Shown here in pieces: positions 1-64,000 of a stretch of 64,000 bases of DNA. Position 1 is the stretch's first letter. Each line of letters opens with the position of its first letter. The position numbers and the translations under genes are program-made. Source of the stretch: Winogradskya consettensis (GTDB lineage: Bacteria > Actinomycetota > Actinomycetes > Mycobacteriales > Micromonosporaceae). The DNA lies in NCBI RefSeq assembly GCF_018332715.1, contig NZ_BOQP01000043.1, forward strand, positions 1 through 64,000, in the 5' to 3' direction. Below the pieces are notes generated by a model that was not told where the DNA came from, did not search any database, and was given only the letters and a program-made list of their open reading frames with translations.

Positions 1-8
1 TTCCCCGC

Positions 9-792
9 GGCTTTATCCGGCTGGCGTTTCGTTCAAACCCAAGCCACGCAGGACGTCATCGCGGTTTGCGTTCCCGCGCAGCGCGGTCAAGGAATTCAAG
101 CGACCCAGCAAAGTCGTGGAAGACGCAGGGCATTTCAAGTCCTGAATCGCCGACAAGGTCTTCTCAAAACGCTGGATGCGGCTTTCAAGGTCCGCCCCAC
201 TCGGCAAGTTCGCATTCTTGAGCGCTACCTGCGCGTTCACCTGGGCTTGAGTGGGTGGGCAGCGACCGGGAACCTTCACCCCGGTAGGTCCCACGCGGTC
301 GGCGGTCGCGTTCGGATCGCCCGGACTGAAACCCAGCGCCGGCACCAAAGCGTCAACATTACCGGAGCCGGCTCCGGCATTCCCCGTCGCTCCACTCGCG
401 CCCGCGTCACCGGATCCTGCGGCGGCTTTATCCGCCGGCGTTTCATTCAAACCCAAACCACGCAGGACGTCATCGCGGTTCGCGTTCCCGCGCAGCGCGG
501 TCAAGGAATTCAAGCGACCCAGCAAAGTCGTGGAAGACGCAGGGCATTTCAAGTCCTGAATCGCCGACAAGGTCTTCTCAAAACGCTGGATGCGGCTTTC
601 AAGGTCCGCCCCACTCGGCAAGTTCGCATTCTTGAGCGCTACCTGCGCGTTCACCTGGGCTTGAGTGGGTGGGCAGCGACCGGGAACCTTCACCCCGGTA
701 GGTCCCACGCGGTCGGCGGTCGCGTTCGGATCGCCCGGACTGAAACCCAGCGCCGGCACCAAAGCGTTGATGTCACCGGAGCTGGCTCCGGT
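9..792. repeat. Tandem direct repeat, ~370 bp copies, 414-bp period
   Basis: Bases 9-378 and 424-792 are almost identical and offset by 414 bp (138 codons). Differences are a few substitutions plus a one-base insertion near position 20 of the first copy, which creates the stop codon of the overlapping gene. The near-identity at synonymous positions implies a recent duplication or gene conversion. Confidence 0.9.
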
Positions 793-906
793 CTCGGCGG
801 CTTGGCTCATCCCCGTGCCGACCGCGAGCGCCGAGCCGAGCAGCGCTGCGGCGGCACCTCCAACCAACAGCTTGCGCGTCCGGCTGCTGACTCCGCGTCG
901 ATACAT
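13..906 (-). CDS. Secreted protein with two near-identical ~114-aa domains
   Basis: 297 aa when started at the ATG at 906, which has GAGGAG just upstream; the longer open frame lacks support. Residues 1-36 form a twin-basic signal peptide (MYRRGVSSRTRK, then an Ala/Leu core). Two copies of one domain follow, each beginning near ALVPALGFSPGDP, each with two cysteines (in GRCPPT and LKCPAS) that could form a disulfide, and joined by a Gly/Ala linker. I do not recognise the family. The second copy ends at an early TAA: the equivalent site of copy 1 reads on as ADKAAAG, but here one extra base shifts the frame, so the original protein may have been longer. Exported by inference; role unknown. Confidence 0.75.
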   Translation of the reverse strand: MYRRGVSSRTRKLLVGGAAAALLGSALAVGTGMSQAAETGASSGDINALVPALGFSPGDPNATADRVGPTGVKVPGRCPPTQAQVNAQVALKNANLPSGADLESRIQRFEKTLSAIQDLKCPASSTTLLGRLNSLTALRGNANRDDVLRGLGLNETPADKAAAGSGDAGASGATGNAGAGSGNVDALVPALGFSPGDPNATADRVGPTGVKVPGRCPPTQAQVNAQVALKNANLPSGADLESRIQRFEKTLSAIQDLKCPASSTTLLGRLNSLTALRGNANRDDVLRGLGLNETPAG

Positions 907-1573
907 GCACGGCTCCTCTTCGTCTCGGTACTGCTTGTACCGAGATATACGAGCAATGATGTGGCAGCAGTTCACGACGCTGAGCAAGCGTTCTTTAAAG
1001 TTTCTTTAACGCGACTCCCGAGCAACTCGGTCTGCCAGCCGGACAGCGTCGGCCCGAACACCGTGACCAGCACCTCAGCCATCGCGGCGCCACCACCCGT
1101 CGGCACGCCCGAGGCCGTCCCGGTGTCCGCGCCACCAGATGCGTTGTGGTCTTACCGGCGCCGTCGGGGCCGACAGCACGATCCGGGCCCGCGCCTCAGT
1201 ACAGGCCCGGAAGGTCCAATCTGTACTGTTGTCAGCCGACCCGGCCGAGCCGTTGCAGACGCGTATCGCACGGCTGACTCTCGCGGGTCGGATCCCGGCG
1301 ACCCGGCGACGGTCCTGATGCTGGTGCAGCTGGCCGGGAAATATGTGGCCCGCGGCGACCGGGAACGGCTTGCCGGGGTCTGTGAGCAGCTGGACATCGC
1401 AGCGGAGGGCTGCGATGCGGCCCGGCTGGGGACGATGATTGAGCAGCGCATCGGCACTACCACCCATCCGAGTGCCTTCGCCGCGGTGCAGGTCGTGCAT
1501 CGGCTGCTTGTCCTGATCGACGAGGCGACGACCCCGACCTCGAGCCCATTATCGATGAGAAGGAGGCAGGCCA
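907..1573. other. Degenerate coding remnants, no intact gene
   Basis: No convincing complete gene. On the minus strand (about 1130-1190) one frame reads VGPDGAGKTTT, a Walker A motif as in ABC-transporter ATPases, but it is out of frame with anything sensible on either side. On the plus strand a protein-like run begins at the ATG at 1318 (MLVQLAGKYVARGDRERLAG) but has no stop before the methyltransferase start; an adjacent frame gives an acidic ending DDPDLEPIIDEKEAGQ just before 1574. This looks like a frameshifted small gene that once preceded the methyltransferase. All of this is inference from frame shape. Confidence 0.45.
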
Positions 1574-2599
1574 GTGTCGACGTCGGTCACCGAGGTCATG
1601 CGCGGCCTGCCGCGCGACGTCTACATCCGCCACGAACGGCACGGCGACACCGTGCATTACTCATTGCCGGAGGCAGTCGCCCGGGAGCTCACCGCTCTGC
1701 AGGTGCGCCCCGGGGACAGGGTGCTGGAGGTCGGCACGGGCTCCGGCTGGACCGGTGCCCTGCTCGCCGGCCTGGCCGGCCCGGACGGCCGGGTCATCAG
1801 CGTGGACATCAGCGAGGAGCTGGCCGGCAGAGCCGAGCGTATTCACCGGGACCGCGGCGTGGAGAACGTTTCCTGTCACGTCGGTGACGGCCTGGCGGGG
1901 TTCAGCGAAGCCGGTTTGCTGGATCGGGTCGTGGTCTGGTGTACGCCGCCGCGGGTCCCTGATGCTCTCGTCGGGCAGGTCGTCGACGGTGGGCGGATGG
2001 TCGTGTGCCTGCCGATCGCGGAGCTGCCGTTCCTGACCGTGGTCGCGACGATCACCTTGGCGGGAGGGCAGCCGGCGGTGCAGGCAATCACGTCCGGCGG
2101 ATACGTACAGAGCCGGACCACGCCGTCGGACGAGGTCGTCGTGCCGCACCGCTGGGTGGACGCCATGACCGACGGGCCCCGCCCGTCATGGGTGTCGATC
2201 GCCTGGCGCGATCGAGACACCTCCGATGGCATCGGCGCCCGTACGGTCCTGGACCGTCTCCTGCATCCGGGACACACCGTGACGTACGGGCGCGGGGATG
2301 TGGACTGGAACTCGTGGAACGCGTTCTCCGCCACGTTGAACGACCCGGCACTGTCCACCGCTGACCTGCGTGGCCGGATGCGGGCGATCGGCCACAGCAC
2401 CCCCGACAGCGCTGCCATGCTCCAGGTCGACGGCACAATCGTCGCCGACGCCGAAGGCTCGCCGTCGTTGACCATCCTCCGGACGTGGCTCGAGCTGTGG
2501 GAACGGGCCGGACGACCGGCCGCGGACCGGCTCACCCCGGCCCTTGTGCGCAATGATGATCCGGGCTGCGCCGGCTGGGATCTGCGGGTCTCGTGGTGA
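1574..2599 (+). CDS. Protein-L-isoaspartate O-methyltransferase-like SAM enzyme
   Basis: 341 aa, GTG start with AGAAGGAGG eight bases upstream. The N-terminal ~200 residues are a class I SAM-dependent methyltransferase of the PIMT type: SAM motif I VLEVGTGSGWTG at 50-61, acidic ribose-binding VDIS near 77-80, and the substrate-side HYSLPEAVA at 28-36. Classical PIMT is about 210 aa and repairs isoaspartate; this protein carries about 140 extra C-terminal residues (with PSWVSIAWRDRD). Extended PIMT homologues are known as tailoring enzymes of lanthipeptides and graspetides, but I see no precursor peptide or cyclase beside it. Either a general repair enzyme or an orphan RiPP-type methyltransferase. 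Confidence 0.75.
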   Translation: MSTSVTEVMRGLPRDVYIRHERHGDTVHYSLPEAVARELTALQVRPGDRVLEVGTGSGWTGALLAGLAGPDGRVISVDISEELAGRAERIHRDRGVENVSCHVGDGLAGFSEAGLLDRVVVWCTPPRVPDALVGQVVDGGRMVVCLPIAELPFLTVVATITLAGGQPAVQAITSGGYVQSRTTPSDEVVVPHRWVDAMTDGPRPSWVSIAWRDRDTSDGIGARTVLDRLLHPGHTVTYGRGDVDWNSWNAFSATLNDPALSTADLRGRMRAIGHSTPDSAAMLQVDGTIVADAEGSPSLTILRTWLELWERAGRPAADRLTPALVRNDDPGCAGWDLRVSW

Positions 2600-2621
2600 G
2601 CGCAGGTCCCAGCATCGGTGT

Positions 2622-3100
2622 TCAGTAGGCCAGGGCGATGTCCGCGCGCCGGTTCTGGGCGCGGCCGGCTGCTGTTTTGTTGCTGGCGTCCGGGTTGGCT
2701 TCGCCCTGGGTGATCGCGTACGTCCGGATGCTGTGACCGCCCGCGAGGGTGGCGCAGGTGTTGCGGGCGCGGCGTTTGCCGAGGGCGTTGCCGTTGCCCT
2801 GCAGGGTGCCGGTGCCGGCGAAGATCGACAGGGTGCCGTTCGCGTCGATCCGGTAGATACCGTGCGCCTGGGAGTCCGAGGCGTACAAGATTCCCGTCGT
2901 AGAAAGTGAGACCGCTGACCGCCTTCACCGGCGAGGCTGTCGCGGGACCGGGTATTGCCGCATTACGTTGACCGGTGCCGGCCACCACGGAAAGTGTGCC
3001 GTCCGTCGCGACCCGGAGATGGCATAGCCGAGCGGTGACGACAACACCGGACCGGGCACCGGCACCCCGAACACTCCGTTGCCGGCCACGATTGACAGCG
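2622..3100 (-). pseudogene. Frameshifted NHL-repeat protein fused to an OmpA-like end
   Basis: Three reading frames each hold part of one protein. From the 5' side: LTLSIVAGNGVFGVPVPG (around 3100-3030), then VATDGTLSVVAGTG followed by SPVKAVSGLTFYDGNL, then YASDSQAHGIYRIDANG onward. The join near 2885 is a clear one-base slip: GLTFYDGNL should continue straight into YASDSQ. These are NHL/beta-propeller repeats (DG-TLS-VAGTG pattern). After the last repeat the frame runs into an OmpA/MotB-like C-terminus ending in AAGRAQNRRADIALAY, so an internal deletion joined two parts. At least two frameshifts make it a dead gene. Confidence 0.75.
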
Positions 3101-3321
3101 TCAAGGCGTCCGGATCGGGAATGGCCAGCGCCGGGCGGGACCGGTGAGCACGGTGGCACCGATTGCCGGTAGCCGAACGGCGTGCAGGCGGGCGGCGCGT
3201 TTGATCGATGCGCCGGGTTCACGGCTACGAGCGCGATCTCCTGAAGTTTTTGTCACAGGTCTATGCGAAACTGCTCCGCGTTCGGGCCCGTCTGGGGCCC
3301 AGAGACATCACGGGGGAACGC

Positions 3322-6060
3322 ATGCGTGTCCATATGCGAATATCTTCGCTGATAGTGGCTTCGATGCTCGGGTGTGGAGCGGTGGTGGGCCTCGGCGGCA
3401 CGCCGGCGCTCGCCGCCGAGGGCAGCCCGACCGGTCTCACCACGGCAGGTCAGGCCTGCGTCACCACGGCGCCCGGGCCTTTCCTGAGCCCCGGCCGACT
3501 CAACGACGCCCAAGCCGTCCTGCTCCGCGGCGAGTACGACGCCTCGGTCTGGAGCGACGACTCCACAGCGGACTTCCAGGTGTGGGACGTGACCGAGCCG
3601 GACCAGCCGCAGGACTGGAGCGACCGGGGTGGGGCGTCCGACGGGCACCTGCTCGTTCAGCTCGAGGATCCGTCGCGGCAGCTGGACGGCGTCACGTATG
3701 GCTGGAAGGTGCGGCTGGTGGACGGCGCGGCGTCGTCACCGTGGAGCGACACCTGCTATTACACCGTCGACCGCAGTGGCGGCGCGGCGCCAGCCGTCAC
3801 CTCCGCGGAGTATCCGCCGGGCGACTGGGATAACGCACACGGCGAGATCGGCACGCCGGGCTCGTTCACGTTCACCCCGGCCGACGACGACGCGGTCAGC
3901 TACAAGTACGGCTTCTACGCCGACAACGTCTCCGAGCCGGAGCAGACCATCCCGGCGCCCCGGCTCGGTGGGCCGGTGACAATCAACTGGGCGCCGCGCG
4001 CCGCCGACTACAACTCGTTGACGGTCTATGCGATCGATCGCGCCGGGAACTACTCGGAGCGGCAGGACTACACGTTCTACGTACGCGAGACCCGGCCCTC
4101 GGTCTTCTCCGCGGCCTACCAGGAGAGTGCCGGCTACGGCGACCTGAAGTACAACGTCGGGGTGCCCGGCGAGTTCGACTTCGACTCGAACGTCCCGGAC
4201 ACGACGTCGTTCGTGTGGCACATCGACCAGGATGGTCCCTCCGGCACGGCCGACGCCGATTCCGAGGGCAACGCCGCGGTGATGATCGCCCCGGCCAAGG
4301 CCGGCTATCAGACGCTCTATGTACGCAGCGTCGCCCGTGACGGCGCGCCCCACCCGGAGCGGGCATACCGGTTCTACGTGGACAACGCGCCGCAGGTCAC
4401 GGGTGACATCAACAAGAGCGTCACCATCGGCTCCTCGCTGAAGTTCCACCTCGCGCCGCGGACCGGCGACGTCACGGCGTACGTCTACTGGAACGAGGAC
4501 AGCAGCTCGCACGAGTCCGCGAAGATCACGATCCCCGCCGACGGGGCCGGGGCAGCCGACCTGACCTGGGTGGCCGACAACACCACCGAGAACACGAACG
4601 GGGTCCGGGTGCAGGCCCGCAGCGCCGACGGCACGCTGTCGGAGGCGCGCTGGCTGCCGATCAGCGTCTGGGGTGCCGCACCCACGGTGAATCGCACCGG
4701 CGGCACGGTCGTCGGCAGCACCGCGACGATCAGCGTGCGCACCGAGATGGCGAACGTCAAGGAGTACGAGGCGGTCCTCAACCACGACGACGCGACCAGG
4801 CAGATCGTGCCCGCGGCGGCGGACGGCACCGCGACGTTCAAGTTCACGCCCACCAAGGCGCAGTACACGTTCGTCACGGTCGTCGCCCGCAACGCCGCCG
4901 GCGTGCACACCGACGAGGGCAGCACGGGTTGGTCCGTCACCGACGGGCCGGCGGTCACCTCGGCCGACTTCCCGGCGAGCGGCTCGGGCAAGATGACGGC
5001 GGGCACCTTCACCTTCAAGGCGCAGCAGGCCGGAGCGACCACATTCGTCTATTCGATCGACGGCACCGACCAGTTCCAGGTCGAGGTGCCGGTCGGCGCG
5101 GACGGCACCGCCACCACCGCGGCGTGGACGCCGGAGACCTCAGGGTCCTACTCGCTGCACGTGACGAGCAGGACCTCGAACGGCACCAGATCGTCGGAGA
5201 CCTACTACAGCTTCACCGTCGCGGCCGACCCGGTGACCGTGACGTCGGTGTCGCCCGGCACGGTCGCACCCGGTGGGGTACGCACGCTCACCGTCACCGG
5301 CTCCGGCTTCCAGAAGGCCAACTACACCGCGTTGCACACGTCCGACGGCAGTTACGTGAGCGGCACGATCACCGGGATCTCGGCCGACCGTAAGACGCTG
5401 ACCGCCGAGTACGACCTGACCGGGGCAGCCCTCGGAGCGGCCTCGCTGGACGTGCAGCCCGACGGCTACAACTCGCCGGTCACGCTGGCGAACGCGTTCA
5501 CCATCGCCAACCAGTCGACGCCGCTCAAGGTGGTGACCGCGCCCGTGATCACCGGCACGGCGGCGGTCGGCTCGACCCTGAAGTCCTCGACCGGCACGTT
5601 CACGCCGGCCGCCTCGGCCTACACGTACCAGTGGGCGGCCGGCGGCACGGCGATCAGCGGGGCGACCGGCTCGTCCTACGTGGTCAAGCCGGCCGACCTC
5701 GGCAAGAAGATCTCGGTCTCGGTCACCGCGACCAAGAACGGCTACCTTCCGGCGACGGAGAAGTCCGCCGCCACGGCTGTGGTCGCCAAGGGGCCCGCCG
5801 CGGTGAACACTGTTCTGCCGAAGATCACCGGTACGGCGAAGGTCGGCAGCACGCTGAATTCGTCGGCCGGAACGTGGAAGCCGGCGCCCACCTCGTACCG
5901 CTACGAGTGGCGGGCAGGCAGCACGCTGCTCGGCACCACGGCGTCGCTGAAGCTCACCACCGCGATGCAGGGCAAGAAGATCGCTGTGACGGCGATCGCG
6001 ATCCAGGCCGGTTACGAAGACGGCAAGGCGACCAGCACCACCGTCACGGTCACGAAGTAG
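3322..6060 (+). CDS. Large secreted Ig-like/IPT surface protein
   Basis: 912 aa from the ATG at 3322 (GGGGGA upstream); longer in-frame starts would put 38 residues before the signal peptide. The signal peptide ends near TPALAAEG. The rest is a string of beta-sandwich modules: repeated blocks of the type FNVGVPGEFDFDS...FVWHIDQDGPSGT in the N-terminal half, an IPT/TIG-like module (LTVTGSGFQ) around residue 650, and two C-terminal copies of a module reading VGSTL-S--GT--P--Y-Y-W. There is no LPXTG motif or membrane segment, so it is probably released or non-covalently held. The gene at 17619 is a paralogue with the same module order. Function unknown; adhesion or carbohydrate binding is a guess. 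Confidence 0.8.
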   Translation: MRVHMRISSLIVASMLGCGAVVGLGGTPALAAEGSPTGLTTAGQACVTTAPGPFLSPGRLNDAQAVLLRGEYDASVWSDDSTADFQVWDVTEPDQPQDWSDRGGASDGHLLVQLEDPSRQLDGVTYGWKVRLVDGAASSPWSDTCYYTVDRSGGAAPAVTSAEYPPGDWDNAHGEIGTPGSFTFTPADDDAVSYKYGFYADNVSEPEQTIPAPRLGGPVTINWAPRAADYNSLTVYAIDRAGNYSERQDYTFYVRETRPSVFSAAYQESAGYGDLKYNVGVPGEFDFDSNVPDTTSFVWHIDQDGPSGTADADSEGNAAVMIAPAKAGYQTLYVRSVARDGAPHPERAYRFYVDNAPQVTGDINKSVTIGSSLKFHLAPRTGDVTAYVYWNEDSSSHESAKITIPADGAGAADLTWVADNTTENTNGVRVQARSADGTLSEARWLPISVWGAAPTVNRTGGTVVGSTATISVRTEMANVKEYEAVLNHDDATRQIVPAAADGTATFKFTPTKAQYTFVTVVARNAAGVHTDEGSTGWSVTDGPAVTSADFPASGSGKMTAGTFTFKAQQAGATTFVYSIDGTDQFQVEVPVGADGTATTAAWTPETSGSYSLHVTSRTSNGTRSSETYYSFTVAADPVTVTSVSPGTVAPGGVRTLTVTGSGFQKANYTALHTSDGSYVSGTITGISADRKTLTAEYDLTGAALGAASLDVQPDGYNSPVTLANAFTIANQSTPLKVVTAPVITGTAAVGSTLKSSTGTFTPAASAYTYQWAAGGTAISGATGSSYVVKPADLGKKISVSVTATKNGYLPATEKSAATAVVAKGPAAVNTVLPKITGTAKVGSTLNSSAGTWKPAPTSYRYEWRAGSTLLGTTASLKLTTAMQGKKIAVTAIAIQAGYEDGKATSTTVTVTK

Positions 6061-6077
6061 AACTGCCGGTGCAACGA

Positions 6078-6114
6078 GGGGCCTGGCCTGCCGAAGATCG
6101 ACAGGACAGGCCCC
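6078..6114. terminator. Strong hairpin between convergent genes
   Basis: GGGGCCTG-G-CCTG pairs with CAGG-A-CAGGCCCC around an 11-base loop, lying between the ends of the secreted protein gene (6060) and the convergent 131-aa gene (6124). It likely ends transcription from both sides. Confidence 0.7.
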
Positions 6115-6123
6115 ATCATCGGG

Positions 6124-6519
6124 TTACAGGTTGTTGATCCGGGCCAGCAGCTCTGCCTCGGTCAGGTTTTCCAGGACCGCGTCCTGCTTGCGGCCCAGGA
6201 CGGCCAGCAGCTTCTCCTTCTCCAGCTTCTTGGCCGCCGCCGCCTTCGCCACCTGGTCCTCCGCGAGGCGGATGGCGATGACGTGCTTGACGACCTCCAA
6301 CTTGGTCTCCAAGGTTGCCTTGGCCGGATTGGCCTCGGTGGCCACGAACGACTCGGTGGCGATGGCCTTGAGCTCGGCGTTGACGGCCTTGGCCACGTCA
6401 TCGAGGCTGAAGGCGGACTTGGCGGTCAGCGGAAGCTCCCACAGCTGTTCCGTGGTCAGCAGACCCTTGGCCGACGGGTAGCGGAACTTCTCCCGCGTGG
6501 CCTTCTCGAAAATGGTCAC
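6124..6519 (-). CDS. Small conserved protein of a two-gene module
   Basis: 131 aa, GTG start at 6519 preceded by GAGAGAGG. The N-terminus reads FEKATREKFRYPSAKGLLTT, then a region with the pattern LW-LPL and a long, highly charged alpha-helix (about residues 75-130, rich in Lys, Glu and Ala, probably coiled coil). Similar small proteins occur in phages and many bacteria without a known function; I recall the pattern but cannot name a family. It is 29 bp downstream of the 669-aa gene and in the same direction, so the two are very likely one operon and may form a complex. No signal peptide, so cytoplasmic. Confidence 0.7.
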   Translation of the reverse strand: MTIFEKATREKFRYPSAKGLLTTEQLWELPLTAKSAFSLDDVAKAVNAELKAIATESFVATEANPAKATLETKLEVVKHVIAIRLAEDQVAKAAAAKKLEKEKLLAVLGRKQDAVLENLTEAELLARINNL

Positions 6520-6548
6520 GGTGGCCTCTCTCGGATGTCTGGGCAGAT

Positions 6549-8558
6549 TCAGAACTGGATGCTGATGAGGTGACGCCGGCCGCCGGTCATGGTGACCTTG
6601 GCGACCACAGAGCTGCGGACCGTGGAGCTGAAGCCGAGGCCGGACAGCTGGTCCGGGGACGGCTCGCACTTGGTGCGGTCGCCGAGAACCTCGAACACCT
6701 TGCGGTGCGGTTGCAGGTCGCGGCGCAGGAACTCGTTGTAGATCCCCCGGGTCGGCTGGTCGTTCATGCACCCTTTCAGCATGAAGAAGTAGTGGCGGTT
6801 GCCGATCTCACTGTCGTCGAAGTAGTTCGGCGAGTACATGACGGTGGACACCGGCACGAACTGTTCGGTGGTGATGCCCCACAGGTCCTTGCCGGCGCTG
6901 CCCCGCTGCATGTCCCTACCCGGCCGGAAAGCGGTGATCCTCTCGCCGGCGACCGTCATCCGGCCCACCTCGACGGTCTTCTTGTGGCCGACCGCCTGTT
7001 CGTGGCTGTAGTGCTCGATCTTCCCGTTGCTCTCGGTCTCGATCACGAAGCCGGCCGCGGCGCTCTCCCGCTTGTGGAACTGGTTCACCTCGATCCGGTA
7101 CTCCCCGTCGGGGATGTTGGCGACCCAGGTGACGTTCTCCACGGGCTCGCGGGAGAACGGTCCGCCCGCGTTCATGTCGACGTCGAGTTTGTTGCGCTTT
7201 TCCTGGTACCAGATGTGCTCGCCGTCGGGTTCGAACACGTGCAGGTCGAGGTCGTCGTGGTTGAACCAGGACAGGCTCACCCGCAGCTTGCCGGTGACGT
7301 TGCCGCCGGCCCGCTTGACCTTCTCCTTGATCGAGTCGGTGACGTTGCCGCCGTAGGACCAGCCGAAATCGTTGTCCCACGCGAACAGCCGCGGGGCGGC
7401 CGGGTGCCGCCCGGTGGTGAGACTGACGAAGTGCGGTTCGTGGCTGTTGGCGACCCACAGGTCGATGCTCGCGGCGCCGGGCAGGATGTCCTTCATGAAG
7501 GTGACCACGGGGGTCTCCTCCGGCTTCGCGTCACGAAGGCGCGCACCCGCGGACCCGGTGGTGGCCGCCTGCATGAGCAACCCTTCGATGCCGTCCTTCA
7601 TCCGTGACTGGGTGTCGTTGTCGACCCACAACACGTTGTTGACCGACACGTCGGACAGGCGGGCGAACCGTCGCTGCAACGATTCCTCGATGCCCAGCTC
7701 GTCGATGGTCCTCATGGCGGCCTTGACCATCGCCGGGGTGATCAACGCCGTGGGACGCTGGTAGTTCTGCGGCGCCACCTTCGCCTCGAACGACCGGACC
7801 GCCTGCTCCAGGTCGACGCCCGCGGAAAGATCCTGGACGAGAGTGCCGATCACCGTGTTGCGGAACCGGGCCGCGGGGTTCATGGCGTTGGCGAACACGA
7901 AGGCCCGTCGGTCCGCAGCCTGCGTCCACCGGTTCTGCAGCGACCGGAATTCGGTCACCGCACGGTGATGCTCCGTGCCGCGGTAGAGGGCGTTGTCGTC
8001 GATCAGGTCGACAACGGTGTCCAGAGCGTGCTGGGTCAGCTCGGTCAGGCCACGCTGGAACACCTGCACCGCGGCGTCGAAGATGCCCCGTGCCGCGCCG
8101 GCGTCGCTGGTGCGATGCTGCTTCTCCACCCGGCCGTGCAGGTGGTGCCACACCTCGACCTGTCCGTCGCGCAGCGTCCGGGTCGTCCTCGTCCCGTACT
8201 GCGCCTCGGTGGAACGGAAAACGCCGGACAACGGCAGCGTGCCGACGAATTCGTCCATTGCGGCGGCGACGACGGAGAAGACCGGGTCGGACGCGGACAC
8301 GCCGGACCAGACGGTGCGCACCTGTCCGTTGTCGATCTCTACGACGTTACCGAAGTTCTTGATGAACCCGCGGCAGGTCGAGCAGTCGTACTCGGACCGC
8401 TCACGGAACCGAGGATTGGTGCCGGCGGGGAAGGACTCGAGAAAGGTCAGCCAGAGCGAGTCCCGGTCGAGACCGTCGCCGGCGACGTACAACTCGCCCT
8501 TGGACATCGCGGACAGACGGGTAGTCACATCCGCCACGAACTGCTGAAAATCGCCCAC
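6549..8558 (-). CDS. Large conserved protein with Cys motif and DUF2135/YfaP-like domain
   Basis: 669 aa. The start is the GTG at 8558, seven bases after AAGGAGG; upstream in-frame codons are not needed. Near residue 55 is a CxxC motif inside YDCSTCRGFIKNFGNVVEID, suggesting a metal or redox site. The middle is helical. Around residues 415-480 a beta-rich part reads LRVSLSWFNHDDLDLHV-EPDG, which resembles the DUF2135/YfaP domain (acidic, possibly calcium-binding). No signal peptide or membrane segment. First gene of the two-gene operon with the 131-aa protein. Function not known to me; the combination also recalls phage-borne hypothetical proteins, but no phage genes are nearby. Confidence 0.7.
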   Translation of the reverse strand: MGDFQQFVADVTTRLSAMSKGELYVAGDGLDRDSLWLTFLESFPAGTNPRFRERSEYDCSTCRGFIKNFGNVVEIDNGQVRTVWSGVSASDPVFSVVAAAMDEFVGTLPLSGVFRSTEAQYGTRTTRTLRDGQVEVWHHLHGRVEKQHRTSDAGAARGIFDAAVQVFQRGLTELTQHALDTVVDLIDDNALYRGTEHHRAVTEFRSLQNRWTQAADRRAFVFANAMNPAARFRNTVIGTLVQDLSAGVDLEQAVRSFEAKVAPQNYQRPTALITPAMVKAAMRTIDELGIEESLQRRFARLSDVSVNNVLWVDNDTQSRMKDGIEGLLMQAATTGSAGARLRDAKPEETPVVTFMKDILPGAASIDLWVANSHEPHFVSLTTGRHPAAPRLFAWDNDFGWSYGGNVTDSIKEKVKRAGGNVTGKLRVSLSWFNHDDLDLHVFEPDGEHIWYQEKRNKLDVDMNAGGPFSREPVENVTWVANIPDGEYRIEVNQFHKRESAAAGFVIETESNGKIEHYSHEQAVGHKKTVEVGRMTVAGERITAFRPGRDMQRGSAGKDLWGITTEQFVPVSTVMYSPNYFDDSEIGNRHYFFMLKGCMNDQPTRGIYNEFLRRDLQPHRKVFEVLGDRTKCEPSPDQLSGLGFSSTVRSSVVAKVTMTGGRRHLISIQF

Positions 8559-8723
8559 CGTGTCAACCTCCTTGATCACCGGAGATCCTAGGGAGCGCAC
8601 GCCATTTGAGAAACGTATTTCCGGCCGCCCGCACGGTCGCGGACGGACGCCGGCGGACGGGCGCCGACGGCCGACCACCGGCGGGAACGGCGACCGCTGC
8701 AAACTTCCTGCACATCCAGATCG

Positions 8724-8752
8724 TTGACACTCGGGGCGTACTCACATTTAAC
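8724..8752 (+). promoter_or_regulatory. Probable sigma-70-type promoter of the pectate lyase gene
   Basis: TTGACA (8724-8729), a perfect -35 box, is followed after 17 bases by TTTAAC (8747-8752), four of six matches to the -10 consensus. It lies 38 bp before the lyase start codon, in the gap between two divergent genes. Confidence 0.55.
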
Positions 8753-8789
8753 TTCGTCTATTGGTGTCGCATTTGAAGGTGGGACGATA

Positions 8790-10316
8790 ATGAGAAGATC
8801 AGCGCTTTTGGCGGGGTTCGCCGCCATCGCCACGGCGGCAATCGGCGTCGCCCTTCCGATGTCCGGGGCGGACGCCGCGACCGGCACCGTCACCGGCTTC
8901 GCGACGCGCAACGGCGGCACGACCGGCGGCGCGGGCGGCGCCACCGTGCGGGCCACCACCGGCACCGCGATCCACACCGCGCTGTGCGGCCGGGCCAGCA
9001 GCAGCACCCCGATCATCATCGAGGTCAGCGGCACCATCAACCACGGCAACACCACGAAGGTCTCGGGCGCCAGCTGCAACACCGCGGCCGACGTCATCGA
9101 GCTCAAGCAGATCAGCAACGTCACGATCATCGGGGTCGGCAGTGGCGCGATCTTCGACCAGCTCGGCATCCACATCCGGGAATCCAGCAACATCATCATC
9201 CAGAACGTGACCGTACGGAACGTCAAGAAGTCGGGCTCCCCCACGTCGAACGGCGGCGACGCCATCGGCATGGAGTCCGACGTGCGCAACGTCTGGGTCG
9301 ACCACGTCAACCTGGAGGCGTCGGGCGGCGAGTCGGAAGGCTACGACGGCCTGTTCGACATGAAGGCCAACGTGCAGTACGTGACGTTGTCCTACAGCAC
9401 TCTGCGCAATTCCGGACGCGGCGGCCTGATCGGCTCCAGCGAGAGCGACCGCACCAACGGCTACGTCACGTTCCACCACAACCTCTATCAGAACATCGAT
9501 TCCCGTACGCCGTTGTTGCGAGGCGGAATCGCGCATATCTACAACAATTACTATGTGAACCTCAACGAGTCCGGCATCAACTCCCGGGCCGGCGCGAGCG
9601 CGAAAGTGGACAACAACTATTTCAAGGACTCCAAGGACGTCCTGGGCACGTTCTACACGTCCGAGGCGGGGTTCTGGCAGGTCAGCGGCAACATCTTCGA
9701 CAACGTGACGTGGTCGAGCCCGGGGACGGACAACAATCCCGCGGGACCCGATCCGGTTTCCAACACCACGGTCAGCATTCCGTACGCGTACACGCTGGAC
9801 GCCGCGAGCTGCGTACCCTCGATCGTCAGCCTGACAGCCGGCGCCAACAACGGCCTGCAGGTCTCCAACGGCAGTTGCTCGACAACGCAGCCGACAACCT
9901 CCGCACCCACGCCCACCACCCCCGCACCCACCACCCCACCGCCGTCGTCGGGGACAAACCTGAGCATCGGCGCCGGCTCCGATGGTTCCAGCAAGGCCAC
10001 GGGTACGGGTTACGGCGACGTCCGCGACGCCAGCCTCACCACCTACTGGTCACCGGTGGGCACGACCGGGGACATCTCGATCAAATGGGGAACGGCCACC
10101 ACGGTTTCGAGGGCCGTCATCCGCGAGGCATCCGGCTCCGCGGGCACCATCGGATCGTGGCAGGTCATCAACTACGGCACCGGAGCCGTTCTCGCCTCCG
10201 GCACCGGAGCGGGCACCATCACGTTCCCCGCGACGTCCCTGACCAAGCTCACGTTCCGCATCCTCACCGCGAGCGCCACCCCCAAGATCGCCGAGTACGA
10301 GACCTACGCCGGGTGA
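8790..10316 (+). CDS. Secreted pectate lyase (PL1) with C-terminal discoidin-like domain
   Basis: 508 aa, ATG at 8790 with AAGGTGGGA upstream. The signal peptide ends near GADAATG. Residues about 30-355 form a right-handed parallel beta-helix typical of polysaccharide lyase family 1: the VWVDHVNLE block matches the conserved vWiDH motif and SRTPLLRGG carries the arginine expected to abstract the proton from galacturonate. A Thr/Pro linker follows, then about 115 residues (from NLSIGAGSDGSS to AEYETYAG) resembling an F5/8-type C (discoidin) carbohydrate-binding domain. It would cleave plant pectin outside the cell by beta-elimination. Monocistronic behind its own promoter. Confidence 0.9.
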   Translation: MRRSALLAGFAAIATAAIGVALPMSGADAATGTVTGFATRNGGTTGGAGGATVRATTGTAIHTALCGRASSSTPIIIEVSGTINHGNTTKVSGASCNTAADVIELKQISNVTIIGVGSGAIFDQLGIHIRESSNIIIQNVTVRNVKKSGSPTSNGGDAIGMESDVRNVWVDHVNLEASGGESEGYDGLFDMKANVQYVTLSYSTLRNSGRGGLIGSSESDRTNGYVTFHHNLYQNIDSRTPLLRGGIAHIYNNYYVNLNESGINSRAGASAKVDNNYFKDSKDVLGTFYTSEAGFWQVSGNIFDNVTWSSPGTDNNPAGPDPVSNTTVSIPYAYTLDAASCVPSIVSLTAGANNGLQVSNGSCSTTQPTTSAPTPTTPAPTTPPPSSGTNLSIGAGSDGSSKATGTGYGDVRDASLTTYWSPVGTTGDISIKWGTATTVSRAVIREASGSAGTIGSWQVINYGTGAVLASGTGAGTITFPATSLTKLTFRILTASATPKIAEYETYAG

Positions 10317-10338
10317 GGAACGTGGAACAATTCCCCGG

Positions 10339-10584
10339 ATGCTGCGCAGAATCGGTCAAGTAGCCCTGGGCGCTTTCCTGCTCGTCGCGGGCACGACCCA
10401 CCTGACGGTCGCCCGCCACGAGTTCCAGGCCCAGGTGCCACCGTGGCTTCCCCTCGACCCCGGCTTCGTGGTCATCGCGTCCGGAGTCGTCGAGATCGCC
10501 CTCGGCCTGGCCCTGTTTATCCTCTGGGCCCTGGCCACCACCCACGCCGTCAGGACCCTGCGCTCCCTGCGCACCGCCGCGTAA
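10339..10584 (+). CDS. Short DoxX-like membrane protein, probably internally deleted
   Basis: 81 aa with two hydrophobic segments. The N-terminal part (LGAFLLVAGTTHL, then VPPWLPLDPGFVVIASG and EIALGLAL) matches the start of DoxX-type inner-membrane proteins, which are usually about 120-140 aa with four helices. Here EIALGLALF runs directly into ILWALATTHAVR, which looks like the last helix of the family, so one to two helices in the middle seem to be missing. It may be a remnant or a minimal form. It follows the pectate lyase gene by 22 bp. Confidence 0.6.
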   Translation: MLRRIGQVALGAFLLVAGTTHLTVARHEFQAQVPPWLPLDPGFVVIASGVVEIALGLALFILWALATTHAVRTLRSLRTAA

Positions 10585-10600
10585 CCAGCACGGTCTCGGG

Positions 10601-11866
10601 TCAGTCGCGGCGCATCTGCTGGGCGAGCTGCTCGGCGAGTGGCGCCAGCTCCGCCCGCAGGCGTTCGGCCTCCACCGGGGTGACAACAACAGCGGGATCC
10701 ACGTACGGCCGGTTGCTCACCCACTGCCGACGACGCCCCGACGACGGATGCCGGGCCAGCAACGACGCGTCCTCCCGCATGGACAGCTGGCGCAGCACCG
10801 GCAGGAACTCCGCCCGGCGGCCCTGCGTGTCGGCGAGCAACGCCCGCCACCGCTGCGCGGCCTCCCCTTCCGCGACCCTCGGGTGCAGCAGATCGGTGAG
10901 CCCCGGCATCAGCACCAACGCGTCGAGCATCTCGAGCGTGGCACGTGACCCGCCCGCCCGGACCGCCATCGAATCGGCCCGGACCTCCGCCCGGCGATCC
11001 TCCCCGGCAGCCAGCAGGAACATTCCCAGATGGGCGCTGAACAGCACGAACGACACCATCCCGGCGATCACCTGCCAGACCGTGAACGCCATCAGCAACA
11101 AGCCGGAAAGATCTTTGTCGACGCCGTCACCCCGCGGCGGCGCGACGATCCGCGAAAGCGCGCCGAACACCGTCCGCGCTGGCTGCTCGAGAAGCCGCCG
11201 GAACCCGTCCTGATACGCCAGATGCCCGAGCTCATGCCCGATCAACGCGACCAACTGCTGCTCGCTGAGGGCGAGGATCATCGGCAACCCGATCGCCAAC
11301 ACCTTCGTCCGCCGAAACCCCACCACGGCGGCCCAGGCGTTGAACTCGGTGTCCACAACCAGCAGATCCGGCCGGGGAGCCCCGGTCTTCTCGGCGGCCC
11401 GGTCGACGAGCCCCCGCAGCACCGGCGCACTGCCGGCATCGAGCACCCACCCACCGGCCACCGCGTCCTTACGACTGCCGAGCCGGGGCCGCAACACCCA
11501 GGCCAACCCGAGCAGTGCGGCCCCGGCGGCGATCGGCGGCAACAACCGCCCGGTGACGATCAGCCAGACACCCGCCGCCACCAGCGCGAGCACCCCGGCC
11601 CCGAGCAGCACCGAGACGGCAAGCAGAACCACCCGCCCAGCCGTGACGCGCCGCCCGACAGCCCGCTCATCGCGTCCCGCCAGCACCCTGTCCGCCCGAA
11701 ACCCGGCGCGCCGGTCGAGCAGCACCATCCGCCGTGCGAACCACCCGCCCCCGCCACCCACGAAAGCGTCCAAATTCCACTCACAGGCACCACACCACGA
11801 GGGCCGCTCACCCACCGTGACCAGCACCGCAGAACACTTGGGGCAAACCCCCGTCGATGTCAGCAC
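10601..11866 (-). CDS. M48-family zinc metallopeptidase, membrane-bound
   Basis: 421 aa from a GTG at 11866; the binding site is weak so the start is uncertain. A zinc-ribbon-like knuckle opens the protein (C8, C11, C25, C28). Two membrane segments follow at about 78-104 and 108-126. The peptidase core carries HELGH at 211-215 (two zinc-binding histidines and the catalytic Glu) and a distant EDRRAEVRAD that supplies the third zinc ligand, as in HtpX/Ste24-type enzymes. Another hydrophobic pair lies near 250-285. Such peptidases degrade damaged membrane proteins. It converges on the DoxX-like gene. Confidence 0.85.
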   Translation of the reverse strand: MLTSTGVCPKCSAVLVTVGERPSWCGACEWNLDAFVGGGGGWFARRMVLLDRRAGFRADRVLAGRDERAVGRRVTAGRVVLLAVSVLLGAGVLALVAAGVWLIVTGRLLPPIAAGAALLGLAWVLRPRLGSRKDAVAGGWVLDAGSAPVLRGLVDRAAEKTGAPRPDLLVVDTEFNAWAAVVGFRRTKVLAIGLPMILALSEQQLVALIGHELGHLAYQDGFRRLLEQPARTVFGALSRIVAPPRGDGVDKDLSGLLLMAFTVWQVIAGMVSFVLFSAHLGMFLLAAGEDRRAEVRADSMAVRAGGSRATLEMLDALVLMPGLTDLLHPRVAEGEAAQRWRALLADTQGRRAEFLPVLRQLSMREDASLLARHPSSGRRRQWVSNRPYVDPAVVVTPVEAERLRAELAPLAEQLAQQMRRD

Positions 11867-12087
11867 CGGCGCATTAGATCACCCCGCCGCCGAGCCCACC
11901 GCCCCGGGAAGACGCCCATCAGGCCTCGCCGTGATCGCGATGGTTGCGCTGCGGAGAGGCTCGTTGAATGGCGCGTGAACCTGGATAACGTCACCCATCG
12001 GCAGGCCACAGTCTCGACCGGACACCGTGGACATACGGCGGCAGGAAGGATATTCTCCGGCGTCCATTGATCCCGGGGGAGGATTTC

Positions 12088-13266
12088 ATGTACGTGTCCC
12101 GAGTTCGTAATGTTCTGTTAGGCGTAATGATCATTGGTGCGGCTGTTGCAATACCGACCGCCGCCCAGGCCGCTCCGCAGGATTTGACGCTGACCGTCAA
12201 GAACGGCATCACCAACGAGGGCGGCAAGGAGTTCCCGATCTATCTCCGTGTGCCGGACATGCAGGAGGGATTCTTCATCGAGGATGTCCGGGTCGCGATC
12301 GACACCACGGACATCACTTCCGTGACCGCGCTGGCCACCATTGCGCCGGGCGCCACCCCGAAGTGCACCACGGCGGCCACGATCACCACGTGTGATCTGG
12401 GCTCGATCGGCAGCGCGGACGATGACGCCCAGCCCACCATGATGGTGACCGCGAAGCCGGGTGCGGCACCCGGCACCACGGGCAAGCTCAAGGTCACCCT
12501 CACCGCGAAGGGGATCGAGCCCCTCGTCGTCACGCCGACGGTCACGGTCGCGGAGCAGGTCGACCTGGCGATCAGCGATGCCCCGGAGACCGTCGAGGCG
12601 AAACCCGGTGAGCTGGTGCCGCTCGGCGTCCGGATCACCAATCGGGGCACCAACGCCATTCCCGGCGTTGCCCTGCGCATCGCCGGCGGGGATCCCCTCA
12701 CCCGGCGGAGCAGCTTCGACAACTGCTACCACCTGAACGACGACTTCGAGACGTTCTGCCGCTTCGAGACGACGCTCGAGCCCGGTAAGACGTACGTGGT
12801 CGACGGCACGGTCCTGGGGGTTCGCAAGGACGCCAAGCCCGGCCAGGACTCGTACGGTGCCGCGGTCTGGACCCTGGACGACATCGATCATCTCGGCATC
12901 ATGAGCGACTACCCGCACGACAGCGGCGCCCCGCTCAAGCTCGTCGAGCTGCCCGGCGTGGCCGCGGCCGCGCGGGTGCCGGCCTCAGACCCGGACTCCA
13001 GCGACGACCTCGCCAAGGGCAAGGTCACCATCCTGGCCGGCCCGTCGCCGACGCCCTCATCGCCCGCTCCCACCGCCACTCCCACCGCCACTCCCACGAC
13101 CACCCCGCCCGTCGCAGGCGGCGACACCGGCGGTGAGGGTGGCGGCGGCACCCTGCCGATCACCGGATCCCCGATCGGCCTGATCGCCACGATCGGCGTG
13201 AGTGCCCTGCTCATCGGCATCCTCGGCCTCGTCGCCACCCGCCGCCGCGCCCGCTTCACCGCCTGA
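12088..13266 (+). CDS. LPITG-anchored surface protein
   Basis: 392 aa, ATG at 12088 after GGGGGAGGA. Signal peptide MYVSRVRNVLLGV...TAAQAAP. The body looks like two beta-sandwich domains of the kind seen in adhesins and COG1361-type proteins (VTVAEQVDLAISDAP, then LGVRITNRGTNAIPGV). Cysteines in PKCTTAATITTC and NCYHLNDDFETFC could form disulfides. A Pro/Thr linker leads to LPITG, a hydrophobic helix and the basic tail RRRARF: a complete sortase sorting signal. A class F-type sortase gene lies at 34062 in this window. Wall anchoring is therefore likely; the ligand is unknown. Confidence 0.85.
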   Translation: MYVSRVRNVLLGVMIIGAAVAIPTAAQAAPQDLTLTVKNGITNEGGKEFPIYLRVPDMQEGFFIEDVRVAIDTTDITSVTALATIAPGATPKCTTAATITTCDLGSIGSADDDAQPTMMVTAKPGAAPGTTGKLKVTLTAKGIEPLVVTPTVTVAEQVDLAISDAPETVEAKPGELVPLGVRITNRGTNAIPGVALRIAGGDPLTRRSSFDNCYHLNDDFETFCRFETTLEPGKTYVVDGTVLGVRKDAKPGQDSYGAAVWTLDDIDHLGIMSDYPHDSGAPLKLVELPGVAAAARVPASDPDSSDDLAKGKVTILAGPSPTPSSPAPTATPTATPTTTPPVAGGDTGGEGGGGTLPITGSPIGLIATIGVSALLIGILGLVATRRRARFTA

Positions 13267-13302
13267 TCGACCTTCCGTCCGCGGCGCGCTGCCGCAGAAA
13301 AA

Positions 13303-13341
13303 AGTCGCAAGACCAGGTCGCAGGACCAGGCCGCAAGACCG
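13303..13341. repeat. Three 13-bp direct repeats
   Basis: Three imperfect copies of GTCGCAAGACCAG in tandem, between the LPITG gene and the next plus-strand gene. No obvious role. Confidence 0.6.
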
Positions 13342-13401
13342 GCAGACCAGGGTGGTACGGCATTCAGCTGTGCCGCCCTGTCGCCGTTCTAGGGTGATCA
13401 G

Positions 13402-14022
13402 GTGACGAGCATCGCGACGCTGCGGGAAAAGATCGATCTGCTTCGGGCGGTCGAGGCACAACAACGGTTCGGCACCGTCATCGGGCCCGGCGCCGAGCTC
13501 GCTCCGATCCCGGCGCTGCCGGCGGGCACCACCGAGGTGTTCAGCCTGTTCGGCCGGTTGGAGGGAAACTATCTGCTGTTCAAGCCGCCGAGCTCGATCC
13601 GCACGCCGACCGCCTGGCGGGAGCACACCTCCGACAATTTCGCCCTGGGTGAGGCACTGGTGATCGGCGCCGAAATCTTCAGCACCCCCGAATTCCGGTC
13701 CGGCGAGAATGAATCCGGCGAGGACGGCATGGGGTACGGCGGCGCGCCCATCAGGATGAGCCTCGCCGACGGCCATGTCTATTACATCGACCCCGAGAAC
13801 TACATTTTCCTGTACAAGAATCCCGACGCCGACAACGTGGAGATCGAGGTTCTCGCCCCCGATCTCATGACGTTCTTCGACCGGTACGTACTCGGCGACC
13901 AGTACCCCCGGCTCGTGGAGGTCGTCATCGGCTCGCAGGCCGCGGAGCAGCGCCATCGAAAGACCGGCGACCACGTGGACAGTTGGCGGCGTCTCCTGAT
14001 CGCTGCCGGGCTGGCTGCGTAG
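13402..14022 (+). CDS. Hypothetical protein, SMI1/SUKH-like in style
   Basis: 206 aa, GTG start with AGGGTGA upstream. Soluble and acidic, no signal peptide. The stretch HVYYIDPENYIFLYKNP followed by LMTFFDRYVLG resembles the end of SMI1/KNR4 (SUKH) proteins, where an aromatic, acidic strand leads into a closing helix, but the N-terminal SUKH signature is not clear. SUKH proteins are often immunity proteins to secreted toxins, yet no toxin gene is adjacent. The next gene starts 6 bp after its stop, so the two are probably co-transcribed. Confidence 0.65.
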   Translation: MTSIATLREKIDLLRAVEAQQRFGTVIGPGAELAPIPALPAGTTEVFSLFGRLEGNYLLFKPPSSIRTPTAWREHTSDNFALGEALVIGAEIFSTPEFRSGENESGEDGMGYGGAPIRMSLADGHVYYIDPENYIFLYKNPDADNVEIEVLAPDLMTFFDRYVLGDQYPRLVEVVIGSQAAEQRHRKTGDHVDSWRRLLIAAGLAA

Positions 14023-14027
14023 AGCAG

Positions 14028-14837
14028 ATGCGAGCATCAGAGCTTCCACGGGCAATTGGCGCGGCTGTGTCGATCGCTGCGGATCTCGGTCTGGCTGCCG
14101 ACGACGCGGTCGTACTTCAGAATTCGAACAAGGTGAGTCTGCGGCTGCTGCCCTGTGACGTCATGGCCCGGGTGGCACCCGTACAGGACCAGATCGCGCA
14201 GTTCGAAATTGACATCGCGCAACGGCTGACCGCGGCCGGGAGCCCGATTGCGGGCCTTGATCCCCGGGTCGAGCCACGGGTCTACGAGCGTGCCGGGTAC
14301 GCGGTCACGTTCTGGACCTTCCACGAAACCGCCACCGGTGACGAGATCGCACCAGCCGATTACGCCGATGCGCTGCACGAACTGCACAGAGCAATGCGCA
14401 CGATTGAGGTACGCGCACCGCACGTCACCGATCGCATCGCGCAGGCCCAGCACCTCGTGGCAACCCGGGACCGTACGCCGGAACTCGCCGAAGCCGACCG
14501 TGAGCTCCTCGACTCCGTGCTGCGGCGACCAGTCCACGGAACGGATCAGCTGTTGCACGGCGAACCGCACCCGGGCAACGTACTGAAAACGAAGGGTGGG
14601 CTGCTGTTCATAGATCTTGAGACGTGTTGCCGTGGGCCTGTCGAATTTGATCTGGCCCACGCGCCCGAGGATGTCGGCGATCGTTATCCGGGTGTCGATC
14701 AGGGGTTGCTGAACGAGTGCCGGATTCTGGTGCTGGCGATGATCACGACGTGGCGCTGGGATCGGGACGATCAGTTTCCGGACGGGCGGCGGCTCGGGAT
14801 GGAATGGCTCGCGGAAATTCGGGCGTACGAGGGCTGA
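14028..14837 (+). CDS. Aminoglycoside phosphotransferase (APH)-like kinase
   Basis: 269 aa, ATG at 14028. The C-terminal lobe has LLHGEPHPGNVL, the APH-type catalytic loop in which the usual HGDLHxxN aspartate is Glu, and LFIDLETCCRGPVEFDLA, the Mg-binding ID(F/L)E segment. The N-terminal lobe is short, with VSLRLLPCDVMARV as the likely ATP-side strand pair. The family phosphorylates small-molecule hydroxyls (aminoglycosides, homoserine, choline, methylthioribose). The Asp-to-Glu change in the catalytic loop leaves activity open. Cytoplasmic; likely in an operon with the preceding gene. Confidence 0.75.
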   Translation: MRASELPRAIGAAVSIAADLGLAADDAVVLQNSNKVSLRLLPCDVMARVAPVQDQIAQFEIDIAQRLTAAGSPIAGLDPRVEPRVYERAGYAVTFWTFHETATGDEIAPADYADALHELHRAMRTIEVRAPHVTDRIAQAQHLVATRDRTPELAEADRELLDSVLRRPVHGTDQLLHGEPHPGNVLKTKGGLLFIDLETCCRGPVEFDLAHAPEDVGDRYPGVDQGLLNECRILVLAMITTWRWDRDDQFPDGRRLGMEWLAEIRAYEG

Positions 14838-14984
14838 TCGACAGTTGGGGTTCGCGAGGCGGTGGCAGCCGGGTGGTTGTTCCGGTGGATCGCGGCCAAA
14901 CGCCTGGCCGGCCGGCTCCAGGTCAAGACGAGCAACCCTGACCGCTACGCCTGCCGGCCCTGATGCTGGCGACGGCGTGGGGCA

Positions 14985-15530
14985 TCAGAGCTCGGCCCGG
15001 TTGAGGCTGCGAGGATCGTCGGGGGCCTGGTATTGGGTGTACAGGCCGCTGCGGGCGACCCTGCGCCAGGGCCGGGCGTAGTTCTCGGCGGTCAGGTCCA
15101 GGTCGGTGGTGGCGATCGCGGGCGCCGGGTCGGACGGGCAGCGGGTCAGCCAGTCGCCGTCAGGTCCGACGATGCCGGAAGGCGCCACGCCCGCGTAGCT
15201 GACCCAGTAGCTGTTGGCCGCGGCGAGGGCCTGTGACTGCAGCGCGAACGGGTCGTTGTCGGTGGGGACTCCCGGCCCGTGCGTGGAGAACAGGACGCAG
15301 TCGACGTCGAGGCGTTCGTACTCCAGAAAGACTTCGGGGTAAACGACCTCCATACCCAGAGCACAGCCGAAACGTACGCCGTCGACGCTGAACGTGACGG
15401 GGTCCGAGCCCGGCGTGTAGAGATGGCTGACCTTGGTGTTCGACAGCATCCGCTCGTCGTAGCGCGTGACGATCTCGCCGCCGTCCGAGATGACGTAGAG
15501 ACTCAGGTGCGGGCGCCGCGCCGGGGACGG
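14985..15530 (-). pseudogene. 5'-truncated carbon-nitrogen hydrolase (nitrilase family)
   Basis: The open frame holds only the C-terminal half of a nitrilase-superfamily enzyme. It begins inside the fold at HLSLYVISDGGEIVTRYDER; then comes VRFGCALGMEVVYPEVF with the expected catalytic cysteine, and LDVDCVLFSTHG. Full-length members have about 260-300 residues and start with a strand ending in a catalytic Glu; that half is absent, and a stop (15531-15533) precedes the remnant. No N-terminal coding is found up to the divergent nucleoside hydrolase gene, so the 5' half was deleted. A shorter protein from the ATG at 15449 (154 aa) could still be made but should be inactive. Confidence 0.75.
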
Positions 15531-15608
15531 TCACAGGAGGTTCGGCGTGGGCCACGCCGGTTCCGACGTTAGCAGCTCCGAAGAGGAACTGGCATCTATC
15601 GTCGGGGG

Positions 15609-16559
15609 ATGGGAGACGTCGCTGCGGTGCCGGTGATCATCGACTGCGACCCGGGGCATGATGATGCGCTGGCGTTGCTGCTCGCTGTGGGTGATCCGCG
15701 GTTGCGGCTGCTCGGGGTCACCACCGTGGCGGGTAATCAGACGCTCGCCAAGACCACCTCGAACGCGCTGAAGATTCTCGCACTCGCCGGTGCAGTCGAT
15801 GTTCCGGTGGCTGCCGGCTGCGATCGGCCGCTGGTCGGGGAGCTCACCGTCGCCGGGGACATCCATGGTGAGTCCGGGCTGGACGGGCCCGATCTCGAGG
15901 TGCCGGTGGGCGGGGTCGCGGACGTGCACGGGGTCGAGCTGATGCGGCGGCTCATCCTGGGCTGCGGCGAGCCGGTCACGCTGATCGCCACCGGGCCGTT
16001 GACGAATGTCGCTCTGCTGCTGCGCAGGCACCCCGAGGTCGCACCGTACGTTCGCCGCGTCGTCTTCATGGGTGGCTCGACCGATCGGGGCAACACCACG
16101 CCGTACGGCGAGTTCAACATCGTCACCGATCCCGAGGCGGCCGACATCGTGCTGCGGTCGGGGCTGCCGGTCACGATGATCGGGCTGAACGTCACGCATC
16201 AGGCGCTGGCGACGACGCAGATCATCGAGGAGTTCCGCGGGATGGGCACCCGGCTGGGCGTCATCTGCGCGGATCTGATGACGTTCTTCGCGAGCACGTA
16301 CCGGCGGGTGTTCGGGTTCGAGCATCCCCCGGTGCACGATCCGATCGCCGTCGCGTGTGTCATCGACCCGTCGATCATCGCGACCGTCGCGGTGCCGGTC
16401 ACCGTTGAGCTCGTCGGGGCGTACACCAGGGGTGCCACTGTTGTTGATCTTCATGGAAGGAGCGGGGCCGTCGCGAACGCGGACGTCGCCGTGGGGATCG
16501 AGGTGGAGGCGTTCTGGCGGTTGCTCATGGCGGCGGTGCGGCGCGTTTCGGAAGTTTGA
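15609..16559 (+). CDS. Inosine/uridine-preferring nucleoside hydrolase
   Basis: 316 aa, ATG at 15609 after GGGGG. The family hallmark DCDPGHDDALAL at residues 14-25 supplies the aspartates that bind calcium and the ribose. Further conserved parts are LIATGPLTNVALLLRRHP, VVFMGGS, EFNIVTDPEAA and, near the C-terminus, HDPIAVA with the Asp that completes the calcium site. It hydrolyses the N-glycosidic bond of nucleosides to base plus ribose for salvage. Length is typical of the family (about 310 aa). Cytoplasmic, monocistronic, divergent from the nitrilase remnant. Confidence 0.92.
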   Translation: MGDVAAVPVIIDCDPGHDDALALLLAVGDPRLRLLGVTTVAGNQTLAKTTSNALKILALAGAVDVPVAAGCDRPLVGELTVAGDIHGESGLDGPDLEVPVGGVADVHGVELMRRLILGCGEPVTLIATGPLTNVALLLRRHPEVAPYVRRVVFMGGSTDRGNTTPYGEFNIVTDPEAADIVLRSGLPVTMIGLNVTHQALATTQIIEEFRGMGTRLGVICADLMTFFASTYRRVFGFEHPPVHDPIAVACVIDPSIIATVAVPVTVELVGAYTRGATVVDLHGRSGAVANADVAVGIEVEAFWRLLMAAVRRVSEV

Positions 16560-16600
16560 CAACCGGATCGGAACCGGATCGCACCTCAGGACCACTCTCA

Positions 16601-16616
16601 GTAGTCAATTGACTAC
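16601..16616. promoter_or_regulatory. Perfect 16-bp palindrome, probable operator
   Basis: GTAGTCAATTGACTAC is its own reverse complement and lies 48 bp before the start of the DUF5666-like gene. AT-rich dyads of this form (AGTCAATTGACT core) are typical of MarR-type repressor sites. It contains TTGACT, which may be the -35 box, so binding would block the promoter. No MarR gene is adjacent. Confidence 0.6.
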
Positions 16617-16664
16617 CGATTGCCAGGGTTACCCCCGACGAAGACCCCCTGAGGAGCTCGACCC

Positions 16665-17525
16665 ATGCGCCTGCGTCACCGTGCCGCCGTGATCACCGCC
16701 GTTGCCGGAATCGCCCTGACCGGGCTGGCCACCGCCGGCCCCGCCATGGCGGCGACCAGCACCGCCGTGAAGGCGGCGGCCAGTGCTCCGGCCAGTACCT
16801 TCAACCTCGCGGGTACGGTCGCCGCCCTGAACGCCGCGAAGGGCACCGTCACGGTCGCCGGCGTGAGCGGCAGCAACACCACCGTCACCGTGGCGCCCAC
16901 CGCGACCGTGGCCGTCGACGGAAACACCGCCAAGCTGGCGAAGCTGCCGGTCGGCGCTCAGGTCAAGCTGTCCGGCAACACCACCAACGGCACCACCGTG
17001 GCCACGAAGGTCGACGCGACCACCGCCTGGCCGTTCGCCGCCGCCGGCACCGTCGTCTCGGTGGACGCCACCGCCGGCACCGTCTCGGTCAAGCGGGTCT
17101 CGCTGGACGGCAAGGGCGCCACCGACGTCATCCCGGTCGCCGCCAAGTCCACGATCACCCTCGACGGCAGGACGGTCGCGCTCTCCGCGTTGCCGGCCAA
17201 GGCTCCGATCCTGGTCGTCGGTACGGTCACCACCGGCACGTACTCCGCCAGGTCCCTGACCGCCCTGTCCCGCTGGGCGCTGAACCTCTCCGGCACCGTC
17301 GCCGCCGTCGACGCCGCGAACGGCACGGTCACGGTGAACACCGGCTCGCCGGCCACCGCGGTGAAGCTGAACGTCGACCCGAAGGTCAGCGTCAAGGTCA
17401 ACGGCGTGAACGCCTCGCTGTCGAAGCTGCCGATCGGCGCGACCGTCGGCCTCACCGGCACCGAGACCACCGTCGGTGCCACCGTCTCCGGGATCGACGC
17501 CAAGGTCGGCACCAAGAACCGCTGA
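16665..17525 (+). CDS. Secreted protein with three DUF5666-like repeats
   Basis: 286 aa, ATG at 16665 after GAGGAG. Signal peptide MRLRHRAAVITAV...AMAATS. Three repeats follow, each with the pattern GTVAAxxxAxGTVTV, then a segment like VDGN-AKLAKLPVGAQVKL; they begin near residues 48, 127 and 210. This is the pattern of the DUF5666 family, small OB/beta-barrel modules of unknown function found in secreted actinobacterial proteins. Strikingly rich in Ala, Thr and Val with almost no aromatics. A perfect palindrome upstream and a hairpin downstream mark it as a single-gene unit. Confidence 0.8.
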   Translation: MRLRHRAAVITAVAGIALTGLATAGPAMAATSTAVKAAASAPASTFNLAGTVAALNAAKGTVTVAGVSGSNTTVTVAPTATVAVDGNTAKLAKLPVGAQVKLSGNTTNGTTVATKVDATTAWPFAAAGTVVSVDATAGTVSVKRVSLDGKGATDVIPVAAKSTITLDGRTVALSALPAKAPILVVGTVTTGTYSARSLTALSRWALNLSGTVAAVDAANGTVTVNTGSPATAVKLNVDPKVSVKVNGVNASLSKLPIGATVGLTGTETTVGATVSGIDAKVGTKNR

Positions 17526-17540
17526 CGCCCCCGCTGTTCG

Positions 17541-17567
17541 ATCGCCCGCGCACTCCGCGCGGGCGAT
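17541..17567 (+). terminator. Hairpin terminator, 11-bp stem
   Basis: ATCGCCCGCGC and GCGCGGGCGAT pair perfectly around a five-base loop, 16 bp after the stop codon of the preceding gene. There is no clear T-run, as is common in actinomycetes. Confidence 0.75.
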
Positions 17568-17618
17568 TCGGCGTGTGCGATCCTTTTGCGACTGTAGATC
17601 AAGTTGCGGGGGCAATTC

Positions 17619-19649
17619 GTGCGGCGTACGCGGGTAATAGGGCTGATAACGGCAGCGATCGTCAGTTTGGGTATCTACTCCGCGCCGGGTGTCGCCGACG
17701 CGGATGTCGTGGGCCCATCGGTTTTCGCCGACTACGGGCGGGGCGAGACGGACCTCGAGTTCAATGTCGGCGTACCCGGCGAATTCAGGTTCTCGTCCCG
17801 GGACGACGACACGGAATCGTTCGTCTGGTCGATCGACGGCGACGGCCCGTCCGGGACGACGCCGGCCGACGCGACCGGCTGGGGAACGACGATGATCGCC
17901 CCGGCCCGACCCGGCTGGCAGACCCTGTCCGTGCTCGGCGTCGAGCACGACGGCACCCGTTCCGGGACGACCGAGTACGAGTTCCGCGTCGACAACGGCC
18001 CCCTCGTCACCGGCGGCATGACCGCGGAGGACGACCCGGTGCTCGTCGGTGCGACGCTGACCTATCACCTGGCGCCCCGGCGGCCGGGCGTCACGGCGTA
18101 CGTGTTCCAGGCCGAGGGTCTGACCGAGTTCACCGTCCCCGCCCGCGCCGACGGCACCGCCGACCACGCGTGGATGATCCCGCACCCGGACATCCGCACC
18201 CTGTCCATCCGGAGCCGCACCGCCGACGGCACGCTGTCCGAGCCCCGTTACCCCTACCTCTCGGTCAACGGCGCCGACCCCGTCATCACCCAGAGCGGCG
18301 GCTACGGCCTCAACATGGCGATGACGTTCCGGGCCCTGTCGCCGATGCCGGGCGTCACGCAATACACGGCGGTCCTCGACAACACCCCGTCGACCCAGCA
18401 GGTCGTGAGCGCCGGCCCGGACGGCAGCGCCTCGTTCCAGTACACGGTGTCCAAGCGCGGCCAGCACAGCGTCGTCATCCACGCCGTCAACGCGAGCGGG
18501 GCACGCACCGGGAGCCGCGTCCGCACCTGGACGGCCTCGGACCGCCCGATCGTCACCTCCGCGGAATTCCCGCTGGACAGCGCCGCCCGCTCTGCCCCCG
18601 GAACGTTCACCTTCACCCCACGCCTCGGCGGCACGACCGCGTACGAGTACAGCTTCGGCGGCGCGACAACCACCCTGGCCGCGAACCCGGACGGCACGGG
18701 AACGCTCCACTGGACGCCGCCCGCCATGGGCGCGTACACATTGTCGGTCCGCAGCCTCACCGCGAACGGCACCCGCTCGGAACTCACCGCCGGCCACACG
18801 TTCACCGTGGCGCCGCGCACCGGCACACTCACCTCGTTCAGCCCCCACGCGGTGCAGGCCGGCGCGCCCCGGACGATCACCCTGACCGGCACCGAACTGA
18901 CCGCGCAGGACAAGATCACCGTCCAGCTGCCCGGCGGTTCATCGACACCCACAACGATCAAGTCGGTCTCCGCGGACCTGACCACGCTGACCTTCACCGC
19001 CGACCTGACCACCGCGAAGCCCGGCCTGGCCGACATCGTCCTCCACTCCGCCGCCACGGGCGAGCTCGCCGGCCGATACACGATCATCATCGACCCGGCG
19101 CCCGCCCTGCGCGTCACCAAGGCACCCGCGATCACCGGCAGCGCCAAGGTAGGCGCCAAACTCACCGCCACGGCCGGCACCTGGACACCGGCGGCGACGT
19201 CGGTGAAGTACCAGTGGAAGTCCAACGGCTCTGCCATCGCGGGCGCGACCGGCTCGTCGTACACGATCCCTGCTTCGCAGGTCGGCAAGCGGCTCACCGT
19301 CACGGTGACCGCCTCCCGATCCGGCAACACCACCACCAGCACCGTTTCGGCCGCGACCCCTGCCGTGGTCAAAGGTCCTGCCGCCAAGGCCACCACAAAG
19401 CCCAAGATTACGGGTACGCCCAAAGCAGCCCGAACGGTCACCGCAACGCCCGGCACGTGGTCCCCGAAACCCACGACCTACAAGTACGAATGGCGCCTCA
19501 ACGGCAAACTCATCAAGGGCGCAACCGGCAAATCGCTGAAGTTGAAGTCCACGATGCGCGACAAGAAACTCACGGTCACGGTGATCGCTGTGCGGCACGG
19601 CCACGTCGACGGCCGCTCCACCAGCGCCGCGGTAAAGGTCCGCCGCTGA
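17619..19649 (+). CDS. Secreted Ig-like/IPT protein, paralogue of the 3322-6060 gene
   Basis: 676 aa from the GTG at 17619, which follows GCGGGGGCA; an in-frame TTG at 17604 is the alternative. Signal peptide VRRTRVIGLITAAIV...GVADA. The first module begins LEFNVGVPGEFRFSSRDDD and contains FVWSIDGDGPSGT, nearly the same as in the 912-aa protein. Further beta modules, an IPT-like stretch (ITLTGTELTA) and two C-terminal modules (PAITGSAKVGAKL..., PKITGTPKAARTV...) follow in the same order. It lacks the first ~230 residues of its paralogue. No wall anchor. Role unknown. Confidence 0.8.
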   Translation: MRRTRVIGLITAAIVSLGIYSAPGVADADVVGPSVFADYGRGETDLEFNVGVPGEFRFSSRDDDTESFVWSIDGDGPSGTTPADATGWGTTMIAPARPGWQTLSVLGVEHDGTRSGTTEYEFRVDNGPLVTGGMTAEDDPVLVGATLTYHLAPRRPGVTAYVFQAEGLTEFTVPARADGTADHAWMIPHPDIRTLSIRSRTADGTLSEPRYPYLSVNGADPVITQSGGYGLNMAMTFRALSPMPGVTQYTAVLDNTPSTQQVVSAGPDGSASFQYTVSKRGQHSVVIHAVNASGARTGSRVRTWTASDRPIVTSAEFPLDSAARSAPGTFTFTPRLGGTTAYEYSFGGATTTLAANPDGTGTLHWTPPAMGAYTLSVRSLTANGTRSELTAGHTFTVAPRTGTLTSFSPHAVQAGAPRTITLTGTELTAQDKITVQLPGGSSTPTTIKSVSADLTTLTFTADLTTAKPGLADIVLHSAATGELAGRYTIIIDPAPALRVTKAPAITGSAKVGAKLTATAGTWTPAATSVKYQWKSNGSAIAGATGSSYTIPASQVGKRLTVTVTASRSGNTTTSTVSAATPAVVKGPAAKATTKPKITGTPKAARTVTATPGTWSPKPTTYKYEWRLNGKLIKGATGKSLKLKSTMRDKKLTVTVIAVRHGHVDGRSTSAAVKVRR

Positions 19650-19658
19650 CCCCACGGA

Positions 19659-20639
19659 TCAATGCCGGAACAGACGAACTCCCGTACGTACCAAGGTAAT
19701 GCCGGTCCGCTGACACTCGGCAAGCACGTCAGCGGACCGGATCGAGCCGCCGGGCTCAGCGATATACCGGACACCGTGCCGTGCCGCCTCCTCGACATTG
19801 TCGGCGAACGGCAACGCGCCGTCGGAGACAAAGGCAACGCCGTCCAGCACGCCCGGATCGCGCCGACGCCACCAGGTGTCAACTTTCGCCCCGGCAACCT
19901 GGGTGCAGTCCACCCGTGACTGCTGACCGGCGCCGATCCCCAGGGTCATCCCATCGCGCAGGTACGCCACGGAGTTCGACTGGGTGTGCTTGACGACGAT
20001 GAGTCCGAGGAGCAGATCGTCCACGGCGCCGGCCGGGAGCCGGGGATCGGACACCAGATCGCGGGTCAGCGGGAGGTCGTCGCGGGGTTGGGTGAGGCTC
20101 AGGCCGTACACCTCGCGGGTCTCTGTCTGTGGGGGTTGGAAGTCCGGATCCGCCTGCACGACGAGGAAGCGGCCGCCCTTTTTCCTCGACAACGTGGCCA
20201 TCACCCCCGGCTCGTAGCCCGGGGCGACGATGCCGTCCGAGACCACCCGGCGCAGCAGATCGGCGAGCTCCGCGTCGACAGGCTCGGAAACAGCGATGAA
20301 GTCACCGTACGAACTCTTCGGGTCAGCGTCCCGGGCCCGGACGTAAGCGCTGGTCACCGCGCCGGTCGCCGCCGGATCCAGCCCGTGGGTGGCAGCCATG
20401 ACAGTGTCGATCGGGCCGGCCGTCGCTGCCCCGGCCGGTGAGACGTGCTTGAAGGAAGCCGCAGCGGGGCGGCCCAGGGCATTCGCGGCTTCCTTCACCA
20501 GCTGCCAGGCCGCTGCGGCGTCCAGAACGTTGATGTAGGACGGATTGCCGTGCACAAAGCGGAAGGGCACGCGGGCCGGGTCAATCGGCGTTGCTGTCGA
20601 TGGTTCCTGATGTGGATTCAGGCCGTAGCGCAGTTCCAT
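19659..20639 (-). CDS. Stand-alone AICAR transformylase (PurH C-terminal domain homologue)
   Basis: 326 aa, ATG at 20639 with CGGAGG upstream. It matches the formyltransferase half of PurH only: SFKHVSPAGAA (catalytic Lys-His), GIGAGQQSRVDC and SDGALPFADNVEEAARHG are signature blocks. The IMP cyclohydrolase (MGS-like) domain is missing, so it would carry out only the transfer of a formyl group from 10-formyl-THF to AICAR, the next-to-last step to IMP. No other purine gene is adjacent. The normal bifunctional purH presumably lies elsewhere, and this copy may serve a specialised role such as a salvage or nucleoside-antibiotic route (inference). Confidence 0.85.
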   Translation of the reverse strand: MELRYGLNPHQEPSTATPIDPARVPFRFVHGNPSYINVLDAAAAWQLVKEAANALGRPAAASFKHVSPAGAATAGPIDTVMAATHGLDPAATGAVTSAYVRARDADPKSSYGDFIAVSEPVDAELADLLRRVVSDGIVAPGYEPGVMATLSRKKGGRFLVVQADPDFQPPQTETREVYGLSLTQPRDDLPLTRDLVSDPRLPAGAVDDLLLGLIVVKHTQSNSVAYLRDGMTLGIGAGQQSRVDCTQVAGAKVDTWWRRRDPGVLDGVAFVSDGALPFADNVEEAARHGVRYIAEPGGSIRSADVLAECQRTGITLVRTGVRLFRH

Positions 20640-20774
20640 GGTGCCTCCGATCGCAGAAACGTCTGCTCCGGAAGCGCCCAGGCGGTCGGCGCCAACACGA
20701 ATGACACGGCCGTTCCCCGGTGGTGCTCCACCTTCGCCAGTAGCGGCCTGGGAGCAGCGTACCGGCCGGTGGTG

Positions 20775-22001
20775 TCACTCGGTGAGGATGAGGGCGTCGC
20801 CCACCGCTCGTTCGGGGCCGCTGCTGGGTTGGTTGATGAGAGTTCCGCGGACCGACATGGCGGTGGAGCCGCCGCCGTCGAGGTTGATGGCGTCGTGGAG
20901 GCCGAGTGCCTTGGCGACCGCTGCTGTTTCGTCGAGAGTGGTGCCAACGCTGGTGGTGAGGCGGCCGTCGATGGTGGCCAGGATGATGTCGCCGGTGCGG
21001 GTGGTGCCCGCGATGGTCCGGGGGTTGCGGGCGAAGAAACTGTCGGAGCCCGCCGGGACCGCGATCTCGCCGTCGGCGACCAGGCGGTAACGGCCGTTGA
21101 CACCCTGGAGGTCCGGGGTCACCGGGACGCGGGTGCCGTTCTCGTCCGTCAGGGTCGACGTCTGCCGCAGGCAGCCCTGGGCCAGGGCGAGCAGCGCCGC
21201 CGTGTCAGCGCCGGTGGCCTGCAGCGACGATTGGCGTCGGTCGAGGGTCGTGCCCCGGGTGGCGGCGGTTCGCACTACGCAGCCGTGGGCGTCGAGCACG
21301 ACCTCGACGCCGGCGCCGGACGGGGTTGACGCCGCGAACTCGGGCGTGAAGCGGACCGTGTCACCCGGTGCCGTACATGTGGTCTGATCGGTCAGGTTCT
21401 GGCAGGCCTGGGGCACCACCGGTGGGTGGTTGAGAAACTCGATCGGCAGGGCCGCGTGGCTGCGGCGGTTCTGGACGGCGCCGGTCCAGAGCAGCCGGCC
21501 GATGAGCACCTTGTTGCGACGCGAATCCACGAGCATGTCGGTCTCGGCTGGGGCGCCCGTCGGCTCGCTCAGCAGGTTTCCGTCGTAGAGGCCGAGGCCC
21601 ACCGGGTCACCGGGGTAATCGGCGCTGGCGGTGTAGGTGAAGAACGAGGCGTTGACCCCTGCGAGTGCTCCGGCTGCGCGTACGAGATCGGTGGTGGTCT
21701 CGGTCCTGGCCAGGTCCGGGCCGTAAGTGGCCCGCAGGTGGATCCGGGACAGGTACGGATCGATCGTCAGCACGTTGATCCGCCAGGGGCCGCGCGTGGT
21801 GGAGCCGATCTGGTCGGCGGGCGCGGGGGTGTCGCCGCGCACGATCCGGGTCAGTGTCACTCCGGAGGCCAAAGTCTCGATGGTGCGCTGCTCCGGCAGG
21901 TCCGGATCACCGAGAGGAAGTGCCATCGAGGACGCCGCGGCCGGGGTGGCGTACGTGACAAGCACCAGCACCGGAGCGAGAACGGCGGCGATCAGTCGCA
22001 T
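20775..22001 (-). CDS. Secreted phosphodiester glycosidase (NAGPA-like)
   Basis: 408 aa, ATG at 22001. Signal peptide MRLIAAVLAPVLVLVTYATPAAAS. The conserved phosphodiester glycosidase/NAGPA domain is shown by LAGVNASFFTYT, GLGLYDGNLLSEP and the catalytic-site block INLDGGGSTAMSVRG near the C-terminus, then RAVGDALIL. Two cysteine pairs (QACQNLTDQTTC; GCVV...GCLR) suit an exported protein. The human relative uncovers mannose-6-phosphate tags; bacterial ones are thought to act on exopolysaccharides or sugar-phosphate linkages. Start is 34 bp from the divergent NADAR-like gene. Confidence 0.85.
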   Translation of the reverse strand: MRLIAAVLAPVLVLVTYATPAAASSMALPLGDPDLPEQRTIETLASGVTLTRIVRGDTPAPADQIGSTTRGPWRINVLTIDPYLSRIHLRATYGPDLARTETTTDLVRAAGALAGVNASFFTYTASADYPGDPVGLGLYDGNLLSEPTGAPAETDMLVDSRRNKVLIGRLLWTGAVQNRRSHAALPIEFLNHPPVVPQACQNLTDQTTCTAPGDTVRFTPEFAASTPSGAGVEVVLDAHGCVVRTAATRGTTLDRRQSSLQATGADTAALLALAQGCLRQTSTLTDENGTRVPVTPDLQGVNGRYRLVADGEIAVPAGSDSFFARNPRTIAGTTRTGDIILATIDGRLTTSVGTTLDETAAVAKALGLHDAINLDGGGSTAMSVRGTLINQPSSGPERAVGDALILTE

Positions 22002-22035
22002 GCGACCAGTATCCGGACTCCCCTACGATGCGCCG

Positions 22036-23136
22036 GTGGCATTGGGGAAGAGAACGTATCGGGTGGTTGATGGGGAGCGGATCGAAGGGACGTGGCGGCA
22101 TGTCTTCATTCGCAATGGTGGGACGTATTTTCTGAGTGATCTGCTTGTCTTTGCGGACGGGGCGATCTCCTGCTGGGAGTGGGTGGATCTGGACGGGCTT
22201 CGCGAGAAGCTGGCGAGCGGGTGGGTTGCCACGAGCCTGGAGGCCGGTGCTGAGGCGTCTGCTCATCATCTGGCGGGCTGGCGGTTCGAGGAGCCGCAGA
22301 TGTACGTCGACGCCGAGGAGTTGCTCGGGGAGGTCGCTGATGAGATCGACGAGCTGAACGGGCGGCCCGATTCCACGCAGCGTTGCACGATGGCGCTGGA
22401 CACCTATCTGGCGAGCCGGGCGGAGGCCGATCGGGAGGCGCTCCGGGTGGCCTATCTGGGTATGCCGGCACACATTCGCCGCTATGCGCTCGGTGACATG
22501 GACGCGAAGGACGGGCCGCTGCGGGTGCTGTGCACCCCGGTCGGGGAACGCACCACGTGGGACGAGGTCGTCACCGAACAGATGCGCGACCAGGCGTTCG
22601 AGTATTTCGCCGACCGCGACCGGTCGGTCCGGAAATGGCGGGAGAACCGGCCGCTGGACGGGCCCGAGCAAGCGCAGAGCCCCACGGTCATGCTCGCGTC
22701 GACCCTGGTGAATTTTCCCGCGTCACCCGGAATCCAGGGGCTGCGCAACGAGTGCCCGGTGACGATCACGATCGGCGACAAGGTGTACGCCAGCGCGGTG
22801 CACGCGTACTGGTCGCTCGCCACCACGGATGAGCCCGCGCGAGCCGCCATCGCCGCCGCAGGCACTGCTTTTCAGGCCGAACAGGCGGCGGGGAAAGCGC
22901 CGATCAGGCCGGACTGGCCAAAGCTGCGGGCCGCCGCCATGCACACTGTCCTGCTCGCCAAGTTCACGCAGAACCCCGCGTTTGCGGAGATCCTGCTGTC
23001 CACCGGCGACGCCCGGATCGACTACAACTCCGGGTCCGCGTATTGGAGCGGTGGCGCCAATGGGCGCAACTGGCTCGGGCGGCTTCTCGAGCTGGTCAGG
23101 TCGGAGGTTGTCGCGCACCGGGCAGACTTCCTGTGA
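22036..23136 (+). CDS. Two-domain protein with C-terminal NADAR-like domain
   Basis: 366 aa, GTG at 22036. The first ~100 residues (TYRVVDGERIEGTWRH, then LLVFADGAISCWEW) form a small beta domain seen in actinobacterial hypothetical proteins. From about residue 215 the protein follows the NADAR/YbiA fold: LVNFPASPGIQ, YASAVHAYWSLAT, LLAKFTQNPAFAEILLSTGD and GRNWLGRLLELVR. NADAR enzymes remove ADP-ribose from nucleic-acid or nucleotide substrates and include antitoxins of DarT-type toxins. In the usual EHAY motif the Glu is Val here (SAVHAY), so catalysis may be changed or lost. No DarT-like toxin is adjacent. Confidence 0.75.
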   Translation: MALGKRTYRVVDGERIEGTWRHVFIRNGGTYFLSDLLVFADGAISCWEWVDLDGLREKLASGWVATSLEAGAEASAHHLAGWRFEEPQMYVDAEELLGEVADEIDELNGRPDSTQRCTMALDTYLASRAEADREALRVAYLGMPAHIRRYALGDMDAKDGPLRVLCTPVGERTTWDEVVTEQMRDQAFEYFADRDRSVRKWRENRPLDGPEQAQSPTVMLASTLVNFPASPGIQGLRNECPVTITIGDKVYASAVHAYWSLATTDEPARAAIAAAGTAFQAEQAAGKAPIRPDWPKLRAAAMHTVLLAKFTQNPAFAEILLSTGDARIDYNSGSAYWSGGANGRNWLGRLLELVRSEVVAHRADFL

Positions 23137-23172
23137 GGTTTCGCGCGGGTGGCGTACGGTCAAAACAGGGGT

Positions 23173-23967
23173 ATGGCTTCTTTTCCCTCTCGGGCCCGCG
23201 GTGCGGTTTCCCGTGGTGCTGACAGCACCTGGCTGGAACATCTGACCCGCGGCGGGCTCGTGGGGTACGGCGTGATCCATCTGCTTTTCGCGTGGCTGAT
23301 CGTGCGGATCGCGTTCAGTGGCGCGGGCACCGATGGTGATCAGTCCGGGGCCCTGCACCGGCTTGCCGGGAAACCGTTCGGGACGGTTCTGATCGGGCTG
23401 ATCGTGGTCGGGCTGATCGCCATGGTGATCTGGCAGCTGCTCGAGGCAGTGGTCGGTCAGGAACGGATCATCTCAGTGGGCCGGGCGGCTTTCTACAGCT
23501 ATCTGAGCTGGTCCGGGATCAAGGTGCTGCGCGGCAAGGACAAGTCCAGCGCCGACATGCAGCAGCAGGCCAGCGAGGATCTGATGACCTCGGGTGGCGG
23601 CCGTTTCGTCGTGGCGCTGGCCGGGGTCGCGATCGCCGCCATCGGGATCGGGCTGGTCGTTTTCGGGATTACGAGAAAATTCGAGAAACACCTGAAGCTG
23701 CGGGAGATGAGCGCCCACATTCGCAGGCTCACGCAGCGTCTCGGCATCATCGGGTACGCCGCCAAGGGCGGTGCCTACGCGATAGCCGGACTGCTCTTCG
23801 TGGTGGCCGCGATCCGGTACGACCCGGACAAGGCGCGCGGGCTGGACGCCGCGCTGAACGCGCTGGCCGGGCAGGCGTACGGTCCGTGGCTGCTGGCACT
23901 TGTCGCGCTGGGCTTCGCGGCGTACGGATTGTTCTCGATCGTGCAGTCGCGTTACCGCAAGGTCTGA
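23173..23967 (+). CDS. DUF1206 membrane protein
   Basis: 264 aa, ATG at 23173. Six membrane helices in three pairs, each pair starting with a similar motif: LTRGGLVGYGVIHLLFA near 24, then VGRAAFYSYLSWSGIKV near 107, then LGIIGYAAKGGAYAIAG near 196. This three-fold repeat is the DUF1206 architecture, found in actinobacteria and of unknown function. It follows the NADAR-like gene by 36 bp and may share its transcript. It converges with thymidine kinase, with 12 bp between stops. Confidence 0.85.
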   Translation: MASFPSRARGAVSRGADSTWLEHLTRGGLVGYGVIHLLFAWLIVRIAFSGAGTDGDQSGALHRLAGKPFGTVLIGLIVVGLIAMVIWQLLEAVVGQERIISVGRAAFYSYLSWSGIKVLRGKDKSSADMQQQASEDLMTSGGGRFVVALAGVAIAAIGIGLVVFGITRKFEKHLKLREMSAHIRRLTQRLGIIGYAAKGGAYAIAGLLFVVAAIRYDPDKARGLDAALNALAGQAYGPWLLALVALGFAAYGLFSIVQSRYRKV

Positions 23968-23979
23968 CTTCCGCTGCCG

Positions 23980-24585
23980 TCAGGCGGCCTTGGCCAGCGC
24001 CGGAGAGTACGGCTGACCGGCCCGGTGATGACGCCGGCACAGCACGACGTAGCCCACGCCCGTGTCGGTGTCGCCCACCACGACGGTGTCGCCGTCCCGG
24101 ACCATCTCCCCGTCGACGACGCGGGCGTTCATCCGGGCCGGCTGCCCGCACCAGCACATCGGATAGACCTGCAGCGCCTCGACGATGTCGGCGAGCACCA
24201 CCAGCCGCGCCGATCCGGGGAACTGCAGCCCCCGGAAGTCCGACAGCAGCCCGAACGTGAAAACGTCGATGTCGTAGTTGTCCACCAGCGCGGCAAGCTG
24301 GTCGACCTGCTCCGGGGAGAGGAACTGCGCCTCGTCGACGATCACGTGGTCGACCCGCTTGCCGGGCCGGTCCAGCACCAGGTCGGTGAGGTCGGTCTCG
24401 GCGCCGATCTCCAGCGCGTCCGCCGCCAGCCCGATCCGCGACGACACTATCCCCGTGCCCGCGCGGTCCAGCCGGGTCATCAGCAGCCCGTTACGTCCGC
24501 AGGCGGCGTACGTGTGCCGGTACTGCAGCACCATCGTGCTCTTGCCACTGTTCATCGCCGCGTGCCGATAGTGCAGCTGAGCCAC
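23980..24585 (-). CDS. tdk: Thymidine kinase
   Basis: 201 aa from the GTG at 24585 (GAGAGG upstream); the longer frame adds 17 residues before the normal family start. Type II thymidine kinase: P-loop AAMNSGKSTM near residues 8-17, DEAQFL with the catalytic Glu, DFRGLQFPGS, and the zinc-binding lasso formed by CWCG and CRRHH in the C-terminal third. It phosphorylates thymidine to dTMP with ATP in salvage. Same direction as the upstream reductase-like gene; they may be co-transcribed. Confidence 0.92.
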   Translation of the reverse strand: MAQLHYRHAAMNSGKSTMVLQYRHTYAACGRNGLLMTRLDRAGTGIVSSRIGLAADALEIGAETDLTDLVLDRPGKRVDHVIVDEAQFLSPEQVDQLAALVDNYDIDVFTFGLLSDFRGLQFPGSARLVVLADIVEALQVYPMCWCGQPARMNARVVDGEMVRDGDTVVVGDTDTGVGYVVLCRRHHRAGQPYSPALAKAA

Positions 24586-24714
24586 CGTACGGTGCCGCCT
24601 CTCAGGATCCGGAGCCGGACGCACGTGCCACGGCAAACGGCCTGAATACTACTCATGCAGGTGGCAGCGGTGGCCGGTCGGTCCGGGTGGCCAGATATTG
24701 ATGCACCGACCGGA

Positions 24715-26262
24715 TCACCGACGACCCTCCCCGACCGCGGCGGCGACCCGTTTCATCGACCCGAGCCGCACGTCACCCGCCGCGAACAATCCGTCCATCG
24801 ACGTCTCGTACGGCAGCCGCACCCGTTCCGCTTCGACGCCGACATCAGTGATGAGAAATCCGTCTTTGTCCCGCTGAACCTCCGCGGGCAGCCAATCCGT
24901 CGCGGGCCGCGCACCGATGAAACAGAACAGCCCGCGGGCCGGCACATCAACACTTTGCCGGGTGTTGTTGTCACGAAGCGTCACCGTCTCCAGATGATCG
25001 CCCCCGGAAACTGCTTCGATCACTGTGGACGTCACGACGTCGATGAGCGGATGGGCCTCGATCCGGGAGATCAGATACTGCGACATCGTCTCGGCCAGGT
25101 CGCCGCGGCGGATGACAATGGTGACGCGGGTGCAGTGCCGGGCCAGGTAAAGCGCGGCCTGACCGGCCGAATTGCCGCCACCGAGCACCAGGGCCGGCGC
25201 GTCCGCGCAGAGACCCGCCTCCAGCTCGGTCGCCGAGAAATAGATCCCCGCCCCTTCGAGCCGAGGCCATTCCGGCAACGGCAGGCGCCGATATTGGGCA
25301 CCCCCGGCCACGACAACCGTACGCGTGGAAAGCTCAGTCCCGTCAGCAAGCCGAACGGTGAACCCCGCATCCGACCGGGCAATCCCGTCAATCCGGCAAG
25401 GGCTGTTCAGCCGAGCCCCGAACCGCTGCGCCTGAAACGTCGCCCGTGTCGTCAGCTCCGCTCCGGAAATGCCGTCCGGAAACCCGAGATAGTTCTCGAT
25501 ACGCGAGCTGGACCCGGCCTGCCCGCCCGGCGCGGTCTCGTCAAAAACGGCGACCTGCAGACCCTCGGAAGCGCCGTACACCGCGCAAGCCAGGCCCGCC
25601 GGCCCCGCCCCGACCACAGCAACGTCGTAGAGCCGGTCATCGCCCGCCTCATGCGCCAACCCGAGCGCCTCGGCCAACTGGCCCGGAGTCGCATTCTTCA
25701 GAACCCGGTCCGGCGTGATCACCACCGGCAGATCAACCGGTTCCGCCCGCCCGTCAAAAGGAAGATACCGATAGGGCACGGAATTCCGGTTCAGAAACGT
25801 GCGCAGAGCCAGCGTCCGCTCCGACATCCCCGCACCGATGACCTCGATCGGCGCCCGCTGCGGCCCATCCGCCAACCGCAACCGCCGCCGCGCGATCATC
25901 GCGGCAACGAGCAGATCGGCCAGGTCGGTCTCCCGCTCCAGCAACTCCCGCAACCGGCTGACCGTGATCGCCAGCACCGTCCCGTCAACCGCGGCCCGCG
26001 CAGTCACAAAAGGCCGCTGCCCGGTCAGCAGGTTGAGCTCCCCGACGAACATCCGCGCCCCGAACCGCGCGAACTCGACATCATGCCCCTGCGACTCATC
26101 CCGGACGTCCACCTCGCCGTCCAGCACCACGACGAGATCGTTGTGAGCGTCATCCGGCGAGTAGACAACCTCCCCCGCCGCCACCGTCCGTCGCCGCCCG
26201 TACCCCTGCAGAGCAGCAAGTTGGCCATCAGAAAAAACAGGATTCGCCGCTTCCCCGGTCAC
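24715..26262 (-). CDS. cNMP-binding/thioredoxin-reductase-like flavoprotein, 3' frameshift
   Basis: 515 aa from the GTG at 26262 (a TTG at 26286 is possible). Order of domains: a cyclic-nucleotide-binding-like domain at about 10-130 (VVYSPDDAHNDLVVVLDGEVDV, MFVGELNLLTGQ), a short thioredoxin-like linker (about 145-200), then a thioredoxin-reductase-like unit with the FAD motif VVGAGPAGLACAVYG, the NAD(P) motif VLGGGNSAGQAA and the closing GLFAAGDVRLGSMKR. The usual CxxC redox pair is not seen. The frame stops at VGEGRR, but a one-base shift restores the expected ending EGSSVIRSVHQYLATR to a stop at 24653, so about 20 conserved residues are lost. Probably still folds; activity uncertain. Confidence 0.8.
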   Translation of the reverse strand: MTGEAANPVFSDGQLAALQGYGRRRTVAAGEVVYSPDDAHNDLVVVLDGEVDVRDESQGHDVEFARFGARMFVGELNLLTGQRPFVTARAAVDGTVLAITVSRLRELLERETDLADLLVAAMIARRRLRLADGPQRAPIEVIGAGMSERTLALRTFLNRNSVPYRYLPFDGRAEPVDLPVVITPDRVLKNATPGQLAEALGLAHEAGDDRLYDVAVVGAGPAGLACAVYGASEGLQVAVFDETAPGGQAGSSSRIENYLGFPDGISGAELTTRATFQAQRFGARLNSPCRIDGIARSDAGFTVRLADGTELSTRTVVVAGGAQYRRLPLPEWPRLEGAGIYFSATELEAGLCADAPALVLGGGNSAGQAALYLARHCTRVTIVIRRGDLAETMSQYLISRIEAHPLIDVVTSTVIEAVSGGDHLETVTLRDNNTRQSVDVPARGLFCFIGARPATDWLPAEVQRDKDGFLITDVGVEAERVRLPYETSMDGLFAAGDVRLGSMKRVAAAVGEGRR

Positions 26263-26347
26263 CGCCCCATCGTCCCCGACGATCAACCCCCCGTCATCCG
26301 TCGTCCGACCGCATCCGACCCCGAGATCCCCACCCTCGGGTCACGGA

Positions 26348-26382
26348 GGCCGGTCCGGTCCGCGCGGGAACCGGACCGGCCC
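26348..26382 (-). terminator. Hairpin terminator after the PEBP gene
   Basis: GGCCGGTCCGGT and ACCGGACCGGCC form a perfect 12-bp stem with a short loop, 4 bp beyond the stop of the PEBP-family gene and before the next minus-strand gene. Confidence 0.75.
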
Positions 26383-26386
26383 GAGA

Positions 26387-26917
26387 TCAGGCGGCCGGGG
26401 TTTCGGCGGTGGCCACGATGGTGGCGCGGGCGAGGATGTGGCCGGCGATGGTGAAGCCGAGGAAGGCCGGGGTGCCCTCGGCCGGGACGCCGATGTTCTC
26501 GACGTCGAGGGCGTGCACGGTGATGAAGTAGCGGTGCGGGCCGTGACCGGCGGGCGGGGCGGCGCCGATGAACTGCGGCAGGCCGGCGTCGTTCTTCAGC
26601 TGGATGGCGCCGGCCGGAAGCTCGGCTCCTGCGGGCAGGGTGGTCACGGTGGCCGGGATGTCGGCGACGGCCCAGTGCCAGAAGCCCGACATCGTGGGGG
26701 CGTCGGGGTCGTAGACCGTCACCGCGTAGCTCCTGGTGCCCTCGGGTGCGCCGGACCAGGTCAGGTCGGGGGAGATGTCCTGGCCGCCGGGGATGCCGAA
26801 CGCGCCGGACATCTGGGCGAGGGGCAGCGGGTGGCCGTCGGTGGCCGCGGCGCTCGTGACCTCGAAGGCCGGGACCTGCGGGAGACGGGCGAACGGGTCG
26901 TTGGTGGCAGTAGTCAT
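26387..26917 (-). CDS. PEBP family (YbhB/YbcL, Raf-kinase-inhibitor-like) protein
   Basis: 176 aa, ATG at 26917. Conserved phosphatidylethanolamine-binding-protein blocks: DISPDLTWSGAPEGT, YAVTVYDPDAPT, FWHWAVADIPA, and GHGPHRYFITVHALD. These build the ligand pocket that binds phosphate-like anions. No signal peptide. The cellular role of bacterial PEBPs is poorly known. The gene is divergent from an XRE-type regulator that starts about 113 bp away, an arrangement that suggests the regulator controls it. Confidence 0.9.
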   Translation of the reverse strand: MTTATNDPFARLPQVPAFEVTSAAATDGHPLPLAQMSGAFGIPGGQDISPDLTWSGAPEGTRSYAVTVYDPDAPTMSGFWHWAVADIPATVTTLPAGAELPAGAIQLKNDAGLPQFIGAAPPAGHGPHRYFITVHALDVENIGVPAEGTPAFLGFTIAGHILARATIVATAETPAA

Positions 26918-27030
26918 GGTCAACAGCCTGCGACCTGCGACGACGGGCAGGGAGATCCTCCGCATCCTGGTGCCCGGAGTGCCACCCTCAACGGTCGACG
27001 CACGGCGCGCCGCCGTAGCAAACTGGGACG

Positions 27031-27876
27031 GTGCCAGCGCCCAGAGCCATGAACCGGCCCGAGCTGTCCGCGTTCCTGCGGGCGATGCGCGCCCGCGTGC
27101 ACCCGGAAGACGTCGGGCTGCCGGAGCTGAGCCGGCGCCGGACGCCCGGCCTGCGGCGCCAGGAGGTCGCGCAGCTCGCCGCTGTCAGCATCGACTGGTA
27201 CATCCGGCTGGAACAGGGCCGGGTCGGCGTACCCGGAACCGCTGTCCTGGATGCGGTGGCCCAGGCCCTGAAGCTGTCGGAGGCCGAACGGCACCATCTG
27301 CACCTGATCGCCCGGGGCGAGGCCCCACCACCCCGGCATGTGCCCGCGCCGGCGAGCGAGTCGTTGCGGACGATGCTGCACAGCATGCCGACGACCCCGG
27401 CCTGGATCCTGGACTTCCGGTTCGACGTCCTCGCGCACAACGCGGGCGCGGTGGCCCTGTTCGGACCCGGCTTCGCCGTCGGGACCAACACGGCGGAACC
27501 CCTCTTCCTCGACCCCGGCGCCCGCGACTTCCAGCTTGACTGGACCCGCATCGCCCGCGAGCACGTCGGTAACCTGCGCGCCAACCTGACCAGGCACCCC
27601 GACGATCCCCGGCTCAAGGCCCTGGTCAGCGATCTCCGCCGGTCGAGTACCGATTTCGCCGCCTGGTGGGACGACCAGACCGTGCAGGAACGTACGAACG
27701 GCACCAAACGCGTCCTGCACCCGACCGCCGGAGTGATGACCGTGCGCTACGACGTCCTGGCCGTCCAGGACGGCTCCGACCAGCGCCTGTCCGTCATCAC
27801 CCCCGCGGACTCGGCCGCCGAGAACGCCTTGCGCTCCCTCATCTTCCAGGACCACGGACTACGCGCGGTGAACTGA
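27031..27876 (+). CDS. XRE-family regulator, MmyB-like ligand domain
   Basis: 281 aa from the GTG at 27031; ATG at 27049 is equally possible. The N-terminal helix-turn-helix includes LRRQEVAQLAAVSIDWYIRLEQGR at about 48-72. The rest is the MmyB-like PAS-type ligand-binding domain, with the typical WILDFRFDVLAHNAGAVALFG, LRANLTRHPDD and a late beta hairpin. These regulators are abundant in actinomycetes and often control a divergent redox or hydrolase gene; here the likely target is the PEBP gene. The 3' end overlaps the convergent hydrolase gene by 38 bp. Confidence 0.9.
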   Translation: MPAPRAMNRPELSAFLRAMRARVHPEDVGLPELSRRRTPGLRRQEVAQLAAVSIDWYIRLEQGRVGVPGTAVLDAVAQALKLSEAERHHLHLIARGEAPPPRHVPAPASESLRTMLHSMPTTPAWILDFRFDVLAHNAGAVALFGPGFAVGTNTAEPLFLDPGARDFQLDWTRIAREHVGNLRANLTRHPDDPRLKALVSDLRRSSTDFAAWWDDQTVQERTNGTKRVLHPTAGVMTVRYDVLAVQDGSDQRLSVITPADSAAENALRSLIFQDHGLRAVN

Positions 27877-28690
27877 AACCACTGCCGGCGAAAGCGACAG
27901 CGAGCGCGGCGACCCGGGTGCCACCGGTGGTCACCGCGTTGTGGGCCGAGCCGGGGATCTCGCCGGCGCTTCCGCAGCGTGCCAGCGCCGCCGCCTGCTC
28001 GACCCAGGAGGCCGGGGCGATGGGGTCATGCTGACCGCGCAGGACCAGGATCGGCGCGGAAACCAGGGGAATCCGGCGGGCCATGCGGTGGGTGACGGCA
28101 TCTTTGAGGGTACGCAGGACGCGCCGCATTCCGGCCTCGCGGAAATCGGTCAGCATCGCGGGGATCTGCTTCGGGTCCTCGCTGAGCAGATCGCGTGACC
28201 AGCGGCGGATCTGGGCGGCTGACGTGGGCGCGGCCGGGTCGACGGTGGGGCCGACGAGGATGAGGGCAGCGGTCAGGTCAGGGCGGCGGATCGCGAGTTC
28301 GACGGCGATCTGGCAGCCGTACGAGTTGGCGATGATTTTCGCGGTGGTGATGCCGGTGGTGTCCATCCAGGCGGCGAGCACGTCGGCGTGCTGGCCGGTG
28401 GTGAGGACCCGCGGGGTCTTCTCGGAGAGACCGAAGCCGGGCAGGTCGGGGACGAACACCGCGCCGGGCAGCGCAACCGCGGTCGGCATCAGATAGCGGT
28501 GCGACACCGCCAGGCCGTGCAGCAGCACCCAGGCCGGTTCGGTGGGGGGCGGGACGCCGCGGCGACGGATGTGCAGACGCAGGCCACGGGCAGTCACCGT
28601 CTCGCTGGTGAACCCGTCGGACGGGCGGGGAGCGGCGCGCGTCAGGCGCTCCTCGGCGGGGCTCATCCGGGCCGTCCGTGACAGTCGCAT
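27839..28690 (-). CDS. Alpha/beta-fold hydrolase
   Basis: 283 aa from the ATG at 28690 (ATG at 28666 also possible). Alpha/beta hydrolase landmarks: the oxyanion strand WVLLHGLAVSHRY, the nucleophile elbow IANSYGCQ (Ser; the first position is Asn rather than Gly), acid-containing LRGQHDPIAP, and the catalytic His in PGSAHNAVTTGG. It probably hydrolyses an ester or a small-ring compound; the substrate cannot be told from sequence. No export signal. It overlaps the end of the XRE gene tail to tail. Confidence 0.85.
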   Translation of the reverse strand: MRLSRTARMSPAEERLTRAAPRPSDGFTSETVTARGLRLHIRRRGVPPPTEPAWVLLHGLAVSHRYLMPTAVALPGAVFVPDLPGFGLSEKTPRVLTTGQHADVLAAWMDTTGITTAKIIANSYGCQIAVELAIRRPDLTAALILVGPTVDPAAPTSAAQIRRWSRDLLSEDPKQIPAMLTDFREAGMRRVLRTLKDAVTHRMARRIPLVSAPILVLRGQHDPIAPASWVEQAAALARCGSAGEIPGSAHNAVTTGGTRVAALAVAFAGSGFSSPRVVRGPGR

Positions 28691-28727
28691 GCCCGCGACT
28701 ACCCCGTCACAGCCCGGATAGGCGAAA

Positions 28728-28753
28728 GCGGCGCCGGAAGCTTCCGGCGCCGC
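28728..28753 (-). terminator. Perfect 26-bp palindrome, terminator of the LPTTG gene
   Basis: A perfectly self-complementary 26-bp sequence centred on AAGCTT, with GCGGCGCCGG arms, starts 13 bp after the stop of the LPTTG protein gene and would form a very stable hairpin followed by CTTTC. Confidence 0.75.
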
Positions 28754-28766
28754 CCTCACAGACCGA

Positions 28767-31418
28767 TCAGATGTGGGTACGCCGACGCGGCCGGCCCGCC
28801 ATGAACAGGCCGGCGCCCGTCACCAGGCTGGCGAGACCGGTCAACAGCACGGCGCTGACGTCCGAACCTGTCGTCGGGAGCTCGCCACCATCTCCGGCGT
28901 CCGGGTCGGAACCGGTGTCCGGGTCGTCGTCATCGCCGGACGACGCTGCGGCGACCTTGATGGCCAGGTTCATCGCGCGCGGGGAGCCGTCCGGGGCGAC
29001 ACCCTGGGCGACCGCCGTGTGGGCGCCCGCTTCGAGACCCGGCGGGACGGTGACGGGCTTGCGGAAGTCGCCCCTGCCGTCGGTCACCACGGTGCCGAGG
29101 ACCGTGGGTTCGGAGTAGATGCTGATCGTGACGGTGGAGTAGCGCGCGAAGCCCGTACCGATGAAGACGACGACCTGGCCGGGCTCAGCCGTACTGATCA
29201 GGCCCTTGTCGGTGGTCAGGTCGAGGTTGGTGACCGGCGGGGCCGCCGGCGGCTGCGGGGCGGTGGGGGTCGCCTCGTTGGAGGCGCCGGACGCGTTGCC
29301 GGGACCGCTCGTGCTGATGGCCACGACCGTGATCGTGTACGCCACGCCTGCCGTTGCCCCCAGAACGCAGGTGGTCTCGCCGGTTGTCGTGCAGGTCGCC
29401 GGGCCGGGCGAAGCAGTCGCGCGGTAGCCGGTGATACCGATGCTGTCCGCCGGCGCGTCCCAGGAGGCCGTGATCGACGAGACGCCGGCCGTTGCCGTCA
29501 CCCGGCGCGGGGCAGCGGGCGGCGGGATCGTGGCGACGACCGTGAACGAGCGGGTCACGGTCGCGGCGGCGGCGTACTGGGTGTTGCCGGGCTGGGTCGC
29601 CGCGATCGTGCAGGTGCCCGCCGTGAGCAGTGTCGCCGCGGCGCCGTCAGCCGTGCAGACCGTGGGAGTGCTGCTCTGGAAGGCGACCGGCAGCCCCGAG
29701 GAGGCGGTCGCCTTCAGGGACACCTTCCCGTCCGCCAGCTCCGCGGCCGCGGGCTGGGCGAAGGTGATCGTCTGCGCGGCCGTGGCGACGGCGATGTCGC
29801 GCAGGACCGGGGTCGCGGAGGCGTACGTGCCGTTGCCGTACTGATTGGCCTGGATCGTGCAGGTCCCGGCGGTGAGCAGCGTGACCGTCGTGCCGGTGAC
29901 CGCGCACACCGAGGGGGTCGCGGTCTGGAAGGTGACCGTGAGGCCCGAGGTGGCGGTCGCGGAGACGGCCAGCGTGCCAGCGCTGAGCGCGACCGACGTG
30001 GGCGGTGTGAACGAGACCGTCTGGTTCTGCAGCACGGGCGGGTTGGCCGCGGTGACGCCGAACGACCTCGGCACGGGAGTGGCGGCAAGGTAGACGGTGC
30101 TGCCGGCCTGGGCCGCGGTGACCGTGCAGGTGCCTGCGGCGACCGGGGTCACCGTGGTGCCGCTGACGGTGCACACGCCTGTCGTGCCGGACGTGAACGT
30201 GACGGGCAGCTCGGAGCTCGCCGACGCGGTCAGGGTGGCGGGGCCGCCGACGGTCAGGTCGGCCGGCTGCGCGAACGTCACGGTCTGCTCGAGCTTGGCG
30301 GCGGTCAGGGTGGGCAGACAGGCGGGTTCACCGGCGATGCCACCGACGGAATCGAGACATCCGTTGCCGAGTGCCAGGTCGACGGTGGGCAGCGGGATGA
30401 CGTTCGAGCCGTCGAGGACATGGTCGCCGCTCGTGGTGGCCTTGATCGAGACGCTCAGCCGGCAGCCGTCGTTGCCGGCCCCCAGCGTCGCACCGGACAA
30501 CACGACGGAAGTGGCACCCGGGGCGGCCGTGGCCGTCCCGTCGCAGGAATTCGAGACCACGCTGTCCGGGCCGACCTCCAGGCCCGACGGCAGGTTGACC
30601 GTGTAGCCGAGGCCGGTGGCCGTCGCGGTGGGATTGTCATCGGTCCGCTCGAGGTACAGCTTCAGCGTCGAGGTGGAGAGCACATCGATCGAGGACTGCG
30701 AGAAGATCGCGAACAGCGTCGGCAACGTCGGCACGACCTTCAACGTGGCCGAACCGGCGACGTTGTGGACATTGGTGGTCACGGTGATGTTGTCCCCGTC
30801 GAGCGGGTAGGTCCCCGACTGCGTACCGGTCACCAGCACCGAGAAGTGGCATCCCGTGTTGCCCGCGATGATCGTCGCCGCGCTCAGCTCGATCGTGGAG
30901 TCACCCCGGCCGGCGCTCACCGTGCCGTCGCAGGTGAGGGTGTTGTTGTAGTCCTCGATCTCCAGGCCGGTCGGCAGGGCGAACACGAAGCCCAGATCGG
31001 TCGCGGCATCCTGCGTCAAGGAACGGTTCAGGTAGAACGTGAAGACGGTCGCCCGGTGATCCTCGATCTCGGTGTCGAAGACGGCGAACGTCAGCGTCGG
31101 CGTGTCGCCACACGTCGACCGGGCCACCAGGCACAGCGCGGTCGCCTTGGCGAACTTCTGCGCCCGCACCGACTTGGCGGTGACGGCCGGCTTAGCAGCG
31201 GCAACCGGCTTAGCAGCGGCGACCGGCTTGGTGACAGCGGCCGGCTTGGTGACAGCGGCCGGCTTGGCAGCGGTGGGAGAGGCCGCGCCGGATGCGGGGG
31301 CGGCAGCGGCCGGGGTGCCCGCGCCGATGCCTACCGCCAGGACCGCGGCGGCCAGGACGCCCGACCAGGCCGGGATTCTGGTGCTCAGCGTGGAGCGCGG
31401 TCGTTTGAACCTCACCAT
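28767..31418 (-). CDS. LPTTG-anchored multi-domain surface protein
   Basis: 883 aa. Signal peptide to about residue 40, then a low-complexity Lys/Pro/Ala/Val stretch with six-residue repeats (TKPAAV, AKPVAA). Next come two related beta domains each with a disulfide-type cysteine pair (FALPTGLEIEDYNN...TGCHFSV and VNLPSGLEVGPDS...DGCRLSV), three MBG/Ig-like repeats of the type FTSGTTGVCTVSGTTVTPVAAGTCTV with paired cysteines, a fibronectin type III module (ITASWDAPADSIGITGYRA), and a final Ig-like domain. The C-terminus is LPTTG, hydrophobic helix, RRRTHI: a sortase substrate. Probably an adhesin or structural wall protein. Confidence 0.85.
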   Translation of the reverse strand: MVRFKRPRSTLSTRIPAWSGVLAAAVLAVGIGAGTPAAAAPASGAASPTAAKPAAVTKPAAVTKPVAAAKPVAAAKPAVTAKSVRAQKFAKATALCLVARSTCGDTPTLTFAVFDTEIEDHRATVFTFYLNRSLTQDAATDLGFVFALPTGLEIEDYNNTLTCDGTVSAGRGDSTIELSAATIIAGNTGCHFSVLVTGTQSGTYPLDGDNITVTTNVHNVAGSATLKVVPTLPTLFAIFSQSSIDVLSTSTLKLYLERTDDNPTATATGLGYTVNLPSGLEVGPDSVVSNSCDGTATAAPGATSVVLSGATLGAGNDGCRLSVSIKATTSGDHVLDGSNVIPLPTVDLALGNGCLDSVGGIAGEPACLPTLTAAKLEQTVTFAQPADLTVGGPATLTASASSELPVTFTSGTTGVCTVSGTTVTPVAAGTCTVTAAQAGSTVYLAATPVPRSFGVTAANPPVLQNQTVSFTPPTSVALSAGTLAVSATATSGLTVTFQTATPSVCAVTGTTVTLLTAGTCTIQANQYGNGTYASATPVLRDIAVATAAQTITFAQPAAAELADGKVSLKATASSGLPVAFQSSTPTVCTADGAAATLLTAGTCTIAATQPGNTQYAAAATVTRSFTVVATIPPPAAPRRVTATAGVSSITASWDAPADSIGITGYRATASPGPATCTTTGETTCVLGATAGVAYTITVVAISTSGPGNASGASNEATPTAPQPPAAPPVTNLDLTTDKGLISTAEPGQVVVFIGTGFARYSTVTISIYSEPTVLGTVVTDGRGDFRKPVTVPPGLEAGAHTAVAQGVAPDGSPRAMNLAIKVAAASSGDDDDPDTGSDPDAGDGGELPTTGSDVSAVLLTGLASLVTGAGLFMAGRPRRRTHI

Positions 31419-31618
31419 TCGGACATCCCCCGAGAAAGATCACGCCGTTACCGCACGGCAGGTTTGTCCAAAATATAGGACTAAAGACTGTATTTGCCCT
31501 AAACGGCAGATAGAGCAGCAGGAAAGCCACCACTTTCGATCCGTACCAAGCCGATGGTGAATCTGGTTCGAATCGCTTCCGTTGGTGTCCGGGTGACGGA
31601 TGGGGCGGTGCGGAGACG
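31419..31618. promoter_or_regulatory. AT-rich divergent promoter region
   Basis: About 200 bp between the divergent LPTTG and kinase genes. Bases 31460-31500 are unusually AT-rich for this genome and contain an inverted repeat GTCC-AAAATATA-GGAC (31466-31481), 48 bp upstream of the LPTTG start. It is probably the core promoter or an operator of that gene; I cannot assign a sigma factor. Confidence 0.4.
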
Positions 31619-33163
31619 GTGGCGACCAGGAGCGAGATCGGGGTGGCGTTCGGGCCCGGGCCGATGACCGTGGCCGGGCGCTATCGGCTGATCGCGGTGG
31701 TGGGCACGGGCGGGATGGGACGGATCTGGCGGGCGCACGACGAGCTGCTCGACCGCGTGGTGGCCGTGAAGGAGCTGTTCGCGGGTGGCGACCGGCAGGA
31801 GGCCCGGGTCCAGGTCGAGCAGGAGGCGGCGGCCGCTGCCCGGCTCGACCATCCGAACGTCGTACGCGTCTTCGACGTGGTCCGGGCGACCGGGCGGTCG
31901 TGGATCGTCATGGAGTACGTGCCGTCGCGCTCGCTGCACGAGGTCGTGACCCGCGACGGCCCGCTGACCCATCGCGAGGCGGCCCGCGTCGGCCTCGCCG
32001 TGCTCGACGCGCTCACCGCGGCGCACGACGCCGGGCTGCTGCACCTCGACGTGAAGCCGCACAACGTCCTGATCGCCGATGACGACCGGGTGGTGCTCAC
32101 CGACTTCGGGCTGGCCATGGACGCGACCCAGGAGAAGGGGCCGATGCTCGGCTCCCCCAACTACGTCGCGCCGGAACGGGTCCGTAACGGCAGGGCGGGC
32201 GTGAAATCGGATCTGTGGTCGCTGGGCGCGACGCTCTACGCCGCGGTCGAGGGCCGGCCGCCGTTCAGCCGGCCGAGCGTCAAGGAAGCCCTCGCGGCGC
32301 TGCTCACCGACGACCCCGACCCCACGACCCGCCCCGGTCCCCTGCACCCGGTCATCGCCGGCCTGCTCACCCGCGACTCCGCGAAGCGTCCCGGCACCAA
32401 GGCGACCCGGGCCGCCCTGCAGAAGCTGAGCGAGCGGGCAATCGGCATCGTCGCCGTCCCGCTCCCGCTCCCCGCGGTCGCTGTGGAAAAACGCGCCACC
32501 CCCAAGCGGACCAAGGTCGTCGTCGCGGCGGTCGGTTCGGTCCTGGCCGTCGCCGCCGCAATCACTTTCTCGGTACGCACGGAGCCCGCCGATCCCGCCC
32601 CCGACTCCGCTTCCACCTCCATCTCCGCCTCCGCCTCCACCTCCGCCGAAGCAGCGGCCGGCGCCCCGAGCGTCGCGCTCGTGAGCTGCGCGGCGATGAC
32701 GGCAACCGGGAGACCCGCGTCCACCACCGGTTTCCAGGTCCCGATCCCCCAGGGCTGGACCCGCACCAGCACGCCCGACGGCACCGTCTGCTTCAGCGAC
32801 CCGGACGGCGCCCGCACCTTCACCGTACGCAGCATCCCGCCCGTGACCGGCGACCCGTTGCGGTACTGGGAGACGGCGGAAGCGGCGAGTGCGCTCACGG
32901 CGTACCAAAGGATCTCTATGGGTGTGTTGCTCGTGACCGGCGGCGGAGCCGACTGGGAGTTCTCGTGGCAACCACCGGGCGGGCCTCGCCTGCACAGCCA
33001 CAAAGTGCTGGTCGCGCGGAAGTTCGAACTGACCTGGACCACCCGCGACCAGGACTGGAATGCCGGCCTCAGCACCCAGCGCACCTTCCTGGACGGCTTC
33101 CGCGACCCCACCAACTCCGCGTCACCGTGGGCCGTCCCCGGCCCCGGCCCTCGCAAACAATAA
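31619..33163 (+). CDS. Transmembrane serine/threonine protein kinase
   Basis: 514 aa, GTG start. Kinase domain at about 20-275: Gly-rich loop VGTGGMGRIWRAH, ATP-binding Lys51 in VAVKE, catalytic loop HLDVKPHN with Asp144 (Leu replaces the usual Arg of HRD), DFG at 162-164 and APE at 184-186. A basic stretch leads to one membrane helix at about 299-318. The extracellular part (after a Ser/Ala linker, about 340-514) has a globular domain with FQVPIPQGWTRTSTPDG and WETAEAASAL, but no PASTA repeats, so it likely senses a different ligand. The CHRD-like gene follows after 11 bp and the sortase after that, suggesting one operon. Confidence 0.9.
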   Translation: MATRSEIGVAFGPGPMTVAGRYRLIAVVGTGGMGRIWRAHDELLDRVVAVKELFAGGDRQEARVQVEQEAAAAARLDHPNVVRVFDVVRATGRSWIVMEYVPSRSLHEVVTRDGPLTHREAARVGLAVLDALTAAHDAGLLHLDVKPHNVLIADDDRVVLTDFGLAMDATQEKGPMLGSPNYVAPERVRNGRAGVKSDLWSLGATLYAAVEGRPPFSRPSVKEALAALLTDDPDPTTRPGPLHPVIAGLLTRDSAKRPGTKATRAALQKLSERAIGIVAVPLPLPAVAVEKRATPKRTKVVVAAVGSVLAVAAAITFSVRTEPADPAPDSASTSISASASTSAEAAAGAPSVALVSCAAMTATGRPASTTGFQVPIPQGWTRTSTPDGTVCFSDPDGARTFTVRSIPPVTGDPLRYWETAEAASALTAYQRISMGVLLVTGGGADWEFSWQPPGGPRLHSHKVLVARKFELTWTTRDQDWNAGLSTQRTFLDGFRDPTNSASPWAVPGPGPRKQ

Positions 33164-33174
33164 GGAGAACCCCC

Positions 33175-34059
33175 GTGAAACCGTCCCGGACCCTGCTGGC
33201 CGTGCCCGCAGCGATGGCACTGCTGTTCGCCGTCCCGACCGCGGCCCACGCCGACGAGAGCGTGCACGTCCAGCTCGACCCGCTGAACAACTCCGGCGCG
33301 TCGGGCACGGCCACTCTGACCGCCACCGACCGCGGCGACCTGAAGATATCCATCCGCTCCCAGGGCCTGGTCCCGAACTCCCCGCACGCCCAGCACCTGC
33401 ACGGCTCCACCGGCGGCATGGACTTCCACTGCCCCGACATGTCCGCCGACACCGACGGCAACGGCTACGTCAGCACCGAGGAGGGCATGCCCGTCTACGG
33501 CGACATCTTCGTCTCGCTGACCACCAAGGGCGACACCTCCAAGGCCAGCGGCCTCGCGGTCGACCGGATGCCGCTCTCGGACGCCAAGGGCAACCTCGCC
33601 TACAACCGCACCATCCCCGCCGCCGATCTGCCCGACGGCACCATCGCCCACCTCAAGGACCTGCACATCGTCGAGCACGGCATCGACGCGAACAACAACG
33701 CCAAGTACGACATGGACGGCCTCGGCGAATCCACGCTCGCCAAGTCCGCCGGCCTGACCGGCATCCCCGAGGAAGCCACCGACCCCGCCACCTGCGGCAT
33801 GGTCTCCGGCGCCGCGGCCGGGTCGGTCCCGGTCGGCGGGGTCGCCACCGGTGACGGCAGCACCCGCAACGACGGCAGTGGGATGTATGCCCTCGGCATC
33901 GCGCTGCTCGGCGCTGCCCTGCTCGGCGCCGCGTTCCTCGGCCGCCGGCGGATCTTCGCCGATTCGGTTGTGCACAATTTTGTTGTGCACAACAAAGTTG
34001 TGCGCAATTTAATTGCACACAACTCCAGCGCACGCAACCGAATCAACGACGAGCGCTGA
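33175..34059 (+). CDS. CHRD-like secreted/membrane protein with repeat-derived tail
   Basis: 294 aa, GTG at 33175 after AAGGAG. Signal peptide MKPSRTLLAVPAAM...AHADE. The body (VHVQLDPLNNSGASGTATL, PHAQHLHGSTGGMDFHCP) resembles CHRD-type beta domains with clustered His/Asp that may bind metal. A C-terminal membrane helix (YALGIALLGAALLGAAFLG) and RRR end the protein in the normal way, but the frame continues through a five-residue repeat (VVHNF, VVHNK, VVRNL, IAHNS) encoded by an AT-rich repeat element. No LPXTG. The sortase gene begins 2 bp after its stop, so the two are linked in expression and perhaps in function. Confidence 0.75.
   Translation: MKPSRTLLAVPAAMALLFAVPTAAHADESVHVQLDPLNNSGASGTATLTATDRGDLKISIRSQGLVPNSPHAQHLHGSTGGMDFHCPDMSADTDGNGYVSTEEGMPVYGDIFVSLTTKGDTSKASGLAVDRMPLSDAKGNLAYNRTIPAADLPDGTIAHLKDLHIVEHGIDANNNAKYDMDGLGESTLAKSAGLTGIPEEATDPATCGMVSGAAAGSVPVGGVATGDGSTRNDGSGMYALGIALLGAALLGAAFLGRRRIFADSVVHNFVVHNKVVRNLIAHNSSARNRINDER
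33961..34044. repeat. AT-rich palindromic repeat element, copy 1
   Basis: Outer arms GATTCGGTTG (33961-33970) and CAACCGAATC (34035-34044) are perfect inverted repeats. Inside, bases 33967-34023 are four units of 15, 15, 15 and 12 bp built on GTTGTGCACAA, including perfect TTGTGCACAA palindromes. The 57-bp core matches the reverse complement of 60574-60630 at 50 of 57 positions. The composition is far more AT-rich than its surroundings. It is translated as the C-terminal tail of the CHRD-like protein. Confidence 0.85.
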
Positions 34060-34061
34060 TC

Positions 34062-34751
34062 ATGGTGCGGCGCTATCTGCTCTCGGCCCTGGTCCTGCTC
34101 TGCACCATCGCCGGCGTGACCGCGATCGTCCGCGGCAGGTCGGAAGCGCGGCCGGCCGAGCCACGGATCGCCGCCGCCCCCACAGTGAGCGGCACGGCAA
34201 CGGCACAGCCGGGCGGCTCGGCAGCTGCCGCCGCGACGACGGGCGGGGCGGCAGGGACCGGCGTGCTGACCACCGGGCCGTTGATGAGTACGGCGGCGCC
34301 GACGCGGGTGTCGATTCCGGCGCTGAACGTGTCCGTGTCGGTGATCGGGCTGGGTCAGCAGGCGGATGGCAGCATGGCGGTGCCGGGGGACGCGAAGACG
34401 GTCGGGTGGTACACGAAGGCGCCGACGCCCGGCGCCCTCGGCCCCGCGGTGCTGGCCGGGCATGTCGACTTCAAGAAGCGGCCGGGTACGTTCGCCCGGC
34501 TGTCCACCCTGAAGTCCCATGACACGGTGACCGTGGAGCGCGAGGACGGCAGCATGGCGATGTTCGCCGTGACGAAGGTGGAGCGGTATCCGAAGGACAA
34601 GTTTCCCTCGGATGCCGTCTACGGAGCCATCAACTATGCCGGGCTACGCCTGATCACCTGCGGTGGTGACTTCGACAGCACGGCGGGTCACTACGAGGAC
34701 AACATCGTGGTGTACGCGACGCTCACGATGGCGCACCCAGCGACGTCATAG
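34062..34751 (+). CDS. Class F-type sortase
   Basis: 229 aa, ATG at 34062. N-terminal membrane anchor (YLLSALVLLCTIAGVTAIV), an Ala/Thr/Gly linker, then the sortase beta-barrel from about residue 80. The catalytic His is in AVLAGHVDF and the Cys in LITCGGDFDS. Sortases cut substrates after the Thr of LPXTG and join them to the wall; the LPITG (12088) and LPTTG (28767) proteins are candidate substrates. There is no arginine after the catalytic Cys, where the third catalytic residue normally lies; LRLITC has one just before it. Last gene of the kinase/CHRD/sortase run; its end overlaps the convergent hydrolase by 29 bp. Confidence 0.85.
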   Translation: MVRRYLLSALVLLCTIAGVTAIVRGRSEARPAEPRIAAAPTVSGTATAQPGGSAAAAATTGGAAGTGVLTTGPLMSTAAPTRVSIPALNVSVSVIGLGQQADGSMAVPGDAKTVGWYTKAPTPGALGPAVLAGHVDFKKRPGTFARLSTLKSHDTVTVEREDGSMAMFAVTKVERYPKDKFPSDAVYGAINYAGLRLITCGGDFDSTAGHYEDNIVVYATLTMAHPATS

Positions 34752-35559
34752 CGCGTACGAACTCCGCGGGCTGTTCGAGGTGGCCGAAGTGGCCGCTGTC
34801 CTCGAGCGTCACCAGGCGCGAGCCGGCAATGCCCTCGTGCAGCATGGAAGCCCATTGTGGCCCGCAGATGAAGTCGTGCGCGCCGACGATCACCACGGTC
34901 GGGACGGTGATCTCGCCGAGCCGGTCCCGGACATCGAACGGGTCGTCCGGATCTGTCGGCCGGGCCCACGCCCGCACGGCCAGACGGAACGGCTCGAACT
35001 CCTTGCGCCGGTTCCAGAAGTCGGCGAAGTAGACCGGTAGTGCGGCCTGCAACCCCGCGCTGAACTCGTCGTCATCGATCGCGCCCGTCGCCCGTTGCAG
35101 GGCGGCGGGCACCTCCGCGGCCTCCGGCTCGGACGGATACCGGGCAGGGTACGCGGCCAGCCCCTCCATCGCGGCGGCCCAGAACTCCGCGCCGGTCACC
35201 GGTGACGTGTCGTAGAGGGCGAGGCCCGCGACGCGCGACGGGTGGTCGAGGGCGTAACGCTGGGCGACGAACCCGCCGTGGGAGTGGCCGAGCACGTACA
35301 CGCGGGGTTCGCCGAGATGGTCGACCACGGCGGCGAGGAATCGGGCGTACGTGTCAAGGGTGTAGGCCGGCAGCCGACCGGAACCGCCCGTGCCGACGGG
35401 TTCGAGGTAGACCATCGTGAAGTGCTGTTCGAGCTCGGGTGAGCGCAGGTAGGCGTAGTCGATGCCGGGGCCGCCCGAGTGCGCGACACAGACCGGGCCG
35501 TGACCGGCGACGTGGTAGACCTGCCGGACGCCTTCGAACTCGAAGTGGGACGTGCGCAT
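34723..35559 (-). CDS. Alpha/beta hydrolase, proline-iminopeptidase-like
   Basis: 278 aa, ATG at 35559; upstream in-frame residues lack a binding site. HSGGPG near residue 22 is the oxyanion-hole motif of the prolyl iminopeptidase branch, LGHSHGGFVAQ carries the nucleophile Ser, VIVGAHDFICGP the acid and SGHFGHLEQP the catalytic His. A helical cap lies at about 125-205. It may cleave N-terminal proline or a similar amide or ester. Cytoplasmic. It overlaps the sortase gene tail to tail. Confidence 0.87.
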   Translation of the reverse strand: MRTSHFEFEGVRQVYHVAGHGPVCVAHSGGPGIDYAYLRSPELEQHFTMVYLEPVGTGGSGRLPAYTLDTYARFLAAVVDHLGEPRVYVLGHSHGGFVAQRYALDHPSRVAGLALYDTSPVTGAEFWAAAMEGLAAYPARYPSEPEAAEVPAALQRATGAIDDDEFSAGLQAALPVYFADFWNRRKEFEPFRLAVRAWARPTDPDDPFDVRDRLGEITVPTVVIVGAHDFICGPQWASMLHEGIAGSRLVTLEDSGHFGHLEQPAEFVRAMTSLGAPS

Positions 35560-35600
35560 GATGTTCCGATCGGTAGACGATGTGACCGGACCGGACGCGG

Positions 35601-36524
35601 CTACCCCACCGGAAGTTCGACGGCGGGATGAAAAAGTTTCAACCGGCTCACCCGGCCACCCCGCAACGTCTGCAGCCACACCGCGCCCGGCGGGCAGTGC
35701 GCAGGATCGTCCGGCGGGCTGATCAGCTCGACCTCCCAGATGAGCAGGTCGTCAGCAGCAGCGACGTTCAGCAGCCGCTGCCCCACCCCCGCGGACAGGT
35801 CACCAGCCATCCCTCGAACGGCGAAGTCGCGGTCGCCGCGCAGCCCACCCGGCGCGATCATCTCGGCGTCGGGGTGCCACAGCTCATCGACGACCCGGTG
35901 GAAATTTCCGCGCATCGCCGCTGCCAGCGCATCTTCGGCTTCCCGCCGGCGCGAGCGCGTGCGGGCCCCGGCGTCCGGATGGGCGGCCTCCGCGGTGGCC
36001 CGCAGGCACTCGGTCAGTTTGCGACGGGCATGGCTCAGCCTGCTGCGCACGGTCCCGACCGGCAGATCACAGACAACCGCAATCTGTTCGTACGCCGTGA
36101 CTCCGCTGAAATACCGCAACATCGTCACAAGCCGATCAGCCGCGGACAACGTCCCGATCGCGTGCCACACCCAGTCCCTCAGCGCCCCACGCTCGATCGT
36201 CTCAGCCGGGTCAGCGAGGTCGTCCGGCGGCAGCATCCACTCCGGATCAGCGACGGGAAGCGCACCATTGGCACGCAGCCTCGTCCGGCAATTGTTGCGC
36301 ACAACGGCCTTGAGCCAGCCGCCCACCGCACCCGGGTCCCGCACCTCGCCGATGCGGCGCAGCGCAACCAGCATCGCGTCCTGAACAGCGTCCTGAGCAT
36401 CAGGCCCGAACCCGAGCAGACTCAGCGCAACCGCCCGCATCCCAGCCTCGTGCCTGCCCAGCAGCACCCCGAGCGCACCCGCATCACCCGCCTGAGCAGC
36501 CCTGACCAGCTCCACGTCATCCAC
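35601..36524 (-). CDS. ECF sigma factor with SnoaL-like C-terminal domain
   Basis: 307 aa, GTG at 36524. Region 2 (VRAAQAGDAGALGVLLGRHE, then GFGPDAQDAVQDAMLVAL) and region 4 (YFSGVTAYEQIAVVCDLPVGTVRSRLSHARRKL) are clear. After about residue 190 comes a SnoaL/NTF2-like domain (ELWHPDAEMIAPGGLRGD...) like that of the SigJ/ECF41-type groups, where the tail controls activity in place of an anti-sigma factor. No anti-sigma gene is adjacent. It would direct transcription in response to an unknown signal, perhaps a small molecule bound by the tail. Confidence 0.88.
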   Translation of the reverse strand: MDDVELVRAAQAGDAGALGVLLGRHEAGMRAVALSLLGFGPDAQDAVQDAMLVALRRIGEVRDPGAVGGWLKAVVRNNCRTRLRANGALPVADPEWMLPPDDLADPAETIERGALRDWVWHAIGTLSAADRLVTMLRYFSGVTAYEQIAVVCDLPVGTVRSRLSHARRKLTECLRATAEAAHPDAGARTRSRRREAEDALAAAMRGNFHRVVDELWHPDAEMIAPGGLRGDRDFAVRGMAGDLSAGVGQRLLNVAAADDLLIWEVELISPPDDPAHCPPGAVWLQTLRGGRVSRLKLFHPAVELPVG

Positions 36525-36586
36525 CGGCCCGATGCTATCCCCCTCCCCCAACGCATCCCGACGACCGAGTGGCCTGCCCCACATTT

Positions 36587-36847
36587 ATGGAAGTGGATCT
36601 TCGGACGGCCGTTGCGGGCCGGAAAGTGTCGAACCCCGGGTCGAAAATCGTCCTCATGTACCGGCTCGGGCTACCGACCGGCCAGGCCGTCGCCGAGGAA
36701 CTGGGCGTCACGTCGCTGACCCCTGACTTCGACCGGACCTCCTACCTGAACCAGACCAGCTGGTCCCCGGTCGACGGCGTCCGGTTCCCGGACGGCAGCC
36801 CGGTCAATTCGATCGCTGACTTCCTGCGTTTCGCCGGTGTCCTCTGA
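36587..36847 (+). CDS. Small hypothetical protein
   Basis: 86 aa from the ATG at 36587; a GTG at 36569 would add six residues. No clear ribosome binding site, so it may be leaderless or a remnant. Not recognised. The sequence is balanced and protein-like (VLMYRLGLPTGQAVAEELGV; WSPVDGVRFPDGSPVN) with no signal peptide or membrane segment. Divergent from the ECF sigma gene, so it could be one of its targets; this is inference only. Confidence 0.5.
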   Translation: MEVDLRTAVAGRKVSNPGSKIVLMYRLGLPTGQAVAEELGVTSLTPDFDRTSYLNQTSWSPVDGVRFPDGSPVNSIADFLRFAGVL

Positions 36848-36906
36848 TCCGGTAGTCAGCGGGCGGCCCGGGCGTGCCGCGGCCGGGTCTGCGGGAAGAT
36901 CGCGGG

Positions 36907-37356
36907 ATGAGGTTTCGAGGGGAACTGCAGGCGACCGGCGGGACGACCACCGGATTCCAGGTCGGCGACGACGTCGTGGCGGAGCTGGGTGGCGGGGGTC
37001 GTCCCAAGGTCGTGGTGACGGTCAACGGGTACGAGTGGCGGGGCTCGATCGCGAAGATGGGCGGCGCCTACTGGCTCGGGGTGAGTGCCGAGCGCCGGGG
37101 TGCGGCGGGGATCGCCGCCGGGGAGGTGCATGACGTGGACGTCGTGCTCGATGCCGCGCCGCGGGAGGTCGAGGTGCCGGCCGAGCTCGCGGCGGCGCTG
37201 GCGGCCGTCCCGGAGGCGAAGGCGTTCTGGGACGGCCTGTCCGCGAGCAACAAGAGCTGGCATGTGCTGCAGGTGACCGGGGCGAAGACCGCGGAGACCC
37301 GCGCCCGGCGCATCGAGAAGTCGGTCACCATGCTCAGGGCCGGGAGGGCCCGCTGA
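36907..37356 (+). CDS. YdeI/OmdA-type protein with DUF1905 domain
   Basis: 149 aa, ATG at 36907. The first ~80 residues are a beta-barrel of the DUF1905 type (MRFRGELQATG, VVVTVNGYEWRGSIAKMGG, YWLGVSAERR). The last ~50 form the helical YdeI/OmdA motif (AFWDGLSASNKSWHVLQV...ARRIEKSVTML). Such proteins are widespread; E. coli YdeI is linked to resistance to cationic peptides, but the mechanism is unknown. Cytoplasmic. Its stop abuts the convergent lipoprotein gene with no gap. Confidence 0.85.
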   Translation: MRFRGELQATGGTTTGFQVGDDVVAELGGGGRPKVVVTVNGYEWRGSIAKMGGAYWLGVSAERRGAAGIAAGEVHDVDVVLDAAPREVEVPAELAAALAAVPEAKAFWDGLSASNKSWHVLQVTGAKTAETRARRIEKSVTMLRAGRAR

Positions 37357-38049
37357 CTACTTCACGCGGCTGAGGGTGGAGCCGACCAGTTTCTGCCAGT
37401 CGTTGGAGAAGTCCGGGTTGGCGCTGGCGGCGGACTTGCCCAGGCGGTAGATGGCGTACTGGTCGACGAGCAGGACGTTGTCGCGGGTCAGGGCGACGAC
37501 GGCGATGTCCGCGGTGGCGGCGTGGGCCTTGTCGTACTGCTTGTTGCGGAGGGTGACGAAGCCGTTCCAGGCGCCCTGCCCGAGCGTGGTGGTCTTCGCC
37601 GTCTCGATGTACGCGGGTTCGTCGCGGTCGCCGGTCTTGGCGGGTTTCTGCACGCTCGGCGGGCAGGCGTCGGCCACCGCGCGCAGGGTCGCGAGGGCCG
37701 TGGCGGACGAGATGGCGTCGTCGTAGACCAGGGCGTGCTGAGTCAGGCTCTGCACGCCGCCGGTGCCCTCGTCGGACAGTGTCGCGGAGACCACCGACGG
37801 TTTGCCGGGCACCGCGGCCGCCGCGGTGTCGGCGCCGCAGACGCTGACCAGCTCGGCGGGTGCCGCCGACTCGCCCGGGTCTTTCCAGGTCGGGCCGATG
37901 TCGGCGGCTTTGAGCAGGGCGGCACGCATGGTGTCGACGCTGATGACGTTCTTGTCGGGCTCCGGTGTGTCGTCCGAGGAGCAGCCCGCGAAGGCGGCGA
38001 CGGCAAGGACGGTGACAACACTGCGAAGCACCCGGCCAACCTGAAGCAT
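37357..38049 (-). CDS. Lipoprotein resembling PknH-type sensor domains
   Basis: 230 aa, ATG at 38049. The signal peptide ends in the lipobox AAFAGC, so the mature protein is lipid-anchored outside the membrane. The body has the look of the PknH-like extracellular domain: an early helix (MRAALLKAADIGPTW), a central AISSATALATLRAVADACP and a late segment with IAVVALTRDNVLLVDQYAIYR; two cysteines (VCGAD; ACPPS) could pair. Possibly a sensor or substrate-binding accessory. No kinase is adjacent. Confidence 0.75.
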   Translation of the reverse strand: MLQVGRVLRSVVTVLAVAAFAGCSSDDTPEPDKNVISVDTMRAALLKAADIGPTWKDPGESAAPAELVSVCGADTAAAAVPGKPSVVSATLSDEGTGGVQSLTQHALVYDDAISSATALATLRAVADACPPSVQKPAKTGDRDEPAYIETAKTTTLGQGAWNGFVTLRNKQYDKAHAATADIAVVALTRDNVLLVDQYAIYRLGKSAASANPDFSNDWQKLVGSTLSRVK

Positions 38050-38145
38050 GCGGCCATGATGGCAGACGCACGGCCGTAACCGATCGTAACCACCACAGTG
38101 TGCCGCGACGGTTACGAGCCGTGCATCCATAGCCCTCGAAGGGCC

Positions 38146-39807
38146 TCAGTCGCCGAGCGGCGCCAGCAACTCCTTACGCCCCTCGAAAGCGAACAGGAGC
38201 AGATCGACCATCCGGAACGTACGGTCGTCAGGGCCCAGCGTCGGCTTCCATGCGGGGTCCCCGACGATCGAGACGCGGCTGCCCTCCATGGCCCGGTGGA
38301 ACACCTCCGCCACGATCCGGCCGCCGACCCCCGTGAGCCGGCCGCCGTTGAGCTCCGCCTCGCGCAGGACGTAGAACCACAGTGGCGTACGCGTGGCGAA
38401 GATTTCCCGCTCCCCGTCGGTCAGCGTGTCGAGCACCGCCCCGCCCGCGCCGCCGAGGATCTGCTCGCGGGTGAGCTCCGGGATGTCCAGCACGTCGGCG
38501 AGCTGCTGACCGGTCGCCAGGTTGACCATCCCGGCCCGGACGAGGTTGCGGAAAGCCAGGTTGAGCTGGACCGGCGGCGGGTTGGTACCCACCCCGCCGA
38601 ACGAGCCCTTGGGCAGCGAGGCGAGCGGGTTGACCAGCAGCGTGTCGATCCGCTGGGCCTTGTTGACGCCGTTCGGGCCGGTCAGGTCGTCCCGACCGGC
38701 CTCGGTGAAGTCGTAGAAACGGCGCCAGTCGACCGCCCAGTTGGTGGGCAGCCGCTCGAACAGCCCGGTCTCCGGGTCACTGACGTCCGGGCCGAACGGG
38801 TCGAAGTTGCCGCTCGTGCCACTGAACGTGAACAGCAGCAGCAGGCTCCCGGCCCCACCGGCGAAGATCCTGTTCCAGTCGTACGCGGCCCGGACCATGC
38901 TGTGACCCAGCCGGTACGCGGCGATGGAGAACTCGATCGGCATCGTCGGGTGGTCGCCCGCCTTGAGATGCCGGATGCCGTTCTCCGTGCTGCCGTGCGC
39001 CGGGATCTCGAAGATCCTGCGCCCGTTGGCGAAGACGTCGTCCACGATGGCCGGGTCGACGATGCGTGGCAGGAAGTCCGTGCGCAGCATCCACTGGTAG
39101 TGCCGCACGACCAGCCCCCTGGCCCGGCGGAACAGCACCTGGCTGGGCACACCCTGATCGGCGAGCTGGTTGACCACCTGGTTGTGGAAGCGGATGAACG
39201 CCAGGTGGGTCTGGGCCACGACGAGATTCTCGTCGTTGCGCGGGTCCGGGATCAGGGCCCGCTGCCGCTCGGCCTTCGTCGAGCCCTGGGTCACCCGGGG
39301 CAGGTCGTAGCCGTTCAGGTTGACGTTGGTGCCCTCACCGGCGATCGCGGCGGTCTGCCCGACCCGCAGCTTGACCTTGTCCGGCGCGTAGAAACGGTCG
39401 TCGTCACGGTCGTCCGGGCCACGCCCGTAGAGCGAGTCGAGGTCGAGCGCCGGCGAGCGGCCCTGCAGCAGGTCGTTCACCGTGACGTGCTCCCCCAGCG
39501 CCGTCGCGGTGTTGTCCAGGGTCAGGTCGTGATCGACGAACTGCCCCAGATAGGTGAACCCGGCCGGGACGACCGGGTCGGCGACCGGCTGCACGGGCGG
39601 CGTACCCGTCGGCACTGCGGTCATTGCTCTTGCGATCTTCTCCAGCAGTGCTGGATCGAGAGTGTCCCCCTTGGGCCCGATCCGGGAGAACCGGAACTTG
39701 CGGAGCGACGCCTCGGTGGACGGTCGCTCGCAGATGCCGTTCTTGCCGTCCGTGGTCAGAATTCCCTCGCCGACCACGTAATAGTTATCGCGCGTATGAC
39801 GCTTCAC
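38146..39807 (-). CDS. Animal-type haem peroxidase (peroxinectin-like)
   Basis: 553 aa, GTG at 39807 with GAAGGGT upstream. The animal haem-peroxidase superfamily is shown by YLGQFVDHDLTLD (distal His about 93), DPRNDENLVVAQTHLAFIRFHN (the catalytic Arg helix) and AAYRLGHSMVR with the proximal His. No signal peptide or Tat motif is present, unlike the secreted eukaryotic enzymes, so it is either cytoplasmic or exported another way. Bacterial members oxidise halides or phenols with H2O2. It follows a GGDEF gene in the same direction but a strong hairpin lies between them. Confidence 0.88.
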   Translation of the reverse strand: MKRHTRDNYYVVGEGILTTDGKNGICERPSTEASLRKFRFSRIGPKGDTLDPALLEKIARAMTAVPTGTPPVQPVADPVVPAGFTYLGQFVDHDLTLDNTATALGEHVTVNDLLQGRSPALDLDSLYGRGPDDRDDDRFYAPDKVKLRVGQTAAIAGEGTNVNLNGYDLPRVTQGSTKAERQRALIPDPRNDENLVVAQTHLAFIRFHNQVVNQLADQGVPSQVLFRRARGLVVRHYQWMLRTDFLPRIVDPAIVDDVFANGRRIFEIPAHGSTENGIRHLKAGDHPTMPIEFSIAAYRLGHSMVRAAYDWNRIFAGGAGSLLLLFTFSGTSGNFDPFGPDVSDPETGLFERLPTNWAVDWRRFYDFTEAGRDDLTGPNGVNKAQRIDTLLVNPLASLPKGSFGGVGTNPPPVQLNLAFRNLVRAGMVNLATGQQLADVLDIPELTREQILGGAGGAVLDTLTDGEREIFATRTPLWFYVLREAELNGGRLTGVGGRIVAEVFHRAMEGSRVSIVGDPAWKPTLGPDDRTFRMVDLLLFAFEGRKELLAPLGD

Positions 39808-39835
39808 GATGAGTACCCTTCGCCGCGGCGATCCA

Positions 39836-39862
39836 CCGCCCGCCCGGCATCCGGGCGGGCGG
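39836..39862 (-). terminator. Hairpin between the GGDEF and peroxidase genes
   Basis: CCGCCCGCCCGG and CCGGGCGGGCGG form a perfect 12-bp stem around CAT. It ends the GGDEF transcript or structures the 5' leader of the peroxidase, whose start is 29 bp away. Confidence 0.65.
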
Positions 39863-39950
39863 CGGGACGCGTCCCCCTCGGCGCGTCCAAGGACAAGAGG
39901 CCAGGCCGCAGCCCTGTGATGCCTGTTGTCGGCTTCCTGACCGGCCCGCT

Positions 39951-41588
39951 CTAGGACCCGACCTGGTTGCGGCCGGCGCGCTTCGCCTCGTAGAGGTGGC
40001 GGTCCGCCAGGATCATCGCCGCCGGCAGGTCCTCCTCGGCGCGGACGATGGCCAGGCCGAGACTGATGGTCACGCTCAGACCCGGCTGCAGACCCTCCCA
40101 CGGGTACGCGGCCACTTGCGCCCGCAGCAGTTCGCACCGCGCCCGGGCGTCCTCGAAGTCCACGCCGTCCAGACCGATCAGGAACTCCTCGCCGCCGAGT
40201 CGGGCCACCAGGTCGAGGTCACGCACGTTGTCGCGCAGCACAGCGGCGATCTGGCGCAGCACCTCGTCACCGACGAAGTGGCCGAAGCGGTCGTTGACCC
40301 CCTTGAACAGGTCCACGTCGGCGATCGCCACACAGAGCGGGCCACCCGAGGCCACCATTTCCGGCAGGCGTAGCTCGGCGAAACGACGGTTCGGCAGCCC
40401 GGTCAGCGAGTCCTCGGTCGCCTGGCGCTGCCAGCTCAGCGTCGCCACCTCGAGCTCGGCGCTGCGGACCCGGGCCAGCTCGGCCTCCAGCCGCGCGTTG
40501 TCCAGCTCGAACTGGTGCACGGCCATCCGGGCGCGAGCGGCGGCCACGTCGTTGTGCGCGGTCCGTTCCAGCAGGTGGTACGCCTTGTAGTGCCCGAGCG
40601 CCGCCGCGAAGTTGCCGACCTGCTCGTACGCCTCGGACAGCTCCCGGTGGATCTCCATCGCCATCGGCGTCTCGCCCGCCTCCACGGCCCGGTCCAGCGC
40701 CTCCAGCAGCCCCTCGATCGCCTTCGCGCACTCGCCGCGCATGAGGCGTACGTGTGCCTGGTGCTGCAGCGCCGCCGACTCCAGCGACCGGTATCCGTGG
40801 ATCGCCGCGATCGCCCGCGAGTCCTCGATCATCCGGTCCGCGGCTTCGAAGTCGTAGTCGAGCGCCCGCAGCATCCCGTAGTTGTCCAGGCAGATCGACT
40901 CCCGGAACGGGTGCCGCGCCTCGCGGGCCAGCCGCAGCGCCTCGTCGACGTATCCGAGGGCGTTGCGCAATGTCTCCCGCGCGCCGTCCGCGTCGCCGTT
41001 GGCCCGCTGCCGCGGAACCTGGTAGACCGCGTTGTCGCCGAGGTTGTTGAGGATGCAGAACCGCGCCTCGACATCCATGCCCTCGGCCATGCTCAGGGCC
41101 CGCATCAGGTAGTCGGTGCTCTGCTCGCGGTTACCCATGCTGCCGTGCACGACGCCGGTGCGGTTGTGCACCCAGTAGAGCAGGTCCCGGTCACCGAGCC
41201 GCTGGGCGATCTCCCGGCCGCGCGCCAGCGCCTCGAGCGCCTCCTCGTGCATGCCGAGCCCGTTGAGCGGCATCGCCTGCACGGTGAGGACCTCGCAGAT
41301 CCCGGCGTCGTCGCGCAGCGTCTCCAGCACGGCGACGGCCTCCCGGCACGCGGTGACCGCGGCCTCCTGCTCGCCGAGCCGGATCAGCTGATTGGCCATC
41401 GAGCGCAGCGCGGCGGCCTCGCCGGCAGCGTCACCACAGACCCCGGCGAGCTTCGCCGCCTGCCGCGCGAGCTCCGACCCGGCCCGGTAGTCACCGCGCA
41501 GCCGGGCCTCCTCGGCCTGATCGAGCAGCGCCGCCACCTGCACGGCCGCGGCCATGACGGGGGGCTTGGCGATACTCGTGGCGGTCAC
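39951..41588 (-). CDS. Diguanylate cyclase with TPR sensor region
   Basis: 545 aa, GTG at 41588. Residues about 15-340 are helical tetratricopeptide-type repeats (LLDQAEEARLRGDYRAGSELARQAAKL; ALEALARGREIAQRLGD; ALGHYKAYHLLERTAHN). A short coiled coil (about 350-380) leads to a GGDEF domain with GGEEF in the active site (LGGEEFLIGLD), still compatible with making cyclic-di-GMP from two GTP. LTGLPNRRF and FKGVNDRFGHFVGDEVL are the other signature blocks. No membrane segment. The TPR part probably senses a protein or peptide partner. Confidence 0.9.
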   Translation of the reverse strand: MTATSIAKPPVMAAAVQVAALLDQAEEARLRGDYRAGSELARQAAKLAGVCGDAAGEAAALRSMANQLIRLGEQEAAVTACREAVAVLETLRDDAGICEVLTVQAMPLNGLGMHEEALEALARGREIAQRLGDRDLLYWVHNRTGVVHGSMGNREQSTDYLMRALSMAEGMDVEARFCILNNLGDNAVYQVPRQRANGDADGARETLRNALGYVDEALRLAREARHPFRESICLDNYGMLRALDYDFEAADRMIEDSRAIAAIHGYRSLESAALQHQAHVRLMRGECAKAIEGLLEALDRAVEAGETPMAMEIHRELSEAYEQVGNFAAALGHYKAYHLLERTAHNDVAAARARMAVHQFELDNARLEAELARVRSAELEVATLSWQRQATEDSLTGLPNRRFAELRLPEMVASGGPLCVAIADVDLFKGVNDRFGHFVGDEVLRQIAAVLRDNVRDLDLVARLGGEEFLIGLDGVDFEDARARCELLRAQVAAYPWEGLQPGLSVTISLGLAIVRAEEDLPAAMILADRHLYEAKRAGRNQVGS

Positions 41589-41633
41589 GTCGCGGACTAT
41601 CGCCCGCGCCGGCCCATGCTTGAGTGAAACGCA

Positions 41634-42638
41634 CTACCCATCTGCAACCCTGCCGTTCGCAACCCTGCCGTTCGCAACCCCGCCGTTCGCAACCCCGCCG
41701 TCCGCAACCGTGGCCGCGCAGCCGTCGCGGAAGTGTTTGGGTGAGTAGCCGACCACCCGGCGAAACGCGGTGCTGAAGGCGCTCTCGGATTCGTAGCCCG
41801 TCGCGGCGGCCAACTCGGAAATCGACCGGGTGTTGCGGCACAGGGCGTCGCGGGCGAGCTTCATCCGCCACTCGATCAGGTACTCCAGGGGTGCGGACCC
41901 GATCTGGTCCTTGAAGGTCGCGGCGAACGCCGAGCGGGACATCCGGCCGACGCCGGCGAGCTCCTTGAGGGTCCAGCGGTGCGCGACATCCGCGTGCATG
42001 GCGCGGAGCGCGGCGCCGATACCGTCGTCGTTGAGGGCTCCGAGCCAGCCGGTGGGCCGGTCGGTCCGCTCGGCGTGGGCGCGCAGCGCGTGCACGAACA
42101 GAATCTGCACGAGGTGGTCCAGGACCAGGGAACTACCGGCGGCATTGTGCTCGACCTCGGCGGTCAGCAGTTCGGTCACATACGCGAGCTGCTTGTTACG
42201 CGGATCGGCTGCCGGGACGTGCACGAGCTGCGGCAGCACGTCGATCAGCATCGACGCGTTGGACTCGTCGAACCAGAAATAACCCCCGCACAGGTACGTG
42301 TCCTCGTCCGCCTCGGGCCCGATCCGCACCACGCCGTTCGAGGCGGTCTCCCACAACTGCTCCGCGGCGTACGACGTCGCGGTGAGGCTGCTGGCCATGA
42401 GGTACGCCGACGGGTTGGTCAGCAGGAAGATGTCACCCTCACGCAGCAGCACGGGCTCGTGCCCGTCGATGGCCAGCCAGCACTCACCCCGCACGACACC
42501 CCCGATCTTCACGTGCGGAAACGCGTCGTACCGCACCGCCCACGACCCGGCGGCATGGAGCCCGGCCTCGACCACGGTGCGCGGCCGGAGCAGTCCGATG
42601 GCCGCCGCGATCGGGTCATCGTGCCCGAGCGGCGCCAC
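41634..42638 (-). CDS. AraC-family regulator with cupin sensor domain
   Basis: 334 aa from the GTG at 42638 (VAPLGHDDPIAAAIGLL), where the family normally begins; the open frame runs further to 42914 but only through a tandem repeat and across the start of the divergent gene. An AraC-type cupin (VKIGGVVRGECWLAIDGHEPVLLREGDIFLL, cut here in two parts by ECWL) is followed by two helix-turn-helix motifs (WTLKELAGVGRMSRSAFAATF and SISELAAATGYESESAFSTAF). The C-terminus is a five-residue repeat (VANGG, VANGR) encoded by a 15-bp array. It likely controls the divergent SDR gene. Confidence 0.8.
   Translation of the reverse strand: MAPLGHDDPIAAAIGLLRPRTVVEAGLHAAGSWAVRYDAFPHVKIGGVVRGECWLAIDGHEPVLLREGDIFLLTNPSAYLMASSLTATSYAAEQLWETASNGVVRIGPEADEDTYLCGGYFWFDESNASMLIDVLPQLVHVPAADPRNKQLAYVTELLTAEVEHNAAGSSLVLDHLVQILFVHALRAHAERTDRPTGWLGALNDDGIGAALRAMHADVAHRWTLKELAGVGRMSRSAFAATFKDQIGSAPLEYLIEWRMKLARDALCRNTRSISELAAATGYESESAFSTAFRRVVGYSPKHFRDGCAATVADGGVANGGVANGRVANGRVADG
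41644..41716. repeat. 15-bp tandem array at the 3' end of the AraC gene
   Basis: Four full copies and one partial copy of GCAACCCTGCCGTTC, in frame, encoding VANGR/VANGG repeats at the very end of the regulator. Confidence 0.85.
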
Positions 42639-42645
42639 CCCAGCA

Positions 42646-42765
42646 CTGGACGATTCAGCGCGGGACAATCCGGCTTTGGATGACACGGCTCTGGACAATC
42701 CGGCTTTGGACGATGCGGCCCTGGACAATCCGGCTTTGGACGATGCGGCACTGGACGATGCGTAA
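42646..42765. repeat. 15/30-bp tandem array between divergent AraC and SDR genes
   Basis: Eight degenerate 15-bp units that alternate as a 30-bp higher-order repeat; the three central 30-bp units (42661-42750) are nearly identical (CTGGACAATCCGGCT plus TTGGACGATGCGGCC). With the regulator start at 42638 the array lies in the shared promoter region and could be a set of operator sites. Confidence 0.85.
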
Positions 42766-42822
42766 GTTATTCCGGATTCCACGTTATGGATCGTACCGCT
42801 CCTGCGGGCGACGATCGATTCC

Positions 42823-43560
42823 ATGACCACTACGAAGAAGACGGCACTCGTCACAGGCGCCAACAAGGGCATCGGATTCGAGACCGCACGCCAGCTCGCG
42901 CAGCAGGGTTTCACCGTCTGGCTGGGAGCCCGCGACCGCGCACGTGGCGAGGCCGCGGCGCAGAAACTGGCTGGGGAGGGCGATGTTCGATTCGTCAGCC
43001 TCGACCTGACCGACCCGGACAGCGTTCAGGCAGCCGCGGCACACGTCAGCGACACGACCGGCGCACTCGATGTGCTGGTCAACAACGCGGCCGTGGCGTT
43101 GGGCAAAGAGGAGGGACCGGCCAGCACCATCAGCACCGACACGATCCGGCGCACCCTGGACGTGAACTTCTACGGCACACTCCGGGTCACCCAGGCATTC
43201 CTGCCGCTCGTGCAGAAGGCGCCGGCGGGGCGCATCGTGAACGTCAGCAGCACCATGGGGTCGGTCTCCACGCTGGTGTCCCCGGGCAACCCGCTCGGAC
43301 AGTACGGGACCAGCTACGCCTACTCCACGTCCAAGACCATCGTGAACGCGCTGACCGGTCAGCTCGCCGTCGAGCTCAGCGATACACCGATCAAGGTCAA
43401 CTCCGTATGCCCCGGCTACAACGACACCGACATGAACGGCAGCACCGGCGCCGGCCAGCACCCGTCCGAGGGCGCAAAAGTCGTCGTCCGAGCCGCCACG
43501 ATCCCCGCCGACGGCCCCACCGGCACCTTCTTCGACGTCAGCGGCCCGGTCGGCTGGTGA
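42823..43560 (+). CDS. Short-chain dehydrogenase/reductase
   Basis: 245 aa, ATG at 42823. Classical SDR: cofactor motif TGANKGIG at 11-18, an Arg after the second strand (GARDRARG) favouring NADPH, VNNAAVAL, the Ser-containing IVNVSSTMG and the catalytic YSTSK. The NKGIG variant is typical of the carbonyl-reductase-like SDR branch. The fold ends without the long C-terminal loop. Substrate unknown. Divergent from the AraC regulator, which probably responds to its substrate. Confidence 0.9.
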   Translation: MTTTKKTALVTGANKGIGFETARQLAQQGFTVWLGARDRARGEAAAQKLAGEGDVRFVSLDLTDPDSVQAAAAHVSDTTGALDVLVNNAAVALGKEEGPASTISTDTIRRTLDVNFYGTLRVTQAFLPLVQKAPAGRIVNVSSTMGSVSTLVSPGNPLGQYGTSYAYSTSKTIVNALTGQLAVELSDTPIKVNSVCPGYNDTDMNGSTGAGQHPSEGAKVVVRAATIPADGPTGTFFDVSGPVGW

Positions 43561-43867
43561 GCCCACCCTTCCCCACTCCCCGACCCGGCGGCTCGGCGAG
43601 TCGGCGAGTCGGGGAGTCGGCGACTCGGGGAGTGGGGAAGCTGGTGGGAAGCCGGATCGGTGAGTCGGTAGGCCGGTGAGTCGGTAGGAAGCCGAGTCGG
43701 GGAGTCGGTAGGTCGGTAGGAGGCCGGGTCGGGGCTCGGTAGGTCGGCAGCAAGCCGGGTCGTGAGTCGGCAGGTCGGCGGGCCGGGCCCGGGCAAAGCG
43801 AGGCCGGTCAGAGCAAGACCGGTCAGAGCAAGACCCGTCAGAGCAAGACCCGTCAGAGCAAGACCCG
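43561..43867. other. Repeat-rich intergenic region, no gene
   Basis: The first ~200 bp are degenerate copies of short words such as GAGTCGG and GGTAGGTCGG, ending in a 15-bp array. Long open frames here are only a result of the repeats having no stops. Nothing else is seen. Confidence 0.7.
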
Positions 43868-43877
43868 TCAGAGCAGG
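43805..43877. repeat. 15-bp tandem array over the end of the carbonic anhydrase gene
   Basis: Four copies of CGGTCAGAGCAAGAC (two with CCG) and a partial fifth. The last unit contains the stop codon of the carbonic anhydrase gene, so the array seems to have grown by repeated duplication of the gene's own last 15 bp. Confidence 0.85.
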
Positions 43878-44650
43878 GTGACGTGGCCGTTGTCGAGGTC
43901 GTAGCGGGCGCCGACGACGCGTACTTTGCCTGCGGCGATGTGGTCGGCGATCAGGTTGCTTCGCTGGACCAGTTCGGCGGTCTGGGCTTCGATGTTGGCG
44001 CGGACGGCGTTGTCGACGGGGTCGCCTGGGCGGGTCAGGACCGGCTCGATGATTGGGCGCAGGGCGTCGACGATTGTTGCGATGTGGCCGGGGGCGGTGC
44101 TGCCGGAGGTGATGGCGTTGATGGTGGCGTTGATCGCGCCGCAGCGTTCGTGGCCGAGCACCACGATCAGTGGGCTGGCGAATTCTTCGACGGCGAACTC
44201 GATGCTGCCCAGCAGCAGGTCGTCGACGATGTTGCCGGCGACGCGGTTGTCGAAGATGTCGCCGAGCCCCTGGTCGAACAGTACTTCCGGGGAGACCCGC
44301 GAGTCGGCGCACCCGATGGTGATGGCGAACGGGTGCTGGCCCGTGGCGAGGTCGTGCAGGTCCTGCAGACCCTGGTGCGGGTGGCGGGCGTGCCCGGCGA
44401 CGAAGCGCCGGTTACCGGCCAGCAGGCGGCCGAGCGCCGCCGTCGGGGTGACCGCCGGCTCCTCGGCGACGACGGCGCCGAGAGAGCTCGTGCCGAGAGG
44501 GCTCGTGCCGACAGGAGTCGCACCAGCAGGAGTCGCACCAGCAGGGCTCGCACCGGCAGGAGTACCACCGGCGAGCAGGCCTGCCGCGCCTAGGGCGGCA
44601 GCGCCGCCGGAGAGCAGCAGGGAACGCCGGGACAGATCTTTTCGAGACAT
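43868..44650 (-). CDS. Exported beta-class carbonic anhydrase
   Basis: 260 aa, ATG at 44650. A Tat-type signal opens the protein (SRRSLLLSGGAAALGAAGLLAGG), then five-residue repeats (AGASP, AGATP, VGTSP) from a 15-bp array make a flexible linker. The catalytic domain has the zinc ligands of beta carbonic anhydrases: Cys and Asp in GCADSRVSPE, and His and Cys in LGHERCGA; FDNRVAGN is also conserved. It would convert CO2 and bicarbonate outside the membrane after folding in the cytoplasm. Beta enzymes with Tat signals are known in actinomycetes. Confidence 0.88.
   Translation of the reverse strand: MSRKDLSRRSLLLSGGAAALGAAGLLAGGTPAGASPAGATPAGATPVGTSPLGTSSLGAVVAEEPAVTPTAALGRLLAGNRRFVAGHARHPHQGLQDLHDLATGQHPFAITIGCADSRVSPEVLFDQGLGDIFDNRVAGNIVDDLLLGSIEFAVEEFASPLIVVLGHERCGAINATINAITSGSTAPGHIATIVDALRPIIEPVLTRPGDPVDNAVRANIEAQTAELVQRSNLIADHIAAGKVRVVGARYDLDNGHVTLL
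44478..44582. repeat. 15-bp tandem array in the carbonic anhydrase leader
   Basis: About seven degenerate 15-bp units (for example ACCAGCAGGAGTCGC), in frame, encoding the pentapeptide linker after the signal peptide. Confidence 0.8.
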
Positions 44651-44709
44651 GGGGGGTCTCCATCGACGAGGGATGATCATCGATGTCTAGCAGACCGATG
44701 TGAACAGTC

Positions 44710-45924
44710 TCAGCAGTGCAGCAGACCGGCGCGATCCTTGACCGTCAGGATGTGCCGCGCGGCGTCGGTCACCCGGGCGTTGAACTCGGGTGACCTGCGC
44801 GCCTCGGCGATCAGGCCCGCCGCCATGGGCTCGGCGTCCTGCGGGCGGATCGTCAGCGCCAGGTCACCGCCGGCCGCGACGAACTTCACCGCGCGTTCGC
44901 CGACCGGTACGATCGCGGCCGCGTCCGCCGCGCCGAGGTCGTCGGAGACCACCATTCCCTGGAAGCCGAGCCGTTCCCGAAGCAGGCCGGTGACGATCGG
45001 CTTGGAGTAGGCGGCGATGTTCGAGCGGTCCAGTTTCGGGTAGCGGGCCGAGGAGATCATGACCGCGGCCGAGCCCGCCTTGATCCCGGCGACGAAAGGC
45101 TCGAGGTACGGGTCGGTGGCGTCCGCCTGCGCGTCGACGACATCCTTGGACACGTCGGTGTTCGCGCGGACCCGGCCGAGCCCGGGGAAGTGCTTCAACA
45201 CGGTGAGTACGCCCTGGTCCTGCGACGCCGGGACCACCGTGGCGATGTCGGCGGCCACCTTCGCGGGGTCCGAGCCGTACTGCCGGCGGAACGCCCCGAT
45301 CGGCGGGTTCGCCGCGCCGACGTCGTCCGGGACGGTGTCGGCCACCGGTGCCAGGTTGAGCGTGATGCCGATCGCGTCCAGGCGACGCGCGCTCTCGCGT
45401 ACGGTGCTGCGCAGCTCTGTCTGTGATTTTGTCCCGAGCCGCTGCGCCGAGGGCAGGAGCGGGAAGTCCGGGCCCTTGAGTGTCTGCACGCTGCCGCCCT
45501 CCTGATCGAGCGAGACCAGCGCGGGGATGTCACCGGCCCTGGTCAGCGCCGTGATGTCGGCACGCAGGGCGGACGCCGACCGGGTGCTGCGCCCGGCCAG
45601 GAACACGCCGCCGAGGTGCAGGGTGTCGATGTCGCGCGCGAGGGGGCCGGGCGCATCTACGGGCGTACCGATCATCAGCAGCTGACCGGCCCGCTCCTCC
45701 AGAGACAGGCCCGTCAAGGTCTTGGAGACGCAGTCTGCCCTGGTCGGAGACGCACTCGGAGCAGGAGAAGCGCTCGTGGTCGACGCGGATGGGGACGGGG
45801 CCGCGATCGGCGCTGCCGGAGGGCGGGTCGAGCACGCCGCCAGACCGCCGGTCAGTGCCAGAACCACGGTCGCTGCTGATGCCCGGCTGCTCCACACGGC
45901 CGCAACGCTATCCCCACCGGTCAC
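44710..45924 (-). CDS. Lipoprotein GH3 beta-N-acetylglucosaminidase (NagZ-like)
   Basis: 404 aa, GTG at 45924 after GAGGAAAAC. A lipoprotein signal ends at LAAC, followed by a Ser/Pro/Ala linker. Glycoside hydrolase family 3: GLSLEERAGQLLMIG, LVSLDQEGGSVQ, the hallmark KHFPGLGRVRANTDVS (Lys-His with the general acid/base His), and MVVSDDLGA with the nucleophile Asp. It would release GlcNAc from muropeptides or chitin-like sugars outside the membrane. Wall turnover is the likeliest role. Confidence 0.9.
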   Translation of the reverse strand: MTGGDSVAAVWSSRASAATVVLALTGGLAACSTRPPAAPIAAPSPSASTTSASPAPSASPTRADCVSKTLTGLSLEERAGQLLMIGTPVDAPGPLARDIDTLHLGGVFLAGRSTRSASALRADITALTRAGDIPALVSLDQEGGSVQTLKGPDFPLLPSAQRLGTKSQTELRSTVRESARRLDAIGITLNLAPVADTVPDDVGAANPPIGAFRRQYGSDPAKVAADIATVVPASQDQGVLTVLKHFPGLGRVRANTDVSKDVVDAQADATDPYLEPFVAGIKAGSAAVMISSARYPKLDRSNIAAYSKPIVTGLLRERLGFQGMVVSDDLGAADAAAIVPVGERAVKFVAAGGDLALTIRPQDAEPMAAGLIAEARRSPEFNARVTDAARHILTVKDRAGLLHC

Positions 45925-45993
45925 GTTTTCCTCAACCCGCCGGTCACCGTGCCGATGAGGCGGGCCTTGTCATGATCCTGAGGAGGACCACGG

Positions 45994-48147
45994 ATGCGCC
46001 TGACGCCCCATGCGCTGAATCGGAGCCGGCTGGTGCTGGCCGCGGCCGTTCTGACCGCCCTCCCCGCGCTGCTCCCGGCCCTGCCCGCCGAGGCTGCCAC
46101 CCGCACGAGGACCTACCCGCACGCCGTCGGTGACCTGCTGCCCGGCCCCGGCCGGACGGTGGCCCGCGTCGGGCTGCGCGCCCAGGAGGTGCTGCCGGCC
46201 AGCGTGGACCTGCGCGAATACGCCCCCGCCGTCGGCGATCAGGGCCAGATCGGCGCGTGTGTCGCGTGGAGCATCGGCTACAGCATCATGGGCTACTGGT
46301 CGAACCGGACGAACGGTTCCGGCGCCCCGTACGCGCCGCTGTACATGTACATGACCAACGTCGCGAAGGGCGGCGCCCCCAAGTCCGGGCTGATCGCCGA
46401 CTACGTGCTGGCCAACGCGAAGAGCACCGGCATCGACACCCAGGACGACTACTGGCAGGGCACCACGAACTGGCAGTCGGCGCCGACCCAGGCGGAGATG
46501 GACAACGCCAAGAACTACAAGGTCAGCACCTTCACCCGGCTGTTCAACGGCAACAACCAGGGCGCCGGCGCGCAGTCCGCGATCATGCAGGCGCTCGCCT
46601 CGGGCACCCCGGTCGCGATGGGCATGCCGGTCTACCAGGACTTCATGTACCTGCGTACGCACAGCCTCTACTCGACCACCACCGGCTCGAACCTCGGCGG
46701 GCACATGGTCGCCGTGTACGGCTACGACGCGCAGGGCATCTACATCCGCAACTCGTGGGGCCCGTACTGGGGCAACGGCGGCGACGCCAAGATCTCCTGG
46801 GCCTTCGTGACCAAACAGGCGACCAGCGCGTTCGCGGTCGGCGGCATCACCACCCCGTCGACGCCGCTCGCACTCCCCCCGACGGTGGCGGCGCTGTCGG
46901 TGAACAAGGCGGCCCGGGGCACCGCGGTCACCATCACCGGCTCCGGCCTGTCCAGCGCGACCTCGGTGAAGTTCGGTGACACGGAAGCCTCCTTCACCCC
47001 GACGGTCGTCGGCGGCGTCACCAAGCTCATCGCGACCGCCCCGGCACACGCGACCGGCCCGGTCGACGTCACCGTCACCAACTCGACCGGCACCAGCGCG
47101 GTGTCGACGGCGAGCAAGTTCACCTACGTCCCCCCTGCTCCCGGGGTCGGCACGCTCGACCCGGCCGCGGTCACCACGATCGGCGGCCAGACGGTCACAC
47201 TGACCGGCACGGACCTGACCGGCGTCACCAGCGTCAAGATCGGCACGATGACCGCGCCCGCCAAGGTGCTCAGCCCGACGTCGCTGACGTTCACCACCCC
47301 GGTCCGCCCGGCCGGCACCTACCCGGTCACCGTGACGAACACCTACGGCACGAGCAACCCCGCGGGCCAGCTGACGTACGCGCTCCCGCCCGCCCCCGTC
47401 GTCACCGCCGTGACCCCGGCCACGGGCCCGACCTACAAGACGACTCCGGTAGTACTCACCGGAACCGACTTCGGGGGTGCCACCAAGGTCACCGCCGACG
47501 GTAAGCAGATCTCCTTCACGAAGGTCTCCGGTACGCAGCTCAAGCTGATCCTCCCGGTCCACGCGGCCGGCCCCGTCGACGTCGTGATCACCACCCCGGG
47601 CGGCGTCAGCACGGGCGGCTCCTTCACCTACGCCGCCCCGCCGACCCCGGTGATCAGCACCCTCGCCCCGGACAACGGCCTGACCAACGCCCGCACCCCG
47701 CTCGTCGTCACGGGCTCCGCCTTCACCGACTCCACGAAGGTCACGGTCGGCGGCGTGGTCACCCCGTACACGAAGGTTTCCGACACCCAGCTCAAGCTGA
47801 CCCTGCCCATCCACGCCGCGGGCCCGGTGGACATCCAGGTCACGACGCCGGGCGGAACCTCCGCCGCCGGCACCGCCTTCACCTACAACGCCCCGCCGCT
47901 GCCGGCCATCACCTCGCTCAGCGTGACCACCGGCTCGGCCAAGACCGCGACCCCGGTGACCATCACCGGCACGGGCTTCGCCGGCGTCACGAAGGTCATG
48001 CTGGGCACGGCCACGCTGGGCTTCACCAAGATCTCCGACACCCAGCTCAAGGTCTCGATCCCGGCCCGCGCGGCCGGCACGTCGGCGCCCATGACGGTGA
48101 CCACCCCCGGCGGCACCAGCGTCGGGGTGACGTTCACCTTCGCCTGA
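45994..48147 (+). CDS. Secreted papain-like (C1) peptidase with IPT repeats
   Basis: 717 aa, ATG at 45994. Signal peptide to about 35 (LPAEAATR). Peptidase C1 domain at about 65-290: SVDLREYAPAV, GDQGQIGACVAWSIGY with the catalytic Cys, LGGHMVAVYGY with the His and IRNSWGPYWGNGG with the Asn. After a short linker come five IPT/TIG domains of about 80 residues, each ending in a pattern like GPVDVTVT and FTY, near 300, 385, 470, 550 and 635. It is probably a secreted protease whose repeats bind a surface or polysaccharide. Combining C1 with IPT tandem repeats is unusual but seen in actinomycetes. Confidence 0.88.
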   Translation: MRLTPHALNRSRLVLAAAVLTALPALLPALPAEAATRTRTYPHAVGDLLPGPGRTVARVGLRAQEVLPASVDLREYAPAVGDQGQIGACVAWSIGYSIMGYWSNRTNGSGAPYAPLYMYMTNVAKGGAPKSGLIADYVLANAKSTGIDTQDDYWQGTTNWQSAPTQAEMDNAKNYKVSTFTRLFNGNNQGAGAQSAIMQALASGTPVAMGMPVYQDFMYLRTHSLYSTTTGSNLGGHMVAVYGYDAQGIYIRNSWGPYWGNGGDAKISWAFVTKQATSAFAVGGITTPSTPLALPPTVAALSVNKAARGTAVTITGSGLSSATSVKFGDTEASFTPTVVGGVTKLIATAPAHATGPVDVTVTNSTGTSAVSTASKFTYVPPAPGVGTLDPAAVTTIGGQTVTLTGTDLTGVTSVKIGTMTAPAKVLSPTSLTFTTPVRPAGTYPVTVTNTYGTSNPAGQLTYALPPAPVVTAVTPATGPTYKTTPVVLTGTDFGGATKVTADGKQISFTKVSGTQLKLILPVHAAGPVDVVITTPGGVSTGGSFTYAAPPTPVISTLAPDNGLTNARTPLVVTGSAFTDSTKVTVGGVVTPYTKVSDTQLKLTLPIHAAGPVDIQVTTPGGTSAAGTAFTYNAPPLPAITSLSVTTGSAKTATPVTITGTGFAGVTKVMLGTATLGFTKISDTQLKVSIPARAAGTSAPMTVTTPGGTSVGVTFTFA

Positions 48148-48149
48148 CC

Positions 48150-49001
48150 TCAGGTCCGGTGGTGCTTCTTCACAAAGGTGTATCCCGGTGCGAGCGGGCT
48201 GTCGTCGAGCTGAGCGCTCTCGACAGCCCGCTCGTGCAGTTCCAGCTGCTTCTCCGAAGGCTGCGCCCCCGGCGGCAGCTTCCGCACAAACCCGTTCACC
48301 CAGTGGTCCCGCCGCTCCTGCGCATCCGGGTCCTCCGGATCGGGAACCTCCTCCAGCATCGGCGCGTAGAACAGCATCTCCGCCTCCTTCTGCCCCTCGA
48401 CAGCCGGATACGACGGATAGCCGTGCGCGTCGACACTGCCCGGCACGCGAGTGAGGTAACCCTCGCGAATCAGCTGCTCAACAGCCTGATCCCGGAAGAA
48501 CGTCCCCTTCGCCCCCCGGCCCAGCGACTTCGTCTGCGCCGGCAACGTCGCCTCGTCGAGCACGGCGCTCCCATCGGGAAAGATCCGACCCAGCCGCCGT
48601 ACGGCGAACATCACCTGACCCCGGTTCGACTTCCCCGCCTCGAACTCGCGGGTGACCACCTTCGGGTCATACTCGTGAAAAAAGTCGACCCCGTCGACCC
48701 GGACCGGCTCCTCGAGGGGCGTCGTCCGCGCGACGACTTCCTGCTTCTGCGCATGCCACGACACACTCACCAGCACCCCGGCCCGCACATCACCGGGCCA
48801 CTCGATCTCGGTGAACTGCCACTCGACGTCCTCCCGGAGCACGGTCTCGAAGACCTTCCGGGTCCTGCCTCCGCCCGGCTCCTGATGCTCCAGCACGAAC
48901 GAGATCCGCTCCCGCCCGGCCAGAGCCTCCAGACTCTCCTCGGGCACAGCACAGAGCCCACCATCAAGATCAGCCTGCCAAAGCGCAAAACGACGAGTCA
49001 C
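48150..49001 (-). CDS. Hypothetical cytoplasmic protein
   Basis: 283 aa from the GTG at 49001; the open frame upstream is low-complexity Arg-rich and unlikely to be coding. Not recognised. The N-terminal ~140 residues look like a beta domain (RFALWQADLDGGLCAVP; VLVSVSWHAQKQEVVA), and the rest is mixed, with LGRGAKGTFFRDQAVEQLIREGYLTRV and a conserved-looking KLPPGAQPSEKQLELHERAVE. No signal peptide or membrane helix. Its stop is 2 bp from that of the peptidase gene, tail to tail. Confidence 0.65.
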   Translation of the reverse strand: MTRRFALWQADLDGGLCAVPEESLEALAGRERISFVLEHQEPGGGRTRKVFETVLREDVEWQFTEIEWPGDVRAGVLVSVSWHAQKQEVVARTTPLEEPVRVDGVDFFHEYDPKVVTREFEAGKSNRGQVMFAVRRLGRIFPDGSAVLDEATLPAQTKSLGRGAKGTFFRDQAVEQLIREGYLTRVPGSVDAHGYPSYPAVEGQKEAEMLFYAPMLEEVPDPEDPDAQERRDHWVNGFVRKLPPGAQPSEKQLELHERAVESAQLDDSPLAPGYTFVKKHHRT

Positions 49002-49051
49002 CCCACCATGCTTCCACCTCCCCCGCCCCGCCTCACGAACGGAACACCCCT

Positions 49052-49183
49052 GTGACCGAGCTCCGCATGCACCGCTGGGGGCTTGCGATTCCGCTGGCGC
49101 TGATGTCGTTGCTCTTTGTGGGGGCGACCGCGATCGGCATCTGGGCCTACTGGGCTGTCGACACCACCGCGCTCTCTGGGTAG
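49052..49183 (+). CDS. 43-aa single-pass membrane protein
   Basis: GTG at 49052 (or ATG at 49067) to TAG at 49181-49183. One hydrophobic helix (GLAIPLALMSLLFVGATAIGIW) after a basic N-terminus gives a plausible small membrane protein with the N-terminus inside. The binding site is poor. It starts 50 bp from the divergent hypothetical gene. Possibly real; no homologue known to me. Confidence 0.45.
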   Translation: MTELRMHRWGLAIPLALMSLLFVGATAIGIWAYWAVDTTALSG

Positions 49184-49530
49184 GGGCGCGGCGCGATCGC
49201 GGCGGTTTTCGTTCTAGGGTGCGGAGCGTTGCTGGTCCGCCGCAGTCTCTACTGACGGCATAGAGAATCGGGTCACGCGCGACCAAATCTGCGGCGCAGT
49301 GCCGAAAGCGGTCTTTCCGGAATCCGCGCCCGAGCCCACAGCGTGACTCCGTAACCAGGGCATGTCGGGCAAGTGGTATCTGTCACAAATGCTGCGGATT
49401 GAGCGTGGGCCGCCGATCGGGCAAGTCTCTATTCGACCCTTTGGTGGAGGCCGGCGGAAGGCGGCTTCTCTTACGGTTGCACCCGATTCGCACCCCGAAT
49501 CGCACCGAGACCGCAACCCCCGGAGAACTG
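49184..49530. other. Upstream region of the beta-helix gene, no gene seen
   Basis: About 350 bp with no convincing coding or RNA family. It must carry the promoter of the beta-helix gene and a long 5' leader is possible, but I recognise no riboswitch. Confidence 0.5.
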
Positions 49531-51912
49531 ATGCGCCTGTCCCACACCGTCCGCCTGAGGGTGGCCGTTACCGCCGCCGCGGTGGCGTTGCCGGCTGCGT
49601 TCGCAGCCATGGCAGCTGCCCCGGCATATGCCGCGTCCGCCGCGGTGTCGTCTGCTGCGCCGGCTTACTCGCTGACTTCCAGCGTGAGCCCGGCCGCGAT
49701 GACGCTCGCGGACTGTGCGGCCGATTCGACCTGTGTCGTGGCTGCCGCGCCCAAGGGCGGGACCGCTGACGATTACACGTCGCTTTCGCAGGCGGTGGCT
49801 TCGGCTGCTTCTCGTACGCGCTCCGCGGTGGTCGCGGCTGACGGCTCGGTGACGTCGGCTCCGGTTACTGCGACGGTGTTGCTGCGGGCCGGGTCCTACC
49901 GGCTGACCAAGGGTCTGGCGCTGCCGGTGAACGTGAACCTGCGCGGTGCCGGGATCACGGCCACGAGCCTGGTCATGGATCCGACGGTGAACTGGAAGAA
50001 CTTCAGCTACGGGTTCCTGGTGCGTCCCGCCGACGCGAAGGAGGCCGGCAGCACGAACCTCGTCGCCGACCTGACCGTCAACGGGAACTGCCGGACCGAC
50101 GCGGGTTCGGCGACCGCTGCCGATCTGCCGGGGCAGCCGGGTGTCGACTGTGACTTCCGGTCGACGCTGGGTGCGAGCACGAACACCGGCGGCGGGATCA
50201 AGGCCGGGGACAACTGGACCGTACGCCAGGTGCGGTTCACGAACCTCGAGTACTTCAAGCTGTGGGTGTCGCAGGTCAAGAACGTCACCATCGTCGACAA
50301 CCGGTTCGACAACTGGGGTGGCGCCGAGTCGGGCGACGAGGACAACATCGGCGGTGGCCGCAACGACGGTGTCGTCATCCAGAACAACCAGTTCGACGCG
50401 ACGATCCGGGGCAACAGCTTCGACTTCGTCAACTCGATCCGGACGACGGTGAAGAACAACGTCGTGCACACCACGCCGGCCGTCGCGGCGGCCCGGGGCG
50501 TCAACGAGTACGGCAACATGTACTTCGAGGGGCTCACGCAGGCGCAGGCGACCGGTAACACGCTGGAGGGCGCGCACATCGTGCTGACCTCCAACGCGAA
50601 CTACACGCACGTCGCGCCGAACAAGGACATCACGAACCCGCGGGACAACCTGATCGCGGGTAACCGGATCCTCGACTCGTACACCGCCGGGGTGGCCATC
50701 GGTTACAGCGACTACCTCGACGCCGACGGGACCTCGGGCACGCCGGGCAGCCTGAGCGACGACAGCGGGGACAGCGCCGACCACTACGTCCGGGCCGACG
50801 GCAACAACGTCGTCCGGGACAACGTCATCGAGCGGTCGCGGCAGTCCGGCATCATCGTGTACGGCAACCCGGATGTGAAGACCGCCGCCGACTCGATCAC
50901 GGGCAACCGGGTCGTCGACGCCGGCTTCGGCGGGTCGACGGAATACAACACCGGTGCGGGCCGCATCGACACCTCGGGGATCGCGCTGTCGGTGGGCACC
51001 GGCGACGCGATCTACGCCAACACGATCGTCGACGACCAGGACAAGCCGACCACGTGGTACGGCGTGCACCTCGGCGCCCGCAAGTCGTCCGCGCCGTCCG
51101 GCACGGTGCTGACCGGGCCGAACGGGGAGAAGAACACGACTTCCGGGATCGTCGGCGCTGCCGTGCGTACGGCGACGCTGGCTCCGGAAGGGGCGACCGG
51201 TCTCGCAGCCGACAGCAACTCGCTGACCTGGACCGAGTCCTACGCCGGCGTCAACACCGTCGCGGGTTACAAGGTTTTCCGTGACGGCAAGCAGATCGCT
51301 GACCTTCCGGTCGGCAGCTCGGCGGTCCCCGCGAACCTGCTGGACGACGACGCGGCGAGCCTGGAGTCGGCTTCCGGCGTTTCCGCCTGGACGGCGGGTT
51401 CCACCACGAAGATCGCCCGTAACACGTCGTCGGGTGCGATCGGCGGCTCTTCGCTGGCGCTGACCGCCACTTCCGCGGGCCAGATCAACGTGACGGGTCG
51501 CAAGTCGACGGTCACCGCCGGCACGACGTACACCTCGGTGGCGTCTTTCCAGGCCTCGTCGACCGGCCGGGTCGTCCGCGCGGGTCTCACATTTACCGAT
51601 GCCAATGGCAAGGTCACGCGTCTCGCGACGTCCAACAAGGCTGCCGTGGATTCCGCTTCCGGCTGGGTAACCAGCTCGTACTCGGTTGTCGCGCCGGCGG
51701 GATCGGTCTCTGTTCAGGCCTTCATCATGGTCGAGGGCGCCTCCGCGGGGGAGACCCACTTCCTGGACCGTCTCGGCCTTGTCACCGGCACCGCGACCGA
51801 ACAGCTCTCGCTGTCCTCTTCTTCTGTTGTCGCGGGCTCTTCTTACTCTGTTGTGTCCTACCGTGCTGACAGCGGCGATTTTTCTGGCGTCTCGAGCGTT
51901 TCCATCTCCTGA
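49531..51912 (+). CDS. Secreted right-handed beta-helix protein
   Basis: 793 aa, ATG at 49531 with GGAGA upstream. Signal peptide MRLSHTVRLRVAVTAAA...PAYAAS. Residues about 75-560 have the repeated short-strand pattern of parallel beta-helix proteins (KNVTIVDNRFDNW, NNVVRDNVIERSRQSGIIVYG, DAIYANTIVDDQ), as in pectate lyases and related polysaccharide enzymes. A fibronectin-like piece (SLTWTESYAGVNTVAGYKVFRDGKQI) and a carbohydrate-binding-like beta domain follow. No lyase family signature is clear, so the substrate is unknown. A strong terminator follows. Confidence 0.8.
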   Translation: MRLSHTVRLRVAVTAAAVALPAAFAAMAAAPAYAASAAVSSAAPAYSLTSSVSPAAMTLADCAADSTCVVAAAPKGGTADDYTSLSQAVASAASRTRSAVVAADGSVTSAPVTATVLLRAGSYRLTKGLALPVNVNLRGAGITATSLVMDPTVNWKNFSYGFLVRPADAKEAGSTNLVADLTVNGNCRTDAGSATAADLPGQPGVDCDFRSTLGASTNTGGGIKAGDNWTVRQVRFTNLEYFKLWVSQVKNVTIVDNRFDNWGGAESGDEDNIGGGRNDGVVIQNNQFDATIRGNSFDFVNSIRTTVKNNVVHTTPAVAAARGVNEYGNMYFEGLTQAQATGNTLEGAHIVLTSNANYTHVAPNKDITNPRDNLIAGNRILDSYTAGVAIGYSDYLDADGTSGTPGSLSDDSGDSADHYVRADGNNVVRDNVIERSRQSGIIVYGNPDVKTAADSITGNRVVDAGFGGSTEYNTGAGRIDTSGIALSVGTGDAIYANTIVDDQDKPTTWYGVHLGARKSSAPSGTVLTGPNGEKNTTSGIVGAAVRTATLAPEGATGLAADSNSLTWTESYAGVNTVAGYKVFRDGKQIADLPVGSSAVPANLLDDDAASLESASGVSAWTAGSTTKIARNTSSGAIGGSSLALTATSAGQINVTGRKSTVTAGTTYTSVASFQASSTGRVVRAGLTFTDANGKVTRLATSNKAAVDSASGWVTSSYSVVAPAGSVSVQAFIMVEGASAGETHFLDRLGLVTGTATEQLSLSSSSVVAGSSYSVVSYRADSGDFSGVSSVSIS

Positions 51913-51982
51913 CCCCCTCCGCGTGTCCCTGTCTCTCTCACAGGACTAATAGTGCAGGGCCAAGTTCAAGCGAACCTCTAGA

Positions 51983-52022
51983 CCGGCTCCGGTGACCCGC
52001 AAGGTCCCGGAGCCGGTTTTTT
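51983..52022 (+). terminator. Rho-independent terminator
   Basis: ACCGGCTCCGG and CCGGAGCCGGT form a perfect 11-bp stem followed by five T residues, about 70 bp after the beta-helix gene. Confidence 0.85.
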
Positions 52023-52106
52023 CATGCCTCCAGGCGTAAATGCCGTGCGGCCGCCGGCCCCTGCGGCCTACCCTCTGACCATCACCGCGATCGAAGGGGG
52101 CAGGCC

Positions 52107-52211
52107 ATGCGTTACCGCATCGACCTCGTCATTCCCGCGTCGCGTTTCGAGCTGATCCTCGTGTCCCGCGTGCCCGGCTCCGGGTGCGCCACCGGAGCTG
52201 GACGTTCCTGA
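52107..52211 (+). CDS. Possible 34-aa leader peptide of the EF-G-like gene
   Basis: ATG at 52107 with GAAGGGGG at a normal distance, 34 codons, TGA at 52209. The product (MRYRIDLVIPASRFELILVS...) has no known family. It sits 72 bp before a translational-GTPase gene with a hairpin between, the layout of translation-attenuation leaders before ribosome-protection genes. Evidence is positional only. Confidence 0.4.
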   Translation: MRYRIDLVIPASRFELILVSRVPGSGCATGAGRS

Positions 52212-52213
52212 CC

Positions 52214-52233
52214 GTTACCCCGCATCGGGGAAC
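52214..52233 (+). promoter_or_regulatory. Hairpin between leader ORF and EF-G-like gene
   Basis: GTT-A-CCCCG and CGGGG-AAC pair around CAT, starting 2 bp after the leader stop codon. A ribosome stalled on the leader would keep it open or change its partners. It is not followed by a T-run. Confidence 0.45.
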
Positions 52234-52283
52234 GGGCGGGCGGGCGCTGTCCACCATCGGATCAAGCTCGAAAGATCACCATC

Positions 52284-54206
52284 ATGCGTGTCCGCAACCT
52301 CGGCATCCTCGCCCACGTCGACGCCGGCAAGACAACCCTGACCGAACGCATCCTGTACGCCACCGGCGCCACCCACAAACGCGGCGAGGTGCACGACGGA
52401 ACCACCGTCACCGACTTCGACCCGCAGGAACGTGACCGTGGCATCACCATCTCCGCGGCCGCGGTCACGTTCGAGTGGGACGGTGACTGGATCAACCTGA
52501 TCGACACCCCCGGGCACGTCGACTTCTCCGACGAGGTCGAACGTTCCCTGCGGGTGCTCGACGGCGCCGTCGTCGTCTTCGACGGGGTGGCCGGCGTCGA
52601 ACCGCAGAGCGAGTCCGTGTGGCGGGCCGCCGACCGGTACGGCGTACCGAGAATCGCCTTCGTCAACAAGCTCGACCGGGCCGGTGCCGACCTCGACGCG
52701 GTGCTCACCTCGATCCGGGACCGGCTCGGTGTCACCCCGCTCGCGGTGCAACTGCCGATCGGGCGCGAGGACGGCTTCGAAGGCGTCATCGATCTGGTCG
52801 CCATGCGCGAGCTGACGTGGGCCGACGGTGTCCTGCGCAATCGGCCGGCCCGCTCCGCCGAAGCACTGACAGCGCGTAAGGCGCTCGAGGAAGCCGTCGC
52901 GGAACGGCACGAAGGCGCGCTGCGGGAGCTCGGGAACGTCTCCGACGGCACCCTGCGACTGGCGTTGCAGGAGTTGACGCACGGCGGCGGGATCGTGGTG
53001 GTGCTGTGCGGCTCGGCGTACCGGAACAAGGGCATCGAGCCGCTGCTGGACGCCGCGGTCGACTATCTCTCCCGCCCCGGGCCCGGCGGCGACGCGGGCG
53101 GTGACCTGGCTGCCCTGGTGTTCAAGGTGCAGGCGAGCAGGCTCGGGCGGCTGACGTACGTGCGGATCTACGACGGGACTGTTCGGAAGGGGGACGTGGT
53201 GTGGGACGCGCGCGGTGGGCGTACCGAACGAATTGCCAGGATCCTGCGCATCCAGGCCGACCGGCACACCGCGGTGGAGCAGGCGGAAGCCGGCGACATC
53301 GTCGCCCTGACCGGGGTGAAGGCCGCGACGGCCGGAACCACCCTCTGCACCCGCGAGCGCCCGGTGCTGCTCGAGGAACCCCGCACGGCCGAGCCCCTCG
53401 TCTCGGTAGCGGTCGAGGCGCGCAGCACCATCGACGCGCAGCGACTGTCGACCGTGCTCGCGTACCTCGCTGAGCAGGATCCGTCGCTGGTCGTGCGCAC
53501 CGATCCGGAAACCGGGCAGATCCTGCTGTCCGGCCTCGGCGAACTGCACCTCGAGGTTGCCGTGGAGCGGATACGCACCGACAGCGGGCTGGCCGTCACC
53601 GTCGGCCGGCCGCAGGTCTCCTACCGCGAAACCATCGTGCGTGGGGTGACCGGATTCGTTCACCGCCACGTCAAGCAGGACGGCGGCGCGGGCCAGTTCG
53701 CCCACATCGTCCTCGATGTCGCTCCCCTGCCGGACGGTGACTTCGAGTTCGAGTCCACGGTGACCGGCGGGCGGGTGCCACGCGAGTATGTGCGCGCGGT
53801 CGAGGCCGGCTGCCGGGAAGCCCTCGCGGCAGGTCCGGTGGGCGGGCATCGGGTGACCGGGCTGCGGGTCACCCTCACCGACGGTGCCACGCATTCCAAG
53901 GACTCGTCGGAGATGGCGTTCCGGGCGGCCGGGCGGTTCGGGCTGCGTGCGGCGCTGCAGGCCTGCGAGATGGTGGTGCTCGAGCCGGTCGCGGAGGTCA
54001 CGGTCAGCGCGCCGGAGGACGCGCTCGGTGCGGTGCTCGGTGATCTTGCCGCGCGGCATGGCCAGATCACCACCACATCGGGGCGTACGGTGACCGCGCT
54101 CGTTCCGCTCGCCGAGCTGTTCGGGTACGCGACCCAGCTACGCAGCCGCACGAGTGGGCGCGGGACGTTCACCTCGCGGGCGGCGGGCTATCGCGCAGCG
54201 GCATAA
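52284..54206 (+). CDS. EF-G-like translational GTPase (EF-G/TetM superfamily)
   Basis: 640 aa, ATG at 52284. G-domain motifs: AHVDAGKT at 10-17, RGIT at 52-55, DTPGH at 74-78 and NKLD at 128-131. The later domains follow EF-G: domain III ([16 protein letters not shown]), domain IV ([31 protein letters not shown]) and the closing [17 protein letters not shown]. It is about 60 residues shorter than housekeeping EF-G and stands alone, away from the str operon. Such paralogues act in ribosome recycling or protect the ribosome from drugs such as tetracycline or fusidic acid. Which applies cannot be told here. Confidence 0.87.
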
Positions 54207-54216
54207 CACTCGGGGC

Positions 54217-54323
54217 CGGGCCTGGTCCACTCGCCGCGCTTTTCTGACGGACCGGGCCCGGTCTCCTCGCTGCGCTTTTCTGTCGGACCGGGCCGGGCTT
54301 CTCGCCGTGCTTTCCTGTCGGAC
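54217..54323. repeat. 36-bp tandem repeat, three copies
   Basis: Units at 54217-54252, 54253-54288 and 54289-54323 (35 bp), each of the form CGGGCCCGGTCTCCTCGCTG followed by CGCTTTTCTGTCGGAC. The array fills the gap between the GTPase gene and the next start codon, so it likely lies in the promoter of that gene. Confidence 0.85.
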
Positions 54324-54345
54324 CCGGCCCGTAGTATCCGGGACC

Positions 54346-54924
54346 ATGGGCAGCACTTATCAGACGATTCTCGCTACCGGCGCGCTCGACGACGTGCGCG
54401 CCGCGGTCGCCGGGTCGGGGCAGCGGGCGGTCGTGATCCCGGTCGGCGAGCAGCGCTGGGCCGTCGTGCCGGAGGACGAGAACGGCTGGGCCCCCACCGA
54501 TGATCTCGCCCGCCTGCTGAGCCGCCCGGCCGGCGCACTGGCCGCCGCCTTCAGCGTCTTCGACTCCGACGTCCTGGTGGCCGGCCTGTTCCGCGAAGGC
54601 CGCGCCTTCCACGACTACCTGAACAAACAGCAACTCGTCGAGCCGGACTGGGACGACGACGACAACGAGATCCAGGTCGACCATCTCGGCCGCATCTACC
54701 CCCTCGACGCCACTCCCCCGTCCGGTGCATACGGCGCCGACCCCGCGGTCTTCGCACCCTTCGCCCTCGGCGACCTGGATCTGCCCGCCGTGCAGGCCAA
54801 CCTGACATCCGAGCAGTCCATGGCCAACTCCCAGCACCACGAACTCCTCCACCTGCTCGGCCTCGACCCACGCCCCCTGCAGATGCGCTACGCCGACGCG
54901 GTCAAGTCCGGCCTGGGCGTCTAA
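54346..54924 (+). CDS. Hypothetical protein
   Basis: 192 aa, ATG at 54346, immediately after a 36-bp repeat array. Not recognised. Soluble and acidic, with a cluster of aspartates at PDWDDDDNEI that could bind a metal or act as a flexible patch. The N-terminal third has strand-helix alternation (VVIPVGEQRWAVVPEDENG) and the C-terminus is helical (HELLHLLGLD). No export signal. No functional clue from neighbours. Confidence 0.7.
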   Translation: MGSTYQTILATGALDDVRAAVAGSGQRAVVIPVGEQRWAVVPEDENGWAPTDDLARLLSRPAGALAAAFSVFDSDVLVAGLFREGRAFHDYLNKQQLVEPDWDDDDNEIQVDHLGRIYPLDATPPSGAYGADPAVFAPFALGDLDLPAVQANLTSEQSMANSQHHELLHLLGLDPRPLQMRYADAVKSGLGV

Positions 54925-54960
54925 CCGCTCGCGGCACTCAGCCGCCCCACCAGGTAGCTG

Positions 54961-55224
54961 CATCCGCGACGGGCCAGGTCTCGGCATCCGCGACGGGCCA
55001 GGTCTCGGCATCCGCGACGGGCCAGGTCTCGGCATCCGCGGCGGGCCAGGTCTCGGCATCCGCGACGGGCCAGGTCTCGGCATCCGCGACGGGCCAGGTC
55101 TCGGCATCCGCGGCGGGCCAGGTCTCGGCATCCGCGACGGGCCAGGTCTCGGCATCCGCGGCGGGCCAGGTCTCGGCATCCGCGGCGGGTCAGGTCTCGG
55201 CATCCGCGACGGGCCAGGTCTTGG
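54961..55224. repeat. 24-bp minisatellite, eleven copies
   Basis: Eleven head-to-tail copies of a 24-bp unit beginning CATCCGCGACGGGCCAGGTC, differing at one or two positions only (GAC or GGC; CGGGC or CGGGT). Degenerate relatives continue to 55333. It lies between two convergent genes and has no stop in most frames, so spurious long open frames cover it. The unit number is expected to vary between strains. Confidence 0.95.
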
Positions 55225-55333
55225 CGGGTGGTCAGGCCTTGGCAGACAGGTGGGCGGTCAGACGGGCGGTCAGGCAGACGGGCGGGCAGGTCTCGGCGGG
55301 CGCAGGCGGGCAGGTCTCGGCGGGCGCTGGCGG

Positions 55334-56281
55334 TCAGGTCTGGTGGGCCAGCCAGCCGCAGTCGGAGCAGACGTCGAAGCCGCGGAGCTGGGCGAGGCGG
55401 CGGCCGCCGCAGGCCGGGCAGACGACGCGGTAGCGCTCGTGGTGGGTGTTGCCACGGCTCGGTGGGAAGACGACGGTGAAGTACATCCGGCGTTGCCAGC
55501 GGCCGTCGCCGGCGTCGACCGCGAGGACGCCGGAGCGCAGGCGGACGTCGACGCGGGCGAGGAGCCGGGTGCCGGCGGCGGCCGTCGGCGGGCTCAGGAG
55601 CAGGCCGGCCACGTCGGCGGGCTTGGCGTCCTCGATGCCGGAGATGATCGTGGATTCGCGGCGCACCCCCTCGGCGCCGACCGGGCCGATCGGAAGGTCG
55701 GTGCACCAGGCCGGGCGCGGGCCGGGGTCGGACTGACCGAGCCTGGTGCGGAAGATCGTCCAGAGGCCGAGCTGCTCGGAACCGACCAGTCCGATCTTCA
55801 CGTCGGAGCCGCGCTCGTCGGTGAGGCCGACCAGTTCCGGCCCCCACTTGGTTGCCCGCTGCGCGGCGGCGACCGCCACCCCGACCCCCGGGTAGAGCAC
55901 GTCCGCGACCACTTCGGTGAAACGCCACAGCCCACCGCGGGCCACATCGCCGGCTATCTCATCGCAGCGGGCAGCCGCCCATTCGGAGACCCTGCGCTCC
56001 TGCGGACGGTCAAGAAGCGAGGAACGGCCAGTCAGCGAGGAACGGTCGGGCAGCGAGGGACCGTCAGGCACCTGGGGACGGTCAAGCGGTTGGGGACGGT
56101 CAGGGGGACCGTCAGACAGCGAGGGACCGTCAGACAGCTGGGGACGGCGGCGCGGGGCGGGAATCCGGGCGCGGGGCTCGAACCAGGACGGCCGCTCCCG
56201 AGGGTCTTCCCGGTGGGTGTCGCGGGGTTCCTTCCGGTGGGTGTCGCGGGGTTCCTTCCGGTGGACGTCACGCATAGACAC
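55334..56281 (-). CDS. Hypothetical protein with repeat N-terminus and C-terminal zinc ribbon
   Basis: 315 aa, GTG at 56281 without a clear binding site, so the real start may lie further in. The first ~95 residues are low complexity: eight-residue repeats (RKEPRDTH) and six-residue repeats (DRPQPL, DGPSLP) made by 24-bp and 18-bp DNA arrays. A globular part follows (EWAAARCDEIAGDVARGGLW; GLVGSEQLGLWTIFR). The end has two CxxC pairs (CPACGG and CSDCG), a zinc ribbon. Unknown function; nucleic-acid or protein binding is possible. Confidence 0.65.
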   Translation of the reverse strand: MSMRDVHRKEPRDTHRKEPRDTHREDPRERPSWFEPRARIPAPRRRPQLSDGPSLSDGPPDRPQPLDRPQVPDGPSLPDRSSLTGRSSLLDRPQERRVSEWAAARCDEIAGDVARGGLWRFTEVVADVLYPGVGVAVAAAQRATKWGPELVGLTDERGSDVKIGLVGSEQLGLWTIFRTRLGQSDPGPRPAWCTDLPIGPVGAEGVRRESTIISGIEDAKPADVAGLLLSPPTAAAGTRLLARVDVRLRSGVLAVDAGDGRWQRRMYFTVVFPPSRGNTHHERYRVVCPACGGRRLAQLRGFDVCSDCGWLAHQT

Positions 56282-56410
56282 ATGCTGTCACCGGGTACCT
56301 ACCCCGGCCACCTGAACGCGACCGGGCCGGAGCCGTCAGATTGCCTGTGAGCTGCATGATCTGATGGTCCGGCCGCGGCGTGGGGTCCTTCGTTCGGGTG
56401 ACGGCGGGGG

Positions 56411-57616
56411 TCAGAACGTTCCTGTGTAGAGCAGTCGGTTCGGGGTTCCGAGGCCCGGGCCGGTGACGACGTCGGGGGTCGCGGCGGACACGATCGCCGC
56501 GTGCACTTCCGCCGGGGTCGCCGCGGTGTGCGTCGCCAGGTAGAGCGCCGCCGCGCCGGCCACGTGCGGGGCGGCCATGGACGTACCGCTGATAGTGGTG
56601 GTCGCGTTGTTGTCGGTGATCCACGCCGACGTGATGTTGACGCCGGGCGCGAAGACGTCGACGCAGGTGCCGCGGTTGGCCCAGCTCGGTTTGTGGTCGG
56701 TGCTGTCGACGGCGGAGACGGTGAGGGCGGCCGGGACCCGAGCCGGCGACTGAATGCAGGCGTCCAGGGGAAGGATGCCGAGCGGTCCGCCGTTGCCGGC
56801 CGCGATCGCGTAACTCACGCCGCCGGCGATGGAGCGGCTGACCGCGGCGTCGAGGGCCGGGTCCGGTCCGCCGCCGAGGCTCATGTTGGCCACCGCGGGC
56901 GTGACAGCGTTCGCCGACACCCAGTCGATCCCCGCGACGACCTGCGCGGTCGTGCCGCTGCCTTCACAATCCAATACCCGGACCGCCACCAGTTGTACGC
57001 CCTTGGCGACCCCGAACGCGCTGCCGCCGACCGTACCCGCGACATGTGTGCCGTGACCGTTGCAGTCGTCCGCCGCATCGCCGTCGATCGCGTCGAACCC
57101 GCTGGTCGCGCGGCCGCCGAAGTCCGCGTGCGTGGCGCGGATGCCTGTGTCGATGATGTACGCGTGCACGTTCGACGCGGATGTCGTGTACGTGTACGTG
57201 GCGCTGAGCGGCCGGGTGCGCTGATCGATGCGGTCGAGTCCGTACGACGGCGGATCGGTCTGCGTGGTGCTCGCGTGGTGCACGATGTTCGGCTGGACGG
57301 CGGTGACCGCGGGGTCGGCGGCCAGCTTCGCGGCCTGCTCGGCGGTCATCGTCGCCGCGAATCCGCGTACGGCATGCGAATAGGTCTGCCGGACCTTGCC
57401 GCCGTGCTTCTTCACGAGTGCCGTGGCCTGGGTCTTGACCGCGGTGCCGGCCTGCTCCAGCAGGATCACGTAGCTGTCGGGCACGACGTCGGCGTCCGGC
57501 GCGACGGCAACCACGGCCCGCCCGACAGGCGCCGCGCCCGCGCTCGTCGGCACCGCCACGGCGCTCAGGGCCACGGCTACGGCGGCCGCGACCGTTATCC
57601 GTACGGATGTCGGCAT
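56411..57616 (-). CDS. Secreted subtilisin-like serine protease (S8)
   Basis: 401 aa, ATG at 57616. Signal peptide to about 28, an I9-type inhibitor propeptide (about 45-120: DSYVILLEQAGTAVKTQA...FAATMTAEQAAKLAADPAV) and the S8 catalytic domain. The triad is Asp in IIDTGIRATH, His in NGHGTHVAGT and Ser in SGTSMAAPHVAG; AAGNGG is the oxyanion-hole region. Cysteine pairs suit the extracellular proteinase-K/aqualysin type. Made as a zymogen and activated outside. A TrmB/LuxR-type regulator starts 103 bp away on the other strand. Confidence 0.93.
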   Translation of the reverse strand: MPTSVRITVAAAVAVALSAVAVPTSAGAAPVGRAVVAVAPDADVVPDSYVILLEQAGTAVKTQATALVKKHGGKVRQTYSHAVRGFAATMTAEQAAKLAADPAVTAVQPNIVHHASTTQTDPPSYGLDRIDQRTRPLSATYTYTTSASNVHAYIIDTGIRATHADFGGRATSGFDAIDGDAADDCNGHGTHVAGTVGGSAFGVAKGVQLVAVRVLDCEGSGTTAQVVAGIDWVSANAVTPAVANMSLGGGPDPALDAAVSRSIAGGVSYAIAAGNGGPLGILPLDACIQSPARVPAALTVSAVDSTDHKPSWANRGTCVDVFAPGVNITSAWITDNNATTTISGTSMAAPHVAGAAALYLATHTAATPAEVHAAIVSAATPDVVTGPGLGTPNRLLYTGTF

Positions 57617-57719
57617 CTGAGCCTCCTCCAGTTAGATCACGGTTACTCAAAGTGAAGGTAGCAGCTTGATCGGCCACCAGAATGTGATCGTCGGGCGGGT
57701 GTGTTCGTAGAGTTGCCGC

Positions 57720-58703
57720 ATGGAGCCCGATCTCGGCGTGCTGACGGCAGCGGAGCAGCACGCGTACCGCTTGCTCGTGCGGCTCGGTGGAGCCGGCGCC
57801 GACGACCTCGCCGCGCACGACGCGATGTCACCCGCCGAGGCCGCGGCGGCCCTGGAAGGCCTGCGCTCCAAGGGGCTCGCCGGCGCGGGGCCGATCTACC
57901 ACCCGCTGCCGCCGGACGTCGCCCTCGGTGACGTGCTCCTGCGCCGGCAACAGTCGCTCGAGAACGCGCGCCAGACCGTGGCCGCCCTCAGCGAGGACTA
58001 CCGCAACCACACCCGCCGGCGCAGCTCAGAACATCTCGTCGAGATCGTGGTCGGCGCGCAGGTCCTGCGTCAGCGACTGCGCGCGATGCAGGACGGCGCG
58101 CGGGAGGAGATCCTCTGGTTCTGCCGCGCCAACCCGCTGGCGATGGCCGGACCCGAGAACGCCGAGGAAAATTCGGCCCTCGGCCGCGGCGTGAAATACC
58201 GCGCGATCTACGAACGCGAGCTCCTCGAAAAACCCGGCGAGCTGCAGAGCATCCTCGAATCAATGGCCGCCGGCGAGGAGTCCCGCACGCTCCCCACCCT
58301 CCCCGTACGCCTGGCAATCGCCGACCGCTCCCTCGCGATCTGCCCGCTCGTGCCCGACGAGTCCCGCGGCTTCGGCGAACCCACCGCCGCACTGATCCGC
58401 TCCAGCGAACTCCTCGACGCCCTGGTCGCCCTCTTCGAAAGCTACTGGGAACGCGCGACGCCCCTCGTCGGAGAAACGCCGCGCGCCGAGCTGCAACAAT
58501 CCGAGGTCCTGCTGCTGTCACTTTTCGTATCCGGAATGCCGGACAAGTCCATCGCCACCCACCTCGGTGTCAGCAAACGAACCGTCCAGCGCCGCCTCGA
58601 CCGCCTCATGGACCTCGCCGGCGTCGACACCCGCACCGGCCTCGCCTTCCAGGCCGCCCGCAGGGGCTGGCTCTCAGCCCCGATCTCCCAGCGGCCGGCC
58701 TGA
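57720..58703 (+). CDS. TrmB/LuxR-type transcriptional regulator
   Basis: 327 aa, ATG at 57720. The N-terminus resembles a TrmB-like winged helix (LTAAEQHAYRLLVRLGGAGADDLAAHD), the middle a ligand-binding or phosphotransfer-like fold, and the last ~60 residues a LuxR-type helix-turn-helix (SVSKRTVQRRLDRLMDLAGV region, with LLLSLFVSGMPDKSIATHLG before it). This architecture is common beside subtilase genes in actinomycetes, so it probably controls the divergent protease. Confidence 0.85.
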   Translation: MEPDLGVLTAAEQHAYRLLVRLGGAGADDLAAHDAMSPAEAAAALEGLRSKGLAGAGPIYHPLPPDVALGDVLLRRQQSLENARQTVAALSEDYRNHTRRRSSEHLVEIVVGAQVLRQRLRAMQDGAREEILWFCRANPLAMAGPENAEENSALGRGVKYRAIYERELLEKPGELQSILESMAAGEESRTLPTLPVRLAIADRSLAICPLVPDESRGFGEPTAALIRSSELLDALVALFESYWERATPLVGETPRAELQQSEVLLLSLFVSGMPDKSIATHLGVSKRTVQRRLDRLMDLAGVDTRTGLAFQAARRGWLSAPISQRPA

Positions 58704-58726
58704 TCGAGGTTGGCTACTGTTCTGGC

Positions 58727-59707
58727 ATGTATCGCTGGAACGAGCGTGGTCTGACACCGACGCCCGATGCCTGGCGGGAAGCGTTCATCGACTTGCACGG
58801 GAAGAGCCGGGTCACCCTGACGGAGGCCGGCCCCTGGGCGGGGCGGCTGGAGTGGCAGCGGTCCCGGTCGTACGGCATCGCGCTCTGCGGCAACGTCCGC
58901 GAGGAGTTCGTACGGGAGCGGCGGCACATCCGGACAGACCCGCGCGGCATGTTCGAGCTGCTGGTGCCGACCGCCGGGAGCGCTCAGGTGGAGCAGGCCG
59001 CAGCCGCGGGCGAGATCCGGCCGGGCACTCTCGCGTTGTGCGACGTGGACCGCCCGGTGACCTTCGCCCACGGCGAGGAATTCCAGTCGGTCGCGCTGAT
59101 CTTCCCCCGCGAGGCGATCCACCGCCGCAATCCCGCCGGGGCCCGGGATTCGCAGGTCTTCGACGGCACCGCGGGACTCGGCCGGCTGATCCGGCAGACG
59201 GTGCTCACCCTTCAACAGGAGCGGGAACACCTCTCCGAGGCAACCTTCGACATCGCCTGCGACCAGCTGCTGGACCTGCTCTGCCTGGTCGCCGAGGGCG
59301 CCGGCGACTCAGCACCGGCCGCCCAGCGAAAAGAGGTCGAGGCGCAGGTGAGGCAGTACGTCCGCCGTCACGCTGCCGACCCCGACCTCTCCATCACCGA
59401 CATCGCCCGGGCGCTGGGCTGGTCGGCGCGCTATCTGCAGGACGTGCTGCAGGCCTCGGGCACCACCTCCCGCGACCTGATCCGCTCGGAGCGGCTGCGG
59501 CTGGCCCGGACCCGGTTGGCCAGTTCAACGTGGGACAACCGGTCAATCGCGCAGGTCGCGCACGCGTCCGGGTTCGCCAGCCACGCCTCGTTCGCCACCG
59601 CCTACCGCCGCGAGTACGGCGGCACGCCCCGCGAGACCCGCGGCGACCGCCGCGAGTTCGACGTCACGCGCCGCGAAACCCCCGGCGACCACCGCGGTGA
59701 GTCCTGA
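58727..59707 (+). CDS. AraC-family transcriptional regulator
   Basis: 326 aa, ATG at 58727. An N-terminal AraC_binding_2-like cupin region (SYGIALCGNVREEFVRERRHI, GEIRPGTLALCDVDRPVTF) and two helix-turn-helix motifs (SITDIARALGWSARYLQDVL and SIAQVAHASGFASHASFATAY). The last 25 residues are Arg/Glu/Asp-rich repeats (RETRGDRREF, RRETPGDHRG), again with a short-repeat look. It starts 23 bp after the LuxR-type gene and converges with the SDR gene. Target unknown; the SDR is possible. Confidence 0.9.
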   Translation: MYRWNERGLTPTPDAWREAFIDLHGKSRVTLTEAGPWAGRLEWQRSRSYGIALCGNVREEFVRERRHIRTDPRGMFELLVPTAGSAQVEQAAAAGEIRPGTLALCDVDRPVTFAHGEEFQSVALIFPREAIHRRNPAGARDSQVFDGTAGLGRLIRQTVLTLQQEREHLSEATFDIACDQLLDLLCLVAEGAGDSAPAAQRKEVEAQVRQYVRRHAADPDLSITDIARALGWSARYLQDVLQASGTTSRDLIRSERLRLARTRLASSTWDNRSIAQVAHASGFASHASFATAYRREYGGTPRETRGDRREFDVTRRETPGDHRGES

Positions 59708-59716
59708 AGCCAGGCC

Positions 59717-60460
59717 TCAGGCAAGGGCGCCGCCGTCGACACGAACGGTGCTGCCGGTGATGTACGCGGCGTCCGGCCCGGCCAGGAACGCCACCACACC
59801 GGCAACCTCGTCAGCCTCGGCGTACCGGTGCATCGGGATGACCGCCTGAAGCATGAACTGGCCACCCTCGGAATCCTTCGACATGGCCATGTCGGTGTCG
59901 ATGATGCCGCACTCGATCACGTTCACGTTGATCCCACGGGCGGCGAAATCCTGGGCCCACCCACGCGTGTACGCCGTGACCGCGGCCTTGGTCGCCGCAT
60001 AGTCGGACATGCCGGCTGCGAAGGTCTTGCTGGCAAGGCTGGACGACAGGTTCACGATCCGGCCGCCCTCGCGCATGTGCCGCACGGCCCGGTAGGTCGT
60101 GTCGGCGACACCGGTCAGGTTGATCGCGACCTGCTCATCGCGTCCGGCGTCGGTCAGCTCCCCGGGCCGGAAGACACCGGCGCTGTTGACCAGGATGTCG
60201 ATCCCGCCGAACCGCTGAGCGACCGCGTCCACCATGGCCGTCACCTGTGCCCGGTCGGCCTGGTCGGCCTGGATGCCCTCGGCGCGCACGCCCAGCGACC
60301 GCAGTTCCTCGACCACCGTCTTCGCCTTCGCCGCCTGTGCGACATAGGTGATGACCACATCCGCGCCCAGCGCAGCCAGCCGCCGGGCCGACGCCGCGCC
60401 GATCCCCCGGCTGCCCCCGGTCACCAGCGCCACCTTGTCCGACAGAATCTTCTCGCCCAC
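59717..60460 (-). CDS. SDR-family oxidoreductase, 3-oxoacyl-ACP reductase-like
   Basis: 247 aa, GTG at 60460 after AAGGGG; the frame extends 17 codons further without support. Classical SDR: TGGSRGIG at the cofactor site, ILVNSAGVF, catalytic Ser in IVNLSSSLAS and YAATK, and the C-terminal ITGSTVRVDGG that is typical of FabG-like enzymes. It likely reduces a ketone with NADPH. Unlike true fabG it is not in a fatty-acid operon, so the substrate is open. Confidence 0.9.
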   Translation of the reverse strand: MGEKILSDKVALVTGGSRGIGAASARRLAALGADVVITYVAQAAKAKTVVEELRSLGVRAEGIQADQADRAQVTAMVDAVAQRFGGIDILVNSAGVFRPGELTDAGRDEQVAINLTGVADTTYRAVRHMREGGRIVNLSSSLASKTFAAGMSDYAATKAAVTAYTRGWAQDFAARGINVNVIECGIIDTDMAMSKDSEGGQFMLQAVIPMHRYAEADEVAGVVAFLAGPDAAYITGSTVRVDGGALA

Positions 60461-60571
60461 GAGCCACTCACCCCTTGTGAAATCCGCGCCTACCCCGTGC
60501 CCGGTCAACACTCGCGGTCAGGACGCGCGCGGTCTTTCGCTGCGGCGCACAGCGCTTGCGCCAGGGCGCAT

Positions 60572-60632
60572 AGGTTGTGTGCAATTTAGTTGCGCACAAC
60601 TTAATTGTGCACAACCAAATTGCACACAACCT
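60572..60632. repeat. AT-rich palindromic repeat element, copy 2
   Basis: Perfect 16-bp inverted repeats (AGGTTGTGTGCAATTT at 60572 and its complement ending at 60632) enclose TTGTGCACAA and GTTGCGCACAAC words. The 57-bp core (60574-60630) is the reverse complement of copy 1 with 7 mismatches. It lies 7 bp after the stop of the large subtilase gene and could serve as its terminator. Confidence 0.88.
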
Positions 60633-60639
60633 TTCTCGC

Positions 60640-63600
60640 TCAGCTGCGCCCGTAGGCCCGGATGACGGTCTGGGTGAGCGCGTTACCGGCAGTGTCCTCA
60701 GCGGTGACCCGCAGCGAGACCGGCGTCCGCCCCGGCAGAACAACCGCGGTGGTGCCGATGACAACAGCGCGACTCCAGCTGGCGCCGTCGTTGGTGGACA
60801 CCTCGACCTTGAGCGACTTCAACTTCGCGGAGAAGGCGAGGTTCACCCCGAGCGCCTGCGGCGTGTAGTTCACCCCGAGCAGCGGCAGGTCACCCTCGGA
60901 CTTCGATTTGAAGGTCCATTCGGATTCGGTACGCGTGCCGTACACCCAGTCCTCGTTGCTGCGAGCCGTGCCGACCTTCAGCTTGTACGTCGCCTGCCCG
61001 GCCGTGGTGGTGACGTCCCCGATGCCGCCGGCCAGGTCGGCGATCTGCTTGCCGTCACGCGACAACGTTCCTGTGGCGTTGTCGCCGTACTCGGCGAGCT
61101 CGTAGTGGCCGTCGCTGTCGACGAACTCCGGAACCTGCAGGTGCAGCACGTCGCCGGAGCGGTACGAGCCGACGTTCGCGGGCCGCACGACCGCGGCGCC
61201 CCACTTCTCCGACTTGGCGCCGGCCTTGTAGCTCGTGGTCGCGCCCTGGAAACCGCCGAGCAGCGGGCCCTCGGTGTTCCACGGGTATTCGTGCGCCACC
61301 GCGTGCCGCCAGACCGAGTCGCCGGCCGAGACCCACTCCTCGCGGGTGGACGGGGTGCTGACCGGGCGCGAGGTGTCGTTCCACGCGACGGTCTGCCAGG
61401 GGCGCCAGCCGAAGCGCTGCTCGCGTACCCAGTCGAAGCCGCCGTTGTCCGCATAGCTGGACGTGATCCGCATGCTGTTGGCCGCGGTGACCTTGTAGAC
61501 GACCTTCTCCGGGATCCGGTCCTTGGAAACCTGAAGAACGTCATAGAGGTACGGGCTGGAAGTGGTCAAAGTCAGGTCGAGTGTCGAGGGCGCCTTCTTC
61601 ACCAACCTCTGACCATCGTCGTACGCGACAGCCAGCGCGACGATCGGCAACCGCTCGACGATCGTCGGGTTGAAAACCGTCCACGCGCTATGGTCCGCAG
61701 GCCGCACCACCAGGGCGACTGCCGCGCCGGCCTTGGCCGCGGCGATGACCTGCTCGTTCTCGTCGGTCTCCCAGCTGCCCGGGATCAGGACGGCTTTTCC
61801 GCGTACGTCCTTGGTGCCCCACTTGACCAGCTGGTACTTCCTCGTGCCGTCGAACCACGGCGACTCGCCGACGAGGTTCGCGTCGATCGGCTCGCTGACC
61901 CCGGGCACCTTCGTCTGGACCCGCGGCGCGACCAGCTGCCAGCGCGACGAGAACTCGAAACTGCCCTCGACGACCTTCTTCGTCGGCACCACGTTGACCT
62001 TCTGGACCGTACTGAAATGCATGACGCCGTGGGCGATGCTGCGGCCCGTCCCAGTGGTGCGGTGGATGTAGTAGCTGAGCACCGTCTGCTGCTCGGCCGG
62101 CTTCGGCGTCTCGATCGTGATCGGCGTGCCCTTACGCGCGTCGACCAGCACCGTGATGTCCTTGTCGACCTTCAGCTCGGGGATCGTGACAAACGTGACC
62201 TGCTCGTCCAGCGGCGCGCCGTCCTCGATGAGCGCGTCCAGCAGGTACGTGCCTTCCTGCAGCTCGTACGTGTTGCCGGCCGGGGTGAGCCAGCCCAGCG
62301 TGTCGAACCGGCTGTCGTCGCCGCGCAGGTCCAGCACGGGAACGGTGGTCGGCTGACCGGACCGGTTCACCGCCTTGACGGTGACCTTGTGGCTCGGGCC
62401 GTCCAGCACCGCACCGACCGCGGTGGTGACGGTGATCCCGGTGGCGGTGGCGCTGATCCAGCCGCTGATCTTGCCGGGCTTCTGCGCGGCGAAGTCGATC
62501 GTGGCGGTCACCGTCGCCGTGGCTTTCGCGGGCACCGTCACCGTCGCGGCGCTCAGCTTCACGGCCGTGGGAGCGGTGAGCTTCAGGGTCACCGGAGTCG
62601 CGGCGGAGTTGGTGTACGTGATCGTCTTCGACTCGGTGGCCGGCGACGTCCCCTTGGTGTGCACGCCGTAGTCGGCGATCGGGGTGCCGGTCACCGCCTG
62701 GGTCGTCACGCGAGCGAGGTCGACGCGGCCGGCGCCCTGCGCGTACACATCGGGTCCGGTTGTTGTCTTGGCCGTGCTGACCAGGGCTTCCTTGATCTTC
62801 GCGCCGGACCAGTCCGGGTGCTGCTGAGCCACGATCGCGGCCGCCCCCGCCACGTGCGGCGTCGCCATCGACGTCCCGGAAGCCGCCGTGTAGAACTCGT
62901 CCACCGGCTCACCCATGGTCGTCCCGGCCGCCCGGGCCGCCACGATGTCCACCCCCGGAGCCGTGATCTCCGGCTTCAACCCCAGGTCACCGAGCCGCGG
63001 CCCACGGCTGGAAAAACTGGCGATCTGATCGGTACGGTCGACCGCGCCAACGGTCAGCGCATCGGTCGCCGCGCCCGGCGTCCCGACACTCGAATCGGCG
63101 CCCTCGTTACCGGCAGCAACCACGAACAGCGCGCCGCTGGCCGCACTGATCTCGTCGACGGCCAGACTCATCGGGTCGAGCCCGTCGGTAGCCCCGCCCC
63201 CGAGGCTCATGTTGACAACCTTCGCCCCCGAGTCGACGGCCCACTGCATCCCGGCGATGATCTCGGACTCGTACCCCGTCCCGTCATCACCGAGCACCTT
63301 GCCGATCAGCAGATCCGACCCGTACGCGACACCCTTGCGACTCCCCCCGGAAGCAGCCCCGGACCCTGCAATCGTCGACGCCACATGCGTCCCGTGCCCG
63401 AACCGGTCAACCACATCCGGGCTGCTGCTGAAGTTGGCAGTCCCGGCAATCTTCCCGGCCAGGTCAGGGTGGGTCGCGTCAATCCCGGTGTCCAAGATGG
63501 CCACCTTCACGCCCCGCCCGTCAAGCCCTTGCTGCCACGCCGTCGGCGCACCGATCTGCGCGGTGCTCTTGTCGAGCGCCGCCTTCACCTTGCCGTCCAG

Positions 63601-64000
63601 GAAAATCTGGGTGGCGCCGCTCAACCGCGCCTGCCCACCCTGGCTCTTCCAGAACTCGGCCAAACTGCTCTTCGCCGGCCTGACCGCGGTCGCCCCGATA
63701 CTGGTCATCGCCAGCGCGGCCCCCGCTGTCCGCAACCCCGCGGTGCCACCCTTGACGATCAGCGGCAAACTCGCCGAGTCAGCATCGCCATACCCCTCAG
63801 CAACCAGATGCTCAACATCGAACAGCTCCGCATCAACCCGGCCATCCGCAATCAACGGCACCGCGTCCGACGGAACAACCCGGATCCCGCCATCACCCTC
63901 GAACGTATGAAAGCTGACCCGCTCCCGCCCGGCCGCAGGCGTCACCGAGGCAGCAAACTTCCCGCCCTCGACGGGCGCCAGCCGCACAACATCCCCGGTG
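60640..64000 (-). CDS. Large secreted subtilase (S8), 5' end outside the window
   Basis: Partial: the frame is still open at the window edge and the visible N-terminus (TGDVVRLAPVEGG...) is the usual segment after a signal peptide, which must lie beyond 64000. About 1,120 residues are seen. The triad is Asp in ILDTGIDATH, His in RFGHGTHVAS and Ser in SGTSMATPHVAG, with AAGNEG between. A Fn3-like domain follows the catalytic part, then a long beta-rich region (PA-like around KYQLVKWGTKDVRGKAVLI) and a C-terminal Ig-like piece. Typical of giant actinomycete subtilases; substrates unknown. Confidence 0.9.
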   Translation of the reverse strand, partial: TGDVVRLAPVEGGKFAASVTPAAGRERVSFHTFEGDGGIRVVPSDAVPLIADGRVDAELFDVEHLVAEGYGDADSASLPLIVKGGTAGLRTAGAALAMTSIGATAVRPAKSSLAEFWKSQGGQARLSGATQIFLDGKVKAALDKSTAQIGAPTAWQQGLDGRGVKVAILDTGIDATHPDLAGKIAGTANFSSSPDVVDRFGHGTHVASTIAGSGAASGGSRKGVAYGSDLLIGKVLGDDGTGYESEIIAGMQWAVDSGAKVVNMSLGGGATDGLDPMSLAVDEISAASGALFVVAAGNEGADSSVGTPGAATDALTVGAVDRTDQIASFSSRGPRLGDLGLKPEITAPGVDIVAARAAGTTMGEPVDEFYTAASGTSMATPHVAGAAAIVAQQHPDWSGAKIKEALVSTAKTTTGPDVYAQGAGRVDLARVTTQAVTGTPIADYGVHTKGTSPATESKTITYTNSAATPVTLKLTAPTAVKLSAATVTVPAKATATVTATIDFAAQKPGKISGWISATATGITVTTAVGAVLDGPSHKVTVKAVNRSGQPTTVPVLDLRGDDSRFDTLGWLTPAGNTYELQEGTYLLDALIEDGAPLDEQVTFVTIPELKVDKDITVLVDARKGTPITIETPKPAEQQTVLSYYIHRTTGTGRSIAHGVMHFSTVQKVNVVPTKKVVEGSFEFSSRWQLVAPRVQTKVPGVSEPIDANLVGESPWFDGTRKYQLVKWGTKDVRGKAVLIPGSWETDENEQVIAAAKAGAAVALVVRPADHSAWTVFNPTIVERLPIVALAVAYDDGQRLVKKAPSTLDLTLTTSSPYLYDVLQVSKDRIPEKVVYKVTAANSMRITSSYADNGGFDWVREQRFGWRPWQTVAWNDTSRPVSTPSTREEWVSAGDSVWRHAVAHEYPWNTEGPLLGGFQGATTSYKAGAKSEKWGAAVVRPANVGSYRSGDVLHLQVPEFVDSDGHYELAEYGDNATGTLSRDGKQIADLAGGIGDVTTTAGQATYKLKVGTARSNEDWVYGTRTESEWTFKSKSEGDLPLLGVNYTPQALGVNLAFSAKLKSLKVEVSTNDGASWSRAVVIGTTAVVLPGRTPVSLRVTAEDTAGNALTQTVIRAYGRS

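Follow-up and report, generated by a model that had tools for sequence, protein, structure and literature searches.

The ohrR operator, the binding site of the MarR-family organic-peroxide repressor OhrR, was probably (probability of about 0.7) amplified in the ancestor of Winogradskya consettensis and its sister species Winogradskya humida into a family of REP/MITE-like, hairpin-forming arrays of OhrR boxes. What is new is the combination, i.e., an operator that appears to have grown into a repeat family within a lineage of two species. Two elements of this family, henceforth called copy 1 and copy 2, lie in the 64,000-nucleotide stretch of W. consettensis DNA that was analysed (the window), and the features at and around them are collected in Table 1.

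Table 1. Coordinates of the two window copies, their OhrR-box matches and their neighbouring genes.
Feature	Position	Strand	Remarks
Protein with GVDTG-type C-terminal sorting signal	33163..34059	+	NCBIfam NF058571, residues 222-263 of this reading frame; start codon uncertain
Element copy 1	33961..34044	.	four 15-bp-spaced units (33968-34022) and a decayed fifth unit (34028-34037)
OhrR-box match RCAAYTNARTTGY (GCAATTTAATTGC) in copy 1	34004..34016	.	
Sortase (PF04203)	34062..34751	+	downstream neighbour of the sorting-signal protein
Short-chain dehydrogenase	59717..60460	-	called start 114 bp from copy 2
Element copy 2	60572..60632	.	four units, 28-bp arms, intergenic
Two OhrR-box matches in copy 2	60581-60593 and 60596-60608 (60581..60608)	.	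15 bp apart
Subtilisin-like protease	60640..63987	-	named by eye from sequence; stop codon 10 bp from copy 2

The AT-rich palindromic element with a 15-bp internal period that the original prediction had placed at the position of copy 1 was confirmed by its units and its outer repeat. Its intact units start at 33968, 33983, 33998, and 34013, i.e., at a spacing of exactly 15 bp with 5-bp spacers, and read in order TTGTGCACAA, TTGTGCACAA, TTGTGCGCAA, and TTGCACACAA; the fifth unit, decayed in the window genome, is intact in W. humida. The outer inverted repeat is perfect over 10 bp (GATTCGGTTG at 33961-33970, CAACCGAATC at 34035-34044), and the 57-bp core (33967-34023) has a G+C content of 22/57 by direct count, compared to 0.71 for positions 32001-34000. 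The second window copy, expected at 60574-60630, was borne out with slightly wider limits; its units start at 60575, 60590, 60605, and 60620, and its arms (60572-60599 and 60605-60632) are 93% complementary. None of the 12 relatives searched for the orthologous region of copy 2 aligned across the element. The sequence of genome G027 matches at 94% identity as far as base 60573 and differs thereafter; the similarity, which covers the short-chain dehydrogenase and the region upstream of it (59900-60573), ends at copy 2. The sorting-signal gene has a G027 match of 81% identity, compared to 94% for the dehydrogenase region. In this sequence comparison, the G027 junction is a synteny break with no clean empty site, and copy 2 would appear to mark a synteny or transfer breakpoint.

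For the genome-wide search that had been proposed with the original prediction, the W. consettensis genome (10.6 Mb, 112 contigs) was searched with the two-unit pattern TTGYGCRCAANNNNRTTGYGCRCAA at up to two mismatches, which gave 88 matches per strand and 0 for the reversed control, i.e., a family and not just two copies without conservation. In total, 39 elements of this genome were read; as these cover 80 of the 88 matches, the genome holds slightly over 40 elements. In W. humida, about 40 elements were found, of which 40 were read. The repeat unit is 15 bp long (TTGYGCRCAA-YTNAR), and the unit caller returned 2-6 units per element, with the units spanning 25-85 bp. Within the window alone, a single unit at up to one mismatch is only moderately unusual (12 matches, shuffled mean 5.5, 2/100 shuffles as high). 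The majority ends of the elements, GTTAGGTTG and CAACCTAA, are terminal inverted repeats; across both genomes, TGCA stands in the middle of both units in 20/27 two-unit copies, and the commonest three-unit form has the middles TGTG, TGCA, and CACA (11/26). One W. humida copy (L194) runs on into GTTAGGTTGTGTGCC-type repeats, i.e., 15-bp units of a second type that have another spacer. Contigs of both assemblies (W. consettensis, G000; W. humida, G042) begin within or near elements (L003, G000:C5:9; L099, G000:C21:11; L125, G042:C48:68), as if the repeats broke the assembly there.

The expansion was delimited with a stricter pattern (up to one mismatch), which matched 62 times in W. consettensis and 78 times in W. 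humida; a further search of W. humida at up to one mismatch gave 80 matches, with 0 for the control. In a survey of 120 relatives (67 in the genus, including W. consettensis itself, and 53 outside it), 23 matched the stricter pattern, namely the two expanded genomes and 21 others with exactly one match each. None of the 53 relatives outside the genus and none of 44 of the 65 other genus members had a match at this stringency; because of the latter, the ohrR operator is not uniformly conserved in the genus. A phylum-wide draw of 396 genomes yielded three matching genomes, i.e., W. consettensis, G391, and G447, the latter two with one match each, and outside the two expanded genomes no genome searched had more than one match. 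A 40-bp three-unit pattern searched against the GTDB contig collection, a search that possibly excludes the window's own records, matched solely Winogradskya humida NBRC 14915 (14 stretches). Viral contigs had no match to the exact two-unit pattern, and plasmids and phages had none to one 60-bp element.

The unit-spacer-unit core of the elements equals the published 13-nt OhrR box of Streptomyces avermitilis, ACAATTNAATTGT, for which the excerpt of PMC6034001 also gives the S. coelicolor counterpart, GCAACTNAATTGC. Two 13-nt OhrR sites span a 28-nt footprint in the same excerpt; the boxes therefore lie 15 bp apart, which is the period of the arrays described here and the spacing of the two boxes of copy 2. 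Boxes of the form RCAAYTNARTTGY numbered 66 in the 39 W. consettensis elements and 76 in the 40 W. humida elements, with at least one in all 79, and the 224 kb of flank retrieved around them held only one; the elements had been selected by a related pattern. Across the whole window, this box occurs exactly three times, at 34004 (copy 1), 60581, and 60596.

Each of the 23 single sites found beyond the two expanded genomes (21 in the genus, G391, and G447) adjoins an OhrR-type gene. At 19 of these loci, the ORF immediately downstream carries a DSGTLSPLLKRLE-type motif; the downstream ORFs of L018, L026, and L034 carry a slightly different OhrR-type motif, and L038 also lies beside an OhrR-type ORF. 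The three single-site loci that were read through all continue with an Ohr-like gene, and one of these genes was identified as Ohr by family search (TIGR03561). The OhrR protein belongs to MarR in Pfam; two OhrR proteins matched the NCBIfam (Vibrio) OhrR model at an E-value of about 1e-39, below its cut-off, and for the W. consettensis OhrR the best solved-structure match was B. subtilis OhrR (1z91), with the LCF cysteine region kept. The W. consettensis ohrR gene (C8:449285-449704) has three units in its promoter, within about 55 bp of the called start. The ohrR/ohr promoter position is thus held by the ohrR copies of both species (L011, L040) and by the 23 single sites; the window copies and the other elements read do not lie in an ohrR/ohr promoter. 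The earlier suggestion of MarR/OhrR-type operators was hence right at the level of sequence, and that of a mobile or REP-like element fits the dispersed palindromic distribution, with copies that are presumably mobile.

Counterparts at orthologous places among the 40 elements read in W. humida were found for 32 of the 39 W. consettensis elements, so the family is older than the split of the two species. Flanking DNA of the paired loci is 81-97% identical (mostly 93-96%). The number of units was called differently in 10 of the 32 pairs, and changes on both arms separate some pairs (L093/L045, L092/L114). W. humida has no element at the places of L001 and L007, nor has W. consettensis at that of L124; at these empty sites the joins and flanks have diverged, and no clean insertion boundary or clear target-site duplication was found. 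The L102 place is occupied by other sequence in W. humida, an element end is kept at the L110 place, and the flanks of L047 and L186 had no match in W. consettensis. Flank matches of more than 120 bp between different loci were restricted to one pair among the 39 W. consettensis loci and two pairs among the 40 W. humida loci (about 77% identity), and no extended stretch common to the flanks was found next to the copies at these loci.

A minority of copies lies in frame within protein genes; these copies encode C-terminal ends or, in the case of a polyketide synthase, part of a linker between two domains. As 15 bp equal five codons, gain or loss of units never shifts the frame. Copy 1 is read, as had been noted, as a protein tail after RRR: the frame of the sorting-signal protein ends in RRRIFADSVVHNFVVHNKVVRNLIAHNSSARNRINDER and the stop codon, with the tail behind a hydrophobic stretch and RRR. 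The label "CHRD-like" given to this protein was not upheld, as Pfam returned 0 families at an E-value of 1e-5 and NCBIfam a GVDTG C-terminal sorting domain. The W. humida protein has the same tail with the fifth unit intact. A check of orthologues for the tail had also been proposed; at 28 loci from other relatives, 0 of the 27 readable orthologues (L162 was unreadable) had it, and the readable proteins end 2-15 residues past the arginines, except for two that end within about a dozen residues of RR. Since the tail lies behind the sorting signal and a sortase is encoded next to it, sortase cleavage should remove the tail together with the membrane anchor. In PqqC (TIGR02111), the domain match ends at residue 230-231, and the last approximately 25 residues, SSCTQLGCVRFNCAQLNCPQPNGAR, come from an element; this tail is found in both species directly before a pqqD-pqqE fusion (L132, 773-1543; L129, reverse strand). 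It is cysteine-rich in both, with a cysteine about every five residues. The third translated copy (L007) separates the KR domain of the polyketide synthase from the methyltransferase domain, and the fourth (L186) is located within a long W. humida ORF resembling a synthase linker.

Folding was compared with 200 shuffles on the + strand for copies 1 and 2, both of which folded better than all shuffles (z of -4.65 and -9.5 as RNA, -4.5 and -8.9 as DNA). Six RNA folds of five elements all gave strong hairpins (z -4.65 to -12.8). The middles of the outer units are complementary in 43/79 elements, a count that takes orthologous pairs twice, compared to a shuffled mean of 26.7 (0/5000 shuffles reached the count); where the outer middles are not self-palindromic, they are complementary in 18/54 elements. 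Covariation was assessed on 24 three-unit copies: cells changed on both sides numbered 23 compared to 12.6 in shuffles (0/500), and the covariation score and the pairing (92.7%) were each reached in 1/500 shuffles. Pairs with a double change (5 vs. 4.8; 317/500 shuffles) and further pair types (16 vs. 15.7; 312/500) were no better than in shuffles, and these two measures are those least inflated by relatedness. Slid structures were lower than the actual hairpin on all five measures. A constraint on the whole hairpin is supported, not proved, because the copies are related by descent.

Selection on half-sites was considered but is not claimed. The first count gave 2/564 changed half-site columns vs. 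49/376 changed middle columns but was biased, as the elements had been found by a pattern that fixes half-sites; this strong effect vanished in a fairer count restricted to units called in either genome and outside both detection windows, in which no half-site selection was found (13/205 vs. 13/136 changed, p 0.30; vs. flanks, p 0.04). Every one of the 99 single mismatches falls in the middle of a unit, an observation that is subject to the same detection bias and reflects subfamilies. In L010, L024, and L092, the hairpin is extended by locus-specific flank sequence. Insertion into pre-existing terminators was not adopted as a reading, since flank palindromes over 65 elements were in only weak excess over shuffled flanks.

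Twenty-seven genes start within 300 bp downstream of one of the 39 W. consettensis elements, and the copies agree with a functional OhrR operator in their sequence and in the 15-bp spacing of their boxes, as far as the excerpt of PMC6034001 goes; both points speak for an expanded OhrR regulon, in which the copies would be selected operators placing tens of genes under peroxide control. A Pfam scan of all 27 genes, however, assigned families to 25 (two were without), and these are functionally mixed: sortase, dehydrogenase, trehalose-phosphate-synthase-type GT20, TetR, BTAD regulator, kinase, GAPDH, cellulase, peptidase, luciferase-like, PhoD, radical SAM, ohrR, and others, several being oxidoreductases, with no coherent peroxide regulon among them. 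Positions of the 39 copies, assigned with a simple codon-usage gene caller, were tandem (20), convergent (10), divergent (4), overlapping genes (3), and at contig edges (2). Among the 34 intergenic copies, 4 thus lie between divergent and 10 between convergent genes, whereas divergent gaps make up 3009/7344 intergenic bases of the window (a small background), so divergent promoters look under-used by the copies. As the neighbours are functionally mixed, most copies are intergenic, and few are divergent, such a regulon is unlikely, and the 3/39 copies that overlap genes also count against it.

Strong RNA hairpins, outer-unit complementarity above shuffles, and copies down to 1-20 bp from stop codons would likewise be accounted for by a structural RNA or DNA hairpin family acting as terminator or mRNA-end stabiliser, with an incidental likeness to the OhrR box. 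We consider this quite unlikely, given that every single-copy match elsewhere adjoins an OhrR gene and that other copies lie upstream of starts. Moreover, a scan made at copy 1 only found no terminator-like site by consensus around it, and no Rfam family scored above its gathering score at 33500-34500, the sub-threshold matches over copy 1 being mostly microRNA hairpins. That the elements are a classical REP family moved by a RAYT (Y1) transposase is mostly refuted and highly improbable. Although they resemble REP/BIME sequences in being short palindromes that lie mostly outside genes and number in the tens, and one Y1_Tnp match was found in W. humida, the majority consensus of the 24 three-unit copies has no GTAG tag, the W. 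consettensis genome has 0 Y1_Tnp matches, and the repeat unit is the operator of a repressor. Nor does the presence of Y1 genes follow that of the repeats: among six relatives lacking the expansion, three had 3-5 Y1_Tnp matches and the other three had none. E. coli REPs also occur in far more copies than the family described here.

Other known systems resemble the family in part. The S. avermitilis ohrR-ohr operator shares the 13-nt box, the implied 15-bp stacking, and the presence of a MarR-family OhrR, but the excerpt of PMC6034001 gives few further sites, with 2-3 mismatches, in contrast to about 40 arrays of 2-6 units here, most of them away from ohrR. MITEs such as Correia elements with an IHF site are also small dispersed inverted repeats able to carry a protein-binding site (PMC10969869, in part); the present elements differ in that no clear target duplication and no cognate transposase (Y1_Tnp searched) were found and that they consist almost entirely of binding sites. 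Rickettsia palindromic elements, too, are palindromes ending in frame within protein genes (PMC10969869, same excerpt), but are approximately 150 bp long, whereas the units here are frame-neutral 15-bp units and most copies are intergenic. No report of dispersed OhrR-operator repeats was found in the open-licence literature, as judged from titles and the starts of abstracts.

Under the preferred reading, i.e., amplification of the ohrR operator, an ohrR-type operator (a pair of half-sites flanking YTNAR, repeated with a 15-bp period) would have multiplied to about 40 copies in the ancestor; the direction would be from operator to repeat and not the reverse, because the single ohrR site is widely spread. 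Copies would gain and lose 15-bp units and, with outer units often complementary, many could fold into a long hairpin. They may have spread as REP/MITE-like elements with a putative helper, and the hairpin constraint would be consistent with copying or correction templated by the hairpin as the DNA replicates. OhrR would be predicted to bind the dispersed copies, making them decoys that titrate it; less free OhrR would then raise ohrR expression and so compensate, because ohrR carries an array in its own promoter. A further-reaching version, in which the OhrR-box arrays are a selfish-like repeat and OhrR, with at least 66 boxes, is also a peroxide-sensitive chromosome-binding protein whose binding protects or propagates the palindromes and thereby keeps the copies, seems rather unlikely.

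Repressor operators are usually thought to arise promoter by promoter. An operator that was apparently multiplied tens of times in a single recent ancestor would be a natural test of how a cell copes with massive titration of a sensor. The family also tests whether operator-bearing repeats seed new regulons and how 15-bp (five-codon) palindromes turn into protein tails and linkers, and the two sister species together with many relatives without the expansion provide a clean comparison.
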